DNA from: Pseudomonadota bacterium
GTDB lineage: Bacteria; Desulfobacterota; Desulfobulbia; Desulfobulbales; JAGXFP01
Length of the DNA: 64,000 nucleotides
Assembly (NCBI GenBank): GCA_018814305.1
Contig: JAHJAA010000044.1
Span: forward strand, 1-64,000
Direction: 5' to 3'
The notes beneath the pieces are model-generated. The model did no database searches. It saw only the letters and a list, made by a program, of their open reading frames with translations, and was not told the origin of the DNA. Both the position numbers and the translations under genes were made by a program. The first letter of the stretch is position 1. Each line of letters opens with the position of its first letter. This document shows, in pieces, positions 1 through 64,000 of the stretch.

Positions 1-136
1 CACGGCAACTCTCTTTGCCGTTCGCGGAATAGGATCTCAAATAACCAAGCTTACTTCCCTGATGCTGAGGGGGCGTTGCCTCAACGTTCCCTCATTTTTG
101 GAGGATATACCTCCCTTAATTTGCGAGTTCGCTCTC
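1..136. other. Foreign junction sequence at the window edge
   Basis: This stretch contains no recognisable gene. The methyltransferase reading in from the right stops resembling its family at about position 137, and what follows is structured DNA with a small palindrome (GGAGG and CCTCC arms, 100-114). That is what the edge of an insertion sequence or another recombination joint looks like, but the rest of any element lies outside the window, so its identity cannot be decided. Confidence 0.3.
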
Positions 137-639
137 ACTATATCGGGGAGGACGTGGAGTAAATTAAGCACTATAATTGTGCTGAAACTTTTGGGGACAA
201 AGGACAACTGCATGGCATCTGCATGGACAAAAATCATGTTTTCCGGGACCGCCCCGTTTAATTTGATGAGTCTCGCCTTAGCGAGTCGTAACAGTTTTAA
301 AGACTGATCTACCAGAATCACAGGTCTTTCCCTGTATCGGCTATATATTCCCGCCGTAAAGGCCAGGGCCCCGCAACCGATATCGAGAACGAAACCATCG
401 GATCTTGCCTGCAGAACCTTTTCGACGACCAGCGGAAATTTCGCGGTCGAATATCCCCAGATCAACCTGTTATATATAGGATTACAGGCCACCAAGTCGT
501 ACATTGTTCCGAATTTATCGTCATAGGAATTACCCGTCTCATCATTCGAAAATACTGAAAGGATGTGGGGTTCGACAACCCTGATGGTGACATCTCTCTG
601 TAACAGTCCCGTCAGACTGCCTTCATCTAATTTCGTCAT
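37..639 (-). CDS. Class I SAM-dependent methyltransferase, C-terminally truncated
   Basis: The N-terminal two thirds is a Rossmann-type methyltransferase: the SAM-binding motif VLDIGCGALAF lies near residue 85, an acidic residue follows beta-2 (VILVDQS), and the motif IV region reads TIIVLNLLHVLPD near residue 155. After that the expected strand and the RVLKPGG-like motif are missing and a short unrelated tail runs to the stop, so the gene looks interrupted. The start at 639 is preferred because a GAGG site lies ten bases upstream; the ATG at 648 almost touches it. It lies just downstream of the TetR gene on the same strand and may be co-transcribed. The substrate is unknown and the product is probably non-functional. 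Confidence 0.6.
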   Translation of the reverse strand: MTKLDEGSLTGLLQRDVTIRVVEPHILSVFSNDETGNSYDDKFGTMYDLVACNPIYNRLIWGYSTAKFPLVVEKVLQARSDGFVLDIGCGALAFTAGIYSRYRERPVILVDQSLKLLRLAKARLIKLNGAVPENMIFVHADAMQLSFVPKSFSTIIVLNLLHVLPDIVRANSQIKGGISSKNEGTLRQRPLSIREVSLVI

Positions 640-713
640 GGCGGTCATACCTCGATTGTTTGTCTGAAAAAGTTCTGCCCAAGTTTTTTCATGATTCTTT
701 TGCCAGGATTTTT

Positions 714-1313
714 CTACACGGCTATGCCGGAAAGATACTGCTCGAGGGTGACGGCAAGTTGTTCCATCGTTTTCTGAACACTTAGCGCCGGATCTCTCAA
801 AAAGTTGCGAAGTATGCCAATATAGAGAGAGTAAAGAGCGGCGGTCGCTACCCGCGAATCAATTGTCAAACGGACTCTTCCTTCCTCTTTTTCATGTTCA
901 ATCAAGTTGGTCAGAAACTGAAAATGTTGCTCTTCAAGCATGGCGATTGAGGGGATGTCTTGAACCGGTTGGTAAAGAGTATCTCTGATTAGAATTCGAT
1001 AGAGTTCACGATTTTTGTCATAAAAAGTGAGCATATATGAGACCATATGGAACAGGACATCCTGCAGACCTTTACCAGCGGGCAAGGTGGCAATAATCTG
1101 CCCCAGGGCTTGTTCCAGATCATCAGAAAGCGCGGCCTCAAGCAGGGCCGTTTTGTTTTTAAAATGAACGATTACCGAGGCTGCGGAAACCCCTGCCGCA
1201 TCTGCAATATCCCTGATTGTGCATTTCTCGACGCCCTTCTCCCAGAACATGTCACGCGCTGAGTTTAAGATTAACTCTCTTGTCTCGGCTTTAGTGTCGT
1301 CTCTTCTTCCCAT
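714..1313 (-). CDS. TetR/AcrR family transcriptional regulator
   Basis: A 199-residue protein of normal TetR length. The N-terminal helix-turn-helix spans roughly residues 10-55 (TIRDIADAAGVSAASVIVHF), followed by an alpha-helical ligand domain with no recognisable ligand signature. An ATG at 1313 is preferred over the TTG at 1319. The 15-bp perfect inverted repeat at 1335-1375, just upstream, is a good candidate operator, so autoregulation is likely. The downstream truncated methyltransferase is on the same strand 74 bases away. The effector and wider targets cannot be read from the sequence. Confidence 0.9.
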   Translation of the reverse strand: MGRRDDTKAETRELILNSARDMFWEKGVEKCTIRDIADAAGVSAASVIVHFKNKTALLEAALSDDLEQALGQIIATLPAGKGLQDVLFHMVSYMLTFYDKNRELYRILIRDTLYQPVQDIPSIAMLEEQHFQFLTNLIEHEKEEGRVRLTIDSRVATAALYSLYIGILRNFLRDPALSVQKTMEQLAVTLEQYLSGIAV

Positions 1314-1334
1314 ACGCAACTCGCTAAATTTGTT

Positions 1335-1375
1335 TTTTTATTAAACATGTTTATTTAGGGCATGTTTAATAAAAA
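1335..1375. promoter_or_regulatory. Inverted-repeat operator upstream of the TetR gene
   Basis: Arms 1335-1349 (tttttattaaacatg) and 1361-1375 are perfect reverse complements over 15 bases with an 11-base spacer. The left arm also sits inside a self-complementary 12-mer, taaacatgttta (1342-1353). Position and symmetry fit an autoregulatory TetR site; that this regulator binds it is inference. The rest of the 1376-1620 gap shows nothing I recognise. Confidence 0.55.
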
Positions 1376-1620
1376 TCCTAAGCGTGTCAATATGGAAAAA
1401 TTAACTCGCTAGAATATTTACCAGCAATGTAAGTTAAATGGCGAAAAGGAGGGAAAGGGGTCACGTCCTCTTTTGACTCTTCTCTTTCTTCGTTTAAGAC
1501 TCAAATTAAAGGACCTAACGAACTAACATTATTGATAATGTGGCGGGTCACGCTTGACATTTTGATTTTCGTTCATTGTTCTGTTTGATATGGGACGTCA
1601 AGAAGCTGGGGGCAGACGCT

Positions 1621-2148
1621 TTACGAGCGGACAAAAGCCAGCAGTGGCTGGTAATCGTGGTTGTCGGCCGCTTGCAGGGTCGCGATGTATCTTTTCCGCG
1701 CCTCGCCGGGACTTGTAAGGTTGGCGCTACCCCAAGTGAACCTTGGCCGGGCCAGAATATTTTCCAGTAAAAGGTCTGTCAATAAACGAGCATGGCGTCC
1801 ATTGCCGTTTGGGAAGGGGTGGATATGCACCAGCCGGTGATGAAACCGCACCGCAATCTCGTCTGGAGATTCTGTCCCGCTCGCAATCCACACTTTGCTG
1901 TCTTCGCACAGGTTTTTGAGCCGCGGCCCGATTTGGTACCAGGGCCCCCCGATGTTCTTGTCAGTTGTCCGAAAAGTACCGGCCCAGCGCCAGACTTTGC
2001 CGAACATCCTCTGGTGCAATTTCCTAATGAAGGTTTCATTGAGGATATCAGTCGGCCTGGCCTTCTGCAGCCAGGAAATGGCATCAATGATATTTCGTTG
2101 CTCCCACTCGTCAAGCTCTTGCCGCCGGGTGATATGCTCGGGGATCAA
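1621..2148 (-). CDS. Fic/DOC family protein (mobile mystery protein B type), start disrupted
   Basis: The protein carries the Fic core HPFPNGNGRHAR near residue 115, matching HxFx(D/N)GNGRxxR of AMP-transferring Fic enzymes. It follows an Xre-type gene as in the mobile mystery protein A/B pair found on mobile elements. The natural start appears to be the ATG at 2208, which overlaps the upstream stop as ATGA, but codon 4 in that frame is TAG (2199-2197). The family-like N-terminal stretch (DYPDGATPL) continues in frame after it. Translation would therefore need read-through or an internal start such as the TTG at 2148 used here. The gene may be inactivated. Target protein unknown. Confidence 0.75.
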   Translation of the reverse strand: MIPEHITRRQELDEWEQRNIIDAISWLQKARPTDILNETFIRKLHQRMFGKVWRWAGTFRTTDKNIGGPWYQIGPRLKNLCEDSKVWIASGTESPDEIAVRFHHRLVHIHPFPNGNGRHARLLTDLLLENILARPRFTWGSANLTSPGEARKRYIATLQAADNHDYQPLLAFVRS

Positions 2149-2204
2149 GCCCTCCGCTTCGTCATGATCGAGTGGGGTTGCACCATCAGGGTAATCCTAC
2201 ACCG

Positions 2205-2666
2205 TCATTTATCCCTCCAAAAATCGGGGGTGAGATTACGGAGCAGCTCTGCGACCATCTCGGCCAGGATCTCTTCGTTACCTTCCTGACTCAGACCCTG
2301 GTCTTCAAGATCCATGGTATGGGAGGCCTGGGCCAGACGATGCAAGGCAACTTTTCTGGCCTGCCCGGAGATAATCTCTTCCAGACTGCTGTTGGGAACA
2401 AAGCCGTAGACGAAGCGGCAATTGAGCCCTTCGGCAACCTTGCGCATGGCCTTGATGGTTAAGCCGCCGGTCGTTTCCTGTTTCTCAATCTGGGTCACTC
2501 GCTGTTGTGAAACCCCCAAACGAATACCCAATTGTCGGGCGCTCATCCCAAGTGCCTTGCGAATGGCACTGATCCAGCCCTTTCGCGGCACACTCACTTC
2601 AGCAAGGATCCGCAAGGACAACAACGCTTTATCCAACTGTTTCCTGACAAGTTTTGTATCTTTCAT
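2205..2666 (-). CDS. Xre-family HTH regulator (mobile mystery protein A type)
   Basis: A 153-residue protein with a helix-turn-helix at about residues 40-65 (MSARQLGIRLGVSQQRVTQI), which fits the 'mobile mystery protein A' family that travels with a Fic protein. The stop overlaps the ATG of the Fic gene by four bases, so the pair is translationally coupled. The ATG at 2666 is preferred over the TTG at 2678 because family members begin close to this point. Repeated ACA-(AT-rich)-TGT palindromes directly upstream (2699-2777) suggest it represses its own promoter. It may neutralise or control the Fic protein in toxin-antitoxin fashion, which is inference. Confidence 0.75.
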   Translation of the reverse strand: MKDTKLVRKQLDKALLSLRILAEVSVPRKGWISAIRKALGMSARQLGIRLGVSQQRVTQIEKQETTGGLTIKAMRKVAEGLNCRFVYGFVPNSSLEEIISGQARKVALHRLAQASHTMDLEDQGLSQEGNEEILAEMVAELLRNLTPDFWRDK

Positions 2667-2698
2667 GAGCTTGACCAATTTTATTATTTAAATATTTC

Positions 2699-2777
2699 AC
2701 AATATATATGTAGTATCAACCAAAACATAAAACAATATATATATTGTCTTGATCTCAATAAAATACATTATATATGT
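2699..2777. promoter_or_regulatory. Triple AT-rich palindromic operator upstream of the HTH gene
   Basis: Three related sites lie in 79 bases: acaatatatatgt (2699-2711), the perfect 16-bp palindrome acaatatatatattgt (2732-2747), and acattatatatgt (2765-2777). All have ACA and TGT ends around an AT core. They cover the place where a promoter for the HTH/Fic pair should be. Binding by the HTH product is inferred. Confidence 0.5.
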
Positions 2778-2789
2778 TGTTGTTGCAGG

Positions 2790-3006
2790 TGTCTTGTTTG
2801 GCTTAGTTGGGGGGAAACCACGCTAACTCTCTGGAATTATTTAGAATGACAAAGCTGGGGTCTGACCACGATAACTGTCTGAAATAATTAATAATCACAG
2901 TCTTAATCAGGCCCACTGCAACGCTTTCCGACCAAGCCGACTCCCTTGTGCCAGAAGAAAATAAAATGGGGTCGGACCACGACCCTTCGTGAATCGCGCG
3001 GACTCG
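2790..3006. repeat. Degenerate intergenic repeat copies
   Basis: Two imperfect copies of a short unit reading approximately accacgctaactgtctg followed by an AATTATT-like tail occur at about 2818-2845 and 2866-2890, with a partial copy near 2973. A further copy lies at about 9548. No coding potential is evident. They look like worn remnants of a dispersed repeat. Confidence 0.35.
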
Positions 3007-5127
3007 TTACTCTTTTCTGGGAGAAGCGGTGAACATCTGGCGGATTTCCTCGCTGTGAACCTTTCGGCAGAATACTGTGATCTGGTCGCCGGGGAGAAAT
3101 CTCGTGGAGCTGTCGGGAATCAGGTGTTGGTCGCCCCTCTTGATGGAGACGATAGAGGTGGATTGATGAAAAGCCACATCTGCTACCTTCTTGTCGGTGC
3201 AATTGCTCTCCGGGGCTACGGTGATCTCGACGAACTCTACCCCTCCCTCGGGCCTCAAGGCCAGACGGTCCATCTTTAAGCGGCTCTGCTGTTTTCGCAT
3301 CATCCCCATCTGGTAGGCTTTGAGAATATCGCTGCGGCTGATCTGTCCGATCAATTTATGCTCGCCCTGTCTGGCGATTACCGGCAGACGGGCGAGATCG
3401 CGAGGCGCCATCTTGCGGATCGCCATCCAGATCGGCTCGTCGGCATAGATCGTCACCGGGTCGCGGGTGGCCACCTCGCCAATCTTGATGTTCATAAGGG
3501 CAGGTGGTTTATCGTCCCCTTTCCCGTTCTTCTGGTCCTCCTCGATCCGCTGCAGGGTTCGCTCCATGTCCTGCAGGGTGATGACGCCGAAAAGATCCTC
3601 GTCGTTGGCCATTACCGGGAAACCCTGGAGATGGGTGGACTGGAAGAGGGCGAAAAGATCGGCCACCGATTGGTCCCGGTGGATGGTGACCGGGGCATGA
3701 TTCATAACTTCCTCGACCGCCACGCCCTGCAGGATATCGAGGTCGCGGCCTTGTTCGAAGCGGATGCCGCGCCGGCTCAGCTTGATGGTATAGATCGAAT
3801 CAGCCTGTAGCCATTGAGCGACGTTGGAGGCGATCATCCCGGCCGCCATCAGGGGTAGGATGAGTTGGTAGTCGTGACTCATCTCGAAGACGATGAGCAT
3901 GGCGGTGAGCGGAGCCCGGGCGGCGGCGGCAAAGACCGCTGCCATGCCGACCAGGGCGTAGGCCCCGATATCAATGGGAATGGTTGGTAGCAGATATTTG
4001 ACCACATAGCCGAAGGCCCCGCCCAGCATTGCCCCGGTAAACAGTGACGGGGCAAAGACTCCGCCGGAGTTGCCGGAGCCCAAGGTGAAGCAGGTGGCCA
4101 GGGGTTTGAGGAAGATCAGCATGAAGAGGAGAAGAAAAGGCGCCTGACCTTTGAGTACCTGATCAAGAAATTCAAAACCGGAGCCGTAGATGTGCGGCAC
4201 GTTGTCGACCAACGGCAACCCCAGGCGGGAATCGACTGGGAAGACTGAAACCAGGCTGGAGATGTGGGGGTAGAAGAAGGCAAGCATCCCCAGCATCAGG
4301 GCGCCGATTGCCGGTTTTAAGGCCTTGGGTGCCGCCATTCGTTCAAAAAAGTTTTCGAAAAAATCCAGCAGGCGGATGAAGAACACCCCGACCAGGGCGG
4401 CCAGAATGCCGAGCAGCACATAGAGCAGGATCTCCCAGGGCGAGTGGAGGACATAGGCCGGAACGGTGAAGGCGGGACGGATGCCGAGCATCAGCCGACT
4501 GACGATACTGGCCGAGACGGCGGCGATGACCACAGTGCCGAACATCGCTACCTGCAGTTCGGCCATCAGGACCTCGATGGCGAAGGTGATGCCGGCCAGG
4601 GGAGCGTTAAAGGTGGCGGCAATGCCGGCGGCGGCACCGCAGGCCACCAGGTTTTTGATCCGGGCGTCGGACAGTTTCAGCCACTGCCCGACTGAGGAAC
4701 CCAGGGTTGAGCCGACCTGGACGATGGGTCCCTCCCGACCGGCTGAGCCGCCGGTGCCGATACAGAGGGCGGAGGCGATGATCTTGGCGATGGCGACCCG
4801 GGGCCTGATCCTGCCGCCCTTCAGAATCATGGCCTGCATGACTTCCGGCACTCCATGGCCTTTGGCCTCGGAGGCGAAATAGACAATGATCGGTCCACCG
4901 ATCAGTGCGCCCATGGCCGGGATGACGACGAACCAGAATCGTCCGAACCAGGGGATCAGGCCGGCCAGGGAGGAATAGGAGAGGTGATTGATCAGGGCGA
5001 TCAGACGGATAAACAGCACCGCTGCAAGGCCTGTGGCTCCACCGACCACCACGGCCAGGACCAGCAGGACCAAACCTTCCTTGGGGGCCAGGTGATCCAG
5101 AAGTTTTGAGAGATAGCGACTCTGCAT
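3007..5127 (-). CDS. ClC-family chloride channel/transporter with CBS and TrkA-C domains
   Basis: A 706-residue membrane protein. The ClC core (residues ~1-440) carries the anion-selectivity motifs GHGVPEV, GREGP (with the gating glutamate) and GGVFAPS. Two CBS domains follow (~450-600, for example GFPVMANDEDLFGVITL), which in this family bind adenine nucleotides, and a TrkA-C/RCK-C-like domain closes the protein (~625-695). It probably moves chloride, perhaps in exchange for protons, across the inner membrane under cytoplasmic ligand control. Channel versus antiporter cannot be settled from sequence alone. It is transcribed alone. Confidence 0.93.
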   Translation of the reverse strand: MQSRYLSKLLDHLAPKEGLVLLVLAVVVGGATGLAAVLFIRLIALINHLSYSSLAGLIPWFGRFWFVVIPAMGALIGGPIIVYFASEAKGHGVPEVMQAMILKGGRIRPRVAIAKIIASALCIGTGGSAGREGPIVQVGSTLGSSVGQWLKLSDARIKNLVACGAAAGIAATFNAPLAGITFAIEVLMAELQVAMFGTVVIAAVSASIVSRLMLGIRPAFTVPAYVLHSPWEILLYVLLGILAALVGVFFIRLLDFFENFFERMAAPKALKPAIGALMLGMLAFFYPHISSLVSVFPVDSRLGLPLVDNVPHIYGSGFEFLDQVLKGQAPFLLLFMLIFLKPLATCFTLGSGNSGGVFAPSLFTGAMLGGAFGYVVKYLLPTIPIDIGAYALVGMAAVFAAAARAPLTAMLIVFEMSHDYQLILPLMAAGMIASNVAQWLQADSIYTIKLSRRGIRFEQGRDLDILQGVAVEEVMNHAPVTIHRDQSVADLFALFQSTHLQGFPVMANDEDLFGVITLQDMERTLQRIEEDQKNGKGDDKPPALMNIKIGEVATRDPVTIYADEPIWMAIRKMAPRDLARLPVIARQGEHKLIGQISRSDILKAYQMGMMRKQQSRLKMDRLALRPEGGVEFVEITVAPESNCTDKKVADVAFHQSTSIVSIKRGDQHLIPDSSTRFLPGDQITVFCRKVHSEEIRQMFTASPRKE

Positions 5128-5735
5128 AGTTCAGGAATACAAGTGTACGCGAATCACTTCAAGTTAATTTATTCGGCCAGTTAACGGATGGCTATGTAAA
5201 GCCTGTTGCAGTGCTCCATACTCCACGGTTAGGGAAGGGGTCAGGTTCGGGGGCATCCATTAAAAGGCCCTTGTCAAGAGATAGTATTCTCCCGGATTCT
5301 ACCGACTGGAATTATTTTTATGAGCGTGGATGTCTCAAGGAATCAGGTGACCAGCATGTCAGGTGTTTTGTTCTGGTCACGTCATGACCATTTAGTAGTC
5401 CGGGAAAATCCGGTGAAGTCCAGAAAGCCCTGAAAAATCAGGGCTTTTTCTTTTATTGTTGTCCAGTTATCTGACAGCCGGTGAGGTCATTTTAGATGAT
5501 TATCACATCTATGCTTGGTTCTTGCCGACGGCTAGTGAGTCATGCAAAGACTCTCCAGCCATATGAAGTTAAGAGAACTTATTCTAAATGAGGTTTTCCT
5601 GTTGACAATAGACATCCTGGCTCATTATATGAAAGAGTTAGTCAGGTATGGGGGGGGGGAGGTGGATAGCTGTGTCACCTCGAAATCTAGCGCGGACGAA
5701 AAAAAGATTCATTATCACCAAAAATGGAGAAGGAA
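5128..5735. other. Long intergenic region upstream of a beta-barrel gene
   Basis: No convincing protein gene is present. The region contains a GTGACCAG/CTGGTCAC stem (5347-5354 with 5373-5380), a CCGG hairpin (5400-5413) and a strong terminator-like hairpin (5424-5455) on the plus strand. No plus-strand gene lies upstream for that terminator to serve. Confidence 0.5.
5347..5455 (+). ncRNA. Candidate small RNA or leader ending in an intrinsic terminator
   Basis: In order, the plus strand shows an 8-bp stem (5347-5354 with 5373-5380), a small CCGG hairpin and a 10-bp terminator stem (aaagccctga, 5424-5433, with 5438-5447) followed by a T-rich run. This is compact RNA-like architecture with its own terminator and no upstream gene. 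It could be a small RNA, or a leader attenuating the outer-membrane gene at 5736. It matches no riboswitch I know, and its 5' end is not defined. Confidence 0.35.
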
Positions 5736-6323
5736 ATGAAAAAGGTATGTGTATTGTGTTTTCCTATCATGCTCTTTCTGGTCATGACGTCTTCGGCCAG
5801 AGCTGCCGATTGGCGTTTTCCGGTAGGTCTTTCACTCATCAGCGGGATGCAGGATATTACCGATCTTTACGAGAGCAACTTAAAGGCGGAGAATCCGTAT
5901 GCTGATGTCCAGTCGGCGGATTCAATCCCAATGGGAATTTCTTTCACGCCGTATATCCAGACGGATTTTGGGCTCGGTTTGGGGGGAATGGTGGGGCCGG
6001 TTATGATGATTATCGGCGATGCCTCTTTCTTTAACCTGCCGGTAGGGGTCGATGCCCGTTATATTTTTATACCTGACGCATCTATGTCACCTTATGTCCG
6101 AGCAGGTTTTAAATATAATCTTGCGGGTGGAGATTATGTGGAAAGTTCTACTCCTGGTCTTCTTGCTGGGGTTGGGCTGGAGTTCATGCGGACTCGCCGG
6201 GTAGGTTTTGGTTTTGAACTTGCCTATGATACGTCTGAGATTGAATTTGAGGACGTAGCGCATCGCAACACCACAAAGATCAAACCGGTCGCACTGACCC
6301 TCTCGGGGTTTGCCATTTTCTAA
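5736..6323 (+). CDS. Outer-membrane beta-barrel protein, function unknown
   Basis: A 195-residue protein with an N-terminal signal peptide (hydrophobic residues ~5-20, ending in ARA before ADW). The mature part has alternating glycine- and aromatic-rich strands, for example MSPYVRAGFKYNLAGGDYV and VGFGFELAYDTSEI, and ends in phenylalanine (GFAIF), as usual for small beta-barrels. The ATG at 5736 is chosen because GGAGAAGG lies immediately upstream; the ATG at 5724 is inside that site. It appears monocistronic. Confidence 0.75.
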   Translation: MKKVCVLCFPIMLFLVMTSSARAADWRFPVGLSLISGMQDITDLYESNLKAENPYADVQSADSIPMGISFTPYIQTDFGLGLGGMVGPVMMIIGDASFFNLPVGVDARYIFIPDASMSPYVRAGFKYNLAGGDYVESSTPGLLAGVGLEFMRTRRVGFGFELAYDTSEIEFEDVAHRNTTKIKPVALTLSGFAIF

Positions 6324-6483
6324 TACTGTTTGGGATAGCACTTCTGGCTGGCCCTCAAATTACTCATCACGGATAGGAATCATTCATCCGGGTGATTGAT
6401 CGCCATTTGTCAAACCTTTAAAGGGGTGGAAGGGAAGCTGATTAACAACACCCCAGGCTCAACCGGATGGAGGATTAACGGCA

Positions 6484-7299
6484 ATGTGTGAATTCTGCAC
6501 CAAACATGGCGACGGGCAGATTTGGTTTAAAAATGCAGCGAATTATGCCAATGACCTGATGGCTGATCTTAATCGGCACCACTATATCAAGAATTTTTTT
6601 CGGGATACCATCGAAGCAGGGATCGTCACCATCGGCCGGCTCGAAACCATCTATCAAAAAAAGAAAAGTCTGCCGGAGAGGGTTGTTCACCAAATGGTAG
6701 GCAAGGCCAAAGAGGAGCATTTCGGTCAGGTGGTGACCATTGAGGATATCCGGGAGATTGTCGGGCGGGCGGCAACAGTGGTCCGGATACCTTGTGCCTG
6801 CCGTTGGGCGTCGTTGAAGAAAGAGGCTCGCTGTTGCTACAGTGTCAGCTACACCCCGGAAACCTGGTATCAGGATCTGGACATGGGGTATTTCGGCACC
6901 GCTCCCGACATGGGACTTGAGAGGGTTTCCACTGAAGCCGCAATCGGTCAGATGGAGGCTTTAGAAAAAGAGGGTGCGGTTCACACGATCTGGACCATGG
7001 TGACCCCTTTTATCGGGGCCATCTGCAATTGTCAGCCCGGTGACTGTCTTGGCCTACGGACCCTGGCCATTAATGTGGAGACCATGTATCGCGGTGAGCA
7101 GATGGCCGTGGTCGATTCCTCCCTTTGTAATGGGTGCGGTTCTTGTCAAGAGGCCTGTCACTTTGGTGCCATCGGGAGTAACGGTTCTGGCGAAGAGGCC
7201 CGGGCGATGATTGATTGCGGAAAATGTTTCGGTTGTGGTCTCTGTCGAAACCATTGCCCACAGGAGGCCCTCTCAATGATGCCTCGACCTTGGGGGTGA
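6484..7299 (+). CDS. Ferredoxin-type 4Fe-4S protein with cysteine-rich N-terminal domain
   Basis: A 271-residue soluble protein. The C-terminus (~215-265) has two 4Fe-4S signatures, CNGCGSCQEAC and CGKCFGCGLCRNHCP. The N-terminal 210 residues have extra cysteine clusters (CEFC at residue 2, CACR, CNCQPGDC), suggesting a further metal site or redox centre. A GGAGG site precedes the ATG. There is no partner gene alongside, so the redox partner is unknown. It is probably a cytoplasmic electron carrier or the electron-transfer part of an unidentified oxidoreductase. Confidence 0.75.
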   Translation: MCEFCTKHGDGQIWFKNAANYANDLMADLNRHHYIKNFFRDTIEAGIVTIGRLETIYQKKKSLPERVVHQMVGKAKEEHFGQVVTIEDIREIVGRAATVVRIPCACRWASLKKEARCCYSVSYTPETWYQDLDMGYFGTAPDMGLERVSTEAAIGQMEALEKEGAVHTIWTMVTPFIGAICNCQPGDCLGLRTLAINVETMYRGEQMAVVDSSLCNGCGSCQEACHFGAIGSNGSGEEARAMIDCGKCFGCGLCRNHCPQEALSMMPRPWG

Positions 7300-7342
7300 G
7301 GGTTGAACCCTCCTCGCCTTTATGGACAAACGTCATTCTTAT

Positions 7343-7519
7343 GAGCCTCATGCAAAATGCACATCTGCTCCGATCGGCTAAAAATTCCCTGTGTTGCGTC
7401 TTCTCGTCAAAATCGTCCTCACCGTAGCACAGCTACGCTTCCGGGCGATTTTAACTTTCATCCTTGTTCAGGAAAATTTTCTCTCGATCTCGCGACGAGC
7501 TTCATTTTGCAAGAGGCTC
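7343..7519. repeat. MITE-like palindromic intergenic element, type 1
   Basis: The 177-bp unit is bounded by gagcctcatgcaaaatg (7343-7359) and its reverse complement at 7503-7519, with 16 of 17 matches. A second inverted pair lies inside (AAAATCG...CGATTTT around CGTAGC/GCTACG). It has no coding capacity and resembles short non-autonomous mobile repeats that fold into cruciforms or RNA hairpins. Confidence 0.6.
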
Positions 7520-7597
7520 TTATTCCAGTAAATTCGGTGTAGTATAATGATTAGATGAAGCTGGGATACCTTTTGGAATTTGGCAGGAGAAACGAAT

Positions 7598-7834
7598 GTG
7601 AAATGGCTATTTTGTTTGATTTTTGTGTTCCTTGTTGCCTGTGGGCAAAGCCCTGAGCAATTGTTCGAAACGGCAGAATTCGAGATGCTGCAAACCAACT
7701 ACCCCCATGCAACTGCACTGTATCAGGAAATCATCGAGAAACACCCCAACACCAGGTTTGCCGAAACAGCCCGTGCAAGGCTTGTGGAACTTCAGGCGAG
7801 GCAGGGGAAAAATGGGGATGCCAACGGCAAATAG
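7598..7834 (+). CDS. Small TPR-type lipoprotein
   Basis: A 78-residue protein. The N-terminus is a lipoprotein signal (WLFCLIFVFLVAC, lipobox LVAC near residue 15). The rest is about one and a half tetratricopeptide-like helices (QTNYPHATALYQEIIEKHP followed by AETARARLVEL), similar to the repeats of BamD-like lipoproteins but far shorter. A GTG start at 7598 is preferred because AGGAG lies eight bases upstream. The nitroreductase begins 22 bases after its stop, so the two may be co-transcribed. Likely a periplasmic scaffold; partner unknown. Confidence 0.7.
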   Translation: MKWLFCLIFVFLVACGQSPEQLFETAEFEMLQTNYPHATALYQEIIEKHPNTRFAETARARLVELQARQGKNGDANGK

Positions 7835-7856
7835 GTAAAGGAGGAGGTCAACCAAG

Positions 7857-8375
7857 ATGAACCCGCAACTCAAGGCTATTTTTTCCAGACGCAGTATTCG
7901 TAAATACCAAGCCCGGCCCGTTCCCGAAGAGTTGATCACCGACCTTCTGCAAGCAGCCATGGCCGCCCCTTCGGCGGTGGCCAAGGATCCCTGGCATTTT
8001 ATTGTGGTGCGAAGTCGGGATACGCTCAATGCGATCACCGAAATTCTACCCAACGGTAAGATGCTTCGGGAGGCCCCGGTTGCCCTGATTGTCTGTGGTG
8101 ACATCACCAAGGCCCATTTGCAGGAAGTGTCCTATATGCTCCAGGATCTCAGCGCTGCGGTGGAAAATATCCTGATCGCGGCCAATACCCTGGGGCTGGG
8201 GACCTGCTGGCTTGGAGTTCACCCCAGGGAGGATCGCCAGCAAGGGATTCGGCAACTCTTTACCCTTCCCGATCATATTATCCCCATGTGCGGTATTGCC
8301 CTCGGCTGGCCGGCAGACCATCTGGAACCCCGGACCCGCTATCAGCAGGAACGAGTCCATCTGGAGAAATGGTAA
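7857..8375 (+). CDS. Nitroreductase family FMN oxidoreductase
   Basis: A 172-residue protein beginning with the typical SRRSIRKYQARPVPEELI segment and the AAPSA FMN-contact motif near residue 40. It ends with the family's GLGTCWLGVHP and GIALGWPADH segments. Such enzymes reduce nitro compounds, quinones or flavins with NAD(P)H; the substrate is not predictable. Its strong ribosome site (AAAGGAGGAGG) lies just after the TPR lipoprotein stop. Full length and intact. Confidence 0.9.
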   Translation: MNPQLKAIFSRRSIRKYQARPVPEELITDLLQAAMAAPSAVAKDPWHFIVVRSRDTLNAITEILPNGKMLREAPVALIVCGDITKAHLQEVSYMLQDLSAAVENILIAANTLGLGTCWLGVHPREDRQQGIRQLFTLPDHIIPMCGIALGWPADHLEPRTRYQQERVHLEKW

Positions 8376-8627
8376 TCCGCCGGGGCGTCACTGGTGCAAT
8401 CCCACGAGGGGTAACGACTGCAGGGTAGGGTGGTGCTGTTCCCAGAAGAGAGGGGGCAGCGCTTGCTCGCATGGTTATCCGGGCTATTGTCTCGGTTGCA
8501 AGCCGAGGGTCGAAGAGGGAAAATTCGCATCAAAAAGAAAGTTCTAAGCTCGAGAGGTTGATTAATCCTGATTTGAAAAAAGAAAAGGGAGTCACCTCAA
8601 CCTGATCCCCCTTTGGCCCGCGCACAA

Positions 8628-8665
8628 CGAAAAAGCCCATCTCCTTTTCAGGAAACGGGCTTCTT
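8628..8665 (-). terminator. Intrinsic terminator after the 8741-9163 gene
   Basis: Read on the minus strand, AAGCCC and GGGCTT arms (8633-8638 with 8657-8662), with an inner TCCT/AGGA pair, are followed by a run of five T. It lies about 80 bases past the stop of the minus-strand gene. The remaining 8376-8627 sequence between the convergent genes shows no gene. Confidence 0.6.
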
Positions 8666-8740
8666 TTACCATCTCAAGCATCAATAACTTCGTTGCCCAG
8701 TCGCGATATCTTCTCGTCGCGGGGACTGATATTGCCCCAA

Positions 8741-9163
8741 TCAGGCATTTGCGATAATACTTCTTACTTCCTTGGCCAGGCTCTGAGAGGGGGTGACGGT
8801 TACGACCTTGTCCCCGATTGTGGCCGAATACCGGCTGTCACTATCACTTCGTTTATAGGCCTCAGCCAACTTATCGACGAGCGGCAACAATTTCTGCGGC
8901 GGGATTCCCTTTTCTTCGGAAAGAGTTTTAAAAGTATAGACTTTGCCATTCTCAATCCAGGCCATACCAAAATTCTTGGGCGGATTGCCGATAAAAACAT
9001 AGGCGCTGTCATCGGCCGGAACCACTTCCATGGGGTCTTTTACCTTGGAAGTCAACTCTTGGAGCGGCTCCTTCATTGCCTCTAACTTCTGGGCCGTACT
9101 TGTATTGACCGCAAGAGCCGGATACTTTTGACCCTTTCCAAATAATTTTTCTAAAAATCCCAT
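8741..9163 (-). CDS. Conserved-looking hypothetical protein, 140 aa
   Basis: The family is not recognised. It is a soluble, charged protein with no signal peptide or membrane segment. The start MGFLEKLFGKGQKYPAL has an amphipathic helix. The middle has a beta-like stretch (DDSAYVFIGNPPKNFGMAWI) and the C-terminus a helix (LVDKLAEAYKRSDSDS) and a further strand pair. A good AGGAGG site precedes the ATG and a terminator follows, so it is very likely expressed as a single gene. Confidence 0.6.
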   Translation of the reverse strand: MGFLEKLFGKGQKYPALAVNTSTAQKLEAMKEPLQELTSKVKDPMEVVPADDSAYVFIGNPPKNFGMAWIENGKVYTFKTLSEEKGIPPQKLLPLVDKLAEAYKRSDSDSRYSATIGDKVVTVTPSQSLAKEVRSIIANA

Positions 9164-9601
9164 GGCATCCTCCTCTTTTTTGATTTTACGGATAAGCCTG
9201 CAAATATGCCCGGCAATGGCAGTTGGTTGAAAAGCCCTGTCTCCAGCAATAAAACTTGATCATAACGGATCCAGCACGGTACAAAACGTACTTCTCGGGA
9301 TGGTCGCGGCGACTTTGGCGCCCGAAAGGGAACACGCAAAAGATAAGCGTGGCAGGTGAAATAAGCCATGGGCTTAACTTGCGTCCCGACCTATACGCTA
9401 AACCTAGCAAATTACCGTTGACAATGTCAACCGTCTCAAGGTTTTTTCAGGGCAACTTATTGTGTTTTGGCGTTATAAATGAGTTGAGCCGAGCAATTGT
9501 AGTGTGTTTTGTCGGTGCGCTGGTCCGCTGGTTACACCGGGATCTGGCCACGCTAACTGTCCGAACTGATATTATTATGCTTAGCAGGCTTTTCGGGGGG
9601 G

Positions 9602-9639
9602 CAATATTGACGTTTTTAAGGCCAAAAACGTCAATATTG
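9602..9639. repeat. Perfect 16-bp inverted repeat
   Basis: The arm caatattgacgttttt (9602-9617) is exactly complementary to 9624-9639 around the loop aaggcc. It has no flanking T-run beyond the stem itself. It abuts the end of the open stretch on the minus strand and could be a terminator or the worn end of a mobile element. Confidence 0.5.
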
Positions 9640-9641
9640 AG

Positions 9642-9797
9642 TTACATGAAGTAATCCTCGACGAACGGTATGCAGCGGGGAATCTCCAGTCCAAGAATCG
9701 GCCGGTAATGTTCTTCGAGGAAGAAGCAGAAGGGTGCTTTCCGGGAGGATGTTGTGATGTAACAGCAGTCTTGGTTTGTCTTGGCAATTTGCTGGAA
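9642..9797 (-). pseudogene. Possible C-terminal gene fragment
   Basis: A stop-to-stop frame of about 50 codons with protein-like composition (for example KAPFCFFLEEHYRPILGLEI) ending at a TAA. No start codon with a ribosome site is present, so it is at best the tail of a lost gene. I cannot assign the family. Confidence 0.25.
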
Positions 9798-10018
9798 TTA
9801 TTCAACTATTGTTGATTGTTGAGCGATTCGGCTCCGGTTGACTATTTTCTGTGAACGAGCAATTATGAATGGCATACATCGAAAAGAAATAAACAGGGAA
9901 CCATTAGGTCGGCAATCATGATATCTGGAGTGCTGAACTTCGTGAGAAGTTTGATCGGGCCTGGTTGGCCAGCCCAAGATCTGTGCCGCCGTTACGGCCA
10001 ATCCTAAAGGAACCAAAA

Positions 10019-10894
10019 ATGAATAACGAAACGCTGGTCCGGCTGGGCTCTTTTCTGGGGATTTTTATTGTCATGACGATTTGGGAGTTGGCGGCGCCAC
10101 GGCGGAGGCTGACGGTGGCCAAGGCGTACCGCTGGGGCAACAATCTGGGGCTGATTCTGATTGATACGCTGCTGGTGAAGCTGCTCTTTCCCATGGCGGC
10201 CATCGGGGTTGCGACCGTGGCCCACCAGCAAGGCTGGGGGCTATTGAACTATTGGCAGCTCCCGCAGCTACCGGCCATGATCATGAGCCTGCTTTTTCTT
10301 GATCTGGTCGTTTATCTGCAACATCTGTTGTTCCATGTCGCCCCAACCCTCTGGCGTCTGCATATGGTTCATCATGCTGACCTCGATATCGATGTGACCA
10401 CCGGGCTCCGTTTTCATCCCGTCGAGATCATTATTTCACTGGTCATCAAGATGGCGGCGGTCGCCGCCATCGGCCCGCCTGTCCTGGTGGTCCTGATTTT
10501 TGAGGTTACCTTAAACGGCACCGCCATGTTCAATCACAGTAATGTCCGGCTGCCGACCACGCTTGATACTGTGCTCCGCCTACTGGTGGTGACCCCGGAC
10601 ATGCACCGGGTTCACCATTCGGTGGCCATTCGTGAAACCAATACCAATTTTGGCTTTAATTTCCCCTGGTGGGACCGGTTGTTCGGCACCTATCGGGCCC
10701 AGCCGGTGGCGGGGCATACTGCCATGACTATCGGCCTCTCCCAGTATCGGGAGCCCCGCCAGGTCTCCCTGGATCGGTTGCTGCTGCTGCCGATAATCGG
10801 CGATCCCGGCCGGTACAGTCTCAAGCACATCGGTGGTGAGCCCAGGGCACCCAGACAACAGAAGAAGAATTATCCCAAAGGGGGAAAGTCTTAG
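10019..10894 (+). CDS. Sterol desaturase / fatty acid hydroxylase family membrane protein
   Basis: A 291-residue integral membrane protein with several hydrophobic segments. Three histidine clusters supply the di-iron ligands of this superfamily: HLLFH near residue 100, WRLHMVHHAD near 115, and MHRVHHS near 197. It probably hydroxylates or otherwise oxidises a lipid in the inner membrane; the substrate is unknown. The ATG at 10019 is preferred because AAAGGA lies upstream; the open frame continues further back without a plausible start. An 11-bp inverted repeat spans its stop codon. Confidence 0.85.
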   Translation: MNNETLVRLGSFLGIFIVMTIWELAAPRRRLTVAKAYRWGNNLGLILIDTLLVKLLFPMAAIGVATVAHQQGWGLLNYWQLPQLPAMIMSLLFLDLVVYLQHLLFHVAPTLWRLHMVHHADLDIDVTTGLRFHPVEIIISLVIKMAAVAAIGPPVLVVLIFEVTLNGTAMFNHSNVRLPTTLDTVLRLLVVTPDMHRVHHSVAIRETNTNFGFNFPWWDRLFGTYRAQPVAGHTAMTIGLSQYREPRQVSLDRLLLLPIIGDPGRYSLKHIGGEPRAPRQQKKNYPKGGKS

Positions 10895-10911
10895 AGACCG
10901 CCCCCTTTGGG
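10874..10911. terminator. Inverted repeat across the desaturase stop codon
   Basis: CCCAAAGGGGG (10874-10884) pairs perfectly with 10901-10911 around a 16-base loop that contains the TAG stop. No T-run follows, so it may terminate weakly or protect the mRNA 3' end. Confidence 0.4.
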
Positions 10912-11037
10912 GTAATCGATTGGAGAAAAAAATGTCACAGGTTAATCGAGGAAGTCGGGGGGCTGGGATGGAGGAATGGAGCGCTCTTGCGTTTTATGTG
11001 TTTGCTGAAGAAATCGGAGCGTGAGGGGAATTTTCGC

Positions 11038-11814
11038 ATGAAATTTCTTGATGCCCATCTTCATTTGCAGGATAAGCGCTTTCAGGGTATGGCCCAAGAG
11101 TTGATTGCTGCTGCTGGTACAGCAGGAGTTGCGCGCCAGATCTGTTGCGCAACCTCAGAAAAAGACTGGGGCCAGGTGGTGGAGTTGGCGGCGCGCCATT
11201 CGGAAGTTTTGCCCATGCTTGGGGTGCACCCCTGGTGGGCCCATAAGGTACAGCCAGGATGGCGGGAACGGTATCTTGAAATGTTAACCATGACCGGGGC
11301 GGGAGTTGGCGAGATCGGTCTGTGCAGTCTGGTGGAACCTGATCCCTCGGCCCAGGAGAAAGTCTTTGCCGCTCAGTTGGCAGTGGCCGCTGAGCTGAAC
11401 AGGCCGGTTGCGGTTCATTGTGTTCGGCGCTGGGGACGAATGCTTGAGGTGCTGGCCGATTTTTATCCCCAGGAAGCGGGCTTGATGATTCATGCCTTTG
11501 GGGCCTCACCAGAGATTATGGATCGACTCCTGGCCCTGGGAGCCATGCTTTCGTTTTCAGGCCGGTTGGCAGATCCTCGCAACGAAAAGATGCGCAGGCT
11601 TTTTCAGGAGGCTCCTCTGGAAAGGATCCTTCTGGAAAGTGATGCCCCGGATATGTACTGTGGGCCGTTGGTCGGTGATACCTCAGGGAAAAAGAGTAAT
11701 AGTGAGCCGGTCATGACCGCCAAACTGTACCGCTTTGCGGCTGATTTAAAAAATATGGATCTTGAGCGATTCGCTGCCCAGGTATGGGAAAATGGACAGA
11801 TTTTTACGCATTGA
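11038..11814 (+). CDS. TatD-family metal-dependent hydrolase
   Basis: A 258-residue protein of the amidohydrolase fold. It starts with the metal motif DAHLHLQD, followed by VHPWW (~60), GEIGL (~90), HCVRRWG (~125), IHAFGAS (~150) and the C-terminal ESDAPDM (~200), as in TatD-type deoxyribonucleases. The ATG at 11038 is chosen because the family begins right at this motif; the longer frame from 10987 has no conserved extension. Its 3' end overlaps the next gene by 23 bases. Likely a cytoplasmic nuclease or related hydrolase; the exact substrate is unknown. Confidence 0.85.
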   Translation: MKFLDAHLHLQDKRFQGMAQELIAAAGTAGVARQICCATSEKDWGQVVELAARHSEVLPMLGVHPWWAHKVQPGWRERYLEMLTMTGAGVGEIGLCSLVEPDPSAQEKVFAAQLAVAAELNRPVAVHCVRRWGRMLEVLADFYPQEAGLMIHAFGASPEIMDRLLALGAMLSFSGRLADPRNEKMRRLFQEAPLERILLESDAPDMYCGPLVGDTSGKKSNSEPVMTAKLYRFAADLKNMDLERFAAQVWENGQIFTH

Positions 11815-12541
11815 ACGGCTGCTTGGCCCTGAGCGCTTTGCCCGTCTTACCAGGAGCATGGTGACGATAGCGGGCCTGGGGGCTGTGGGTGGCTATGTTA
11901 TGGAAGGGCTGGCGCGGGCCGGGATCGGACGGATTCGGGTTATTGATTTCGACCTGATTCAGCAGGATAATATCAATCGTCAGATTCTGGCTCTGGAGAG
12001 TACGGTTGGCATGAGCAAGGCCCAGGCGGCCCGGCAACGGGTGCTGCAGATCAACCCCCACTGCCGGGTGGAGGCCCTTGAGTTGTTCATCGATAGCGAC
12101 AGCATGGAAAAGGTTTTGTCTCCGAAGCCCGATCTGGTGATCGATGCCATTGATTCCTTGGGCCCAAAGGTTTCCCTGCTGGCTGCCTGTGTGTCGGAAG
12201 AGATTGAGGTCATCTCATCCATGGGGGCGGCGCTCAGGACCGATCCGAGCCTGGTCCGCTGTGGTGATCTGATGCAGACCAAAAACTGCCCTCTGGCCCG
12301 GCGGGTCCGCCGGGAACTCCGGAAACGCGGGGTGGGTGAAGGAATAACGTGCGTCTACTCAACCGAGTCGGTGGATTTTTCCTATGTGGATCCGGAGGAG
12401 GAGACGGTGCGTGATGATGCCTTGCCGGAGCATGGTCGAGGTCGAAAACGCAGGGTGTTGGGCAGTCTCCCCACCTTGACCGGCATCTTCGGACTCACCA
12501 TTGCCAATTTGGCCATCAAAAAACTGAGCACTCTACCATGA
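11792..12541 (+). CDS. tcdA: ThiF/MoeB-type E1-like enzyme, TcdA (CsdL)-like
   Basis: A 249-residue protein with the adenylate-forming ThiF fold: the nucleotide-binding GLGAVGGYVMEGLARAGIG lies near residue 25, then DFDLIQQDNINRQ near 55 and VIDAIDSLGPKV near 115. The length and the RRVRRELRKRGV segment fit tRNA threonylcarbamoyladenosine dehydratase, which cyclises t6A37 of tRNA with ATP. Start ATG 11792 lies inside the TatD gene, so the two are probably coupled. The symbol rests on family resemblance only; other ThiF-like roles are possible. Confidence 0.82.
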   Translation: MDRFLRIERLLGPERFARLTRSMVTIAGLGAVGGYVMEGLARAGIGRIRVIDFDLIQQDNINRQILALESTVGMSKAQAARQRVLQINPHCRVEALELFIDSDSMEKVLSPKPDLVIDAIDSLGPKVSLLAACVSEEIEVISSMGAALRTDPSLVRCGDLMQTKNCPLARRVRRELRKRGVGEGITCVYSTESVDFSYVDPEEETVRDDALPEHGRGRKRRVLGSLPTLTGIFGLTIANLAIKKLSTLP

Positions 12542-12560
12542 TTCAGAGCTCAGTATATTC

Positions 12561-13451
12561 TTACATGCCCAATGAGGCCAGTAAATCGTCCACATCCTGT
12601 TGGTCCGCGCCACTCATCTGGCCCGGGGTCAGGTTATCCTCACGGATCTCTGCCGGTTCCTTTTCAAAGAGTTCATTCAGGTTTTTCAGGGTCAGCATAA
12701 ATTTTTGATCTGAGATCTGATCCTCTGAATACAACTCCATTGATTTTATGAGATGATCACTAAAGGTCTTTTTGAAAAGCTTTTTCTGTTCTTCCGTTAA
12801 ACGGGGAACCTCAGCGAGGACACTTGCTTCGATCTGTTCCATCAGCGCCATCTGCTTCTCTTTCATCCCCTGATAGTTGTTGTTCACATGGGCAAGCTCT
12901 TGACTGCATGATTTGATAACCTTTTTGATCTGCTCAGATTTGCGGGTCAGCTCCGCCGTTCGTTCCTTCACCCTTTTCTCAAGCCCTTCATTGAGTGAGG
13001 TGATCTCCTGCTCAGTTTCTTTTCTCTTGGTTATTTCGTTGATAATCGCAGTGAAATAGAGATTTTCTTCGTCTTCATCCTGGATCTTGGAAACAGAGAT
13101 GTCGATCCATTTGGTTTTCCGGTCAACCGTGACTGTGGTTTCAAAAACTTTGCTCTCGCTTTGGAGAAAGGCCAGGTATTCCAGATACTCACATTTTGAA
13201 CAGGGTGTTTCATGATCAAAGCCAAAAAGGTCTAATCCTCCGCGTGGGTAGACAGGGACGAAGGCTGTTGGTTTGATGTTCTTCACCGCCGGAATCAGTT
13301 CGGAAAAATTCAATCCTTCGATCAGCCCTTCATCCTTTTCAAAAATAACCCGCACCGCAGGGGTTGCATTGAGGATTGTTCCCTGGTCGTCCATGGTCAG
13401 CAGCACAAAATCGGCTGTTATCAATATGATATCACTGATATCGGTAATCAT
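12561..13451 (-). CDS. PAS-domain protein with coiled coil, no output domain seen
   Basis: A 296-residue cytoplasmic protein. A PAS fold occupies roughly residues 1-145 (LLTMDDQGTILNATPAV near the start, ending ITKRKETEQEI). A long charged coiled coil (~145-215, KRVKERTAELTRKSEQIKKV) and a helical C-terminal part follow, ending in the acidic tail QQDVDDLLASLGM. There is no histidine kinase, GGDEF or other catalytic domain. The tail resembles short C-terminal docking segments of some chemotaxis and flagellar proteins, which is only suggestive. It probably senses a signal and acts by protein contact. Convergent with tcdA. Confidence 0.75.
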   Translation of the reverse strand: MITDISDIILITADFVLLTMDDQGTILNATPAVRVIFEKDEGLIEGLNFSELIPAVKNIKPTAFVPVYPRGGLDLFGFDHETPCSKCEYLEYLAFLQSESKVFETTVTVDRKTKWIDISVSKIQDEDEENLYFTAIINEITKRKETEQEITSLNEGLEKRVKERTAELTRKSEQIKKVIKSCSQELAHVNNNYQGMKEKQMALMEQIEASVLAEVPRLTEEQKKLFKKTFSDHLIKSMELYSEDQISDQKFMLTLKNLNELFEKEPAEIREDNLTPGQMSGADQQDVDDLLASLGM

Positions 13452-13519
13452 CGTCTGTCGGCCCTCTGCTCATTGAAAAATTGACTCTATGACTCCCTCA
13501 TTTGGCAGGGAAGTGGCAT

Positions 13520-13714
13520 ATGGATGATCGTACTTTCGTCCGACACTATCAGCAGGTTGAACGGGAAGCGGATATGTTCCATCTGCCATTGGATGGGGGT
13601 ATGCTTTTTGGAGTGCGCATGACCCTTTTACAGGTTCGCATGATGGAGTCCTTTTTGTCAACCAGCCAAGGGAGCGAACTTTTCTCCGGAAGGGTAAGAC
13701 CTCCTTTGTTTTAA
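13520..13714 (+). CDS. Possible small protein, 64 aa
   Basis: The open frame starts at an ATG preceded by AGGGAAG and encodes a 64-residue polar product with an amphipathic central helix (DGGMLFGVRMTLLQVRMMES). It fills a gap between the PAS gene and the broken secreted gene. No family is recognised; composition is only mildly gene-like. A further 33-codon frame at 13725-13826 is of similar doubtful status. Confidence 0.3.
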   Translation: MDDRTFVRHYQQVEREADMFHLPLDGGMLFGVRMTLLQVRMMESFLSTSQGSELFSGRVRPPLF

Positions 13715-13963
13715 TTATTTGCAGATGAATTTTGATAATGCAGGAGGCGCTTTTGAGCGTCTGAAAGCAGGGTATAGAGTCTTTGGGGACGATTACTCAT
13801 TACACCCCTGGTGGTGTTACCCATAGGAAAATTCCTCATTTTTCAAAGAGAAGGTTTCCACGGGGGTGGATGTTGACCTTTAAAACCACAATATCATTAT
13901 TCAAGTGTGATCCCGTTACCTTTTGTCTTTTGCCCAAATTGCCTCGCGTATGGAGAATACCTA

Positions 13964-14841
13964 ATGAAAAAAATTGTATTGCTGCCTCTATTGGCCGTTG
14001 TCTTCTTGTTTTCCTGCATCCGGCCATGGCCAGTGACAGTAAAGAAGTGCGTAAACAACGGCAGGTTGCTCAAAAGGATCGCCTGGGCAAGAAGAAAGAA
14101 CGAACGGAAGAGATCCAGAACAGAACAAAGTCTTTAGGGATTTCGCCCAAGAACTCAATGGTGAATATAAGCTGCAGTTGGATGAGATCGACACCGAATT
14201 CAAGTTGAAAGAGATCGATCTGGAGGCTGAATACGACGCTAACGCCGCTGAGGCGGAGGCTGCATATCAAAAGAAACTTGCCGAACTCTTTCTGACTCCG
14301 GGAGTGACCTTTGATCAGGTAACAATTGAGAAACTGCAGGCCGATGGAAAAGCCTATGCCGATGAGTTGTTTCGCTCAAAAAACAATCCGCAGAAAAGGT
14401 AGCCCATCAAAAGCGCAAAAACCAACTCTTTAATGACATAGACAAGAAAGCTCTCGAAGAGGCGCTATCACTGGGGTTGACCAAGGAATACTCCCCGATT
14501 CCAGCCACCGCCATTGGTGACGGTTTCACCACACAAGAGGAGCGATGGAATGAAAGCGAACTGAAGGAGGTCGAGAAAATCAAGGAAAAGATCCAGCCGA
14601 CCCTGAATCCATTTCGGAAAGGAGAAATCTTGAGGGATTTGGTGCTCCAAAATTTGAATGAAGACTTTACGCTGACCTGGGATGAAAAAGCAGAACTGCT
14701 GGCTTTGGAGGCCAAACAGCTTTTCAATAAGACCGTGTTGCTGCAGGGAGTTCGCGGGAAGGATTTGATCAACAGGCGTTTATAACAGACGTGGCTGATA
14801 TCAATAAGGAGAAAAAAGCTGATCATAATCAAGTACGATAA
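13964..14841 (+). pseudogene. Secreted coiled-coil protein gene broken by four single-base losses
   Basis: The start has a good GGAGAA site and a signal peptide (MKKIVLLPLLAVVFLF). The signal-peptide frame must shift to reach the mature sequence (HPAMASDSKEVRKQRQV). Three further shifts join EIQNRTKSF to RDFAQELNGEYK, LFRSKK to QSAEKVAHQ, and LLQGVRG to EGFDQQAFI. Each is repaired by adding one base to a short homopolymer: T4 at 14009, T3 at 14133, A6 at 14378, G3 at 14756. The repaired product is about 293 residues, exported, highly charged and helical. It is either a decaying gene or affected by base-calling errors. No family recognised. Confidence 0.7.
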
Positions 14842-15030
14842 AATAGCGGAGCAGAACCGGGTGAAACGGCGGGAAAAGAGGAAGAATATTCTCGGGAATT
14901 GACAGATGGCCGGGGCATTGCCCCTTGGCTGGAGACGATGCCAGGGTGGTTTAGACCTTTTTGCGCTGTCGGTCGAGATTCCCAGGGTCTGATTTTTTTT
15001 AGTTTCGAAATCGAATGGCTTCTCTTGATG

Positions 15031-16368
15031 TTATTCGATTGTTGCTCCCGCAGAGATTGGCCAGCGTAAGGTGAAGCGGGCGCCGCCGATGGGCGCCTCC
15101 TCGACGATCACCTCGGCGCCATGCCAGTCGGCTATCCGCTGGACAATAGCCAATCCCAGGCCATACCCGCTGGCTTCACGCTCTTCGTCCTGATTCAATC
15201 TTACGAAGGGTTCGAAAATCCGCTTCCGGTCCGCTGCGGCGATTCCGGGGCCATCGTCGTCCACATGGATCAGGTGCCGCTTTTCGGTGGTTTCCAGGGT
15301 AAGGTGGATGCGCTGCCGGGTGTAGCGTTCGGCGTTCTGCAGCAGATTGCGCACGGCCCGTTCAAGAAAACGGGGATTGACCAGGGCCGGCATTTTGGTG
15401 TCAGGGCTGTTGATCCGGAAATCGATCCGGAGATGGTCGTTTTCCTCATTCCAGATGGTGGTGAGCTCTTGGAGCCAGGGCGCCAAATCTAACTGCTCTT
15501 TGGGGGGATGGAAATTTTCATGATCGAAACGGGCATAGGTGAGCAGTTCGGTGACCAGCATATCCAGTTCATCGATGTCGCGACGGATTTCATCCTGGCG
15601 CTTCTCCCGTTCCGCGCTTTTTTTGGCGTTTGCCATCATCTCCATGTTGAAACGGATCCGAGCCAGGGGGGTCCGCAGTTCATGGGAGACCATATGGGTC
15701 AATTCCCGGTGGGAGGCAATCAGTTTCTGGATCCGGTTGGCCATGTGATTAAACGCCTCGGCCAGAGGGGAGAGGGATGATCGTTTGGAGATGGTGGTCC
15801 GGGCATCGAGCTCCCCCCGGCCAAAGGCCGTTGCCGCTGTGCTGAGCCGGTTGAGATTTCTGGCCAGGGGCAGGGCCCAGAGCAGGGCGAAGCCGAAAAA
15901 CAGCACCGCGATAATCAGATAAAACATCAACTGGATCTTTTGCAGTTTGGCTTTGAATTCTGGTTGGTCCTCGCGGGTTGGGATGGGACCCATGGTGAGG
16001 ATCTGACCGCTGTGGCCTATCTGGTGCAGAAAGACCTCGCCGTCACCCTGGACAACGACATCCCCCTTGTTCAGGCTCAAGGCTTCCGATTCCGTGGTAT
16101 CCATAGCAGCAAGTGTTGTGATGGTGATCGGAAAGGCAAAGTGGCCCTGCAACTCCACCACGGTGTTCTCCCAGTCAGCCATGGGCCGGCGGCTTAAATC
16201 TGCCTCAATGGTATGGTAAAAACCGCGGACGATATCGCTCCAGTAAGATTCTGACTCGTGCTGGTAAAAATCTCTGATGACCATGGTGAAAAGCGGACCA
16301 AGGCAGAAGTTGATAATCAGAAAAATTGCCAGCATGTAAAGATAGATCTGAATAACGATGCGTTTCAT
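15031..16368 (-). CDS. rstB: RstB-like sensor histidine kinase
   Basis: A 445-residue membrane kinase. It has TM1 at ~5-30, a periplasmic domain of ~110 residues, TM2 at ~145-165, a HAMP domain (~170-220), the H-box HMVSHELRTPLARIRF (~230), the N-box RNLLQNAERYT, the G1 box DDGPGIA and the G2 box GYGLGLAIV. The N-terminus, the GPIPT segment before TM2 and the FEPFVRLNQDEER stretch closely resemble RstB of enterobacteria. It is downstream of and co-oriented with its response regulator (64-base gap). The stimulus is not evident. The symbol is by resemblance. Confidence 0.88.
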   Translation of the reverse strand: MKRIVIQIYLYMLAIFLIINFCLGPLFTMVIRDFYQHESESYWSDIVRGFYHTIEADLSRRPMADWENTVVELQGHFAFPITITTLAAMDTTESEALSLNKGDVVVQGDGEVFLHQIGHSGQILTMGPIPTREDQPEFKAKLQKIQLMFYLIIAVLFFGFALLWALPLARNLNRLSTAATAFGRGELDARTTISKRSSLSPLAEAFNHMANRIQKLIASHRELTHMVSHELRTPLARIRFNMEMMANAKKSAEREKRQDEIRRDIDELDMLVTELLTYARFDHENFHPPKEQLDLAPWLQELTTIWNEENDHLRIDFRINSPDTKMPALVNPRFLERAVRNLLQNAERYTRQRIHLTLETTEKRHLIHVDDDGPGIAAADRKRIFEPFVRLNQDEEREASGYGLGLAIVQRIADWHGAEVIVEEAPIGGARFTLRWPISAGATIE

Positions 16369-16432
16369 AGGAGTGATCCGGTGTTATCGTGTCGTTGGAT
16401 AGAGTGTGGCTTCGGCATATCCTGTGGGGGTA

Positions 16433-17155
16433 TTACCAGGCATCCTTGACCAGGAGGTATCCCTTGCCCCAGATAGTCTTGATTCTTCTGGGGGAGGAGG
16501 AGTCATCCCCCAGTTTTTTTCTGAGCCGGGATACGGCGACATCGACGCTGCGATCCGAGCCATCGTAATCAAATCCCCGCAATACCCGGAAGATGGTATC
16601 CCGATCCAGGACGGTCCCGGCATTGGCCGCAAGTAACCAAAGCAGTTCAAACTCACCGGTGGTGACTTCCACATCCTGACCTGCCAGGGTGACGCGATGG
16701 GCCGTGCGGCTCATTAAAAGTTCGCCCAGGTTCAGTTCCGGATCGGAGCTTTCCACCGGTTCCTGGGGAAGGCCATCTGCGCTTCGGGACGAACGCCGCA
16801 GCAAGGCCCGGATCCGAGCCAGCAAGACCCTGGGTTCCACCGGCTTTTTGACGTAATCGTCGGCTCCCATCTCCAGGCCGGCCACCTGGTCCATATCGTC
16901 TTCCCGGGCGGTGAGGATCAGGACGGCACCATTGAAATCGGCCCGGATTTGCTGCAACACAGTCAAGCCGTCCTTGCCGGGCAACATTAAATCCAGTACC
17001 ACCAATGCCGGCCGTTCGTGGAGGATTCTTTGGACCGCACGGTCCCCCCTTCGTTCAACCGCAGCCTGGTACCCTTGTTGCTGGAGGTAGTCCCGGATCA
17101 GTTCGGCCAGACGCCGGTCATCTTCGACCACCAAAATATGTTGGCATTCCTGCAT
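16433..17155 (-). CDS. rstA: RstA-like OmpR-family response regulator
   Basis: A 240-residue protein. The receiver domain (~5-120) has the acidic pocket VVEDD, phospho-acceptor aspartate in LVVLDLMLPGKDG and the lysine in DYVKKPVEP. The winged helix (~140-238) contains FELLWLLAANAG and DRSVDVAVSRLRKKLGDD, nearly the RstA sequence. The ATG at 17155 is chosen for its AGGGAGG site. The divergent upstream region contains a near-match to the E. coli RstA box (17257-17270), so it probably regulates itself and/or the envelope cluster at 17537. Confidence 0.9.
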   Translation of the reverse strand: MQECQHILVVEDDRRLAELIRDYLQQQGYQAAVERRGDRAVQRILHERPALVVLDLMLPGKDGLTVLQQIRADFNGAVLILTAREDDMDQVAGLEMGADDYVKKPVEPRVLLARIRALLRRSSRSADGLPQEPVESSDPELNLGELLMSRTAHRVTLAGQDVEVTTGEFELLWLLAANAGTVLDRDTIFRVLRGFDYDGSDRSVDVAVSRLRKKLGDDSSSPRRIKTIWGKGYLLVKDAW

Positions 17156-17536
17156 GGGGTATCCTCCCTGTTTGCTGGTGATAGAACTTCGATTTTCCTC
17201 ATGGAACAAAATTAGCATAACCATCTCAGATGTGCTGTTGCTGTTTTGTGATCAATTGTAACAAAGTGTAAAAGACCGATTGCTCTTTTGCCGAAGGTCA
17301 GCGGGAAGATCTTGAAAAATGCCGTGTTATCAGGTGGTTTCGGCTGCCCCTGTTCCGCAGTTACAAATTGTCATATTTGTTCACAAATCCTCCACAGATA
17401 TCTCCCCCGGTTCCGTGTAAGACTCTCTGTAAGCTTGATGTGCAGAGGGCTTCTCGGTGTGCGGACGGGGATGAACGATGGTGAAAGCCAATCCCGATTG
17501 AATGCACTCCATAACAATTTTAACGTAGGTGAAAAC
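17156..17536. promoter_or_regulatory. Divergent control region between rstAB and the envelope cluster
   Basis: This region separates two outward-reading operons and holds no gene. It contains tgtaacaaagtgta (17257-17270), whose complement tacactttgttaca matches the RstA box TACATNTNGTTACA with one mismatch. A weaker GTTACA-N-type stretch lies near 17360. Promoter hexamers could not be fixed with confidence. Confidence 0.5.
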
Positions 17537-18199
17537 ATGAACGGAAAGAAAAGAAGTGTGTTGGGTTTGGTGGCAGTGATGAATCTGATTGGTGTCTTGG
17601 TCGCCGGCAATGTCATGGCCGATGAGGGGAACCAGCAACAGAATTTTCTCCAGGTTAAAGTCGGTATGTTCCAGCCGACCAGTGATCTTGATGACGCCGG
17701 GTACGATACCGGCGGCAATATTGCCATCGCCTATGATCGTTATCTCAGCAGGTACCTGATCCTGGAGGGAGCCATCGATCTTTCCGCCACCGAAAATAAT
17801 GATCTCTCCGGTAACACTGCCGCCACCGGCAAATATGACCTGGACAACACCCTGGCGGTCTCCTCGGTTCTGGTTACCCTCAAGGGGGAATATCCCCTTG
17901 GTCCGGTCTCAGTATTCGGCGGCGCCGGTGGAGGTATCTATGGGGTCACCTTGAACAGCGAGATCGATTCCGAGACCCTTGGCACCTTTACCAAGGATGA
18001 TACCGACGCAGTCTTCGGCGTTCAGGTAACGGCCGGAGCCAACTATGATGTTACCGAACGCATCTTTGTCGGGATTGAAGGGACCTATCGCTGGACTGAT
18101 GAGGTGAAGATGAACAAGACCGTTGCCTCGGTGCCGGTGATGTATAGCGGTGATTTGGACGGATACTCGGTGACCGTTAATACCGGGTTCCGATTTTAA
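17537..18199 (+). CDS. Outer-membrane beta-barrel (porin-like) protein
   Basis: A 220-residue protein with a signal peptide cleaved after VMA (residue ~25). The mature chain is a series of amphipathic strands and turns (YDTGGNIAIAYDRYLSRYLI, GAGGGIYGVTLNSEI) ending NTGFRF with a terminal phenylalanine, the OmpA/OmpW-like barrel hallmark. The ATG at 17537 is preferred to upstream starts because it opens directly into the signal peptide and has TAGGTG before it. It leads a three-gene cluster and is the most likely target of the adjacent RstAB system. Confidence 0.8.
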   Translation: MNGKKRSVLGLVAVMNLIGVLVAGNVMADEGNQQQNFLQVKVGMFQPTSDLDDAGYDTGGNIAIAYDRYLSRYLILEGAIDLSATENNDLSGNTAATGKYDLDNTLAVSSVLVTLKGEYPLGPVSVFGGAGGGIYGVTLNSEIDSETLGTFTKDDTDAVFGVQVTAGANYDVTERIFVGIEGTYRWTDEVKMNKTVASVPVMYSGDLDGYSVTVNTGFRF

Positions 18200-18215
18200 G
18201 CTGGGTTGATCGATC

Positions 18216-19304
18216 ATGAAAAGGATAATAACCTTTCAGGATTTCAGGTTGATGCTGGTCATGGGTGGCGTTTTCGCCACCCTGGCCATTGGGCTCTGGC
18301 AATTGACCGGCATGATCTTCTATCTCTATAACTTTACGATCATCGGCGTCTCACTGGTCCTCGGCATGGGGCTTTGGCCACTGTTGCCACAGCAACACAA
18401 ACCTTGGGCTCGCCGCCTCTCTCAACTCCTGGTCGGTGGCTACATGTTTTTCGGCCTGGGCATGGGATTGATTTATCTGCTTTTCGGGGTGATCTCACCG
18501 GAGAACATGCAGATCGAGGGCTTCTGGTTCTGGCTTTTGGGCGGGATCTCTGCCGCCTCGGTCATGCACTACCTGATCGCGAAAATCGTCGGACCCTTTA
18601 TATTTAATCGGGGGTGGTGCGGCTGGTCGTGTTGGACGGTGGCGCTACTCGATTTTTTGCCATGGAAAAAGTCGGCAGGGCGGGTTTCCCGCCGCTGGGA
18701 ACATCTCCGGTATCTGCATTTTGTCCTGGGGTTAGGGCTGGTTCTTATCTTGAATTGTTTCTATGACTACGGTTTGCCGCAAACCCTTGGCATGGTCGGA
18801 GATTTACCCGAACTAACATTTCCCGTATCCCGTTATGCCACCCTCTGGGAGATCTCGGAACTCTGGTGGTTTCTCGGGGGGAATCTCGCTTATTTCGGGG
18901 TGGGAATACTCTTGGCCTGGCGGTTGCGGGATAATCGGGCCTTCTGTAAGTACTTCTGTCCCGTTGCCGTTTTCCTTAAACTCGGGTCGCGGGCCTCACT
19001 GGTCAAGATCGGAGCCGACAGTGAGGCCTGCACCGATTGCAAGGTCTGCGAGAAGCATTGTCCCATGGATATTCGCCTGACCGAATATATTCAGCAGGGT
19101 CGCCGGGTCACCTGCTCCGAATGCATTTTATGCCTGACCTGCACCAGTGTCTGCCCCCAGCAGGCATTACAGGTGACCTTTGGTGGTGATCTCGGGACGA
19201 AGGATTTGGTGTGGCGACGATCTGATTATTTCCCCAGGGACCGGGCCACACGGCCACAAAAAAAAACAGGCCCTCGGGATAGGGGGGGGAGGAGTTTGTT
19301 ATGA
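18216..19304 (+). CDS. NapH/CcoG-like membrane 4Fe-4S protein
   Basis: A 362-residue protein with several transmembrane helices (~10-200). It has two membrane-associated CxxxC-type motifs (GWCGWSC and FCKYFCP), then a soluble domain with two 4Fe-4S clusters, CTDCKVCEKHCPMDI and CSECILCLTCTSVCP. This is the polyferredoxin architecture of NapH, CcoG and NosR-type quinol oxidising or electron-relay proteins. No terminal reductase is next to it. Its stop overlaps the following Omp85-type gene by four bases (ATGA). Confidence 0.85.
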   Translation: MKRIITFQDFRLMLVMGGVFATLAIGLWQLTGMIFYLYNFTIIGVSLVLGMGLWPLLPQQHKPWARRLSQLLVGGYMFFGLGMGLIYLLFGVISPENMQIEGFWFWLLGGISAASVMHYLIAKIVGPFIFNRGWCGWSCWTVALLDFLPWKKSAGRVSRRWEHLRYLHFVLGLGLVLILNCFYDYGLPQTLGMVGDLPELTFPVSRYATLWEISELWWFLGGNLAYFGVGILLAWRLRDNRAFCKYFCPVAVFLKLGSRASLVKIGADSEACTDCKVCEKHCPMDIRLTEYIQQGRRVTCSECILCLTCTSVCPQQALQVTFGGDLGTKDLVWRRSDYFPRDRATRPQKKTGPRDRGGRSLL

Positions 19305-20455
19305 GTAAAAAATCATCTTCGAAACGTTGGCTACGGTACGGTTTGGGATTATTTCTCGTGCTCTCTGTGGTAGTGCCCTCCCGGCTTTGGGCCGAGGAGG
19401 GATCGACCGGGAGACAACCCGAGGGAGGAGTGGAGACGGCATCTCCCGATCATCCCTTTGACCAGCAACGGTGGGCGGCCTTTCCGGTCATCGCCAGCAG
19501 TCCCGAGACCGGCATGATGCTGGGGGGAATGTTGTTCCATTTTCGGCCGGTTGAGGTCCCTGGGCAGCAGGCTTCCACCATCGATCTTATGGCCTTTGGG
19601 ACCACCAAGGGGCAATACGGTCTGACGTTTTCGCCGAATATCTTATTGGCCTCGGGTGCGTATCGGATCAATGCCGTGGTGGGTGGGAGTCTCTGGAAAG
19701 CCAATTACTATAAACCGGGGAACGATTCTCCCGACCTTTCGGAAAAATATGAAGTAACGTCGCTGACCGGCAATCTCACCCTGGAAAGGCGGTGGTTTGA
19801 TTCTCTGGTTTTTGATCTCCTCGGTTTTTACGACAAGAGCGAAATTGACGTGGCAACGGGTGGGATGCTGGCAACCGGGCAGGTTCTTGGGACAAAGGAT
19901 GGTACCTACGTGGGGTTGGGGATGGGCGGGGGGTATGGTACCCGGGATAATACCAACGCACCCACCTGCGGAGTTGTCGCCAGGTACCGGTATGTAAAAT
20001 ATGCCGAGGGTTTTGGCAGCGATCTTGATTTTAGCCTGCAAAACGTGGAGCTGCGCTACTACCGAAAAATCGGCTGGAGAAAGGATTCGGTGCTGGCCTT
20101 GGCCGTCGATGTCAAAGGTGCCGATGGAGAGGTGCCGTTCCGTTATCTCTCTTCTCCTGATGGCACCATGATTTTACGGGGGATTGAAAATGGTCGGTAT
20201 AGGGATCGAGACATGATTTCCCTGCAGTCAGAATATCGTTTCCCGATCTATAAAAAAATCTCCGGGACCGTCTTTGTCGAAGCGGCCCAAGTGGCCCCCA
20301 GGCTGGGTGATCTGGAAATCAATGAGTTTAAATCCAGCCTGGGCAGTGGTTTTCGCTATGCATTGAATCAGGATCAACGTTTTAATATCCGCGCCGACGT
20401 TGCCTGGGTGGATAATGGAATTGGGGTGATCGTCAACATTCGGGAGGCCTTCTGA
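19301..20455 (+). CDS. Omp85/BamA-type outer-membrane barrel protein
   Basis: A 384-residue exported protein with a signal peptide ending LWA (~31). There are no POTRA domains. The first 50 mature residues lead straight into a beta-barrel with the Omp85 signature LRGIENGRYRDRD (~300) followed by EYRFPI, and the C-terminus ends in phenylalanine (NIREAF). POTRA-less Omp85 barrels occur in several families of unknown role; patatin-fused and 'surface antigen' types are relatives. It is coupled to the Fe-S membrane protein upstream. Function is not assigned. Confidence 0.8.
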   Translation: MSKKSSSKRWLRYGLGLFLVLSVVVPSRLWAEEGSTGRQPEGGVETASPDHPFDQQRWAAFPVIASSPETGMMLGGMLFHFRPVEVPGQQASTIDLMAFGTTKGQYGLTFSPNILLASGAYRINAVVGGSLWKANYYKPGNDSPDLSEKYEVTSLTGNLTLERRWFDSLVFDLLGFYDKSEIDVATGGMLATGQVLGTKDGTYVGLGMGGGYGTRDNTNAPTCGVVARYRYVKYAEGFGSDLDFSLQNVELRYYRKIGWRKDSVLALAVDVKGADGEVPFRYLSSPDGTMILRGIENGRYRDRDMISLQSEYRFPIYKKISGTVFVEAAQVAPRLGDLEINEFKSSLGSGFRYALNQDQRFNIRADVAWVDNGIGVIVNIREAF

Positions 20456-20592
20456 TTGGTGGTTTGGATCATCCGAGAAAGCAACTGGTGAAGTGGCACG
20501 TTACGAGGTGAAGCTGACCCCATAGTAAGGGAGGTGCGCGGGACTCCCTGCCGTGCTTAATGCTGTTGAGAGGTTCTTTGCCCCTCTCCTTT

Positions 20593-21006
20593 CTATTTGG
20601 CAAATCTTTCCCGGTATTTTCGGCGGATCTCTTCGGGCCACAACGATTGAATATAGGTGATGATGGCCAGACTCTCTTTTTTGCTGAGGGTGTCCCCAAA
20701 AGATGGCATGGGTGAAGATTTATCAATTGATCCCTCTTGGATATAGTGCAAGAGCAATGTCGGAGGGTGGTGCCAACTGTGGGCTGTGCCGTTGAGGGCA
20801 GGAGCCAATCGCTTCCCTTGAGCTGTGGATCCTCCGTTGGGATTCAGGGGGTCTTGGCCTCGGGCGTCTTGCCCATGACATGGCACACAATGAACTTTAA
20901 AGAGGTTTTTGCCCAGGGCTCTTTCCTGGCTGGATTCGGTAGTGATACAACTCGTAATGATCGTTCCCGAGATGATCATTACCAGAACAGGCAGGATGTT
21001 TTTCAT
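20593..21006 (-). CDS. Class I cytochrome c lipoprotein
   Basis: A 137-residue exported protein with a lipoprotein signal (lipobox ITSC at ~20). It has one c-type haem site, CVPCH (~40), and a distal methionine candidate in SPMPSFGD (~100), followed by the usual C-terminal helix (SKKESLAIITYIQSLW). It probably transfers electrons on the periplasmic side. No partner oxidase or reductase is next to it. The gene is alone between convergent and tandem units. Confidence 0.88.
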   Translation of the reverse strand: MKNILPVLVMIISGTIITSCITTESSQERALGKNLFKVHCVPCHGQDARGQDPLNPNGGSTAQGKRLAPALNGTAHSWHHPPTLLLHYIQEGSIDKSSPMPSFGDTLSKKESLAIITYIQSLWPEEIRRKYRERFAK

Positions 21007-21039
21007 TCTTTTCTCAGAGGGATATGCGTAATTCCGATA

Positions 21040-21930
21040 TTAAGGATGTTCGCTAAAACTTGATTTTGTTGCTTTGGCGATGTGCATCATTGCCAGGATG
21101 AGTGCCCCCACGATGAGGCCGGCCACCAGGTTTGCAGCCATGGCGGGCATGATCGCCAAAGCATGGTGCACCGCTTCGATGTTATGGACAAACATCCCTC
21201 CCCCAACCAGCAGCATTGCAACAGTGCCGATGACACCAAGCAAACGAATAACCCTCGGCAAAGAAGCCACCAGGAGTTTGCCGTTGAAGCGCAGGCTGTG
21301 GGCAGGAATTCCCTCAAGCGTTGCTGCCTGCTTGATCAGATACAATCCGGTATCATCCATTCGCACCAGGAGCGCCACCAGGCCGTAGACTCCGACGGTG
21401 GCCAGGAGGGCGACTACGCTGACCACCAGGATTTGAACGGGTAGAGTCTGCCCGATCACCGTTCCCAGCGCGATGACAATGATCTCGATTGAGAGGATGA
21501 AATCGGTGCGGATCGCGGCTTTGATTTTGGCGATTTCACGTCGGTCCAGCTCCTTTGGATCCATTGAGCCCCTGGCTGCGAACTTTATGGCTTTGTGACC
21601 GATGATCCACTCATAGACCTTTTCCGTACCTTCAAAACTGAGATAGGCACCGCCCAACAGCAAGATGGGCACAATCAACCAGGGCAGGTAGGCGCTCAAC
21701 AGGAAGGTCCCCGGTAAAATAATCACTTTGTTGAGGAGCGAGCCTTTGGTGATCGCCCAGATCACCGGCAGTTCGCGTGAGGCATGAAATCCGGTCGCCT
21801 GCTCGGCATTAACCGCCAGATCGTCACCCAGGATTCCGGCGGTTTTTTTGGCCGCAACCTTGCTCATGACTGCCGCATCATCGAGTAGCATCGCCACATC
21901 ATCAAGAATTGCAAAAATGCCACTTGCCAT
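21040..21930 (-). CDS. DUF808 (YedI-like) inner-membrane protein
   Basis: A 296-residue membrane protein beginning MASGIFAILDDVAMLLDD, the characteristic DUF808 start, with KKTAGILGDDLAVNAEQATG near residue 30. It has a run of hydrophobic helices and the KAAIRTDFILSIEIIVIALG segment near residue 160. E. coli YedI has no firmly known function. The ATG at 21930 is chosen because the family begins there; the extra 12 residues from 21966 are not family-like. The cytochrome c gene lies 34 bases downstream on the same strand. Confidence 0.88.
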   Translation of the reverse strand: MASGIFAILDDVAMLLDDAAVMSKVAAKKTAGILGDDLAVNAEQATGFHASRELPVIWAITKGSLLNKVIILPGTFLLSAYLPWLIVPILLLGGAYLSFEGTEKVYEWIIGHKAIKFAARGSMDPKELDRREIAKIKAAIRTDFILSIEIIVIALGTVIGQTLPVQILVVSVVALLATVGVYGLVALLVRMDDTGLYLIKQAATLEGIPAHSLRFNGKLLVASLPRVIRLLGVIGTVAMLLVGGGMFVHNIEAVHHALAIMPAMAANLVAGLIVGALILAMMHIAKATKSSFSEHP

Positions 21931-22253
21931 CCTGTGAATTCCTCGCCGAAGGTGATTGCCTGTCATATGAAAAAACCGGAAGGATTGCAGGCTTTCACTT
22001 GGGCATAAAATGGTTGGGCCTAATCACCAAGCTTTCATGGTGGTCAAGTTTTGGCCGGGCATCAGAACCGTTAAGGTTTTGTTTCCTTCGTCTTCAAGCC
22101 ATTTGTTATCAATGATGGTAATGGAGAACAGACACTAGATAAATCCTCTTATTCTTTTCCCTGTCCGATGTAACTTCTGGAAGAAATGCCAGGTGAATAA
22201 AAGTATCCATTTTTTACTCGCTTGTCATGAGGCGAATAATGGGTCAGCGTGTC
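21931..22253. other. Intergenic stretch without recognisable features
   Basis: No gene, repeat or terminator is convincing between the DUF808 start and the direct repeat at 22254. Confidence 0.4.
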
Positions 22254-22279
22254 TGCTGATGGTTCGTGACCATTTAGTT

Positions 22280-22423
22280 AGTTTTCATCCAGAAACGAGG
22301 ATTTTTGTTCGAGAGCAAGGCGCGAAGGCGACGAAAAAGCGGAGCGTACTTGGGTACGTGAGCATTTTTCGGCAACTGAGCAACGCAGCTATCGGACAAA
22401 AAGACCGTTTCTGGACGGAAACT
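22280..22423 (+). repeat. Palindromic intergenic element, type 2, copy A
   Basis: A 144-bp unit with ends agttttcatccagaaacg (22280-22297) and its imperfect complement cgtttctggacggaaact (22406-22423). The interior (…cgtacttgggtacgtgagc…) is shared with copy B. Open frames across it are by-products of the repeat, not genes. Confidence 0.65.
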
Positions 22424-22549
22424 AGTTAATCGTTTTGAGCTAAAGAGCGAGTTGAAGGGTTATTGGCCCTACTGACCAAGACAATATGGAACAGTCCTGC
22501 CGGTCAAGGAAAACCGTGGTTGGACTTACCGGGTAAAGAAGTGTAAAAA

Positions 22550-22723
22550 CTACTTGTGCGGGACCATGCCGCCTAAGTTGACGCACTCCAGGCAGTATTT
22601 TTGGTTTGATGAAGGGCTCTGGCACTTAGTACAGTAGTTTTTGCCGCAAGCCTGGCAATGGTTGAGTGTTGATTGATCAGCCTTTTTGCCACAGATTTCA
22701 CAATTTACCATCTCTTTTGTCAT
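22550..22723 (-). CDS. Small zinc-ribbon protein, 57 aa
   Basis: This short gene lies between two inverted palindromic repeats. The product has four cysteine pairs or near pairs: CEIC (~8), CQAC (~23), CTKC (~31) and CLEC (~44), plus a histidine just before the second pair. That pattern suggests one or two zinc sites in a ribbon or B-box-like fold. The ATG at 22723 has AGGTG upstream; an internal ATG at 22711 is possible. It could bind nucleic acid or a protein partner; nothing further is visible. The regular cysteine spacing over the whole frame is strong evidence that it is a real gene. Confidence 0.65.
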   Translation of the reverse strand: MTKEMVNCEICGKKADQSTLNHCQACGKNYCTKCQSPSSNQKYCLECVNLGGMVPHK

Positions 22724-23001
22724 GGGGCACCTGTCTGAATTGTCCAGTGCGCCTGCCTCGCGCCAGGGGGCTTCCTCCGGTGATAACTCGTCACGAGATA
22801 TGCAAGCGTATTTGATGAACTACTTCAAAAATCCGTGTTGTTTTATTCTAGCAAAAAATATTCTAAGAATACATCTGGTTTTTGAGAATTATGCGAGGGG
22901 GGGCGAGGATCAATAAAGCTGATCGTTAATTCTTGTGCGATGCGTTCCTGGATTGAATGGTATGAAATCTGGTTTGACCCAGCTGCCAATGGTATTTAGA
23001 A

Positions 23002-23170
23002 TAGTTCCCGTCTAGAAACGGTCTTTTCGGAGTCTCGCAAGCTTGCTCACCTGCCCGATAGCTGCGTTGCTTAGTTGCCGAAAAATGCTCACGTACCCAA
23101 GTACGCTCGGCTTTTCGTCGTCCCCGTGTCTTGCTTTCGACCAAAAAACCTCGTTTCCTGATGGAAACTA
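23002..23170 (-). repeat. Palindromic intergenic element, type 2, copy B
   Basis: A 169-bp unit in the opposite orientation to copy A, with the same core (gctcacgtacccaagtacgc). Its ends are tagttcccgtctagaaacg and cgtttcctgatggaaacta. The right end is immediately followed by an exact inverted duplicate, giving a 14-bp perfect hairpin at 23157-23187. Confidence 0.65.
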
Positions 23171-23187
23171 GAATAGTTTCCATCAGG

Positions 23188-23674
23188 CACTTGAATAACA
23201 TGGGCGCTAATGCCCTCGGGATATATATGGGTCCGTTTGTTTCCCCAGAAAGGGTAATTGGCCGTTTTCGCAGGGGGTCGATCAAGATCAGCTGTCGTCT
23301 CAGCCTTGAAATGGTTTTTTTAAGTAAAGTATCTTGATCAATACCGGTACCCATGCTGATGGTTCGTGAAGACTGGTGCTCACCACTGGTTTCCGAATTT
23401 GAGCGGAATTTGTGGAAGGTGTTACGGTGAAACCTGAAAACTATAAAGAGTGGGACTTATGACCCTTTTGCCTTGGCGGGGACGGCTGGCACTTATCTTT
23501 CTGCCGGTTGCTCTCTGTTTTGATTTGATCCATTATGCGTTCTTTCATGACAGCTCTTGTACCTTTGGCATTTTCTGTCTAAAAAAATATGCTTGTAACT
23601 CTTCATCCCCGTCTTTGGCCAGATCCTCTTTCCCAAATACGCCAAGGGGTGGGTCAGGAATTTCTTTTTGAATT
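23188..23674. other. Intergenic region before the radical SAM gene
   Basis: No confident gene is present. A 71-codon frame starting at about 23459 (hydrophobic, with cysteines, stopping three bases before the radical SAM start) is the only candidate. Parts of 23206-23337 have a faint coding look that could be gene remnant. Confidence 0.3.
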
Positions 23675-24580
23675 ATGCGTAAATTAGCTTTTGGATACTC
23701 GACCAGGTGCACTATCCGGTGCGCCCATTGTGTGGCCTCAGGAGATCATCCTAATAGTATAAAGATGGACCATGAGACGGCCAAAGGGTTGATTCTGGAG
23801 TTGGCCAGGGCAGGGGTCGGCGGAGTCAGCTTTTCAGCTGGTGAACCGATGCTCTACCGCAATGAAATTGGTGAACTGGTGAAGCTGTGCCGGCACAGCA
23901 GCATCTATACGAGAATTGTGACCAATAGTTTTTGGGCCAGAACGGATGAGGTTGCCGATCAGTTGGTCGCAGAGCTTAAGGAAAACGGGCTTTGCCAGTT
24001 GCGGTTGAGTTTTTCGCGCTGGCATCAGCAACATGTGAGCCGGGACAATATCTTACGGGCGGCGCAAAGCTGTCGGAAGATCGGCCTGGAATATTTTGTT
24101 TCATTTATTACCGATTTTTCTGAAGAGGATGATCCATATGAGCAATATTTGCGTGATCATGGCCTCACCTTTTTCCCCGAACCCGTTATTTATGCCGGAA
24201 GGGCGGAATCTTTCGATCGCAGAAAAATTTTTACCGATTATCAGGCAAACTGTTGTGAGATGAACCCCTATCTGACGCCGGATCTCCATATGTACGGGTG
24301 TTGCGATGCGGGGAGCCATTTCTCTGAAACAAACTTTTTTTATCTGGGGAGCCTGAATGATACTCCTTTGGAACAGCTTTTCCGTAAAAGTGAAACAGAT
24401 CCGATGTTCACCCTGATTAGGACCATGGGTATAACCAATATCGCCTCATATGCCGGGATGAGTGGGCGCGAGATTATCACCTATAGTAAATGCGAACTGT
24501 GTCGGCAACTGTTTAACTCCCCTGAAACTTTATCACGGCTGCGGGCCGAAGTTCATAAACTGTCCGCCTGGAGGCGTTAG
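23675..24580 (+). CDS. Radical SAM protein of unknown substrate
   Basis: A 301-residue protein with the radical SAM cluster motif CTIRCAHC (CxxxCxxC) at residues ~12-19, and the GGE-like SAM motif SAGEP near residue 50. A C-terminal cysteine set (NCCEMNPYL, YGCCDAG, CELC) could bind an auxiliary cluster in SPASM fashion. The domain order resembles peptide-modifying or anaerobic maturase enzymes, but no clear precursor peptide or partner is adjacent. It is a single intact gene. Confidence 0.8.
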   Translation: MRKLAFGYSTRCTIRCAHCVASGDHPNSIKMDHETAKGLILELARAGVGGVSFSAGEPMLYRNEIGELVKLCRHSSIYTRIVTNSFWARTDEVADQLVAELKENGLCQLRLSFSRWHQQHVSRDNILRAAQSCRKIGLEYFVSFITDFSEEDDPYEQYLRDHGLTFFPEPVIYAGRAESFDRRKIFTDYQANCCEMNPYLTPDLHMYGCCDAGSHFSETNFFYLGSLNDTPLEQLFRKSETDPMFTLIRTMGITNIASYAGMSGREIITYSKCELCRQLFNSPETLSRLRAEVHKLSAWRR

Positions 24581-24645
24581 GTGATTTGGGTGACAACGGC
24601 CCATAACGCACCTCCAAGTCAAAAAAAATCTACCGAGAATGAACA

Positions 24646-25347
24646 ATGCGTTTAATGACTAAAAAAATGAAACTGCTGGTACTTTTGGTCTTTTTAGCGG
24701 GGGTTGCCGGAGTATATCATCTGGCCGGTCAGGAGGAAGATGTGGCAGAGGCGGATTTGGCTACCCTGTACACAGAATCTCAATTGGCAGCGAAGGTAAT
24801 TGAATTCGGGGATGGGCTGTATGCCATGTTGGATACCAGTAAAGGGGAGATTCTCCTGCGGTTGGAATTTGAAAAAGTGCCGATGACCGTGGTGAATTTT
24901 GTCGGTCTGGCCGAGGGAACCATTAAAACAAACCGGGGGGAAGGGGTCCGTTTTTATGATGGATTGAAATTTCATCGGGTGATTAAAAAATTCATGATTC
25001 AGGGCGGTGACCCCCGTGGAAACGGCAGTGGTGGGCCGGGTTATGAATTCCCGGATGAGTTCCATCCCCAGCTACTCCATCGCGGTCCGGGTATTCTGTC
25101 CATGGCCAATGCCGGTCGGAATACCAATGGCAGCCAGTTTTTTATCACCCATGGCTCAACCCCGACCTTAAACAGATTACACTCGATTTTTGGGCGGGTT
25201 GTGGAGGGTCAGGAGGTGGTGAACTTGATTGATAAGGGTGACAGGATCAGACGCGTGAGTATTATCCGGGCTGGAGAAAAAGCCAGGGATTTTGTCGCCG
25301 ATCAGGCGACCTTTGATCGGTTGGTGCAACAGGCAAAAAAGAAATAA
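24646..25347 (+). CDS. Exported cyclophilin-type peptidyl-prolyl isomerase
   Basis: A 233-residue protein. A single hydrophobic N-terminal segment (~8-27) acts as an uncleaved anchor or signal. The cyclophilin domain (~60-215) contains FHRVIKKFMIQGGDP, the catalytic arginine region, SMANAGRNTNGSQFFI and the LNRLHSIFGRVVEG segment. It catalyses cis-trans isomerisation at proline in envelope proteins. An ATG at 24646 opens the frame; an alternative lies at residue 4 or 8. It is transcribed alone. Confidence 0.9.
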   Translation: MRLMTKKMKLLVLLVFLAGVAGVYHLAGQEEDVAEADLATLYTESQLAAKVIEFGDGLYAMLDTSKGEILLRLEFEKVPMTVVNFVGLAEGTIKTNRGEGVRFYDGLKFHRVIKKFMIQGGDPRGNGSGGPGYEFPDEFHPQLLHRGPGILSMANAGRNTNGSQFFITHGSTPTLNRLHSIFGRVVEGQEVVNLIDKGDRIRRVSIIRAGEKARDFVADQATFDRLVQQAKKK

Positions 25348-25424
25348 TGGATGGCAGGATTTTTGGGTTATTTAAGGAGTAAAAGGGGCTTTTCTGGGTG
25401 AAAACTCCTGGCAAGTAGGGGGGG

Positions 25425-26333
25425 CTACTTTTTGCGAAAATCAGCATATATTTTATCGGCACAATCTGGGCAATAGCCGTGGGTGAACTCTGCTTCAGAA
25501 TTATCTCGGATATATGTTTCTATCTGATTCCAGTAACCACGGTCGTCTCTGATTTTCTTGCATGAGGTGCAAATCGGTAAGAAACCACTCAGCAGCTTCA
25601 CCTTTTCAAGGGCCTGCTTATGCTCGATGACTTCTTGCTTGAGTTTTTCTTTGGCCAGTCTGATCGTGTCTATTAACCGTTTGAATTCTTTAGATAATTG
25701 CCCAATCTCGTCATTGCTTGCCAAGGGCGTGATCGTGTATTGTTCCCCTGCTCGGACGTGCTCAACGTGACTACTTAAGGTCAGGAGCGGTTGAATGACC
25801 ATTTTGATGAGGAGAGTAAACATGCCTATGATATAGATGATCAGCAAAATAATCAGGAGAGTGATACTGATTTCCGCCCGTGACTGTAAGGCATTGATCT
25901 CCCGTTCGTAAATAGTTTTTAAATTGGTAGAGTTCGTGCTTATCTTTCTGATCTCATTGCGAATTTGTTCTATTGTCGGGTTGGGGATTGGTCGGCCAGG
26001 GGTTAAATTATCCACCACCCGTTTGATCCGGACAAACGATAGCTCGAGGTTGATGAGCTCGGCTGGTTTGTTTGTATTCGGTGATATTTGCTGAAGTTGC
26101 AGGGTTATGGCTGGAATCGCTTTTAGATATTTTTGTAATGATTCGACGTCCGTTAAATCGAGGAGGATATTAATCGCTATTTCCCGGGTGGTTTGATTGA
26201 CCATATCCAGGGTGGAAAGGGTTTGATTGAAGCGATGGTTGGTTGACCGATACCCATAAAAAATGATGATTGAAACAATCAATACAATGAGGGCGGAAGA
26301 AGAGAAGATTATGGTCTTGAACTTAATTGTCAT
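25425..26333 (-). CDS. HAMP-domain membrane protein with C-terminal two-CxxC module
   Basis: A 302-residue protein: TM1 (~8-27), a periplasmic helical domain (~28-155), TM2 (~158-180), a HAMP domain (~180-235) and a short coiled coil (KLKQEVIEHKQALEKV). A ~55-residue module follows, with CTSCKKIRDDRGYWNQ and a final YCPDC pair, probably a zinc site. There is no kinase, cyclase or methyl-accepting domain. I recognise the CxxC module as a common tail of sensory proteins in Desulfobacterota. It overlaps the binding-protein gene upstream by ATGA, suggesting the lipoprotein feeds its signal to this receptor. Confidence 0.75.
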   Translation of the reverse strand: MTIKFKTIIFSSSALIVLIVSIIIFYGYRSTNHRFNQTLSTLDMVNQTTREIAINILLDLTDVESLQKYLKAIPAITLQLQQISPNTNKPAELINLELSFVRIKRVVDNLTPGRPIPNPTIEQIRNEIRKISTNSTNLKTIYEREINALQSRAEISITLLIILLIIYIIGMFTLLIKMVIQPLLTLSSHVEHVRAGEQYTITPLASNDEIGQLSKEFKRLIDTIRLAKEKLKQEVIEHKQALEKVKLLSGFLPICTSCKKIRDDRGYWNQIETYIRDNSEAEFTHGYCPDCADKIYADFRKK

Positions 26334-27103
26334 AAAGGGCTCGTATTGTAGCCATGTTTGCGGAAAACCTCTTTCCCTTTTGTCGTCAGGTAGGCATAGA
26401 ATTTTTTGGCATTCGTCGGATCGCCGGCAGTGGTGAGCAACCCTGTATGTAGTTCATCCTTGACCTGGTACGGCGGTTCCAGGGGAACGACAATAAGTCC
26501 TTCCCCTGCCGGGGTTGCGGCCATTACATCCCATTCAATTATCGCGTCGATACCACCTCCTCTGTACAATTTGAGGACATCCTGACTGGAGGACCCGTAA
26601 ACCACTATGTTTTTCAGGATATCGTTTCTTCGGGGATGTTTCTCAATGACTTGGGTCATAACAATCTGGCCGAGGCTGGCCAGTTTTGGATTGGACATTA
26701 CGATGCGAACACCTGGTTCAGCCAGATCATCCAGACCCTTGATTCGGTCCTTGGCCTCGGGGGAAACTAGAATCGCGACCACATGCCAGGCAATGAAATT
26801 GTTTTCTAAGACCAGACCTTTCTTGGCTAAGATATCAAGATTCTTTTTGTCCCCCGGAAGGAAGATGTCCCCGGTATTGAATTGAAGGATGTAATCCCTC
26901 AGAATTGAGGACCCATCAAAATGGGTCTGAACTTTTATGCCGGTTTCCCGCTCGAAATTTGCGGCAATCTCATTCACCGGGACCTTCATTCCAGCCCCGG
27001 ACAGAAAGAGAAGGTTTTTTGCTTTTTTTTCAGACTCGGAGCACGAACCTATGGCCACACCAAGGGCAATAATTGCTATCAGATAATAATGGTACGATCG
27101 CAT
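26330..27103 (-). CDS. ModA-like periplasmic binding lipoprotein
   Basis: A 257-residue protein of the molybdate/tungstate-type solute-binding family. It has a lipoprotein signal with lipobox AIGSC (~20), then LLFLSGAGMKVPVNEIAANF, and DIFLPGDKKNLDIL (~85) as in ModA. No ABC permease or ATPase is nearby. Instead it is translationally coupled to a HAMP receptor, so a sensing rather than uptake role is plausible. The ATG at 27103 has AGGAG five bases upstream. Ligand not predictable. Confidence 0.8.
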   Translation of the reverse strand: MRSYHYYLIAIIALGVAIGSCSESEKKAKNLLFLSGAGMKVPVNEIAANFERETGIKVQTHFDGSSILRDYILQFNTGDIFLPGDKKNLDILAKKGLVLENNFIAWHVVAILVSPEAKDRIKGLDDLAEPGVRIVMSNPKLASLGQIVMTQVIEKHPRRNDILKNIVVYGSSSQDVLKLYRGGGIDAIIEWDVMAATPAGEGLIVVPLEPPYQVKDELHTGLLTTAGDPTNAKKFYAYLTTKGKEVFRKHGYNTSPL

Positions 27104-27356
27104 CCTGACTCCTGAGCTTTGGTTGGTTAACATTCCACTCAAATTACTCGACTGGGTCTTGGGCGTCAAAAGGAAAGATGTGACCAGTTTTATGATGTTC
27201 ATACGCTTGAAAAGTAAGTTCTGGTGAGTTGGGGATGGAGATTAGAGGAGGGGGCGGGGTATAATCGATTTATATGGATCTTCTCGCCATGATTGTGATT
27301 CTTGGCTGTATTTCTCCATTTTTTTTGGGGGTTGTGTCATTCATTTTCACAACCCG

Positions 27357-27581
27357 CTACTCACCTGTCACACTCTCCAGATAGTCGTTGATCTCATTTT
27401 CAATTTTGGCTTCAGTTTCGTCGCCGAGAACGTGGACGGAAACAACGTTCTGGACCAGGCAGGTGCCGATCGAGCAAGCGGTGCATCCGATCCCGTAGCG
27501 GTTCAGGATCTCACCGATTGGCGGATGTTCCTTGAGTACTTCGATGATTTGCCGGTTGCCTATAGCATCGGGAAGGTTCAT
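27357..27581 (-). CDS. DUF1858-type small redox protein
   Basis: A 74-residue protein with the helical DUF1858 pattern (IIEVLKEHPPIGEILNRYGI) ending in a cysteine cluster GCTACSIGTC (~33-42). Domains of this type accompany hybrid-cluster and other redox proteins and may form a redox disulfide. The ATG at 27581 is chosen for GGAGG seven bases upstream; the longer frame to 27614 is unlikely. No redox partner is next to it. The following gap to 27876 contains nothing I recognise. Confidence 0.7.
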   Translation of the reverse strand: MNLPDAIGNRQIIEVLKEHPPIGEILNRYGIGCTACSIGTCLVQNVVSVHVLGDETEAKIENEINDYLESVTGE

Positions 27582-27876
27582 GGTCGGGCCTCCTTCTTCA
27601 TGGTTAGCCATCATAATAGCCGGATTCTGTCGTGAAAAAAATGATCCAAGTCAAGACTTACTCAGGTTTTTTCGTTGTTTGCTCCCTTTTCACAAAGTTG
27701 TCCGAGAATCACCAATAATCTGGTCAGCTATTGGCTCATGGGAAAGTTCATTGTGGCAGAGATCAGAGACGAGTGAAGGGAAAGGGGGAGTCTGTGATTG
27801 GTGAGGCATCAACGCGCTTAATTGTTGGATAGATTCGTTGGCACCTGGTGCTAAATACTTAATGAATTGAGGTTCC

Positions 27877-28362
27877 ATGACCCTTTGGAAAGAATTGATA
27901 ACTATTATCGGCCTCCTCCTGATCGGTTTGGTCTTGACCGGGTGCAATGAGAGGCGTTCGGCTGAAAGAACGGATTGTCTGCCGACCCCGTATGATGAAA
28001 TCGGCCCTTTTTACCGACCCGGCGCCCCGGTGCGGCAGGCGGTTGGTAAAGGGTATGTTTTATCTGGCATGGTGTTGTCGACGGATGATTGTCGGCTGTT
28101 ACCCGGAGCGCGTCTTGAATTTTGGCTGGTCAATCCCCAAGGGGAATATGATGATGCCCACCGAGCCACGGTTTACGCCGATCGAAAAGGGTGGTACCAT
28201 TTTGAAAGTAATCGCCCCATCGATTATGTCGGGCGTCTGCCGCATATTCATATGATGGTGACCGCCGATGGTCAGGAGCAGTTGATCACCCAGCATTACC
28301 CCACGGGAAAGACCTCCGGGGCGGTTTTTGATTTGGTGCTTGTCCCGGTGGCGAAACCATAA
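27877..28362 (+). CDS. Intradiol-dioxygenase-like lipoprotein
   Basis: A 161-residue protein with lipobox LTGC (~24). The remainder matches the intradiol ring-cleavage fold: GPFYRPGAP (~45), LPGARLEFWLVNPQGEYD (~75), a tyrosine in KGWYHFE and a second in IDYVGRLPHIHMMV. These give the Tyr-Tyr-His-His set of the non-haem iron(III) site. It is shorter than cytoplasmic catechol dioxygenases and is exported. The oxygen-using chemistry is notable for a likely anaerobe, so the role may be different. It is followed by the OYE homologue 43 bases later. Confidence 0.8.
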   Translation: MTLWKELITIIGLLLIGLVLTGCNERRSAERTDCLPTPYDEIGPFYRPGAPVRQAVGKGYVLSGMVLSTDDCRLLPGARLEFWLVNPQGEYDDAHRATVYADRKGWYHFESNRPIDYVGRLPHIHMMVTADGQEQLITQHYPTGKTSGAVFDLVLVPVAKP

Positions 28363-28405
28363 ATGTCTTATTACCTTTAGCTGATCTTCGAAGAAGAGGT
28401 GTTTC

Positions 28406-29527
28406 ATGACCGCATTGTTTGAACAAACTTCGCTCCAGACCATGACCCTGAGGAATCGTCTGGTCCGTTCTGCTACTTGGGAAGGAATGTGCGATAGGGA
28501 TGGTCGACCCACGGAAAAGTTGAGTGACTTCTACCGGGATCTGGCGGCTGGTGGGGTGGGGCTCATCGTCACCGGTTTTACCTTTGTTCGGCCTGATGGC
28601 AAGCAGATGCCTGGGAAGATGGGGATCCATACCGATGCCTTTGAACCCGAGATGCGCGCCCTTGCTGAGGGGGTGCATGGGGAGGGTGGTCGAATCTGCC
28701 TCCAGCTTGTCCATGCCGGGGGCCAGACCGATACCCGAAATGCCGGACGACAACCTTTGGCGCCCTCCGCCGTTCAGGTGGCGCAGTTCCCCGAGATGCC
28801 TGCTGAACTCCGGCGAGATGAAATCGAGGCAATTATTTCGGCCTTTGGTGAAGGGGCGCGCCGGGCTAAGGAATGGGGCTTTGACGCGGTGCAGTTGCAT
28901 GGCGCCCACGGCTATCTGATCAATCAATTCCTTTCCCCGTTGACCAATCTGCGGACCGATGAATACGGGGGCTCAATCGAGAAGCGCTGCCGCTTTCTTC
29001 TGGAGGTTTATGACAAGGTCCGGGCTACAGTGGGGGCCGATTACCCGGTGTTGATCAAGCTCAATGGTTCGGATAATCTTTCGGGGGGGCTTTCGGCTGA
29101 GGATGCCCTCTATGCTGCCCGCAAACTCTCAGAGAGAGGGATTGACGCTATAGAGGTCTCGGGCGGGACCTCGGCTTCCGGTGAGATGAGCCCGGTCCGG
29201 GCGAAAATCGATTCACCGGCCAAGGAGGCCTATAATTTTGATTTGGCCCTCAAGATAAAAAAGGGGGTTGCCTGCCCAGTTATGGTGGTTGGTGGTTTTC
29301 GGAGTCTTGAGGTAGTGGAGCAGGTTATCGTTGAAGAAGGCCTTGATTATGTGGCCATGGCCCGGCCTTTTATCAGGGAACCTGGCCTCGCCAATCGTTG
29401 GCTAAGCGGGGACCAAACTCCGGCTCGTTGTATCTCCTGTAACGGTTGCTTTGCCCCCGGCATTAAGGAAGGTGGAATCTATTGCGTGATTGAGAAGAAG
29501 GAGCAGGTGCGAGTCAGTACGAAGTAA
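28406..29527 (+). CDS. Old yellow enzyme-type NADH:flavin oxidoreductase
   Basis: A 373-residue TIM-barrel flavoprotein: the start RNRLVRSATWEGM, LIVTGFTFV (~55), the substrate pair HGAHGYLINQFLSPLTN (~170), GGSIEKR, and the C-terminal FMN phosphate site VGGFRS and MARPFI. It lacks the Fe-S and second flavin domain of the dienoyl-CoA reductase subgroup, though a CISCNGC stretch lies near the end. It probably reduces an activated C=C bond using NAD(P)H and FMN. It may be co-transcribed with the intradiol-like lipoprotein. Confidence 0.88.
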   Translation: MTALFEQTSLQTMTLRNRLVRSATWEGMCDRDGRPTEKLSDFYRDLAAGGVGLIVTGFTFVRPDGKQMPGKMGIHTDAFEPEMRALAEGVHGEGGRICLQLVHAGGQTDTRNAGRQPLAPSAVQVAQFPEMPAELRRDEIEAIISAFGEGARRAKEWGFDAVQLHGAHGYLINQFLSPLTNLRTDEYGGSIEKRCRFLLEVYDKVRATVGADYPVLIKLNGSDNLSGGLSAEDALYAARKLSERGIDAIEVSGGTSASGEMSPVRAKIDSPAKEAYNFDLALKIKKGVACPVMVVGGFRSLEVVEQVIVEEGLDYVAMARPFIREPGLANRWLSGDQTPARCISCNGCFAPGIKEGGIYCVIEKKEQVRVSTK

Positions 29528-29574
29528 TCATTTGAGCGAATGGGTTGAACCTGTTTGCGTGGTTCGAGGGAAGG

Positions 29575-29883
29575 ATGCATAAGATTCTTAGTAACATCGG
29601 CGCGGTACTTTCCGCCATTTTCTTTGCCTTTTGTTGACATGTTTCACTGATCCTGGCCAGTTTAGGTCTGGGGAGTGCAGCGGTGGGGCAATGGGTTCCC
29701 AGTCATAAGGGGATTTTCCCCTGGGTAGCCCTGGGGATGATGTCTTTGTCCCTGGTATTTGCCCTAAGGGAAAAGAAGAAGACAGGGAGCAATAAAGGAC
29801 TCGTGGTTTTTGCCTTAGCCCTGGTTGTGTCCGTTACATTGATCCTCTATACCGTCGTGAAGGAGGGGTTTGTTCCGTTGTAG
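29575..29883 (+). CDS. Candidate selenoprotein: MerT-like membrane protein with Cys-Sec (UGA)
   Basis: An ATG at 29575 with GAGGGAAGG upstream opens a 103-codon frame whose only interruption is TGA at codon 21 (29635-29637). The frame reads FFAFC-(TGA)-HVSLILASLGLG. In MerT-type mercuric transport proteins the same place, near the end of the first membrane helix, carries Cys-Cys followed by a similar LGFSG segment. Two more hydrophobic segments follow. A SECIS-like hairpin lies 14-37 bases after the TGA. I infer selenocysteine insertion. The alternative is a nonsense mutation, with a short internal start (GTG 29683) left over. The substrate could be a soft metal. Confidence 0.6.
29651..29674 (+). 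promoter_or_regulatory. SECIS-like hairpin downstream of the in-frame TGA
   Basis: TCC (29651-29653) pairs with GGA (29672-29674) and CCAG (29657-29660) with CTGG (29668-29671), with a TGG bulge on the 5' side. The 7-base loop is TTTAGGT. The loop begins 23 bases after the TGA, inside the distance usual for bacterial SECIS elements, and carries the GGU seen in the E. coli fdhF loop. The stem is short, so this is supportive rather than conclusive. Confidence 0.45.
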
Positions 29884-30024
29884 CGATGATCCTAGAGGTA
29901 TCTCTCTAGCGAGGGAAAGATTTTTCCCCCCGTTCCTAAAAATATTCTTGTTATTTATGATAGGCTAGGGTAACATTACTACATTGTTGCGCAGTACGTT
30001 TGTAGAATATACGAAAAAGGAAAC

Positions 30025-30057
30025 GCACAACCCTCGTTGAGGATGTGCTTTTTTTTT
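30025..30057 (+). terminator. Terminator-like hairpin between the Sec candidate and cspA-like gene
   Basis: GCACA/TGTGC (30025-30029 with 30044-30048) encloses CCTC/GAGG (30032-30035 with 30039-30042) and is followed by nine T. It either ends the transcript of the upstream gene or acts as an attenuator in the cold-shock leader. Confidence 0.6.
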
Positions 30058-30142
30058 GTACTACAAAAGGTTCTGCCTGCCGGAAATCCGGCGATATTAT
30101 CGAGTGGTCCTTTTAGGGCCCTATCATGTAAGGAGTAGTACG

Positions 30143-30343
30143 ATGTCTGAAGGAACAGTAAAATGGTTTAACGATGCAAAGGGTTTTGGTTTCATTGAGC
30201 AGGACGGTGGCAAGGATGTATTTGTACATCACACCGCCATTCAAGCTGAAGGTTTCAAAACTCTGGCCGAAGGTGCCCGGGTCACTTTTGAAGTGGTAGA
30301 CGGTCCTAAAGGTCCGGCCGCTGCAAACGTTCGCCAGCAGTAA
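30143..30343 (+). CDS. Cold-shock protein (CspA family)
   Basis: A 66-residue single cold-shock domain protein. It has the RNA-binding motifs RNP1 (KGFGFIEQ) and RNP2 (DVFVHHTAI) and starts [11 protein letters not shown]. It binds single-stranded RNA and DNA and melts mRNA structure. The ATG at 30143 has an AAGGAG site. The leader is long and T-rich (from about 30060), as is common for cold-shock mRNAs, and a strong terminator follows at 30370. Confidence 0.95.
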
Positions 30344-30369
30344 TATTTCGACCCGAATATACTGACTGC

Positions 30370-30397
30370 AGCCCCGCATTTTGCGGGGCTTTTTTTT
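30370..30397 (+). terminator. Intrinsic terminator of the cold-shock gene
   Basis: AGCCCCGCA (30370-30378) pairs perfectly with 30382-30390 around a TTT loop, followed by seven T. Confidence 0.9.
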
Positions 30398-30514
30398 GTC
30401 TATTCTGTCCTCGATTTAACCCGAGTCCTTTGTCTTCTCTTGGTTCGTTTGCTCCAAGATTCTTTTCTTGTTCTCTTTGGTTGGTGCTCTCTCGCCCCAT
30501 CCGTGCCTGTTTTC

Positions 30515-32506
30515 CTAAAAATCCCTTCCGTGTTTCACCCGCCACCAGCCGATGCCGAGAACCTGGTTCATTTTTTTGGCAAGGTCCTTCAGGTCAGGAG
30601 CAATCGGCGATGGATTAATCCCTGGAAGCCCTTCATATTTAGGACGGCCGGATAGGTCGGCAATAAAATTCTTGCCGATGACCCTCTTCCAGCCGATGCC
30701 AAGGGTATCCGTCCCGTCCGTAAGGAGGTCGCGGCCGACGGCATGGTAGATGAATCCTTTGGGGGCGGTCAATTCGATAAGGGTTGGCCCAATATCGATA
30801 TGACTGCCGGTTGCGGCTGGATCAATGGTCATGCCCCGCAGGACCTCCGGGCCGTAGAGAATCAAGGGTACAGTGGATCGCTCAAACAGATCGGGACGGC
30901 CATTGATAAATTTTCGGCCGAAATGATCACCGGTTATGGCAAAGAGGGGGGTTGTAAGTATGGTTTCGGCTTTTTGGACAAAGTTGCCCAGGCACTGGTC
31001 GGCATACCAGAGATGCCCCAGGGTGTTCAGGCTGGTGGTGTTATCAAAGTCCTTGGTCAGTTCCGTAGGGACTTTGTGCAGGGGAAATCCCTTGGCGGGG
31101 AGGTCGACATTATAGGGTGGATGATAGCTGGTGGTCAGGATGAGATTAAAACTTGGGATGGCGTCGTCAACTGTCCGGGTAATGAAGTCCAGAAGATACT
31201 CATCATCCACCCCCCATTCGTAGGTTGCCACCCCATCGCTCATATGAGGAGCGCCATAAATTTCCTGGACGCCCTGATCATGGGCAAAATCGCCCAGCCG
31301 TTGCCAGCTGAGATAACCGCCGTAGAAGAGCCTGGTTCGGTAGCCAAGCTGGTTGAAGATGGCAAAGAGCGAGGAAGGGTAGGGCGTTTGGGCGGTGAGT
31401 TGATAGTTGGTCTCAAGCCCTGCATAGGGGAGGTCGGTGATGATGGCGGCCAGGGAGTTCATGGTCCCCTCCGAGGCGGGCAGGAAGTTTTTGAAGTGGA
31501 GTCCGGCCTTGCCGATACTTTTCAGGTTCTCGACCAATCCCAGGGGGGCGTAACGGGGGAGAAAGGGCCAGGCGTCACCGCTTTCCATTACGATCAGAAA
31601 AATATGGCGCGGGGGGATGGACTTGGGGCCAGCGGCCTGTTTTTGCAGGGCCTCGTCTAGGGAGGCCGGGGCGGGCTGGTCCTGGTTGAATTCTTGAACT
31701 GCTTTGCGGATGTCGCCGTCCGGCAGAAAGGTGGTCAGCCCAGTGGCGCCAATCTGTTTTTTATGGTCTCGGACCGCGTAGAGCAAGGCAAAATAGGGAT
31801 TGAGCACCGCCTTGTTAAGAAAATCGTCCATGGTGATGGCAACGTCCTTCCGTTGGGCCGGGCGACGACCCAATGAACCACGGACCCCGGCGATGATCAG
31901 GATGATGATGGCGGTGAGTGCCAGAATTTGAACTGGTCTGGGGAAGACGAAATGGTTCATGGGTGGTGGTTGTTGGATGTTGAGGATGCGACGCTGGGTC
32001 TTTACGAGGATAAAGGAGAGCAGAACGATGACCATCAGGATGGGGATAGGGTGGTAATCCGCCCAGATGGTCTGCAGAATGGCCTGGGTGTCATCGTAGT
32101 AGAGATTGAAGATGAAGTGGTTGAAATGGGCACTGTATTCACGGAAATAGCCATAGGTCACGATCCAGACGGAGGTGGTTATGGTGATAAACAGGAATCC
32201 CCCGGTCCGTCGGAGTAGGGCGGCGACGGGTTGAAACTTTGGTGAAAGTCCGGTGGTCAGGCTGCCGAGGACAAAGGGGGCCACCACCCACCAGGTGGCC
32301 ACCATGGAATCGTAACGCATCCCATTGAGCAGGGCCAGGAGGATATCATGGAAACTGCTTTTCGGGTCGATCATGTTCCGGAAAAGGAGGACGAATCCCA
32401 GGCGGAAGGCTGAAAAACAGGCCATGTAAAAAAGCCAGTGGCGCCAGTCGTGTCGGGCCTGGGTGAGAAATCGGTGAAACCCGCCGCTTGGTTGAGGTGG
32501 TGTCAT
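30515..32506 (-). CDS. LtaS-like sulfatase-fold phosphoglycerol/phosphoethanolamine transferase
   Basis: A 663-residue inner-membrane protein: about five N-terminal transmembrane helices (~20-215), then a periplasmic sulfatase-fold domain. Visible are the metal motif IFLIVMESGDAW (~300), the probable nucleophile threonine in SEGTMNSL (~345), and the late metal motif ITGDHFGR (~555). LtaS, MdoB and related enzymes use this fold to transfer glycerol phosphate or ethanolamine phosphate. Its place at the end of an LPS operon suggests decoration of a surface glycan. The start (ATG 32506) overlaps the upstream glycosyltransferase stop. Confidence 0.85.
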   Translation of the reverse strand: MTPPQPSGGFHRFLTQARHDWRHWLFYMACFSAFRLGFVLLFRNMIDPKSSFHDILLALLNGMRYDSMVATWWVVAPFVLGSLTTGLSPKFQPVAALLRRTGGFLFITITTSVWIVTYGYFREYSAHFNHFIFNLYYDDTQAILQTIWADYHPIPILMVIVLLSFILVKTQRRILNIQQPPPMNHFVFPRPVQILALTAIIILIIAGVRGSLGRRPAQRKDVAITMDDFLNKAVLNPYFALLYAVRDHKKQIGATGLTTFLPDGDIRKAVQEFNQDQPAPASLDEALQKQAAGPKSIPPRHIFLIVMESGDAWPFLPRYAPLGLVENLKSIGKAGLHFKNFLPASEGTMNSLAAIITDLPYAGLETNYQLTAQTPYPSSLFAIFNQLGYRTRLFYGGYLSWQRLGDFAHDQGVQEIYGAPHMSDGVATYEWGVDDEYLLDFITRTVDDAIPSFNLILTTSYHPPYNVDLPAKGFPLHKVPTELTKDFDNTTSLNTLGHLWYADQCLGNFVQKAETILTTPLFAITGDHFGRKFINGRPDLFERSTVPLILYGPEVLRGMTIDPAATGSHIDIGPTLIELTAPKGFIYHAVGRDLLTDGTDTLGIGWKRVIGKNFIADLSGRPKYEGLPGINPSPIAPDLKDLAKKMNQVLGIGWWRVKHGRDF

Positions 32507-33456
32507 CAGTCTTTGATCAATGTAAAATTATGACTGTCGCCCAGTGATCTGCCCCCCAGGAGATTCTGTTCCAGCCAGGTTAACAACCGGTATTTCAGAC
32601 GCTCATGTTTATGTCTGGGGCGTTTGCTGTGGGCTGGTTCATGTTCGTAGAGTTTGTCCCCCCAAGAGAGGGTGGCGATCTTTTCCCGCATCACCTGGGG
32701 ATGGGTCCCATGGTAGCGGGCCACTGCGCTGAGCGGACCGTAATCGAATTCCGGTGGGGCTGATTTGTATTTTTCAGAGACAAAGCGCTTGCCGTGGTGG
32801 TTGGTGTCGATGTAGCGACTCTTCATCTGCATCTTTTCAGGAGGTCGGACCCAGCCATAATGGAAGATTCTAGCCCGGGCCGGAACACAGTGGAGTTTTT
32901 CGGCCCCCTTCTTGTTGCGGTAACTGACTCCGTCGAAATTTATAATTTTTCGAAAGGACTGGGCCGAGGCAAATGAATGGATCTCGGGGAGATTCCGAAC
33001 CAGGCGGATTTCTCTTTTATACCAGCCATGGGAGAGGTGGTGGTGGTTATAGTTCCCCCAGAAGTGGAGATAGTCCAAGACCATCCCCTCAACCTCGGGC
33101 CGGTTCAGGTATTTCTGGCATCGCTCCCGGAGGACCGGCAGATCTTCTTCATGGAGCACCTCATCGCCCTGGAGGTAGATGAGCCAGTCACCGGTGCAGG
33201 CCTGTTTGGCAATATCGGTCTGGTGAGCGTGCTCCATGCCTCTGGGGTACCGTTCGAGGTCCCAGGTCGTATCGATGATCCGGATTTTGTCCGAATCGAT
33301 TGATTCGATCATTTCACGGCTTTGATCATCTGGATCGCCCTGGCCAAGGGCGACTACAAACTCATCCACCAACGGCAGGGCCGAGCGGATTGACTCGGTT
33401 ATCGGGTAATAGAGTTTGCTGCCGTTGCGTAAAAAGGTAAAACCACTGATCTTCAC
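32506..33456 (-). CDS. Glycosyltransferase, family 2-like
   Basis: A 316-residue cytoplasmic protein starting with the GT-A pattern ISGFTFLRNGSKLYYPI. An acidic QGDPDDQS stretch lies near residue 40 and the nucleotide-sugar site YLQGDEVLHEEDL near residue 95. No membrane helices. It presumably adds a sugar to lipopolysaccharide or a related glycan; donor and acceptor are unknown. Its start follows the methyltransferase stop by ten bases. Confidence 0.8.
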   Translation of the reverse strand: MKISGFTFLRNGSKLYYPITESIRSALPLVDEFVVALGQGDPDDQSREMIESIDSDKIRIIDTTWDLERYPRGMEHAHQTDIAKQACTGDWLIYLQGDEVLHEEDLPVLRERCQKYLNRPEVEGMVLDYLHFWGNYNHHHLSHGWYKREIRLVRNLPEIHSFASAQSFRKIINFDGVSYRNKKGAEKLHCVPARARIFHYGWVRPPEKMQMKSRYIDTNHHGKRFVSEKYKSAPPEFDYGPLSAVARYHGTHPQVMREKIATLSWGDKLYEHEPAHSKRPRHKHERLKYRLLTWLEQNLLGGRSLGDSHNFTLIKD

Positions 33457-33466
33457 AATATAATCC

Positions 33467-34255
33467 TCATATAGTGATTTTTTGAATTAATGCACGGACC
33501 TTGGTGCCATGGTGGATATGATTATATAAGAAATTGAAAATCGCTTTAGTGGAATACGATTCCCATTTTACTAATCTAAAATTGCACTTATCAATCAAGT
33601 AACTAAAAGATTCTCTGGAAAATTCATTACAGTGACCAGGTCTATAATCTACCGGGTACTTTTTCTTGTATAAGTTTAATTTTGTCATGAAGAGTTTTGT
33701 TTTAAAAGAGATCGAGTTGATGTTCGGAAACTCAAGGAGAGCATATCCATCGTCATTTAATAATTTGCTTATATTGTTCATCGCTGAAATAGAATCAGGA
33801 AGATGTTCTAAAACATGTCTTAAGGATATTAGATCAAATTTTTCTTGAAAATTTTCTATTTCTTGAAAATTTTTAACATCTACTTTTATGTTTAGAACAG
33901 AATTGACCTGTTCAGCTAATTTTTCTGATAATTCCAGTCCTTTGACTTCCCATCCATCTTTATGGGCATAATGGAGTAAAGATCCATTTCCACATCCAAT
34001 ATCCAGGAATTTTCCTTTTGGGAGGTTGTTTTTTTTAATAAAACAGTAAGTGTTTATAGTTCCTTTGTTCTTTTTGGTGTCAAAGGGGTCAATGTATTCA
34101 GTAGCATATTTTTTTTGATTATTGATATGGTTTAAATTTGCAAGGTCAAGATTTACTAATTTGCAATTATTGCATTTGTAGAAAATGAATTGGTCCTTGT
34201 TTCCTTGTCGATAATATATGGAAAGATTTGTATCGTTACATAATCTGCATTTCAT
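33467..34255 (-). CDS. SAM-dependent methyltransferase with N-terminal zinc ribbon, AT-rich
   Basis: A 262-residue protein. The N-terminus has two cysteine pairs (CRLC, CNNC at residues ~3 and ~28) of a zinc ribbon. The class I methyltransferase core begins at FLDIGCGNGSLLHYA (~92) and continues with LISLRHVLEHLPDSISAM (~145). This is the architecture of methyltransferases that act on sugar nucleotides or glycans. The gene is strikingly AT-rich and uses AT-ending codons unlike its neighbours, which suggests later acquisition into the operon. The 140 bases after it (34256-34395) are also AT-rich. Confidence 0.85.
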   Translation of the reverse strand: MKCRLCNDTNLSIYYRQGNKDQFIFYKCNNCKLVNLDLANLNHINNQKKYATEYIDPFDTKKNKGTINTYCFIKKNNLPKGKFLDIGCGNGSLLHYAHKDGWEVKGLELSEKLAEQVNSVLNIKVDVKNFQEIENFQEKFDLISLRHVLEHLPDSISAMNNISKLLNDDGYALLEFPNINSISFKTKLFMTKLNLYKKKYPVDYRPGHCNEFSRESFSYLIDKCNFRLVKWESYSTKAIFNFLYNHIHHGTKVRALIQKITI

Positions 34256-34395
34256 GCTTCACCTCAGTGCTTTAAACTATTTTTCTTATGAAGATTAATA
34301 AATTCATTGGTCGTTGATTATTTAAATGGCTTTTAAGTGGTATTTTGCGACAAAATTGTTTTGTACCATGGTTAGGTTGATGTGGAGCATACGTC

Positions 34396-35181
34396 TCACT
34401 TTTTTTGATCCTCAGTTGATGTCTCCAGCTTTTGTATGTTTTTGATTTTGTGGTTTTGATAGCGCCGGAGGTACTTGAAAAAATTATCTGTGCTGTTTGC
34501 TTTAGCGATGACATATCCTCTCCAACCGTCCATAAAACCAAGCTTCAGAATATAAGATTTTAGAAAGGCAAGCCAAGATCGTAAGATAATCAATGGAAAG
34601 GGTTTGGCAGGGCCAGCGGCATTTAGTACGGAGTATAGGTCGATTTTTTTAAGAAAGGCACCTACCTCACGGACGGCGTCATGGCGGAAGGAATGGCGCA
34701 AACGACTGATTCGGGTTTTTGGGGTCAGGGCCACCCCCTCATGGACCGGGACAGGATGATAGGCGTGGGTTGACCTGTGATAGATCCGGACCAGCCAATC
34801 GTTCCCCCAGCCGCTGTGTTTGATATGGCGGTCTAGAAAATAATTGTCGCGTTTGAGGGCGTAAACTCTCAGGGGATCGGAGAAGTCGAGACCGGCAATT
34901 TCATCAACCAGTTCTCTATTTAATATTTCATCACTGTCCAGGGCGAGGACCCAGTTGTGCCCGGCCAGGGCTGCCGCTTTATTGCGGGTCGGGCCGAATC
35001 CGATGAAATCGCCGGTGCAGACGGTGACATTGGAAAAACATCGGGCCACCTTGATGGTGTCATCAGATGAGCCGTTGTCAAAGATGACCACCTCGGGAAA
35101 TTGTTCCAGACTGTGCAGGGTCGTCGCCAGGGTCTCAGCGCAATTTTTGGTGAGGATAACGACGGAGAGAGGGATGTTCAT
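34396..35181 (-). CDS. Glycosyltransferase family 2, WaaE/KdtX-like
   Basis: A 261-residue protein with the GT2 start SVVILTKNCAETL, FDNGSSDDT (~35) and the DSDEIL metal site (~85). It resembles WaaE/KdtX, the LPS inner-core glucosyltransferases, including RNKAAALAGHNWVLALDSDE and the VPVHEGV segment (~145). It probably adds a sugar to the heptose region. Its ATG overlaps the stop of the ligase-like gene by four bases, so the two are coupled. Confidence 0.85.
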   Translation of the reverse strand: MNIPLSVVILTKNCAETLATTLHSLEQFPEVVIFDNGSSDDTIKVARCFSNVTVCTGDFIGFGPTRNKAAALAGHNWVLALDSDEILNRELVDEIAGLDFSDPLRVYALKRDNYFLDRHIKHSGWGNDWLVRIYHRSTHAYHPVPVHEGVALTPKTRISRLRHSFRHDAVREVGAFLKKIDLYSVLNAAGPAKPFPLIILRSWLAFLKSYILKLGFMDGWRGYVIAKANSTDNFFKYLRRYQNHKIKNIQKLETSTEDQKK

Positions 35182-36440
35182 GCCACTGCCTCCGGTTGGT
35201 AAGCTCTTGGGTGTTGTGGGCCCTTTGGGGCCCCGGTTGATGCTCCTGGGGTGGGTTGCAGGGAATAGCTGAGATAGATTCCGGTAAACAAGGTGAACAG
35301 CCCATTTGACAGCTGTTTGATCCAGAGCGGCTCACCCAGGCAGGCAAAGAGGAAGAGGGTCACAAATGTCGTCCGCAAGACGCGGGTCGCGGGATCCGGT
35401 AAGGGCATGGTCAAAAAGAGGCGGAAAAAAACCAGACAGAGGAGTAGTCCGACCAGGCCAACCTGGACTGCGGTCTGGATGTATTGGTTATGCATGTGGG
35501 GAAACCAGGCGCTGGCCTGATAGCGGGGCATTGTTTTGATAGTGTCTTGAAAGTCCTGCAGGGCGTCGCCGATCCCGCTCCCCAGTAAGGGACGTTCGCT
35601 GATCATGGCCAGGCCCACGCGCCAGGCGCCAATTCGCATCCCCAGGCTTGAATCGTACTCGGCATGTCTGATTTTAGAGATTTCGTTATACGTTGTAATG
35701 ACCCGTTGGTGGAAGAGCGGATTGGCCTGAAAGGCAATAACGAGAATCATGCCAATGGCACCACAAGCCAGCATGAAGGTTTTCAGACCTGACCTGAAGT
35801 GGACCAACATCAAGGTGAGTAGACCGGCAATGAAGCCGATTTGTCCGGAGCGGCCGTTAATGGAGAAGAGCAGGATCACGATGAAGAAGATCTGGCCGAG
35901 TTTGAGTAGCCCCCGGGAGGATTTGAGGTCTTTTCCCAGGGTCAGGCCCTGGTGGATCAGGATCAGGCCAGCTAGAGCCAGAAAGAAACTGAATTCGATA
36001 TAGCTCATGAAGGGTGAGGGATAGAGGGGAGTGCTGTCCCGATAGGTGAAAAGGCCTGCCATGATGCAGTAGGTGATCGCTGCGCTATAGGTGACTCCGG
36101 CGATAAAGGCTCGGCTCAGTTCCTCAAGGTCTTCCCGGGAACAGCGGGTGGCGATCACCGGGATAAGGCACCAGTAAAAAAAGGTTTTGCTGTTGGAGAG
36201 ACCGAAGGTCAGGTCCCGGGTCCAGAGGAAGGAGAGGAGATGAAATCCGGCGATACCCAGGAGGGCAAGAAAGGTCGGCGACTTTTTGAGCAATCTTACG
36301 TCCGCGCCGATCCCTTTGCGGCAGAGCCAGAGCAAGGGGATTAACATGCCTAACATGCTGACGGCGGTTCGGGAGATCGGCAGGGAGAAGGCGTAGATCA
36401 CCAGGAAATCGTTAATCAGGTTTTTCCGGGTGAGTCCCAT
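35178..36440 (-). CDS. O-antigen ligase-family membrane protein (WaaL-like)
   Basis: A ~420-residue polytopic membrane protein with about twelve hydrophobic segments. A periplasmic loop region (~250-330) contains LFSINGRSGQIGFIAGL and the HMHNQYIQTAVQVGLVG histidine motif shared by O-antigen ligases and polymerases. It probably joins a glycan to lipid A-core on the periplasmic face. The ATG at 36440, sixteen bases after the msbA stop with AAGGAG upstream, is preferred; the longer frame would run into msbA. Confidence 0.85.
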   Translation of the reverse strand: MGLTRKNLINDFLVIYAFSLPISRTAVSMLGMLIPLLWLCRKGIGADVRLLKKSPTFLALLGIAGFHLLSFLWTRDLTFGLSNSKTFFYWCLIPVIATRCSREDLEELSRAFIAGVTYSAAITYCIMAGLFTYRDSTPLYPSPFMSYIEFSFFLALAGLILIHQGLTLGKDLKSSRGLLKLGQIFFIVILLFSINGRSGQIGFIAGLLTLMLVHFRSGLKTFMLACGAIGMILVIAFQANPLFHQRVITTYNEISKIRHAEYDSSLGMRIGAWRVGLAMISERPLLGSGIGDALQDFQDTIKTMPRYQASAWFPHMHNQYIQTAVQVGLVGLLLCLVFFRLFLTMPLPDPATRVLRTTFVTLFLFACLGEPLWIKQLSNGLFTLFTGIYLSYSLQPTPGASTGAPKGPQHPRAYQPEAVA

Positions 36441-36456
36441 GGCTAGGTTTTTCTCC

Positions 36457-38202
36457 TTAAGAAAGCTGGGTGGTGTAGAGGGATTCATAGACTCCCCGGG
36501 CCGACAAAAGCTGATCATGGGTGCCCTGTTCGATGATTTGGCCGTTCTGGAGGACGATGATCCGATCGCAGTTGCGGGTGGTGGAAAGTCGATGGGCGAT
36601 GACAAAGGTGGTCCGGTTCTTCATCAGATTTTCCAGAGCCTTCTGTACTTCCCGTTCGCTCTCGGAATCCAGGGCGGAGGTGGCCTCGTCCAGGATCAGG
36701 ATGGGGGCGTTTTTCAGCAGGGCCCGGGCAATGGAGAGCCGCTGCTGTTGCCCGCCGGAAAGTTTGGCCCCGGCCTCACCGATCACCGTGTCAAACCCCT
36801 CCCCCATCTTCTCAATGAAGTCCAGGGCATGGGCGGCCTGCGCTGCCCCCCTGATCTCATCCTGGCCGCGGTCCGGATCACCATAGGCGATGTTGTTACG
36901 GACCGAGTCGTTAAAGAGGATGGTCTGCTGGGAGACGATGGCTATTTGGCCCCGCAGGGATTTCATGGTGACCTCACGGATATCGGTTCCATCCAGGAGG
37001 ATTTGGCCGGAGGATACATCGAAGAAGCGGGGGATCAGGTTGGCCAGGGTGGTTTTACCTGAACCGCTGCTCCCGACAATGGCCAGAGCTTCACCTTTAT
37101 TAATGGTGAGGTTAATTCCGTTAAGGGCTTTGACTTTCCCGTCATAGGAGAAGGAGACTTCCCTGAATTCGATTTGTTTACTGAGCTGGGGGGTTGACCC
37201 GGCTCCCGGTCGATCGGTGATCTCGGGTTTGCGGTCGAGGATCTGAAAGACCCGACTGGCCGCAGCGATTCCTTGTTGCACAGTGCTGTTAACCCGGCTG
37301 ATGCTCTTGATCGGTTCATAAAACATCACCAGTGAGGCGAGAAAGGCGATAAAGGTACCCGGAGTGGAGACCCCCTGTAAGACCTCGCGGCCGCCATACC
37401 AGATGATAAAGGCGACAAAGATTCCCCCCATCAGTTCCATCAGAGAGTGCGAAAGGCTGGAGTAGCCGGTATCCTTGATTCTCACTGCCAGGAGTGAGCG
37501 AACGACCTTAGCGAAACGGTTCATTTCGTAGCGTTCCATGCAGAAGGCCTTGACGATTCGGTTCCCGGCAATGGTCTCATGGAGGATGCTGGAGATCCCA
37601 GCCATGGTTTGCTGGGCCAGATGGCTGTTGCGGCGATGGAGGCGGCCGAAGACGGTGATGGGAATCAGGGCCAGGGGCAGGAAGATGAAGGAGAAGGAGG
37701 CCAGCTTCCAGTTCATGTAAAAGATGACCCCCAGAAGTCCCAGGGACTGCAAGAGGTCCTTGACGATGCCCACCATGGCCTGGGAGACGGCATTCTGGAT
37801 CAGGGCAATATCGGAAACCACCCGGGAGATCAACTCGCCGGTGGGGGTTTGATAGAAAAAGGCAATGGGCATGGCGTGGAGGTGGGCGAAAACCCTTTCT
37901 CGAAGATCACGGATTACGCTCTGGCCGACCTTTTCCAGGAGGACCTTGTAGCCGTAGTAAAAGATACCCTTGGCCAGAAAGACGCCGATCAGAACCAGTG
38001 GCAGGATATTGAGGGTCGCCTGGTCTTTCTCGATAAAAATTTTATCGATCAACGGTTTGCAGAGATAGGCCTGGGCCGCACTGAAGGCGGCGACCATGGC
38101 CATGCAGACCATGGAGACGGCCAGGAGTCCACGATAGGGTCTCACCGTCTGGAAGATCCGAGCGACAGTGGCTTTCTCCGAGATGAGGGAGATTTTTTTC
38201 AA
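36457..38202 (-). CDS. msbA: Lipid A export ABC transporter, MsbA-like
   Basis: A 581-residue half-transporter: six transmembrane helices (~25-310), then an ATPase domain with Walker A GSSGSGKTTL (~375), signature LSGGQQQR (~478) and Walker B ILILDEATSALDSE (~497), plus the switch histidine in VIAHRL. MsbA flips lipid A-core across the inner membrane. The position at the head of an LPS glycosyltransferase operon supports this over other ABCB-type roles. Confidence 0.92.
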   Translation of the reverse strand: MKKISLISEKATVARIFQTVRPYRGLLAVSMVCMAMVAAFSAAQAYLCKPLIDKIFIEKDQATLNILPLVLIGVFLAKGIFYYGYKVLLEKVGQSVIRDLRERVFAHLHAMPIAFFYQTPTGELISRVVSDIALIQNAVSQAMVGIVKDLLQSLGLLGVIFYMNWKLASFSFIFLPLALIPITVFGRLHRRNSHLAQQTMAGISSILHETIAGNRIVKAFCMERYEMNRFAKVVRSLLAVRIKDTGYSSLSHSLMELMGGIFVAFIIWYGGREVLQGVSTPGTFIAFLASLVMFYEPIKSISRVNSTVQQGIAAASRVFQILDRKPEITDRPGAGSTPQLSKQIEFREVSFSYDGKVKALNGINLTINKGEALAIVGSSGSGKTTLANLIPRFFDVSSGQILLDGTDIREVTMKSLRGQIAIVSQQTILFNDSVRNNIAYGDPDRGQDEIRGAAQAAHALDFIEKMGEGFDTVIGEAGAKLSGGQQQRLSIARALLKNAPILILDEATSALDSESEREVQKALENLMKNRTTFVIAHRLSTTRNCDRIIVLQNGQIIEQGTHDQLLSARGVYESLYTTQLS

Positions 38203-38628
38203 AGAGTAACCTCTGGAAATGAAGGGTCGAGTTCTGATTAGGATCTTTTGGGCTATAGTTCACATCTGGCAACGCTCTTTTTATCCGATACCGGTGCGCC
38301 GTTGTCGGAAAATGTCCGCCCACCAACGTGCGCTCGGCTGAACGAATTGCTTTTTCGGCGCTCGTGTGCCAGGTCTCGAACAGGTAAGCGACCGGAGGGA
38401 GACTCCGAAAATCCTCGTTTCAGGATGGAAACTATATAATAAATATTTGCCCATGACGCAAAGGGAAGCGAGTTTCGGTGAAAAATGAGGAGGAAGGTGA
38501 ATTCAAATTTTTTCCGTATTCCGGTTTGGTTGGTTTCCTGCTATAGTTGCCGCGGAACCGAAGTCCTGGAGAATTTCTTTTGGTGCCGCCTGGTCTGACG
38601 GAATGGTGGTGAAACAGTTGAAACAGGA
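38203..38628. other. Divergent region with palindromic repeat
   Basis: Between msbA and the dehydrogenase gene, this region contains a type 2 repeat (38254-38436). The remaining ~190 bases have no recognised promoter or gene. Confidence 0.4.
38254..38436. repeat. Palindromic intergenic element, type 2, diverged copy C
   Basis: A 183-bp element bounded by tatagttcacatctggcaacg and a right end reading cctcgtttcaggatggaaac, whose complement is the left end with several mismatches. The right end matches the end of copy B. The interior also has the shared cgtgcgctcggct-like core. Confidence 0.5.
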
Positions 38629-39957
38629 ATGAATGTGACCGAACATAAAAAGAATCTGTTAACGAAAATAGCCGACCGGACTGCAGTGGTCGGCGTTATC
38701 GGCCTGGGCTATGTTGGGCTGCCCCTGGCCCTCCACTTTGCCCGGCAGGGTTTCAGGGTACTGGGCTATGACCTGGATCCGGTTAAGATCGGGGCCTTAA
38801 ATCGGGGTGAGTCTTACATTAAACATGTTTCCGGGGCATTGGTTCAAGAACTGGTTGATACTGGTCGGCTCAAGGGGGCTTCACTGGCAAGCGATCTGGC
38901 CGAGGCGGACTGTATCCAAATCTGTGTGCCGACTCCGTTGACCGATAAAATGGAACCGGACCTCTCCTATCTTAACAGTACGGCCGAAATGGTCGCCGGG
39001 GTGATCCGTCCGGGGCAATTGGTAATTCTGGAAAGTACAACCTATCCGGGGACCACCGAGGAACTTCTGTTGCCGCGCTTGTCTGCCGGAGGGCTTCAGG
39101 TGGGGCGGGACTTCTTTTTGGCCTTTTCTCCTGAACGAGAAGATCCGGGCAATAAGAATTTTACCGCCGCCAATACCCCTAAGGTGGTGGGCGGGGTGAC
39201 CGAGGCGTGTCTGGAGGTTACGGTGGCGCTCTATGACTGCATTACCCAGACGGTGCCGGTCTCTTCAACCAGGGCGGCGGAGATGACCAAAATTCTGGAA
39301 AACACCTATCGTTCGGTGAATATCGCCCTGGTCAATGAACTGAAGGTCCTGGCCCATCGGATGGGAATCGATCTCTTCGAGGTAATTCGGGCGGCGGCCA
39401 CCAAACCTTTTGGCTACACCCCTTTTTTTCCGGGCCCCGGTCTCGGCGGGCACTGTATACCCATTGACCCGTTCTATCTGTCCTGGAAGGCCAAGGAGTA
39501 TGATTTCACCACCCGCTTGATCCATCTGGCCGGTGAGATTAATGTGGCCATGCCTTCCTATGTGGTGGAAAAAGTCGCCGAAGGGCTGAATCGTTTCAAG
39601 AAAAGCCTGAATGGTAGCAAGATTTTGATGCTTGGGGTTGCCTATAAAAAGGATATTGACGATGACCGGGAGTCTCCCGGCTACGCCATCATGAAGATGC
39701 TCAAGGAAAAGGGAGCGGAGCTAAGTTATAACGATCCCTGGATTCCCCGGCTCAGGCCCACCCGAAAATACGACTTCACCCTGGTTTCGGTGCCGCTGAC
39801 CCCGGAAATGTTGGCCGAGCAGGATGCCGTGGTCGTGGTCACCGATCACAGCGACTATGATTTTAAAGCCATTGTCCGGCATGCCCGGCTGGTGATTGAT
39901 ACTCGTAATGCCACCGCCAATATTGAGGGGGCAGCTGAGAAGGTTGTTTTGGCCTGA
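38629..39957 (+). CDS. Nucleotide-sugar dehydrogenase (UDP-glucose/UDP-GlcNAc dehydrogenase family)
   Basis: A 442-residue protein. The NAD site VIGLGYVGLPLALHFARQGF lies near residue 20. The central domain has the GPGLGGHCIPIDPFYL motif with the catalytic cysteine (~280). The C-terminal UDP-binding domain begins GVAYKKDIDDDRESP (~340). It oxidises a UDP-sugar to a uronic acid. Its length and KDIDDDRESP segment are closer to the WbpA/TviB group (UDP-GlcNAc(A)/GalNAcA) than to UDP-glucose dehydrogenases. It likely supplies surface glycan precursors to the neighbouring LPS operon. Confidence 0.88.
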   Translation: MNVTEHKKNLLTKIADRTAVVGVIGLGYVGLPLALHFARQGFRVLGYDLDPVKIGALNRGESYIKHVSGALVQELVDTGRLKGASLASDLAEADCIQICVPTPLTDKMEPDLSYLNSTAEMVAGVIRPGQLVILESTTYPGTTEELLLPRLSAGGLQVGRDFFLAFSPEREDPGNKNFTAANTPKVVGGVTEACLEVTVALYDCITQTVPVSSTRAAEMTKILENTYRSVNIALVNELKVLAHRMGIDLFEVIRAAATKPFGYTPFFPGPGLGGHCIPIDPFYLSWKAKEYDFTTRLIHLAGEINVAMPSYVVEKVAEGLNRFKKSLNGSKILMLGVAYKKDIDDDRESPGYAIMKMLKEKGAELSYNDPWIPRLRPTRKYDFTLVSVPLTPEMLAEQDAVVVVTDHSDYDFKAIVRHARLVIDTRNATANIEGAAEKVVLA

Positions 39958-39975
39958 CCTTCCTCACCGATGGTC

Positions 39976-40416
39976 TCAGGTGGGTCGAACCACCTCGATC
40001 AGGTCTCCGGGATGGAGTTCTCCCGGGGTCAGTACCTTGGCAAAAACCCCTTCCTTGGGCATAATGCAGTCGCCGCTCTGTTGGTGGATGGCGCACTTGG
40101 CATGACACTTCTTGCCGATCTGGGTAATCTCAAGTTCTACCTTCCCTGATATCAACCTGGTTCCGATGGGCAGTTCGGCCAGGGCGATCCCTTTAGTGGT
40201 GATGTTTTCGGCAAAGGAACCGGGGACCAGGTCGGGGTTGCCGGCGGCGATCATCTTGTCGACCGATTCCTGGGCCAAGAGGCTGATCTGACGGTGCCAG
40301 TTTCTGGCATGGGCGTCACCTTCGATGCCGTGGTCGGGCCGGACCTCGATTGTATCAACCTGTTGTTTGGTGGTGCCGGTTGTGGTGCTGACGTTGACCG
40401 AAATGATCTGTCCCAT
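39976..40416 (-). CDS. MOSC-domain protein
   Basis: A 146-residue protein that is essentially a lone MOSC domain: IEVRPDHGIEGDAHARNWHRQ (~25-45), SFAENITTKGI (~72) and the conserved cysteine in KKCHAKCAI (~105). MOSC domains bind molybdenum cofactor or mobilise sulfur. It probably handles molybdopterin or sulfur transfer for an enzyme encoded elsewhere. It shares its strand and a close boundary with the CooC-like gene upstream. Confidence 0.88.
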   Translation of the reverse strand: MGQIISVNVSTTTGTTKQQVDTIEVRPDHGIEGDAHARNWHRQISLLAQESVDKMIAAGNPDLVPGSFAENITTKGIALAELPIGTRLISGKVELEITQIGKKCHAKCAIHQQSGDCIMPKEGVFAKVLTPGELHPGDLIEVVRPT

Positions 40417-40442
40417 GGGCGTCCTCTCTCTAATAAATCTGA

Positions 40443-41207
40443 TTATCCGGTTATAAACGAATCGAAGATGGCAAAGGCCTGTTTCACCATGGGAACCTCC
40501 CGGTCCAGTTCCAGGTAGGAGCCTCCGATGATTTCCTGGGCGACCAGTTCTGAGCTGGCCGGCAATAAGCCACCCAGAGGAAGATCCGCTTCAATGACCG
40601 CCTGGTTGATCTTGTCGATGAGTTCGGGGCTCGGTGGATCGGGAACCCGATTGACGATGAGGCAGCGGTGTTTCACCTCTATGGCCAGGGGGCCGGTCAA
40701 CTCGGCAATTCTCCTTGCGGTGAGAATGCCCCGGGCCGAAGGATCGGAGATTACCAATAAATGATCAATGGTCCTCAGATTCATCCGGCTCAGGTGCTCC
40801 ATGCCGGCTTCATTGTCGACCAGGATATAGCGATAGTTTCCCGCCAGATGATCCATGGTCATGGCCAGGTACTGGTTAGCGGCGCAGTAACAGCCGGGGC
40901 CATCGGGCTGGCCCATGGCCATTAGATCAAATCCGGTGGATTCCACCAGGGCTTGGTGAACCTTCATCTCCATGAACTGGTCCCGGCTCATGTTGGGGGG
41001 GATATCTCCTTTCAGCTCTTTGCGGATTGAGCCGATGGTCAGATCGACCCTCATTCCCAAGAGTTCGTTGAGATTGGCGTTGGAGTCAGCGTCAACCGCC
41101 AGAACCGGGGTGAACCCCTTTTCCGTCAGATATTTGATCAGCAGGGCTGATATCGTGGTCTTGCCTGTGCCGCCCTTGCCAGCCATGGCGATGATTTTTG
41201 GGGTCAT
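40443..41207 (-). CDS. CooC-like P-loop ATPase (CO dehydrogenase maturation type)
   Basis: A 254-residue MinD/CooC-type ATPase. It has the deviant Walker A MAGKGGTGKTTISALL (~10), VDADSNANL (~38) and a central cysteine pair GCYCAA (~122), a possible nickel site. CooC inserts nickel into CO dehydrogenase; some relatives serve acetyl-CoA synthase. No CODH gene is in this window. The MOSC gene lies 26 bases downstream on the same strand. Confidence 0.82.
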   Translation of the reverse strand: MTPKIIAMAGKGGTGKTTISALLIKYLTEKGFTPVLAVDADSNANLNELLGMRVDLTIGSIRKELKGDIPPNMSRDQFMEMKVHQALVESTGFDLMAMGQPDGPGCYCAANQYLAMTMDHLAGNYRYILVDNEAGMEHLSRMNLRTIDHLLVISDPSARGILTARRIAELTGPLAIEVKHRCLIVNRVPDPPSPELIDKINQAVIEADLPLGGLLPASSELVAQEIIGGSYLELDREVPMVKQAFAIFDSFITG

Positions 41208-41609
41208 ATGATTCTCCGGAAGTGGAAATAGTTATTGTAAAGATGAAAATAATAGGGGAGATGGCCCCTCTTGTCAATTCGAGATTCGGCAGGCTGCGAT
41301 ATCCTCTTTACGGAAAAGGTCATTCGATGTTGGTAACCGGTTGGGGCTAAAGATCTAACGGTAAGAAGTTCTATCGGGGTTGGGCGACTGTGGTATTCCG
41401 CCAGGGAGAACCGCTAGTTGCGGTTCCCTGCCATCACTTTACCCTTGCAACTTGCTGTTCAGTTGTTATTTTACCCGGACAAAGAGCAGGATGTCGCCCT
41501 CCACGGATAATTTCTTTCGTGGTTGATGGCTTTCCAAAGCCAGAGCGGAAAGAATATACAGGCCGAATCCCTACCGGGGTCGGCCTGCTAGATTTTCAGG
41601 AGAAAATTC
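41208..41609. other. Structured leader region of ileS
   Basis: No gene is seen. Two hairpins on the plus strand stand out: CAGGG/CCCTG with AACCGC/GCGGTT (41402-41430), and an 8-bp CAGGCCGA/TCGGCCTG stem with an inner CCC/GGG (41559-41587) right before the ribosome site. The T-box consensus is not found. The hairpins may be ordinary mRNA structure or an attenuator. Confidence 0.4.
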
Positions 41610-44399
41610 ATGGACTACCGGTCGACCCTCAACCTCCCCGAGACTAATTTCAAGATGAAGGCCAGCCTGGCCCAGCGGGAACCAGAAATGTTGAAGAAGT
41701 GGGACAATGAGGATCTTTACGGGCGGATTCAACGGGCCACCTCAGGTCGGCCGACCTATATTCTCCATGATGGCCCTCCCTACGCTAACGGTCATCTCCA
41801 CATGGGCCATGCCCTGAATAAGATCTTGAAGGATATCATCCTGCGTTCCAAAAGGATGGCCGGTTACCACTGTCCTTTTATTCCCGGCTGGGACTGTCAT
41901 GGTCTCCCCATCGAATTGAACGTGGATAAGGATCTGGGTGCCAAAAAGAAGGAGATCAGCAAACTCTCCTTTCGGAATGCCTGCCGTAAATATGCCGACA
42001 AGTGGATCAAGATCCAGAAGGCTGAGTTCCAACGGCTCGGGGTTCTGGGCGACTGGCAGAATCCCTATCTGACCATTCATTATGAATATGAAGCGGCCAC
42101 GGCCCGGGAGTTCAATCGCTTTCTGATCGACGGTGCTGTGGTCAGGAGCAAGAAGCCTGTTCATTGGTGCCCCTCCTGCGGGACGGCGTTGGCTGAGGCC
42201 GAGGTGGAGTACGAAAATCATACCTCGGATTCCATTTATGTGAAGTTTGCGGTCAAGGATGATCTGGGCGAGATAGTTCCAGAGCTCGCCGGGAAGAAAG
42301 TTTCGGTGATCATCTGGACCACTACCCCCTGGACTCTCCCGGCCAATCTGGCCATAGCTATGCATCCCGATTTTACCTATGCTGCAGTGGCCACCGGCGA
42401 CGAGATCTGGATCCTGGCCGAAGGTCTTGTTGAACAGGCCTTTGCCGCCTTCGGGATCGAAGAGTATCGGATCCTGACAACCTTTGCCGCCACCGGTCTT
42501 GAGGGCCGCCTCTGCCGGCATCCTTTTCTTGACCGTGATTCGGTGATGGTGTTGGCCGATTATGTTACCTTGGAAACCGGGACCGGTTGTGTTCACACGG
42601 CCCCGGGGCACGGTCGGGAGGATTATCTGACCGGGTTGCGCTATAACCTGGATATCCTTTCCCCGGTGGACAGCGCCGGCATTTTCACCGCCGAGGCTGG
42701 ACCTTATGCCGGTAGAGATATCAAGGAGGCCAATCCGGAAATCTGTCGGGATCTTGAGGCCTCGGGTCGCCTGGTCAAGCACGCCCGGATGAAACATAGT
42801 TATCCCCATTGCTGGCGGTGCAAGAAACCGGTGATCTTCCGGGCCACCGAGCAGTGGTTTATCTCCATGGAGCAAAATAATTTACGGGATAAGGCCCTGG
42901 CCGCTATCAATGAGGTGGACTGGATCCCTGTCTGGGGTCGGGAGCGGATCGCTGGCATGGTCACCACCCGGCCGGACTGGTGCCTCTCCCGGCAACGGGC
43001 CTGGGGGGTGCCAATCACCGCCATTCTCTGTGAGGAGTGTGGTACGGTCTGCAATACAGTTGAGGTTAATGACCGTATCGACCAATTGTTCCGGAAGGAA
43101 GGGGCGGATGCCTGGTTCAGCCATCCACTGGAAGATTTTCTCGGTGGGATTATGGCCTGTCCATCATGTGGTAGTTCCAAACTCCGCAAGGAAGAGGATA
43201 TTCTTGACGTTTGGTTCGATTCGGGGACCAGCCACGCTGCGGTTCTGGAGGAGCGCCCGGAACTTTCTTCGCCAGCTGATCTCTATCTGGAAGGCAGTGA
43301 TCAGCATCGGGGCTGGTTTCAGAGTTCGCTGCTTGCCTCTGTCGGTACCCGGGGGCGGGCGCCGTTTCGAAACGTCCTGACCCATGGGTTTGTGGTCCGG
43401 GAGGACGGGCGGAAGATGTCCAAGAGCGAAGGCACTGGAATCGCCCCCGAAGAGATCATTAAGGTCAATGGGGCTGAAATTCTGCGCCTCTGGGTGGCTT
43501 CGGAGGATTACCGGGATGATATCAAGATATCCGACAATATTATCCGGCAACTGTCCGATGCCTACCGGAAGATCAGAAATACCATCCGGTATCTGCTGGG
43601 CAATCTGTCCGATTTTGATCCTTCCATTAATCGGGTTCCGGACGAGCAGATGACCGAGATTGATCAATGGGCCCTATCCCAATTGGAATTACTCCGGCAG
43701 CGGGTGACGGTGTCCTATGAGACCTTTGAATTCCATGGGATTTTTCACCGTTTGTTGAATTTCTGCACGGTGACCATGAGTAATTTCTATCTTGATATTA
43801 TCAAGGATCGGCTCTATACCTCGGCCCCGGACTCTCTGGATCGGCGGGCCGCCCAGACTGTAATCTATGATCTGGCCGAAGGGATTCTGCGGTTGATGTC
43901 GCCGATCCTCTCCTTTACCGCCGCCGAGGCCTGGGGGTTCCTCCCGGAGAGTCCTGACCGGGAGGAGGATGTGACCATGGCGACCTTCCCCAAGGCGCAA
44001 CCGGCACGGATCCGTGACGAATTGAACCGTAAGTGGGAAAAACTCATTCAGGTCCGGGGTGAGTTGACTCGGGCCCTGGAACTGGCCCGGCAGGATAAGA
44101 TCATCGGCCATCCGTTGGAGGCAGCGGTGGAGCTGGCGGTTGAAGGTGAGCTGGCAGCCTTCCTTGATGCCAACTGGGAGACCTTGAAGACCATCGCCCT
44201 GGTTTCGGAACTGATTCGGGTGGAGGCGCCGGGGAGTTCTGCCCTGGTTTCCGAGGAACTCCCTGGATTGGCTGTTTTGGTAAGACCGGCGGCTGGCGGT
44301 AAATGCGAACGATGTTGGACCAGATCAATCTCGGTGGGCGCGGATCAGGCCCATCCATTAATCTGTGACCGATGTGTCGGGGTGGTTAATAGCCTATGA
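41610..44399 (+). CDS. ileS: Isoleucyl-tRNA synthetase
   Basis: A 929-residue class I synthetase. The HIGH motif lies in NGHLHMGHALNKILKD (~60) and the KMSKS loop in GRKMSKSEGTGI (~600). The editing domain is between them. A C-terminal zinc site, CERCWTRSISVG with CDRCVG, closes the protein, as in bacterial IleRS type 1. The ATG has an AGGAG site. Its stop overlaps the lspA start by four bases, linking protein synthesis and lipoprotein signal peptidase in one operon. Confidence 0.97.
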   Translation: MDYRSTLNLPETNFKMKASLAQREPEMLKKWDNEDLYGRIQRATSGRPTYILHDGPPYANGHLHMGHALNKILKDIILRSKRMAGYHCPFIPGWDCHGLPIELNVDKDLGAKKKEISKLSFRNACRKYADKWIKIQKAEFQRLGVLGDWQNPYLTIHYEYEAATAREFNRFLIDGAVVRSKKPVHWCPSCGTALAEAEVEYENHTSDSIYVKFAVKDDLGEIVPELAGKKVSVIIWTTTPWTLPANLAIAMHPDFTYAAVATGDEIWILAEGLVEQAFAAFGIEEYRILTTFAATGLEGRLCRHPFLDRDSVMVLADYVTLETGTGCVHTAPGHGREDYLTGLRYNLDILSPVDSAGIFTAEAGPYAGRDIKEANPEICRDLEASGRLVKHARMKHSYPHCWRCKKPVIFRATEQWFISMEQNNLRDKALAAINEVDWIPVWGRERIAGMVTTRPDWCLSRQRAWGVPITAILCEECGTVCNTVEVNDRIDQLFRKEGADAWFSHPLEDFLGGIMACPSCGSSKLRKEEDILDVWFDSGTSHAAVLEERPELSSPADLYLEGSDQHRGWFQSSLLASVGTRGRAPFRNVLTHGFVVREDGRKMSKSEGTGIAPEEIIKVNGAEILRLWVASEDYRDDIKISDNIIRQLSDAYRKIRNTIRYLLGNLSDFDPSINRVPDEQMTEIDQWALSQLELLRQRVTVSYETFEFHGIFHRLLNFCTVTMSNFYLDIIKDRLYTSAPDSLDRRAAQTVIYDLAEGILRLMSPILSFTAAEAWGFLPESPDREEDVTMATFPKAQPARIRDELNRKWEKLIQVRGELTRALELARQDKIIGHPLEAAVELAVEGELAAFLDANWETLKTIALVSELIRVEAPGSSALVSEELPGLAVLVRPAAGGKCERCWTRSISVGADQAHPLICDRCVGVVNSL

Positions 44400-44905
44400 A
44401 ACCGTTTCCTATGATCAAGGCCCTATGCTGGGTTCTGGTGGTGGTTGTTGCTGATCAACTTACTAAGCTGTGGGTGGTCGGGGTCTTTTTGCCCTATGAG
44501 TCCAAGGAAGTGATTCCGGGTTTCTTTAACCTTGCCTTTGTGACCAATACCGGGGCGGCCTTCGGGATTCTGGCCGGGGAACAAAATATCTGGCGACAGT
44601 TGTTCTTTGTCGGGGTGGCCGGGGTTGCCCTGGTGGTGCTGGTTGGTGCCTTCCGGCAGTATCGGAACCGGGGTGCTTTGCATGTCGCGGCGATTATCAT
44701 GGTGGCGGGCGGGGCCTTGGGCAACCTGATTGATCGGTTGCGGTTGGGACATGTGATCGATTTTCTGGATTTTTATTATCGAACCCACCACTGGCCGGCC
44801 TTTAATCTGGCCGATTCGGCGATTACGGTGGGAGTTGGGCTTTTTTTGCTGGCTACGATCCGGGAGCCTGAACCTACCGAAATGGGAAGTGAAACTCATG
44901 AGTGA
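44396..44905 (+). CDS. lspA: Lipoprotein signal peptidase II
   Basis: A 169-residue inner-membrane aspartic protease with four membrane helices. Family motifs are TNTGAAFGIL (~45), GALGNLIDRL (~108) with one catalytic aspartate, and FNLADSAITVGV (~143) with the other. It removes signal peptides from prolipoproteins, of which this window encodes several. It overlaps ileS upstream (ATGA) and fabD downstream (8 bases). Confidence 0.95.
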   Translation: MKPFPMIKALCWVLVVVVADQLTKLWVVGVFLPYESKEVIPGFFNLAFVTNTGAAFGILAGEQNIWRQLFFVGVAGVALVVLVGAFRQYRNRGALHVAAIIMVAGGALGNLIDRLRLGHVIDFLDFYYRTHHWPAFNLADSAITVGVGLFLLATIREPEPTEMGSETHE

Positions 44906-45854
44906 AAAATCGAAGATTGCCTTTCTTTTTCCCGGGCAGGGCTCGCAGTTTGTGGGGATGGGCCGGGAATTTCTGGAAACCGATGAGGAGGCCCGGCGGA
45001 TTCTGGATCTGGCCGATTCTTTGAGCGGTTTTCCCATCAAGCGTCTCTGTCTGGAAGGTCCGGTGGAGGAGTTGACCCGCACCGCCCATCTGCAACCGGC
45101 TATTACCGCTTTGAATTTGATCTGTTGCAACGCCTTGACCAAGGCGGGAGTAAAGCCCGATTTTGTGGTCGGGCATAGTCTCGGTGAATATGCGGCGCTC
45201 TGTGCTGCTGGAGTCGTAGGGGATGAGGCGACCCTTAAGCTGGTTACCGAACGTGGCCGGTTGATGGAGAGGGAGGCCGGGCTCAATCCCGGTTCAATGC
45301 AGGCGATCTTGAAATTATCCATGGAGCAGGTCGTGGAGATTATTGCCCAGGTTAAGGATTGTGGGGTGATCACTGCTGCCAATCATAATTCTGCCCAGCA
45401 GATCGTCATCTCCGGGGAAGTCAGGGCCTTGGAAGCAGCGGCTGAACTGGTTGCCGAGCAGGGCGGGCGGGCAATTCCGTTGCCGGTGAGCGGTGCCTGG
45501 CACAGTGATTTGGTTCGGGGAGCGATTGACGATTTTTCGCGGTTCATGGCAACCGTTGAATTCAGCTCACCACAATTACCCCTGTTTTTTAATGTTACCG
45601 CGGCTGAAGAGCACGATCCAACGGTCATCCGGAGGATCATGTCCCGCCAGATTGCCGCAACCGTTCGGTGGTTTGAGATCATCAACCAACTTATGGCCCG
45701 TGAGGTCCGGGTTTTTGTTGAAGTCGGTCCCAAGAATGTTCTGTGCGGACTATTGAAGAAGATTCTTCCCAAAGATTACGAGCACCGGGTTTTTCAGGTT
45801 GATACCCCCGAGGCGGTGGCCCGTTGCCGTCAGGATCTGGCCGATCATCCCTGA
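44898..45854 (+). CDS. fabD: Malonyl-CoA:ACP transacylase
   Basis: A 318-residue acyltransferase. The oxyanion glutamine is in FPGQGSQ (~10), the active-site serine in VGHSLGEYAALCAAG (~92), and the catalytic histidine in SGAWHSDLV (~200). It loads malonyl groups on acyl carrier protein for fatty acid synthesis. The ATG at 44898 is chosen because the frame opens directly into the conserved start, inside the end of lspA. No other fab genes follow. Confidence 0.95.
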   Translation: MSEKSKIAFLFPGQGSQFVGMGREFLETDEEARRILDLADSLSGFPIKRLCLEGPVEELTRTAHLQPAITALNLICCNALTKAGVKPDFVVGHSLGEYAALCAAGVVGDEATLKLVTERGRLMEREAGLNPGSMQAILKLSMEQVVEIIAQVKDCGVITAANHNSAQQIVISGEVRALEAAAELVAEQGGRAIPLPVSGAWHSDLVRGAIDDFSRFMATVEFSSPQLPLFFNVTAAEEHDPTVIRRIMSRQIAATVRWFEIINQLMAREVRVFVEVGPKNVLCGLLKKILPKDYEHRVFQVDTPEAVARCRQDLADHP

Positions 45855-46099
45855 ATGGTACCATCGTTTATTGGCGCTTGACAGAACGAATTTCAACAGG
45901 TATCTTTCCGGGTTTTCTGTCTCGTCGATGTGCCCTGTCAATCAGAATGGGTTGTTGGGCAGTGCTTTTGTCGGCCCCACGTTGGGTTTTTAAAAGAGAA
46001 TAATGCTCGTCGGTTACGTCAAACGATGAAACTGTGGGCATTTTTATATTTAACTGAAGAATGGCCGAATGGCCGTTTTTGACTGTTGGCAAAGCCCTT
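45855..46099. other. Intergenic region before ffh
   Basis: No gene or terminator is convincing here. It separates the ileS operon from the ffh operon. Confidence 0.35.
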
Positions 46100-47467
46100 A
46101 TGTTTGACGCCTTATCCGATAAACTCAATAGTGCCTTCAAGAAACTTCGAGGGCACGGCAAGCTTTCCGAAGATAATATCAAGGGAGCCATGCGGGAGGT
46201 GCGGACTGCCCTCCTGGAAGCCGATGTCAATTTTAAGGTGGTTAAGGATTTCATCGCCTCGGTATCTGAGAAGGCGGTGGGGCAGGAGGTTCTTGACAGC
46301 CTGGCCCCGGGGCAGCAGGTTGTCAAGGTTGTTCATAGCCACCTGATTGAGTTGTTAGGTGGCGCGGCAGAACCACTGAATGTAGGTGGCCCCCAGCCGG
46401 TGGTCATTATGCTGGTCGGGTTGCAGGGGTCCGGTAAGACCACCACCACCGGTAAATTGGCTAAACTGCTGCAGAGCCAAGGTCGGCGTCCCTATCTGGT
46501 TCCGGCTGACGTCTATCGCCCGGCCGCCATTGAGCAACTTAAGGTGCTTGGCGGAAGCCTTGCCTTGCCGGTTCATCCGTCCGAGGGCGGTCAGAATCCG
46601 GTTGATATCTGCCGTGCTGCCGTTGCCACGGCGAAGTTGAAAAATTGTGATACGGTTCTGATTGATACCGCAGGGCGGCTTCATGTTGATGAAGAACTCA
46701 TGCGGGAACTCAGTTTGATCAAAAAGGACCTGCGGCCGGCTGAGATTTTGTTTGTAGCCGATGCCATGACCGGGCAGGATGCGGTAACCGTTGCTGAGAA
46801 ATTCAATCAGGACCTCTCGATCAGCGGGGTAATCCTGACTAAGATGGACGGCGATGCCCGCGGTGGTGCCGCCCTCTCCATCAAGAAGGTAACTGACCGG
46901 CCCATTAAATTTGTAGGTGTTGGTGAGGGTCTTGACGCCCTGGAAGTATTCCACCCCGATCGACTGGCCTCCCGGATCCTTGGAATGGGTGATGTCCTCA
47001 CCCTGATCGAGAGGGCTGAGGCGGTTGTTGATCAGAAGAAGGCTGAGAAACTTGCCCAAAAAATCCGCAAGAATACCTTCTCGCTGGAAGATTTTCGTGA
47101 TCAGATTCAACAGATCCGTAAGATGGGAAATTTGGAACAACTCATGGGGATGGTTCCCGGGATGAGTCGTTTAAAGCAGATGAACAATCTGCCCAAACCC
47201 GACGAAAAGGAACTGGGCCGGATTGAGGCGATCATCAATTCGATGACCCTTGATGAGCGGCGTAAATATCAGATTATTGACTCCAGTCGACGGCAGAGGA
47301 TCGCCCGAGGTAGCGGTACCACGGTGCAGGATGTCAATAAAGTAATCAAGAGCTATAGTGATATGCTCAAGATGATGCAAAAGATGAAGGGCATGGGGGC
47401 GTTTGGTGCTGCCGGTCCTGGATCAGGAAAGAAAAAGAGAAAGCGCCCGAAGGGATTGTTTCGCTAG
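46100..47467 (+). CDS. ffh: Signal recognition particle GTPase
   Basis: A 455-residue protein with the N domain, the G domain (GLQGSGKTTTTGKLA near 107, DTAGRLHVD near 190, TKMDGDARGGAAL near 250) and the methionine-rich M domain (~330-455, MQKMKGMGAF). It binds signal sequences and 4.5S RNA and targets ribosomes to the membrane. The start at 46100 (MFDALSDKLNSAF) follows the family; the ribosome site is weak. It leads a classic operon with rpsP, khpA, rimM and trmD. Confidence 0.97.
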   Translation: MFDALSDKLNSAFKKLRGHGKLSEDNIKGAMREVRTALLEADVNFKVVKDFIASVSEKAVGQEVLDSLAPGQQVVKVVHSHLIELLGGAAEPLNVGGPQPVVIMLVGLQGSGKTTTTGKLAKLLQSQGRRPYLVPADVYRPAAIEQLKVLGGSLALPVHPSEGGQNPVDICRAAVATAKLKNCDTVLIDTAGRLHVDEELMRELSLIKKDLRPAEILFVADAMTGQDAVTVAEKFNQDLSISGVILTKMDGDARGGAALSIKKVTDRPIKFVGVGEGLDALEVFHPDRLASRILGMGDVLTLIERAEAVVDQKKAEKLAQKIRKNTFSLEDFRDQIQQIRKMGNLEQLMGMVPGMSRLKQMNNLPKPDEKELGRIEAIINSMTLDERRKYQIIDSSRRQRIARGSGTTVQDVNKVIKSYSDMLKMMQKMKGMGAFGAAGPGSGKKKRKRPKGLFR

Positions 47468-47521
47468 GGCATCCCCGGGGAGATAATGCCCCCGGAAAGA
47501 ACAGTAAGGAGGAAACCGTTC

Positions 47522-47776
47522 ATGGCTGTAAAGATTCGACTGGCGAGGCTCGGCCGGACCAAGAGACCATTTTATCGTATCGTGGTGGCAAATTCCGAGG
47601 CTCCTCGGGACGGTAAGTTTCTGGAAGTAGTTGGAACCTACGATCCTTTGAAGGAACCGGCTGAAGTTAAGATTAAGCTTGATAAATTGCAGCATTGGCT
47701 TGATCTCGGCGCCCAGCCTACCGACACGGTGCGGAGTTTGATTGTCAAAGCCCAAGCCCCAGTAGCGGCGGAATAA
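47522..47776 (+). CDS. rpsP: 30S ribosomal protein S16
   Basis: A protein of 84 residues beginning [20 protein letters not shown], the conserved S16 start. AAGGAGG precedes the ATG. It binds 16S rRNA in the body of the small subunit. Confidence 0.97.
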
Positions 47777-47782
47777 TCCGCC

Positions 47783-48013
47783 ATGAAGGAACTGGTCAGT
47801 TATATTGCGGCTTCCTTGGTGGACGACCAGGATGCGGTCCAAGTCAATGAGGTCGACCAGGGTGATGTCAGGGTTTTTGAACTCAGAGTCGCCAAGGATG
47901 ATCTGGGTAAGGTTATCGGCAAACAGGGCCGGACGGCCAGAGCAATCCGAACCTTGTTGGCCATCTCGGCAACCCGGAACGGTTGCAAAGCCCGTTTGGA
48001 GATCATGGAGTAG
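47783..48013 (+). CDS. khpA: KH-domain RNA-binding protein KhpA
   Basis: A 76-residue protein consisting of one KH domain with the GKQG loop in KVIGKQGRTARAIRTLL (~48). It is placed between rpsP and rimM as usual. KhpA binds RNA, often with KhpB, and affects translation and envelope growth in other bacteria. Only six bases separate it from rpsP. Confidence 0.93.
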   Translation: MKELVSYIAASLVDDQDAVQVNEVDQGDVRVFELRVAKDDLGKVIGKQGRTARAIRTLLAISATRNGCKARLEIME

Positions 48014-48147
48014 CCTTTTCCCCTCTTTTGGCAAGTCCCTTGAGCTTTTTGGGCTCTTGGGGGTGGCTGCTGTGATCTCGGCGTTTTCCCGTCATGATTA
48101 TTTCCCCGGGCCGTATCCGGTCGGGGTAGAGATGGAGTTCGTCGTCA

Positions 48148-48678
48148 ATGGTGCCTGACCCACGAAAATATGTGCATGTCGGCCAGGTGGTCAAGGCCCA
48201 TGGGATCAAGGGGGAGCTGAAGATAGCTCCCTTTGCTGATGATCCTGCTGACTTTACTTATTATTCCCAGCTTATTCTGATTGGGCCTGGCGATGATATC
48301 CAGCACGAATTTAAAGTGATCGGGTGTCGTCCTCAGGCCCGTCATGTTTTGGTTACTCTGGCCGGGAGTAACGATCGTTTAAGTGCTGAGGTGCTGGTTG
48401 GTGCCGCCGTATGGGTCCCCAAGGAATTTTTGCCTCCCCTGGCCGAAGATGAGTTCTACTGGCACGATATGGTGGGGCTTTCTGTTACTACCGAGAATGG
48501 TCGGTCGTTGGGGCGGGTTAAATCATTGTTCACTGCTGGGCCCGGCGGGCACGACGTGTTGGTTGTACGCGGGACTGGCCGAGAATATCTGATCCCTGCC
48601 CGTCGTGAGTTCATCGTCAGCATGGATTCCATGGCCGGTATTCTGGTTGTTGCCGATGTGCCGGGACTGTTTGACTGA
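48148..48678 (+). CDS. rimM: Ribosome maturation factor RimM
   Basis: A 176-residue protein with an N-terminal RimM barrel (VGQVVKAHGIKGELKIAPF near 10) and a C-terminal PRC-barrel (EFYWHDMVGLSVTTENGRSL near 108). It helps assemble the 30S head and binds S19. The 134-base gap to khpA is longer than others in this operon, with no gene seen in it. Confidence 0.94.
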   Translation: MVPDPRKYVHVGQVVKAHGIKGELKIAPFADDPADFTYYSQLILIGPGDDIQHEFKVIGCRPQARHVLVTLAGSNDRLSAEVLVGAAVWVPKEFLPPLAEDEFYWHDMVGLSVTTENGRSLGRVKSLFTAGPGGHDVLVVRGTGREYLIPARREFIVSMDSMAGILVVADVPGLFD

Positions 48679-48737
48679 TATTTGTTTTTCTTCCCCCGTC
48701 ACGATGGTAACGGTTCCCTCCTTTCCAGTTGACTACC

Positions 48738-49502
48738 ATGCGATTCGATATTCTCTCCATTCTTCCCGGTGTATTGGCTTCTCCTTTGCAAGAGGGGATC
48801 ATCAGCCGGGCCATCAAGGCCACCAAGGCCGAAATTGAAATTCACAATATCAGGGATTTTACCACCGATAAACATTCCACCACCGATGACCGACCCTACG
48901 GCGGGGGTGAGGGAATGGTGCTCAAAGTAGAGCCCATTGCCGCTACCCTGGAGCACGTCACCCGTCTTCACGGGCCCGGTCGGGTGATTATGCTTAGCCC
49001 TCAGGGGCCGGTGTACACCCAGAAAAAGGCTGAACAACTGGCGGAACTGGACCATCTTATTCTGCTCTGCGGGCGTTATGAAGGGGTGGATAGTCGGGCC
49101 GTTGAGCTCTTTGTTGACGAAGAACTTTCCATTGGTGATTTTATTCTGACCGGCGGAGAGCTTGCCGCCATGATCCTGGTCGATTCCATCATTCGACTAT
49201 TGCCGGGGGTCTTGGGTTGTGCCGATTCTGCCGTCCATGACACCTTCAGCCGTAATCTGCTCAAGCATCCCCAATATACCAGGCCCCGAACCTACGATGG
49301 GCTCGAGGTTCCTGAGGTTTTATTGACCGGTGATCATCAGGCGATCAGCGACTGGCGATTTTTGGCCTCGGTCCGGCAAACTCTGCAAAGGAGGCCGGAA
49401 CTGTTTCGGGTTGTTGAATTCTCTCAAGCGGAGAAAAAACTTTTGTCCCGACATGGTCTGCTGGGCGAGATTGAACGGTTGGTCTTGAAGGGGGAAGAGT
49501 GA
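48738..49502 (+). CDS. trmD: tRNA (guanine-N1)-methyltransferase
   Basis: A 254-residue SPOUT enzyme that methylates G37 in tRNA. Signatures are YGGGEGMVLKVEPI (~55), LLCGRYEGVDSR (~108) and SIGDFILTGGELAAM (~132), forming the SAM knot. The ATG at 48738 is preferred to the TTG start at 48729. Its TGA overlaps the next gene's GTG by four bases. Confidence 0.95.
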   Translation: MRFDILSILPGVLASPLQEGIISRAIKATKAEIEIHNIRDFTTDKHSTTDDRPYGGGEGMVLKVEPIAATLEHVTRLHGPGRVIMLSPQGPVYTQKKAEQLAELDHLILLCGRYEGVDSRAVELFVDEELSIGDFILTGGELAAMILVDSIIRLLPGVLGCADSAVHDTFSRNLLKHPQYTRPRTYDGLEVPEVLLTGDHQAISDWRFLASVRQTLQRRPELFRVVEFSQAEKKLLSRHGLLGEIERLVLKGEE

Positions 49503-50110
49503 ATATCAGTAATTCGGGGGATAAGGTGGCTGGGGCTCGGCACGGTGTGCCGCAGATCGATCTGGCATTGATTCATTACCCCGTATTAAACCGCAAAAGC
49601 GAAATTATCGGTTCCGCTGTAACCAATCTGGATCTTCATGATATCGCTCGGGCTGCAAAAACCTATGGGGTCAACACCTATTATCTGGTGGTTCCCCACC
49701 TGGATCAGCAGTCTCTAGTCAATGATCTGCTCGATCATTGGTTAACCGGCTATGGTGCCACGTATAATACAAAGCGGAAAGAGGCCCTTGGTCTGATTAA
49801 GGTCTGTGATGATTTGGATTGCCTGTATCGAAAGGTTACCGAGAAGTGGGGTGCCCGTCCTACGGTGCTCGCCACCAGTGCCGCTTCCGGTCGACAGGTT
49901 GTTGGTTATGGCGAGGCCCGGAAGCGAATTCAAAGGGGACATCCCCACCTTTTACTGTTTGGCACCGGCTGGGGCCTCGCACCTCAGGTTATGGACCGGA
50001 TCGATGGGGTTCTTCCTCCTATACAGGGAGGGGGGGAGTATAATCATCTTTCCGTCCGCTCTGCGGTTTCAATTATTCTGGACCGGTTGCTGGGGCCAGG
50101 GGCTGAGTGA
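49499..50110 (+). CDS. SPOUT-type RNA methyltransferase (PF09936-like)
   Basis: A 203-residue protein that follows trmD in many Desulfobacterota and related groups. The core starts DLALIHYPVLNRKSEIIGSA and ends with GTGWGLAPQVMDRIDG (~150) and NHLSVRSAVSIILDRL, consistent with a knotted SAM site. The substrate RNA is unknown. It starts with GTG in a GTGA overlap with trmD, so the two are coupled. Confidence 0.85.
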   Translation: MNISNSGDKVAGARHGVPQIDLALIHYPVLNRKSEIIGSAVTNLDLHDIARAAKTYGVNTYYLVVPHLDQQSLVNDLLDHWLTGYGATYNTKRKEALGLIKVCDDLDCLYRKVTEKWGARPTVLATSAASGRQVVGYGEARKRIQRGHPHLLLFGTGWGLAPQVMDRIDGVLPPIQGGGEYNHLSVRSAVSIILDRLLGPGAE

Positions 50111-50337
50111 TTTTTGAAAAAATGACAAAACCTCTAAAACAGCACTGGATATTTTTTTTCTCTTGAGGTATTGTGTGTGGCTTTCGTACCTTTGGTTCGT
50201 GCGGGTGCGTTTTATTTTGAGTTGATTCTGGTTGCGGGTCCCGTTCAATATCATCCCTCTGTGAGGCGTGTTGAGGGTGACGCTGCTCGTTGTGAAGACC
50301 ATCGGGTCTTCCGTTTTACTGTCATGGAGAAGGAACA

Positions 50338-50685
50338 ATGAATATTCTGGAACAGATCGATCGGGAAAACATGCGTTATGACATTCCTGAATTCCGTACG
50401 GGAGACACCGTCAGTGTCCATATCCGGATCATTGAGGGAAATAAAGAACGGGTTCAGATCTTTAAGGGCGTGGTGATTCGTTTCAAAAAAGGGACCATGG
50501 GGGCAAGTTTTACTGTTCGTAAAATCTCCAACGGGATCGGAGTGGAAAAGACCTTCCCTCTTCATTCACCGAGAATCGAGAAGATTGAGCTGAACACCCA
50601 AGGTCGGGTCCGTCGGGCACGGTTGTACTACCTTCGTGAGCTGAAGGGCAAGGCGGCCAGAATCAAGGAGCGCGGCCTCAACTAA
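50338..50685 (+). CDS. rplS: 50S ribosomal protein L19
   Basis: A 115-residue protein of normal length. Conserved segments are [26 protein letters not shown] (split over ~20-45) and the C-terminal [26 protein letters not shown] precedes the ATG. It sits at the subunit interface. A strong terminator follows. Confidence 0.97.
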
Positions 50686-50755
50686 TAATCCTTGTGGAAA
50701 GCGATATCTAAAGAACTTGGCGCTAGGCGTTTTAAGTACTTTGGTTTGATTTATG

Positions 50756-50796
50756 CCCTGCCGATAACTGGAATACGTTATGGCAGGGTTTTTTTT
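50756..50796 (+). terminator. Intrinsic terminator after rplS
   Basis: CCCTGCC (50756-50762) pairs with GGCAGGG (50782-50788), extended by ATAAC/GTTAT, with eight T after it. It closes the ffh-rplS transcript before rnhB. Confidence 0.92.
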
Positions 50797-50838
50797 GTGC
50801 CGGGTAATTTTTGATCTAGCCGGTAGTGTGAGGCAATT

Positions 50839-51498
50839 ATGATCCCGCAACGATTGTTTCCTGAGCATGGTTTTGTTGAAACAGATCCCTTTTCTTTCGA
50901 GCGGCATTTGAAGCAGCAGGGATTCGGACTGGTGGCCGGCACCGACGAAGCCGGGCGTGGCCCTTTGGCCGGTCCGGTGGTAGCGGCCTGCGTCATTTTA
51001 CCCGATGGCTGTGATCATCCCGGATACAAGGATTCCAAACAGTTGTCAGCCGTAGCCCGGGCCGGTTTGCGTCGGCAATTGGTTGAGATCGGGGCGAAAA
51101 TCGGGGTCGGAATTGTTTCACCCGAAGAGATTGATCGGGTAAATATTCTCCAGGCCTCGCTATTAGCCATGAAGAAATCCCTGGAGGATCTGAAGGTGAT
51201 TCCTGATTTTTTGCTGGTTGATGGTAAATTCCCGGTACCAATCTGTGTAGCCCAAAAGGCACTGATCAAGGGCGAGAGTCGTAGTCGCTCCATAGCCGCC
51301 GCTTCCATTATAGCCAAGGAAGTGAGGGATGAGATCATGCTTGGTTATGATCAGCAATACCCGCAATTCGATTTTGCCGTTCATAAAGGCTACCCGACCC
51401 GGATCCATCGGCAGAGATTGCAGGAATTCGGGCCCTGTCCGATTCATCGCCGAAGTTTCAAGGGCGTTCGGGAGCATTTCGAGAATCATGACGGATGA
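50839..51498 (+). CDS. rnhB: Ribonuclease HII
   Basis: A 219-residue enzyme with the catalytic acid set beginning in AGTDEAGRGPLAGPVVAAC (~33), DSKQLS and LLVDGKFP (~125), and AASIIAKEVRDE (~155). It cuts RNA in RNA-DNA hybrids, including single ribonucleotides. GAGG precedes the ATG. It overlaps the yraN gene by 11 bases. Confidence 0.95.
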   Translation: MIPQRLFPEHGFVETDPFSFERHLKQQGFGLVAGTDEAGRGPLAGPVVAACVILPDGCDHPGYKDSKQLSAVARAGLRRQLVEIGAKIGVGIVSPEEIDRVNILQASLLAMKKSLEDLKVIPDFLLVDGKFPVPICVAQKALIKGESRSRSIAAASIIAKEVRDEIMLGYDQQYPQFDFAVHKGYPTRIHRQRLQEFGPCPIHRRSFKGVREHFENHDG

Positions 51499-51859
51499 AC
51501 GATTATCCCTTGGTCGAAAGGGCGAAGAGCTTGCCCGGCGGTATCTTCTTGAGCGGGGGTATCGGATAGTTGTTATGAATTATCGAGGAAAATTGGGAGA
51601 GATTGATCTGGTGGCTGAGGATGGGGATACCCTGGTGTTTGTCGAGGTCAAGACCCGGCGGGGCAATGCCCTGGGGGATCCTCTGGAGGGTATTGATCGA
51701 AGGAAACAACGGCAGATAATCAAGGCGGCCCGGGAGTATCTGATGAAGCATGATTGTCATGAACGAATCTGCCGTTTTGATGGGATCGGCGTGCTCTTGG
51801 CCCCCAATGGTCAGGCGCGAGTGGAGTTGGTGAAAGGCGCCTTCGAGGCCGGGCCATGA
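51488..51859 (+). CDS. yraN: YraN/UPF0102 family protein
   Basis: A 123-residue protein with an endonuclease-like fold: GRKGEELARRYLLERGYRI (~8-26), then GEIDLVAEDGDTLVFVEVKTR (split over ~38-57), with the acid-lysine pattern E...D...ExK. Its role is unknown, possibly in DNA processing. The start at 51488 lies within rnhB. ATGA overlap with pdxA. Confidence 0.9.
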   Translation: MTDERLSLGRKGEELARRYLLERGYRIVVMNYRGKLGEIDLVAEDGDTLVFVEVKTRRGNALGDPLEGIDRRKQRQIIKAAREYLMKHDCHERICRFDGIGVLLAPNGQARVELVKGAFEAGP

Positions 51860-52869
51860 GTTCGCTGATCGGCATTACCATGGGATGCCCGGTGGGTATC
51901 GGGCCTGAGATCATCATCCGATTTCATGAGGATCTTGATGAGGATCCTGAATTCCTGCCGGTGGTGATCGGGGATATCGGAGTTTTGTCACGCTGTGCCG
52001 GTGAACTAGGTTCGGCGATTCCAATTTTCCCCTGGCAGTCCGGGCAATTGGTTCGTCGAAACGGTGTTAATGTGCTGCCGCTTTCAGACCTCTCTGGTTC
52101 TTTACGCTGGGGGGTGCCAAGCCGGCAAACCGGCCTGGCCATGGGGCGGTATATCGAAGAGGCGGTTCGGTTGATTGGGGCCGGAGAGCTGGCGGGGATG
52201 GTCACCTGCCCTATAACCAAGTCGAGTTTGTACGAGGCCGGGTACCATTTTCCTGGTCATACCGAGATGCTCGCCTCCCTCTGCGGAATTGAAAATTTTG
52301 CCATGATGATGGCCGGTGATCGTCTCCGGGTGACCCTGGTGACCATTCATATGGGACTGGCCGAGGTGGCAGCCTCATTGAGTTTGAACGCTGTTCTCCG
52401 GATGATCGAAATGACCGGGACTTCCCTGATTCGTGATTTCGGGATTACCAGTCCTCGTCTGGCCGTGGCTGGGCTGAACCCCCATGCAGGAGAAGGCGGG
52501 ATGTTTGGTCGGGAGGAGCAGGAGATTATCATCCCGGCGATTACGGAGGCGGTGGCCAAGGGATGGCAGGTGTCCGGGCCTTTTCCTCCTGATACGGTTT
52601 TCAATCGGACCCTGGGCGGCGCCTTTGATGCGGTAGTTTGCATGTATCATGATCAGGGATTGATCCCATTTAAATTAGTCCATTTTGAAGACGGGGTGAA
52701 TGTTACCCTTGGTCTTCCTCTGGTCAGAACGTCGGTAGACCACGGCACGGCCTATGATATTGCTGGCCAGGGGAAGGCCAGCGCCCAAAGTCTTAAGTCC
52801 GCTTTTTCTCTCGCCGGTAATATTGCTAAAAACCGGGTCGGGTTTGCCGAAGAGAGGGAAATCGATTAG
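51856..52869 (+). CDS. pdxA: 4-hydroxythreonine-4-phosphate dehydrogenase
   Basis: A 337-residue NAD-dependent enzyme of vitamin B6 synthesis. Signatures are MGCPVGIGPEI (~9), PITKSSLYEAGYHFPGHTEM (~117) with the metal histidine, AGLNPHAGEGG (~205), and MYHDQGLIPFKLVHF with VRTSVDHGTAYDIAG near the end. It oxidises 4-phosphohydroxy-L-threonine. Coupled to yraN by an ATGA overlap. It is the only B6 gene in the window. Confidence 0.93.
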   Translation: MSSLIGITMGCPVGIGPEIIIRFHEDLDEDPEFLPVVIGDIGVLSRCAGELGSAIPIFPWQSGQLVRRNGVNVLPLSDLSGSLRWGVPSRQTGLAMGRYIEEAVRLIGAGELAGMVTCPITKSSLYEAGYHFPGHTEMLASLCGIENFAMMMAGDRLRVTLVTIHMGLAEVAASLSLNAVLRMIEMTGTSLIRDFGITSPRLAVAGLNPHAGEGGMFGREEQEIIIPAITEAVAKGWQVSGPFPPDTVFNRTLGGAFDAVVCMYHDQGLIPFKLVHFEDGVNVTLGLPLVRTSVDHGTAYDIAGQGKASAQSLKSAFSLAGNIAKNRVGFAEEREID

Positions 52870-52931
52870 AGTCATTTGGCGGTTCGCTGAGGAGCGTTTT
52901 TGTATATTGAGTTTTAAAGAGGTTGGCGGGT

Positions 52932-53576
52932 ATGATTCATGATACATCCACCGGGCGGAGGGGATTGTTGATTGCCTTTGAGGGGATTGACGGGACCGGA
53001 AAAACGACCCAGATCGCCCGGTTGGCCCAATGGTTGGTCGGCCAGGGTGTTGTCTCTCTGCTGACCCGGGAACCCACCGATGGTGTATATGGAAGAAAAA
53101 TCAGGGAGCTCTTTGTTGATCGTCGTCGGGTAAGTCGTGAGGAGGAGTTGGCCCTGTTCATGGATGATCGGCGGGAGCATGTCGCTCAGGTGATCCTGCC
53201 CGCTCTGGCACGAGGGGAAGTGGTTCTCACCGATCGTTATTATTTTTCCACGGCGGCCTATCAGGGGGCAGCCGGGCTCGATTCTGCCAGGATCATTGCC
53301 GATAATGAGGTTTTTGCTCCGGTTCCTGACCTGGTCATCCTCCTGACTCTTACTCCGGCAGAAAGTGTCCACCGGATTCGGACTTTGCGTGGAGAGGCCT
53401 TGAACGATTTTGAGCAGGAGGAGACTCTGGGGCGGGTCGACGAAGTTTTTGCCGGTTTGGACCGCGACTTTATTCATCGGGTTAATGCCGCAGACAGTGC
53501 CGATCAGGTTCATGCCCAGGTAAGGGGTCGGGTTGAGGCTACTCTGGGTGACGCCATTAAGGTATTATGTGTATAA
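52932..53576 (+). CDS. tmk: Thymidylate kinase
   Basis: A 214-residue nucleotide kinase. The P-loop is FEGIDGTGKTTQIARL (~15), followed by the DRYYFSTAAYQGA segment (~98) and the lid region. It phosphorylates dTMP. The ATG at 52932 is chosen over the TTG at 52923 for its upstream AGAGG site. Confidence 0.94.
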   Translation: MIHDTSTGRRGLLIAFEGIDGTGKTTQIARLAQWLVGQGVVSLLTREPTDGVYGRKIRELFVDRRRVSREEELALFMDDRREHVAQVILPALARGEVVLTDRYYFSTAAYQGAAGLDSARIIADNEVFAPVPDLVILLTLTPAESVHRIRTLRGEALNDFEQEETLGRVDEVFAGLDRDFIHRVNAADSADQVHAQVRGRVEATLGDAIKVLCV

Positions 53577-53659
53577 AGATTGATGAACGCGTAAAAAGTC
53601 TCTGGATGACTTGGTCTTTGTTTTGAGTTGATAATTCCTGTCTGATGCTAAGGATACTG

Positions 53660-55378
53660 ATGATGAAAAATTTCTTTCTTTTGCTGCTTTTTGCTCTGCT
53701 CGGTTGGGGCTGCAGTTCCATCAGCAGCACGTACCCATTGAATGTGAAGTTGACCGAAGGAATGGATCCCTCGGTGGAGTCCGTTGATACGGAATGTGCT
53801 TACTTCTATTTTATGTGGGGTCGGACAGCCGAACTGGACAATAAGCTTGAAGAGGCCCGGGAGGCTTATGAAAAAGCCCTGGTCTGTGACCTCCATGCCG
53901 TGCAGGTTATGCGGAGATTGGCTGTTTTGCTGGTCAATATGGATAAGAAGAGAGATGCTGCCAACTGGATGCAGAGAATCATCGATGAAGACCCGGGTGA
54001 CGAGTCTTCCCGTAATTTTCTGGCCAATCTCTACATCAGTCTGGAAGTGTACGACAAGGCGGAAGATGTCTTTAAAAAGGTTTTGAAGGGGAATCCGGAT
54101 GATGTGGATACCATGCTTCTCCTGGCCTCTCTGTACGCCCGTCAGAATAAACTATCCGAAGCCCGGGATATTTTGGAGAAGTTAGTAAAAAAGGATAGTC
54201 TCTCGTTTATTGGATATCATTATTTGGCCAGGATCTATCAGGATCTGCAGCTTTTCGATAAGGCTCGTGAGGCCTTTAATAAGGCCCTTGAACTGAACTG
54301 GTCGCCCATGCTCGCTGCCGAAGTCGGGGCATTCCTGGAAAAACAAGGAGATTATGAGGCCTCCCTTGAGGTCTACCAAAAAATTATCAATGAAGATGAG
54401 TCCGATGATACCTCCCGCACCCACATTGTGGCCCTGTTTTTGGAACTCGGTCGGACTGAGGAGGCCGTCCGTGAACTGGAAGAGTTGAAGAACTACTCCA
54501 ATGACCTTGGCCGGATTAATCTGAATCTTGGCCGGTTGTTGATGGACCTGAAGCGTTATGATCAGGCTATTGTCCCGTTACAGGAGGCATTGCTGGCCGA
54601 TCCTTCGTTTCAAGAAGCTCGGATTCTCCTTGGGATTATATACCACGAGAAAGGGGATAATGAGGATGCTATCAATGTTTTGAAGCAAGTTGATCCCCAG
54701 GCCAACAGCTACGAAGAAGCCGTTCTTTATATGGTTCAAATCTTTTCAACGGATAAGCGGTTCATCGAGGCGGAAAACCTTCTTCGGGAACAAATTTCTG
54801 ATCAGAAAGGGAAAAGTGCCCGTTACTATATCGCTCTTGCCGAGGTCTTTCAGGACCAGCGGAAGTTTGTTGAGGCAGAGGTCGTATTCAATGAGGCCTT
54901 GACCGAATATCCAGCCGACGATCGGATCTATTTCGAGTATGCACTCTTCCTCGAAGAGTCAGGTGATACGAGTAGGGCCTTGACCAATATGGAAAAGGTT
55001 CTGGAGTTGAAACCCGATAATCCCTTTGCCATGAATTATATTGGCTATACCTGGGCGGATCAGGGGATCAATCTTGACAAGGCCCATGAGTACATCAAGG
55101 CAGCGGTGGCCCAGAAACCCAATGATGGCTACGTTCGTGACAGTCTTGGTTGGGTCCTTTTTAAACTTGGTAAACTCCAGGATGCCCGCAAAGAACTGGA
55201 AGCGGCCGCCGTCGCTGTGCCCACAGATTCAACTATTCATGATCATCTTGGCGATGTCTATCATGCCCTTGGCATTGATAAGGAGGCGATTGTCAATTGG
55301 GAAAAAGCTTTAGAACTTCAAAAAGATGATAATAAGCGAGTGCTCCTCAGGCGGAAAATCGAGGCGGTCCGGAAGTAA
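53660..55378 (+). CDS. Large TPR-repeat lipoprotein
   Basis: A protein of about 572 residues with a lipoprotein signal (lipobox GWGC, ~20) and then about fourteen tetratricopeptide repeats (for example EEAREAYEKALVCDL, DKAREAFNKALELN, DKAHEYIKAAVAQKPNDGYV). Such envelope TPR proteins act as scaffolds for secretion or surface assembly. Two adjacent ATGs (53660, 53663) follow an AAGGA site, either could be used. The specific partner is unknown. Confidence 0.85.
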   Translation: MMKNFFLLLLFALLGWGCSSISSTYPLNVKLTEGMDPSVESVDTECAYFYFMWGRTAELDNKLEEAREAYEKALVCDLHAVQVMRRLAVLLVNMDKKRDAANWMQRIIDEDPGDESSRNFLANLYISLEVYDKAEDVFKKVLKGNPDDVDTMLLLASLYARQNKLSEARDILEKLVKKDSLSFIGYHYLARIYQDLQLFDKAREAFNKALELNWSPMLAAEVGAFLEKQGDYEASLEVYQKIINEDESDDTSRTHIVALFLELGRTEEAVRELEELKNYSNDLGRINLNLGRLLMDLKRYDQAIVPLQEALLADPSFQEARILLGIIYHEKGDNEDAINVLKQVDPQANSYEEAVLYMVQIFSTDKRFIEAENLLREQISDQKGKSARYYIALAEVFQDQRKFVEAEVVFNEALTEYPADDRIYFEYALFLEESGDTSRALTNMEKVLELKPDNPFAMNYIGYTWADQGINLDKAHEYIKAAVAQKPNDGYVRDSLGWVLFKLGKLQDARKELEAAAVAVPTDSTIHDHLGDVYHALGIDKEAIVNWEKALELQKDDNKRVLLRRKIEAVRK

Positions 55379-55546
55379 TCAACTGATCATAATAAATGGT
55401 GTGCCGCAGTCTTGGAAATCCCTTCGGTTTGTTTCCTCTGGCGAAATCTCACCCCCCTGCTTGATTTGATGATAGCAGGGGATTTTTGCTTCAGCCGGGG
55501 CGTTACTGTGAACCAGTGTCTGTCCATAAATGAGGATTTTTGGCAA

Positions 55547-56350
55547 GTGAGAGGTTTTATTACCAAAGGATTGATGGTTCTACCGCTTTTGTTGATTCTG
55601 GGCGGATGTGCAACTGTCCAGCCTAATTCTCCCGTGGTCGGTAAAGATCTGGATAGGGTGCTGGAGGCCTTTCGTCTTTTCGTTTCCCAACAGGGGGGCT
55701 GCCGGTCTTCTCTTGATGTGGATTTGTCGATCTCCTTTGACTCGATGCTCGCCAATGGGGTGGTTGATGGCTACCTGCAGACCATGGCACCTGGACTGGT
55801 CAAGCTCATCGGGGTTAATCCCCTTGGGCAGCCTCTTTTTATCATCGTCTCTGATGGAGATGGGTTCCAGTCTGTATTTCCGGCTCAGGGCAAGAGTTAT
55901 GAAGGGCGGGTTGGGGCCGCCTCATTTCAACGCTATGTCCCGGAAGGATTGGATCCGGCTCTGCTTTTTTACTGGTTGATCGGCAGGATTCCCCCTGGCC
56001 CACTCAGTATATATGGGATATCCCATAATCCTGCGAGCAAAGGGGTCTGGATTGATGTTGTCTTGGGTATTGAGCAAACCAGAAGGGCGCATTTGCAGTT
56101 TGATCCCGGCTCAGGGGTTCTCCTGGGGGTTCTCCTGGGCGGAGAAAATCACCGGGATGAACAGGTAATAGAGTATGATGATTATGGCGGTGGAGAGTGC
56201 CGGTTGCCCGGACGTTTAAAGGTCTATGGATCGGCATATCCGGCGGTTTTCGAGGTGGTTTTTTCAAAATGGCGGGATGACGGGGTATTTCATAGTTCTG
56301 ACTTCGTCATCACCGTACCGAAAGGTTATACCAAGATGAGGGTTGAGTGA
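55547..56350 (+). CDS. Lipoprotein, unrecognised
   Basis: A protein of about 267 residues with a lipoprotein signal, lipobox GGCA (~20). The mature part is rich in beta strands and has no repeats, cofactor motif or membrane helix. GTG at 55547 gives a proper basic-hydrophobic signal (RGFITKGLMVLPLLLILGG); an ATG at 55574 would leave only a short one. It follows the TPR lipoprotein and overlaps the next start (GTGA), so it may be part of the same envelope function. LolB-like folds are one possibility, not established. Confidence 0.7.
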   Translation: MRGFITKGLMVLPLLLILGGCATVQPNSPVVGKDLDRVLEAFRLFVSQQGGCRSSLDVDLSISFDSMLANGVVDGYLQTMAPGLVKLIGVNPLGQPLFIIVSDGDGFQSVFPAQGKSYEGRVGAASFQRYVPEGLDPALLFYWLIGRIPPGPLSIYGISHNPASKGVWIDVVLGIEQTRRAHLQFDPGSGVLLGVLLGGENHRDEQVIEYDDYGGGECRLPGRLKVYGSAYPAVFEVVFSKWRDDGVFHSSDFVITVPKGYTKMRVE

Positions 56351-58884
56351 TTCCCGACGAAATATTTGCAGAGGTGAGCCGGCCTGGCCGGTATTGCGGT
56401 AACGAATTCAATGTGGTGCATAAAGATTGGAACGATGCCGCCCTCCGGGTGGTATTGGTTTTTCCGGACCTTTATGAGGTCGGGATGTCCCATCAGGGTC
56501 TTCAGATTCTCTACCATATTATTAATGGAAGAAGCGATCTCTTGGCTGAGCGGGCTTATGCGCCCGCTCCGGATCTCGAAAAACTCCTTAGGGAAAGGGA
56601 GCTGCCCCTTTTTTCATTGGAATCAAGGCACCCTCTAAATCAGTTCGATATTCTGGGCATAACCTTGCCCTATGAACTCTGCTATACCAATATCTTGACC
56701 GTTCTGGCCTCGGCCGGGATCCCGTTGTACAGTCGGGATCGCGGTGAAGGATTGCCTCTGGTGATCGGCGGCGGTCCCTGTGCCTTCCACCCGGAGCCGG
56801 TGGCCGATTTCTTTGATGCCATTCTGCTGGGTGATGGAGAAGAGGCCATTCTCGAAATTGTCGATGTGATGATCGAGGCGCGGGATGGGGGACTCCCCCG
56901 AGGGGAACTCTTGGGCCGTTTGAGCCAGATCGCAGGGGTTTATGTCCCTGGATTGTACGAACCGGAATATGATGGGGATGGACGTTTTGTCGGCATGCAA
57001 GGAGCGGCGTGTAATCAGACGGTACGGAAGCGGACCTTACCGGATATAGAGTTGACCGGGATTGATCATCCCCTGGTGCCGTTGACCAGGATCGTCCACG
57101 ATCGACTGGGTATTGAGATTGCCCGGGGTTGCACCCGGGGGTGTCGCTTCTGTCAGGCCGGGATGATCTATCGGCCGGTTCGGGAACGGTCCGTCGAGCG
57201 GATTATGGAACTTGCTGAAACCGGGATCAATAATTCGGGTTTTGATGAATTGGCCTTGTTGTCCCTGAGCACCGGTGATTACTCCTGTATCTCCCAGGTT
57301 TTGGTTAAGCTGATGAACCGTCTGGCTCGGCGGCGGGTCTCCGTGTCCATGCCGTCAATGCGGGTTGGCACTTTGACTCCGGATATGATGGAGCAGATCC
57401 GCAGGGTGCGAAAGACCGGTTTTACCCTGGCCCCGGAGGCAGGTACTGATCGATTGCGTCAGGTGATCAACAAGGGCATTACCGAGGAGGATCTCCTGTC
57501 CGCCAGTCGGTCAGCCTTTGAACTGGGTTGGAAGTTGCTGAAGTTTTATTTTATGTTCGGATTGCCCACCGAGACCCCGGAAGATCTTGCCGCGATACCT
57601 GTGCTGGTCCGGAAGGCTTATGCCACCGGCGGCACCGGCGGCCGTAAGATCAATGTCAGTGTGGCCACTTTTGTCCCCAAACCCCATACTCCTTTCCAAC
57701 GGGTGCCTCAATTGACGATTGACGAGGGTTTTGCCCGGATCGATCAGTTGAAAAAAGAGTTCCGTCATAAATCTTTTCAACTTAAATGGCACGATCCGAG
57801 ACAGAGTTTTCTTGAGGGGGTTATGTCCCGCGGTGATCGACGCCTTGCCATCGTTATTGAATCCGCCTGGCGGGCCGGTGCCCGTCTTGATGCCTGGACG
57901 GATTATTTTCGGCTCGACACCTGGCAGCAGGCTGCCCAGGAGTGCGGGGTTGACTTGGATTCTTATCTGCGGGGTCGGGACGAAACGGAACCACTTCCCT
58001 GGGATCATCTGGATTGTGGGGTTGACCCCGAGTTCTTTCGTGAGGAGTATCGTAAGGCCCTGGGGCTGGTTTATACGCCTGATTGTCGGGTCCATGGGTG
58101 TCAGAAATGTGGGCTGTGCGACTTTAAAACCATTCGGCCAGTGGTCCATAAGGCCGATGATGTCGTTGGGGATGCCCCAATGTCGGCCCTCAACGGTGAA
58201 GGGTCAGAGCCAGATACCCGGAACCATTTTCACTATCGGATTCAATATAATCGATTCGGTCCCGGTCGCTTTCTGGGACATTTGGAATTGATCCAGATGT
58301 TTTATCGTATTTTGGGAAAGATCGGACTGCCGCTTCAATACTCTCAAGGCTTTAATCCCGGCCCCAAGGTAACCTTTAGCCCCGCTCTGCCGGTGGGCAC
58401 CGAAAGCCTGGCTGAATATCTGTTGGTTGATATGTGGAAATTGCTGGCCGACCCGGTTGGAGTGCGAGATCGTCTCAATGCCGAAATGCCGGGTGGTTTC
58501 GAGGTTCAATCGGTTGTATTGTGGCCGGGTAAGATTGAGCAGCAACAGTTGACTGGATATCGCGTCTCAGTGGGGCGCAAAGTCGACGGGAAGCTGCTTG
58601 CAGGATTCATGGCTGGACCGGGAGGCGAGGTGGCCGTGGTGCGCAAGGGGCGGCAAAAGATGATTAATGCCCAGGCCATGATTAAGCGTCTCGCTTTGGC
58701 TGGTGATGGGACTATTGAATTGGAAATATATACCGAAAGCAGTAAACCCGGCCTGAAACCCATGGAGATCCTTGGTCATATCATGGATTTGACTGCAGAG
58801 GAACGGGTCCGGGCCCGGGTCGTCAAAGAATGGGTCCGTGAAGGGGTCGCTCCCGCTTCCCCTAAGGTATCGGCTGTCGTATAA
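56347..58884 (+). CDS. Radical SAM protein with C-terminal DUF2344 domain (TIGR03960-type)
   Basis: An 845-residue protein. An N-terminal B12-binding-like domain (~1-200) precedes the radical SAM cluster motif in ARGCTRGCRFCQAGMIYRPV (~260) and the barrel (to ~520). A cysteine cluster (CRVHGCQKCGLCDF, ~580) and the DUF2344 domain follow (~630-830). DUF2344 often sits with the ribonuclease G gene, as here. The product may modify RNA or ribosome parts; no substrate is established that I know. It begins with GTG overlapping the lipoprotein stop. Confidence 0.88.
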   Translation: MIPDEIFAEVSRPGRYCGNEFNVVHKDWNDAALRVVLVFPDLYEVGMSHQGLQILYHIINGRSDLLAERAYAPAPDLEKLLRERELPLFSLESRHPLNQFDILGITLPYELCYTNILTVLASAGIPLYSRDRGEGLPLVIGGGPCAFHPEPVADFFDAILLGDGEEAILEIVDVMIEARDGGLPRGELLGRLSQIAGVYVPGLYEPEYDGDGRFVGMQGAACNQTVRKRTLPDIELTGIDHPLVPLTRIVHDRLGIEIARGCTRGCRFCQAGMIYRPVRERSVERIMELAETGINNSGFDELALLSLSTGDYSCISQVLVKLMNRLARRRVSVSMPSMRVGTLTPDMMEQIRRVRKTGFTLAPEAGTDRLRQVINKGITEEDLLSASRSAFELGWKLLKFYFMFGLPTETPEDLAAIPVLVRKAYATGGTGGRKINVSVATFVPKPHTPFQRVPQLTIDEGFARIDQLKKEFRHKSFQLKWHDPRQSFLEGVMSRGDRRLAIVIESAWRAGARLDAWTDYFRLDTWQQAAQECGVDLDSYLRGRDETEPLPWDHLDCGVDPEFFREEYRKALGLVYTPDCRVHGCQKCGLCDFKTIRPVVHKADDVVGDAPMSALNGEGSEPDTRNHFHYRIQYNRFGPGRFLGHLELIQMFYRILGKIGLPLQYSQGFNPGPKVTFSPALPVGTESLAEYLLVDMWKLLADPVGVRDRLNAEMPGGFEVQSVVLWPGKIEQQQLTGYRVSVGRKVDGKLLAGFMAGPGGEVAVVRKGRQKMINAQAMIKRLALAGDGTIELEIYTESSKPGLKPMEILGHIMDLTAEERVRARVVKEWVREGVAPASPKVSAVV

Positions 58885-58970
58885 TAAAGCGGTATAGGTC
58901 AAGAAACCCGGTGGGCTCCTCAGGAGTCGAAATCGGTCACTGATAATTTTTTGTTTTTGAGAGAGAAAGA

Positions 58971-60509
58971 ATGGCCACCGATCTTATTGTTAATGCCACT
59001 CCATTCGAAATCAGCATTGCCCTGGTTGAGTATGGGACTCTGGTTGAATATTACTTGGAGCGCCCGGCAGAAAAGGGATTGATCAGCAATATATACAAGG
59101 GACGGGTGAAGCGGGTGCTGCCTGGAATGCAGGCTGCCTTTGTCGATGTTGGTCTGGAGAGGACCGGGTTTCTCTACGTTGATGACGTCATGGTGCCGCG
59201 AAACGGTGACAGTCAATCTGTAGCAGATTGTGCTTTGCTGGTTGATGAAGAAGGCTGCTGCTCAGGGGTGACCACCGAATCATTACCCCGGCGGATTCCG
59301 GGACTCCATATTGAAGAGTTGCTGGTCGAAGGCCAGGAGATTCTGGTCCAGATCTGCAAGGACCCCATCGGGACCAAGGGGGCTCGGTTGACCTGTAATA
59401 TCACCTTGCCCTGTCGTAACGTGGTCTTCATGCCAATGACCAATCATATAGGGATTTCCCGGAAGATTGAGGATGAAGAAACCCGGGAGAAGCTCAAATC
59501 CATTATCGAGGAACTGCGACCCGCCGACAGCGGGTTCATCGTCCGGACGGTCGGGGAGAACGCCTCGCGGGAGGAACTTGAAGCGGACATGGAGTTTCTC
59601 CTTCATCTCTGGGATGAAGTCAAGGACTCGGCCGGTAAAGCCCAGGTCCCGAGTTTGGTTTATGAAGATCTTGATATCACCCTGCGGATGGTGCGTGACA
59701 TTTTTTCGCCCGAGGTTGATCGGCTGATTGTTGATAATGAACAGGTCTATAACCGGATTTTAAAGTTTGTCGAAACGTTTGCCCCCCATCTTCGCGATCG
59801 GGTTGTCCACTACAAGGAAGATACCCCTGTTTTTGATATCTATGGCTTGGAGATGGACGTCAATCGGGCTCTGGATCAGAAAATCTGGTTACGGTGCGGG
59901 GGCTATATCATCATTGAAAATACTGAGGCCCTGACGGTAATCGATGTGAATACCGGTCGATATGTAGGGAAGAACGATCTGGAGGAAACGATTTTTAAGA
60001 CCAATATGGAGGCGGTCAGGGAGATTGCCTATCAATTGCGTCTTCGGAATATTGGTGGGATCATTATCATCGATTTTATCGACATGGAACAGGAAGCTCA
60101 TCGGGAGGAGATCTTCCGAGCCTTGAAAGAGGCAGTCAAGAAGGATAAGAGTCGGGTCAATATTTTAAAGGTATCAGAATTCGGGTTGGTCCAGATGACC
60201 CGGAAACGGAGCAGTGAGGATCTGAGCCACCTGTTGTGTGAGCCGTGTCATTACTGTCATGGCGAAGGGGTCTTGAAGTCTCGTCGAACGATTTGTTATG
60301 AAATCCTACGGAAGATATCACGGAATGCCCTCAAAATGCGGGAGGGCAATATTCTCGTCAACGTTCACCCCCAGGTTGCCGGGCTCATGTTGAAAGAGGA
60401 GGCTGAAATCGTGCATAATCTTGAAGATGAAATCGGTCGTCTTATTACCGTGGTACCTGATCAGGAGCTCCATTCAGAAAAATATGAGATTATCTGGCAG
60501 AAGGGGTGA
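58971..60509 (+). CDS. rng: Ribonuclease G/E family endoribonuclease
   Basis: A 512-residue enzyme, the short RNase G form. An S1 domain (~35-120) is followed by the catalytic DNase I-like domain with VIDVNTGRYVGKNDLEETI (~325) and IIIIDFIDMEQ (~365), and the zinc-link CEPCHYCHGEG (~425). It cleaves single-stranded mRNA and rRNA precursors. AGAGAAAGA precedes the ATG. It is downstream of the DUF2344 protein. Confidence 0.94.
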   Translation: MATDLIVNATPFEISIALVEYGTLVEYYLERPAEKGLISNIYKGRVKRVLPGMQAAFVDVGLERTGFLYVDDVMVPRNGDSQSVADCALLVDEEGCCSGVTTESLPRRIPGLHIEELLVEGQEILVQICKDPIGTKGARLTCNITLPCRNVVFMPMTNHIGISRKIEDEETREKLKSIIEELRPADSGFIVRTVGENASREELEADMEFLLHLWDEVKDSAGKAQVPSLVYEDLDITLRMVRDIFSPEVDRLIVDNEQVYNRILKFVETFAPHLRDRVVHYKEDTPVFDIYGLEMDVNRALDQKIWLRCGGYIIIENTEALTVIDVNTGRYVGKNDLEETIFKTNMEAVREIAYQLRLRNIGGIIIIDFIDMEQEAHREEIFRALKEAVKKDKSRVNILKVSEFGLVQMTRKRSSEDLSHLLCEPCHYCHGEGVLKSRRTICYEILRKISRNALKMREGNILVNVHPQVAGLMLKEEAEIVHNLEDEIGRLITVVPDQELHSEKYEIIWQKG

Positions 60510-60590
60510 TGGCGGCACGTTTTAGGTTGAAAAAGATGGGCGGAGATCGTTTATTCCTGGGGAGAACCTCTTTTGTGGAGGAATGCGGTG

Positions 60591-61370
60591 AATTACGATA
60601 TTGACCAGATCCTTGCTTACGAAATCAAGAGAGAGATCGCCGAACGGTATTTTGGGTTCCGGAAGGTTATTGAGGAAGATAAGCAGGAACTTGAGGAAAA
60701 GGTCCGGCAGCAGTCGTTTATCCTGGAAAAGCGGATTGTTTTTGATTTGATCCGGATTTATGCCTTGTTGGATGATGCCGATCTGATTCGGGAATTTTTG
60801 GATCTTTGCAGTCTTGATCCCGCCCTGTTTTATGATCCGATTCTCAATGATTCCAAACCGATCAGGGAGAGGGTCCTCGAGGGGGTCCAAACCCGCGGCT
60901 TTACCCGTCGCGGCAGATATCAGTTGCTTGTGCTGGACTGTTATGAACGGCTGGCCGGCCATGTCTTGTTGTACAGGAAGAATTTTGCCGAATTGATGGA
61001 GTTTCGCTCGGTTATCGCAGAAGAGATTAGGGCTTTTTATCGGCAGAATGATCTTGGGTCGATTTTAGGTTTTTTACGATCTCTTGGGCGGAGCGACAGT
61101 TGCAGCGGGCTGGTCGGTGGTATGGAACCGGGTATGGCCAATGAGTTGGAAAAAAAGATGTTGATTGAGCCACCGCTCCCCATTGAGCAGTACCTCCCGG
61201 TGGTTGAATCCCTGCCGGATCCGGCAAAGACTGCCAGAACTTTGAAAAAGCTTGCCGCTCGCGCCTGGCGCCTCCATGGCGGTACTGGACTTGCCGGGGT
61301 GCTGGATGGGTCAAAACCCTGGGATCGGTTCTTCACTTCTCGGATCCGGGAGCGGCGTAGAGGTGGGTGA
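60591..61370 (+). CDS. Unrecognised gene between rng and rplU, 259 aa
   Basis: A soluble, mainly helical, acidic/basic-rich protein with no signal peptide or membrane helix and no motif I can name. It starts MNYDIDQILAYEIKREIAER from a GTG with GGAGG seven bases upstream (the alternative TTG at 60573 is inside that site). A central segment (RYQLLVLDCYERLAGHVLLY) suggests a folded helical domain. The position within a translation/RNA operon suggests an RNA or ribosome link, which is inference. Confidence 0.65.
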   Translation, partial: NYDIDQILAYEIKREIAERYFGFRKVIEEDKQELEEKVRQQSFILEKRIVFDLIRIYALLDDADLIREFLDLCSLDPALFYDPILNDSKPIRERVLEGVQTRGFTRRGRYQLLVLDCYERLAGHVLLYRKNFAELMEFRSVIAEEIRAFYRQNDLGSILGFLRSLGRSDSCSGLVGGMEPGMANELEKKMLIEPPLPIEQYLPVVESLPDPAKTARTLKKLAARAWRLHGGTGLAGVLDGSKPWDRFFTSRIRERRRGG

Positions 61371-61424
61371 TCGACATTGTTCCCAACTTTGTCGATGATT
61401 TATGGAGGTCGTGCTGATTAGAGG

Positions 61425-61452
61425 TTGACAAAAAACACCGATCTGTTAAATA
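61425..61452 (+). promoter_or_regulatory. Sigma-70 type promoter of rplU-rpmA
   Basis: TTGACA (61425-61430) and TAAATA (61447-61452) are separated by 16 bases, close to consensus, about 115 bases before rplU. Confidence 0.7.
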
Positions 61453-61468
61453 ACTCTATTTCTCTCTT

Positions 61469-61495
61469 CCACCTGCGGAAATGCTCTGGAGGTGG
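61469..61495 (+). promoter_or_regulatory. L21 leader hairpin
   Basis: CCACCT (61469-61474) pairs with AGGTGG (61490-61495) in the untranslated leader of rplU, 70 bases before the start. It resembles ribosomal-protein leaders that bind the encoded protein; that L21 binds it is inference. Confidence 0.4.
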
Positions 61496-61567
61496 AGCAT
61501 AGTTGTCTTGGAACGGTCTCGGCCGTGAATTCTTTTTAGGATACTTTTTAAGATGTTGGAGGAGATC

Positions 61568-61879
61568 ATGTACGCAATCGTCCGTACAGGTGGTAAACAA
61601 TATCAGGTCGCACCCGGAGATCAGGTGCGGGTCGAAAAAATCACTGGTACCGTCGGTGAATCGGTGGAATTGAGTGATGTCCTGCTGGTGGCGGAAGGTG
61701 AAGAAATCAAAATCGGTCAACCTGTTCTGGAAGGGGCCAAGGTCTCTGCCACCATCGTTGAGCAGGGCCAGGCCAAGAAGGTTATGGTTTTCAAGAAGAA
61801 GCGCCGGAAAGGCTATCAGGTGAAGCGCGGTCATCGGCAACTCTACACGGCGTTGCGGATTGAAGGGATCAGCGCCTGA
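61568..61879 (+). CDS. rplU: 50S ribosomal protein L21
   Basis: A 103-residue protein, MYAIVRTGGKQYQVAPGDQV, with the C-terminal KKRRKGYQVKRGHRQLYT RNA-binding part. The ATG at 61568 follows GGAGGAG; an in-frame ATG at 61553 is too close to other signals. It binds 23S rRNA. Confidence 0.97.
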   Translation: MYAIVRTGGKQYQVAPGDQVRVEKITGTVGESVELSDVLLVAEGEEIKIGQPVLEGAKVSATIVEQGQAKKVMVFKKKRRKGYQVKRGHRQLYTALRIEGISA

Positions 61880-61966
61880 TTCTTGAATTGAACTGTTGAG
61901 TTGTTCTGAATCCTTCCCATAGATGGAGGATCGGAATGAATCCTTGCGTGGAAAAGAGGTAGGAAA

Positions 61967-62233
61967 ATGGCTCATAAGAAAGCAGGCGGTAGCTCGAGAA
62001 ACGGGCGTGATAGTGGTGGCCAGAGACGTGGTGTAAAAAGATTCAGCGGGCAGACGGTCAGCGCTGGCAGTATTCTGGTCCGCCAGTTGGGGACCAAGAT
62101 TCATCCCGGGACCAACGTTGGGCTAGGTCGGGATTATACCCTTTTTGCCAAGGTTGACGGGGTGGTTAAGTATGAGACCTTCGGCCAGAACCGAAAAAAG
62201 GTGAGTGTCTATCCTGCCGAGACTGATCAATAA
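61967..62233 (+). CDS. rpmA: 50S ribosomal protein L27
   Basis: An 88-residue protein with the typical N-terminus [16 protein letters not shown] and [11 protein letters not shown] (~62). It reaches the peptidyl transferase centre. AGGTAGG precedes the ATG. Co-transcribed with rplU. Confidence 0.97.
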
Positions 62234-62628
62234 GAATAAGATTCTCCCTTGTCGGTTCTTTTCTAAGATTTCCTGGCAAGGGCTGCGGCTCACCGCAAAC
62301 GATTCTCCGTAAAGTAGCGGAGGGGATCCGTTTGTTGTGAGCCGTGTTTGCTTCCCGGTTCGGAACACGTTCCGGCCGCACACGACCGGTTCCCGGCAGG
62401 GGCCGGTTTTCTGTTTCCGGGTCGGTCAATAATTACAGGGTGTCGTGCAGATTTTCGGCGGGACTCTTTTTATCCGTTTCGGAGTCTCTGTCGGCCGCCC
62501 TCCTGTTTCCGGGAATTGGCCACATCTCTACCGTAGTTAATCATAAACGTGTAATTCGGAGGCCTTTCCTTTGGAGTTTCACGCAGTGGCCTTTTTTCTG
62601 AACCGTAATTATACCAGGTGGTATCGCG
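62234..62628. other. Structured intergenic region between rpmA and obgE
   Basis: It contains a long hairpin: CGGCTCAC with GTGAGCCG (62286-62293 with 62337-62344), continued by CAAACG/CGTTTG and an inner CTCCG/CGGAG. A second, terminator-like ACCGG/CCGGT hairpin (62385-62416) with a T-rich tail follows. Then come about 200 bases without clear features. It could be the rplU-rpmA terminator region plus an obgE leader, or a small RNA. Confidence 0.45.
62385..62416 (+). terminator. Probable intrinsic terminator after rpmA
   Basis: ACCGG (62385-62389) and CCGGT (62403-62407) with an inner CCC/GGG pair, followed by TTTTCTGTTT. Confidence 0.55.
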
Positions 62629-63633
62629 ATGGCTTTTGTTGATGAGGCCAAATTTTATGTCAAGGCCGGTGACGGTGGCAACGGTTGCGTGAGCTTCCGG
62701 CGGGAGAAGTTTGTCCCCAATGGCGGTCCCGACGGTGGTGATGGTGGTCGGGGTGGTTCGGTCTATCTTGAGGCCTCATCCCGTCTCACCTCACTGCTTG
62801 ATTTCAAGTATCGCTCCCATTTCAAGGCCACCGGTGGTCGTTCCGGGCAGGGGAATCGGAAGCATGGGAAAAAAGGGGATGACAGTGTGGTTATTGTCCC
62901 ATGCGGGTCCCTGATCAAGGACGTCGATACAGGTGAAGTCCTGGTCGATCTCATTGAGGAAGGACAACGCTTTCTTGCGGCCTCCGGGGGGGCGGGCGGC
63001 AATGGGAACGTTCACTATGCCACGGCCCAGAACCGGGCCCCACGATTAGCCTCCAAAGGGAAAATTGGGGAAGAAAAATGGTATTTGATTGAACTGAAAC
63101 TCTTGGCGGATATTGGCCTGATTGGTTTGCCTAATGCCGGAAAATCTACCTTGCTCTCCAAGTTGTCTTCCGCGAACCCTAAGGTCGCTCCCTATCCTTT
63201 TACAACCCTTGAGCCACAACTCGGGGTTCTGAACTATCCTGAGTATCCTCCCTGTATCATCGCCGATATTCCGGGGCTGATCGAAGGGGCCCACGATGGT
63301 GCCGGTCTGGGGCATCAATTTTTACGTCATGTCGAACGGACCAGAATCCTGGTCCATGTGATTGACGTTTCCGGTCCTCCTGATAATGTCCTTAATGATT
63401 TCCACGTGTTAAACGAAGAACTCCGGCAATATCGTGAGGAGTTGGTTGATCGGCGGCAACTGGTGTTGCTTAACAAAACTGATCTACTCGCCGAGGAGAC
63501 GGACCTTAGCCCCCTGTGCGAGGAATTTTCCCGAGAAGGTCGTGAGGTTTTGTCCATCTCAGCTCTTACTGGGACCGGCCTGGATCCGTTACGAAAAAGA
63601 CTCATGGAAATTTTGGAAGACGATCGAACATGA
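62629..63633 (+). CDS. obgE: GTPase Obg
   Basis: A 334-residue GTPase. The N-terminal glycine-rich Obg fold (~1-155; for example GGDGGRGGSVYLEAS) is followed by the G domain: GLPNAGKSTLLSKLSSANPK (~166), DIPGLIEGAHDGAGLGHQF, NKTDLL and SALTGTGL. It acts in 50S assembly and stringent-type control, downstream of L21 and L27 as in many bacteria. Its stop overlaps the proB start (ATGA). Confidence 0.96.
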   Translation: MAFVDEAKFYVKAGDGGNGCVSFRREKFVPNGGPDGGDGGRGGSVYLEASSRLTSLLDFKYRSHFKATGGRSGQGNRKHGKKGDDSVVIVPCGSLIKDVDTGEVLVDLIEEGQRFLAASGGAGGNGNVHYATAQNRAPRLASKGKIGEEKWYLIELKLLADIGLIGLPNAGKSTLLSKLSSANPKVAPYPFTTLEPQLGVLNYPEYPPCIIADIPGLIEGAHDGAGLGHQFLRHVERTRILVHVIDVSGPPDNVLNDFHVLNEELRQYREELVDRRQLVLLNKTDLLAEETDLSPLCEEFSREGREVLSISALTGTGLDPLRKRLMEILEDDRT

Positions 63634-64000
63634 TCTCAACAATTTCGTCAGCAGATGGGTTAAGACTCCGCCAGGAATATCTGAAAAAGGCGCGACGGGT
63701 GGTGGTCAAAGTCGGCAGTGCCGTCCTGACCGGGTCAACTGGGCTGAATACTGAAGTAATGACCAACCTGGCCCGGCAGTTATCCGCTCTACGGAATGAT
63801 GGACTTGAGGTCATCCTGGTCAGTTCCGGGGCGGTTGCCGCCGGAAGGCGTAAACTTGCCTTGGGTGATCGGAGTATCTCATTGAAAGAGAAGCAGGCGG
63901 TGGCTGCTGCCGGACAGAGTCACCTGATGCGGGTCTATGAGGATATTTTTGGGCAATTCGATCAAAAAATCGCCCAGGTTCTATTGACCCGAGATGATCT
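63630..64000 (+). CDS. proB: Glutamate 5-kinase, 5' part only
   Basis: The frame runs off the window end. The first 123 residues read as glutamate 5-kinase: VVVKVGSAVLTGSTGL (~25-40), VILVSSGAVAAGRRKL (~62-77) and KQAVAAAGQSHLMRVYEDIF (~90-110), then QVLLTRDDL. It makes glutamyl phosphate, the first step of proline synthesis. Translationally coupled to obgE; the PUA domain lies beyond the window. Confidence 0.92.
   Translation, partial: MISTISSADGLRLRQEYLKKARRVVVKVGSAVLTGSTGLNTEVMTNLARQLSALRNDGLEVILVSSGAVAAGRRKLALGDRSISLKEKQAVAAAGQSHLMRVYEDIFGQFDQKIAQVLLTRDD

Follow-up and report, generated by a model that had tools for sequence, protein, structure and literature searches.

A short MerT-like selenoprotein with a membrane Cys-Sec pair, a putative carrier of soft metals or metalloids

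Within the window, by which we mean the whole 64,000-nucleotide stretch of DNA that was analysed, a frame on the plus strand is open except for a TGA at codon 21. The locus thus raises two questions: whether this TGA is a stop or is read as selenocysteine (Sec), and, if it is Sec, what kind of protein carries it. Translation bore out the frame as the initial annotation had described it, giving 102 codons and a TAG stop, and the good ribosome site that had been noted was found directly 5' of the ATG. The features of the gene are as follows.

29575-29883, plus strand: MerT-like selenoprotein gene, 102 residues with Sec at 21 and a TAG stop (translation with TGA as U; homologues with TGA at the matching codon)
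29566-29574, plus strand: ribosome-binding site region, GAGGGAAGG immediately 5' of the ATG (sequence)
29632-29637, plus strand: Cys20-Sec21 (TGT TGA), corresponding to MerT's vicinal Cys pair within the first transmembrane helix, TM1 (invariant in 22 loci; hhalign to the CC of MerT)

The ATG lies at 29575, the TGA at 29635-29637 and the TAG at 29881-29883. With the TGA translated as U, the product reads MHKILSNIGAVLSAIFFAFC-U-HVSLILASLGLGSAAVGQW..., and Cys20, immediately before Sec21, is the sole cysteine of the protein.

Selenocysteine at codon 21

A search of 58 related genomes, the source genome included, gave matches in 12, and in every one an in-frame TGA immediately follows the same Cys. 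Scanning genome contigs with a single protein as the query gave no match, and scanning them with a six-row alignment of close members gave further loci in Desulfobulbaceae, Desulfobacterales and one Nitrospirae MAG, all with the TGA. The one match of that scan to lack the TGA comes from Bacteroidetes; this protein has a Cys-Cys pair followed by a comparable glycine-rich stretch and is, by eye, perhaps MerC-like. The protein of one locus filed under an Anaerolineales MAG (L075) is identical to that of a Desulfobulbaceae contig (L074), and the assignment of L075 is probably a binning error. Altogether, the TGA stands at the matching codon in 22 of 22 distinct homologous loci, from Desulfobulbales-type genomes and the Nitrospirae MAG, and the cysteine that the initial annotation had placed before it is the same invariant Cys in all of them. 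A TGA kept after an invariant Cys in 22 distinct loci is far beyond chance.

Wider searches gave the same picture. In the order, 258 genomes yielded 19 full-length matches with E values below 1e-30, every one of them with a single TGA; the three weak matches, at E 1e-5 to 1e-6, proved to be MerT proteins that have Cys-Cys and, in the loop, a second pair of the form CxC. Three strong matches, all with the TGA, were found among 395 genomes of the phylum, the remainder being mostly Cys-Cys MerT. The check on whether homologues carry C or U at this position thus came out as U in close homologues and C in distant MerT; among the homologues searched there is no close one with Cys instead of Sec. No relatives were found in the viral contigs searched.

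The nucleotides that follow the TGA are constrained beyond what the protein requires. We compared the codon identity between loci that share an amino acid with 300 draws based on the codon usage of each individual locus. In this simulation, synonymous sites are nearly frozen from codon 5 to codon 13 after the TGA: the observed identities at codons 5, 6, 7 and 8 are 1.0, 1.0, 1.0 and 0.97, versus expected values of 0.36, 0.22, 0.34 and 0.20, and codons 10-13 lie far above expectation, at a level reached by none of the 300 draws. Some codons farther 3' also stand out, the strong run being codons 5-13. Over the twelve codons that precede the TGA, identity stays mostly at background, so selection there acts on the protein rather than on the RNA. 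This frozen run coincides with a hairpin.

29651-29672 (about), plus strand: SECIS hairpin with its loop, AGUUUA, at 29659-29664 and a single U-U mismatch in the upper stem (hairpin in all loci; bacterial SECIS rules)
29650-29676, plus strand: nine codons with frozen synonymous sites (codon simulation)

In the window, the hairpin consists of GGCC-AGUUUA-GGUC (4 bp) above the U-U mismatch, followed by three more pairs, and the same bases fold into a hairpin in every locus. The initial annotation had proposed a SECIS-like hairpin with GGU in its loop. Its place and distance stand, but the loop is AGUUUA, the GGU being part of the stem's 3' strand. Bacterial SECIS elements have a loop of 3-9 nt with G within its first two places, 16-37 nt from the UGA (PMC13188914); the loop observed here lies 21 nt after the UGA, and the hairpin as a whole agrees with these rules. 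No Rfam family covers it in an Rfam scan. Its pairs hold in 99.2% of cells with no double changes seen, and since the pairs never change on both sides, and the hairpin sits in conserved codons that leave covariation without power, covariation neither supports nor denies it.

The Sec machinery that the initial annotation had proposed to look for is present in the source genome (4.15 Mb, 96.7% complete) in the form of selA, selB, selC and selD. The tRNA-Sec gene (selC) scores above the Rfam cut-off and is confirmed by ARAGORN with anticodon TCA. Two selB-like genes lie above the cut-off (G000:C10:58557-60455 and G000:C19:1967-3856), one of which adjoins selC. There are also two selD genes, the second of which (G000:C18:28023-28952) has one in-frame TGA and is therefore probably itself a selenoprotein gene. 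In the 58-genome search, selA is present in 12 of the 12 genomes positive for the MerT-like gene, as it is in nearly the whole order.

It is hardly credible that the TGA is an ordinary stop, the locus being either a pseudogene or the gene of a 20-residue leader or of a protein that begins after the TGA (a GTG at 29683 does open a 66-residue frame), given that the TGA and both its flanks are kept in 22 loci, that codons 1-20 show conservation at the protein level while their synonymous sites are mostly free, that the hairpin and the frozen codons come after the TGA, and that all Sec genes are in the genome. None of the three outcomes named in advance as refuting a candidate selenoprotein was seen, the proposal has gained considerably in strength, and we consider it close to certain that 29575-29883 is a selenoprotein gene.

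Kinship to MerT and to known selenoproteins

Hydropathy indicates three hydrophobic helices with the Cys-Sec pair in the first, and the product is predicted to be a small three-helix inner-membrane protein of the MerT superfamily.

29596-29682, plus strand: predicted TM helix 1, residues about 8-36, Cys-Sec mid-helix (hydropathy; model helix 3-40)
29710-29859, plus strand: predicted TM helices 2 (residues 46-64) and 3 (residues 75-95) (hydropathy; AlphaFold2 model)

The AlphaFold2 model, which has a helix at residues 3-40, is of low confidence (pLDDT 66). Kinship to MerT, with flanks that align to the Cys-Cys pair, had been claimed from the letters of the sequence, and the profile comparison agrees: hhalign against Cys-Cys MerT proteins gave a probability of 98.6% and an E value of 7.6e-16, with Cys-Sec aligned on the TM1 Cys-Cys. 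Among the 13 members scanned, the MerT model NF033560 matches all 13 (best E 4.8e-11) and PF02411 matches nine (best E 6.6e-7), in both cases under the curated cut-off. No CcdA or DsbD model matched any of the members scanned.

With MerT (PF02411, NF033560, NF010314) the protein shares the three-helix layout, a vicinal pair in TM1 and the glycine-rich stretch after the pair. It differs in having Sec at the second position of the pair, in lacking a mer operon and in that all members score below the curated cut-offs. The proteins also differ between TM2 and TM3, where the members of the MerT comparison set have Cys and the window's protein has a basic, Cys-free loop, REKKKTGSNKG, and hence no second Cys pair. 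In MerT, the TM1 pair and the cytoplasmic-loop pair hand Hg(II) on to MerA.

Selenoproteins of MerT type have been described. The suggestion that Sec-containing mercury-transport-type proteins appear in surveys proved correct: a protein named 'putative mercuric transport protein' is listed among selenoproteins in PMC2398784, and a PF02411-type protein of that name with predicted Sec, ABB16073.1, is listed in PMC13188914. The latter has the Sec motif C/SxxU according to PMC13188914, whereas the window's protein has CU in TM1. NCBI has likewise named a 'MerT/CopZ fusion-like heavy metal transport selenoprotein', MerT_CopZ_Se (NF045683). This model comprises 235 positions with a CopZ-like part, whereas the window's protein has 102 residues and lacks that part. 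NF045683 matches the members weakly (best E 6.9e-6); the window's protein scores 11 bits versus a cut-off of 375 bits, and none of 247 genomes of the phylum reaches that cut-off. Three one-TGA matches to NF045683 in the phylum (L087-L089) were considered as Sec genes and rejected, since they are ordinary Cys-Cys MerT genes that end at the TGA, ahead of a MerP-like gene. Thus, Sec-containing MerT-type proteins are already known, and the short Cys-Sec form is a separate variant, set apart from the known types by its length, its lack of a CopZ part and its CU motif. It reaches the cut-off of none of the models in NCBIfam release 20.0, and annotation pipelines are therefore likely to cut the gene at the TGA or to miss it.

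Gene neighbourhoods in the window and in relatives

Two genes precede the selenoprotein gene in the window.

28406-29527, plus strand: NADH:flavin oxidoreductase of the OYE family (PF00724, 6e-67)
27877-28362, plus strand: intradiol-dioxygenase-like protein (PF00775, 4.1e-6, just under cut-off)

The OYE gene ends 47 bases before the ATG at 29575, and the two are possibly co-transcribed. On the other side, at 30050-30396, lies a cold-shock gene with a near-threshold match to the cspA thermoregulator (72.9 bits, gathering 78). Scanning the flanks in the window for thioredoxin, TsoA, MbdU, ArsM and ArsR patterns revealed none of them. The source genome gave no match to the MbdU model or to the TsoA model; the absence of TsoA is weak evidence because the TsoA search matched no control genome either.

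The relatives present a different set of neighbours. A TlpA/ResA-like thioredoxin with a WUxxC motif (HWUxxC) lies upstream in 11 of the 22 loci, and a Cys version of it in at least one more. A TsoA-like Sec protein (VEHUIKECTDSG; NF045695, E 5e-27, under cut-off) is present in nine of the 22, and an ArsR gene lies upstream in six. The gene directly downstream in 11 of the 22 encodes an N-terminal CU tail (CUPPxxxxGGRQ), which is joined either to DUF5714 (NF045648, the MbdU metal-binding double selenoprotein model; E 2e-119, under cut-off), the commoner partner, or, in three loci (L079, L034 and L082), to an ArsM-like methyltransferase. The tail looks as if it were a portable hand-over module. 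Relatives of TsoA and MbdU are neighbours, directly before and after the gene in other genomes, and not homologues.

All four Sec genes occur together in seven loci (L072, L073, L074, L076, L077, L078 and L085), which form an apparent operon. Their order is WUxxC thioredoxin, TsoA-like protein, MerT-like CU protein and MbdU-like protein with N-terminal CU tail; the row reaches about 1.2 kb to either side of the match and mostly stands behind an ArsR gene. This operon of the relatives looks built for handling a soft toxic metal or metalloid.

A putative carrier of soft metals or metalloids

Given its kinship and context, the best reading of the product is that of a three-helix Cys-Sec selenoprotein of the MerT superfamily that acts as a putative membrane carrier of soft metals or metalloids, to which we assign a probability of about 0.68. 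UGA codon 21 would be read as Sec by SelB and tRNA-Sec under the direction of the downstream hairpin, a step well supported by the sequence. Cys20-Sec21 would replace the vicinal Cys-Cys pair of MerT TM1 and would most likely bind a soft ion, be it Hg(II), an organomercurial, or As(III) or methylarsenite, and pass it across the membrane. Mercury as the substrate, and a very high affinity of the Cys-Sec site, may be supposed. In the relatives, the carrier would hand the ion to the adjoining CU-tailed MbdU-like or ArsM-like enzyme, much as MerA receives Hg(II) from MerT at its cysteine pairs; in the source genome such a partner is not beside the gene. The ArsR regulators and CU-tailed enzymes near the gene in relatives argue for a metal carrier. 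Against it stand the lack of mer genes (merR, merP, merA) beside the gene in the neighbourhoods examined, the missing cytoplasmic Cys pair, the thioredoxin-like Sec neighbours, which could point to redox work, and the window's own copy, which adjoins only the OYE and dioxygenase-like genes and no metal gene.

A narrower form of the metal-carrier reading holds that the MerT-like fold has been re-used for arsenic, in a pathway under ArsR control that deals with As(III) or its methylated forms. The six loci with ArsR upstream and the three with an ArsM-like methyltransferase directly downstream are consistent with this, but DUF5714/MbdU is the commoner downstream partner, ArsR-type proteins sense other metals too, and characterised MerT proteins carry mercury, so we regard restriction to arsenic as a tentative idea at best.

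Less likely still is that the protein serves as a redox conduit, its membrane Cys-Sec forming a selenenylsulfide and passing electrons to a periplasmic thioredoxin-like partner, as CcdA/DsbD does for TlpA proteins. In chemical terms, Cys next to Sec makes a redox centre, and the upstream WUxxC thioredoxins would supply a partner. The sequence kinship is to MerT, however, and the members scanned matched no CcdA or DsbD model; the neighbours also include ArsR and CU-tailed enzymes of metal or arsenic type; and the window's copy has no thioredoxin neighbour.

If the protein is a metal or metalloid carrier, the four-gene loci allow a bolder and rather doubtful proposal, namely a selenol relay across the membrane in which the periplasmic Sec thioredoxin, the TsoA-like protein, the Cys-Sec carrier and the cytoplasmic Cys-Sec-tailed enzyme would capture, import and convert a soft metal or metalloid, with Sec at every hand-over. 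The gene places selenocysteine in the putative ion-handling pair of a membrane carrier, which in relatives has as many as three further Sec proteins encoded around it, and therefore the role of selenols in metal and metalloid traffic becomes directly testable.
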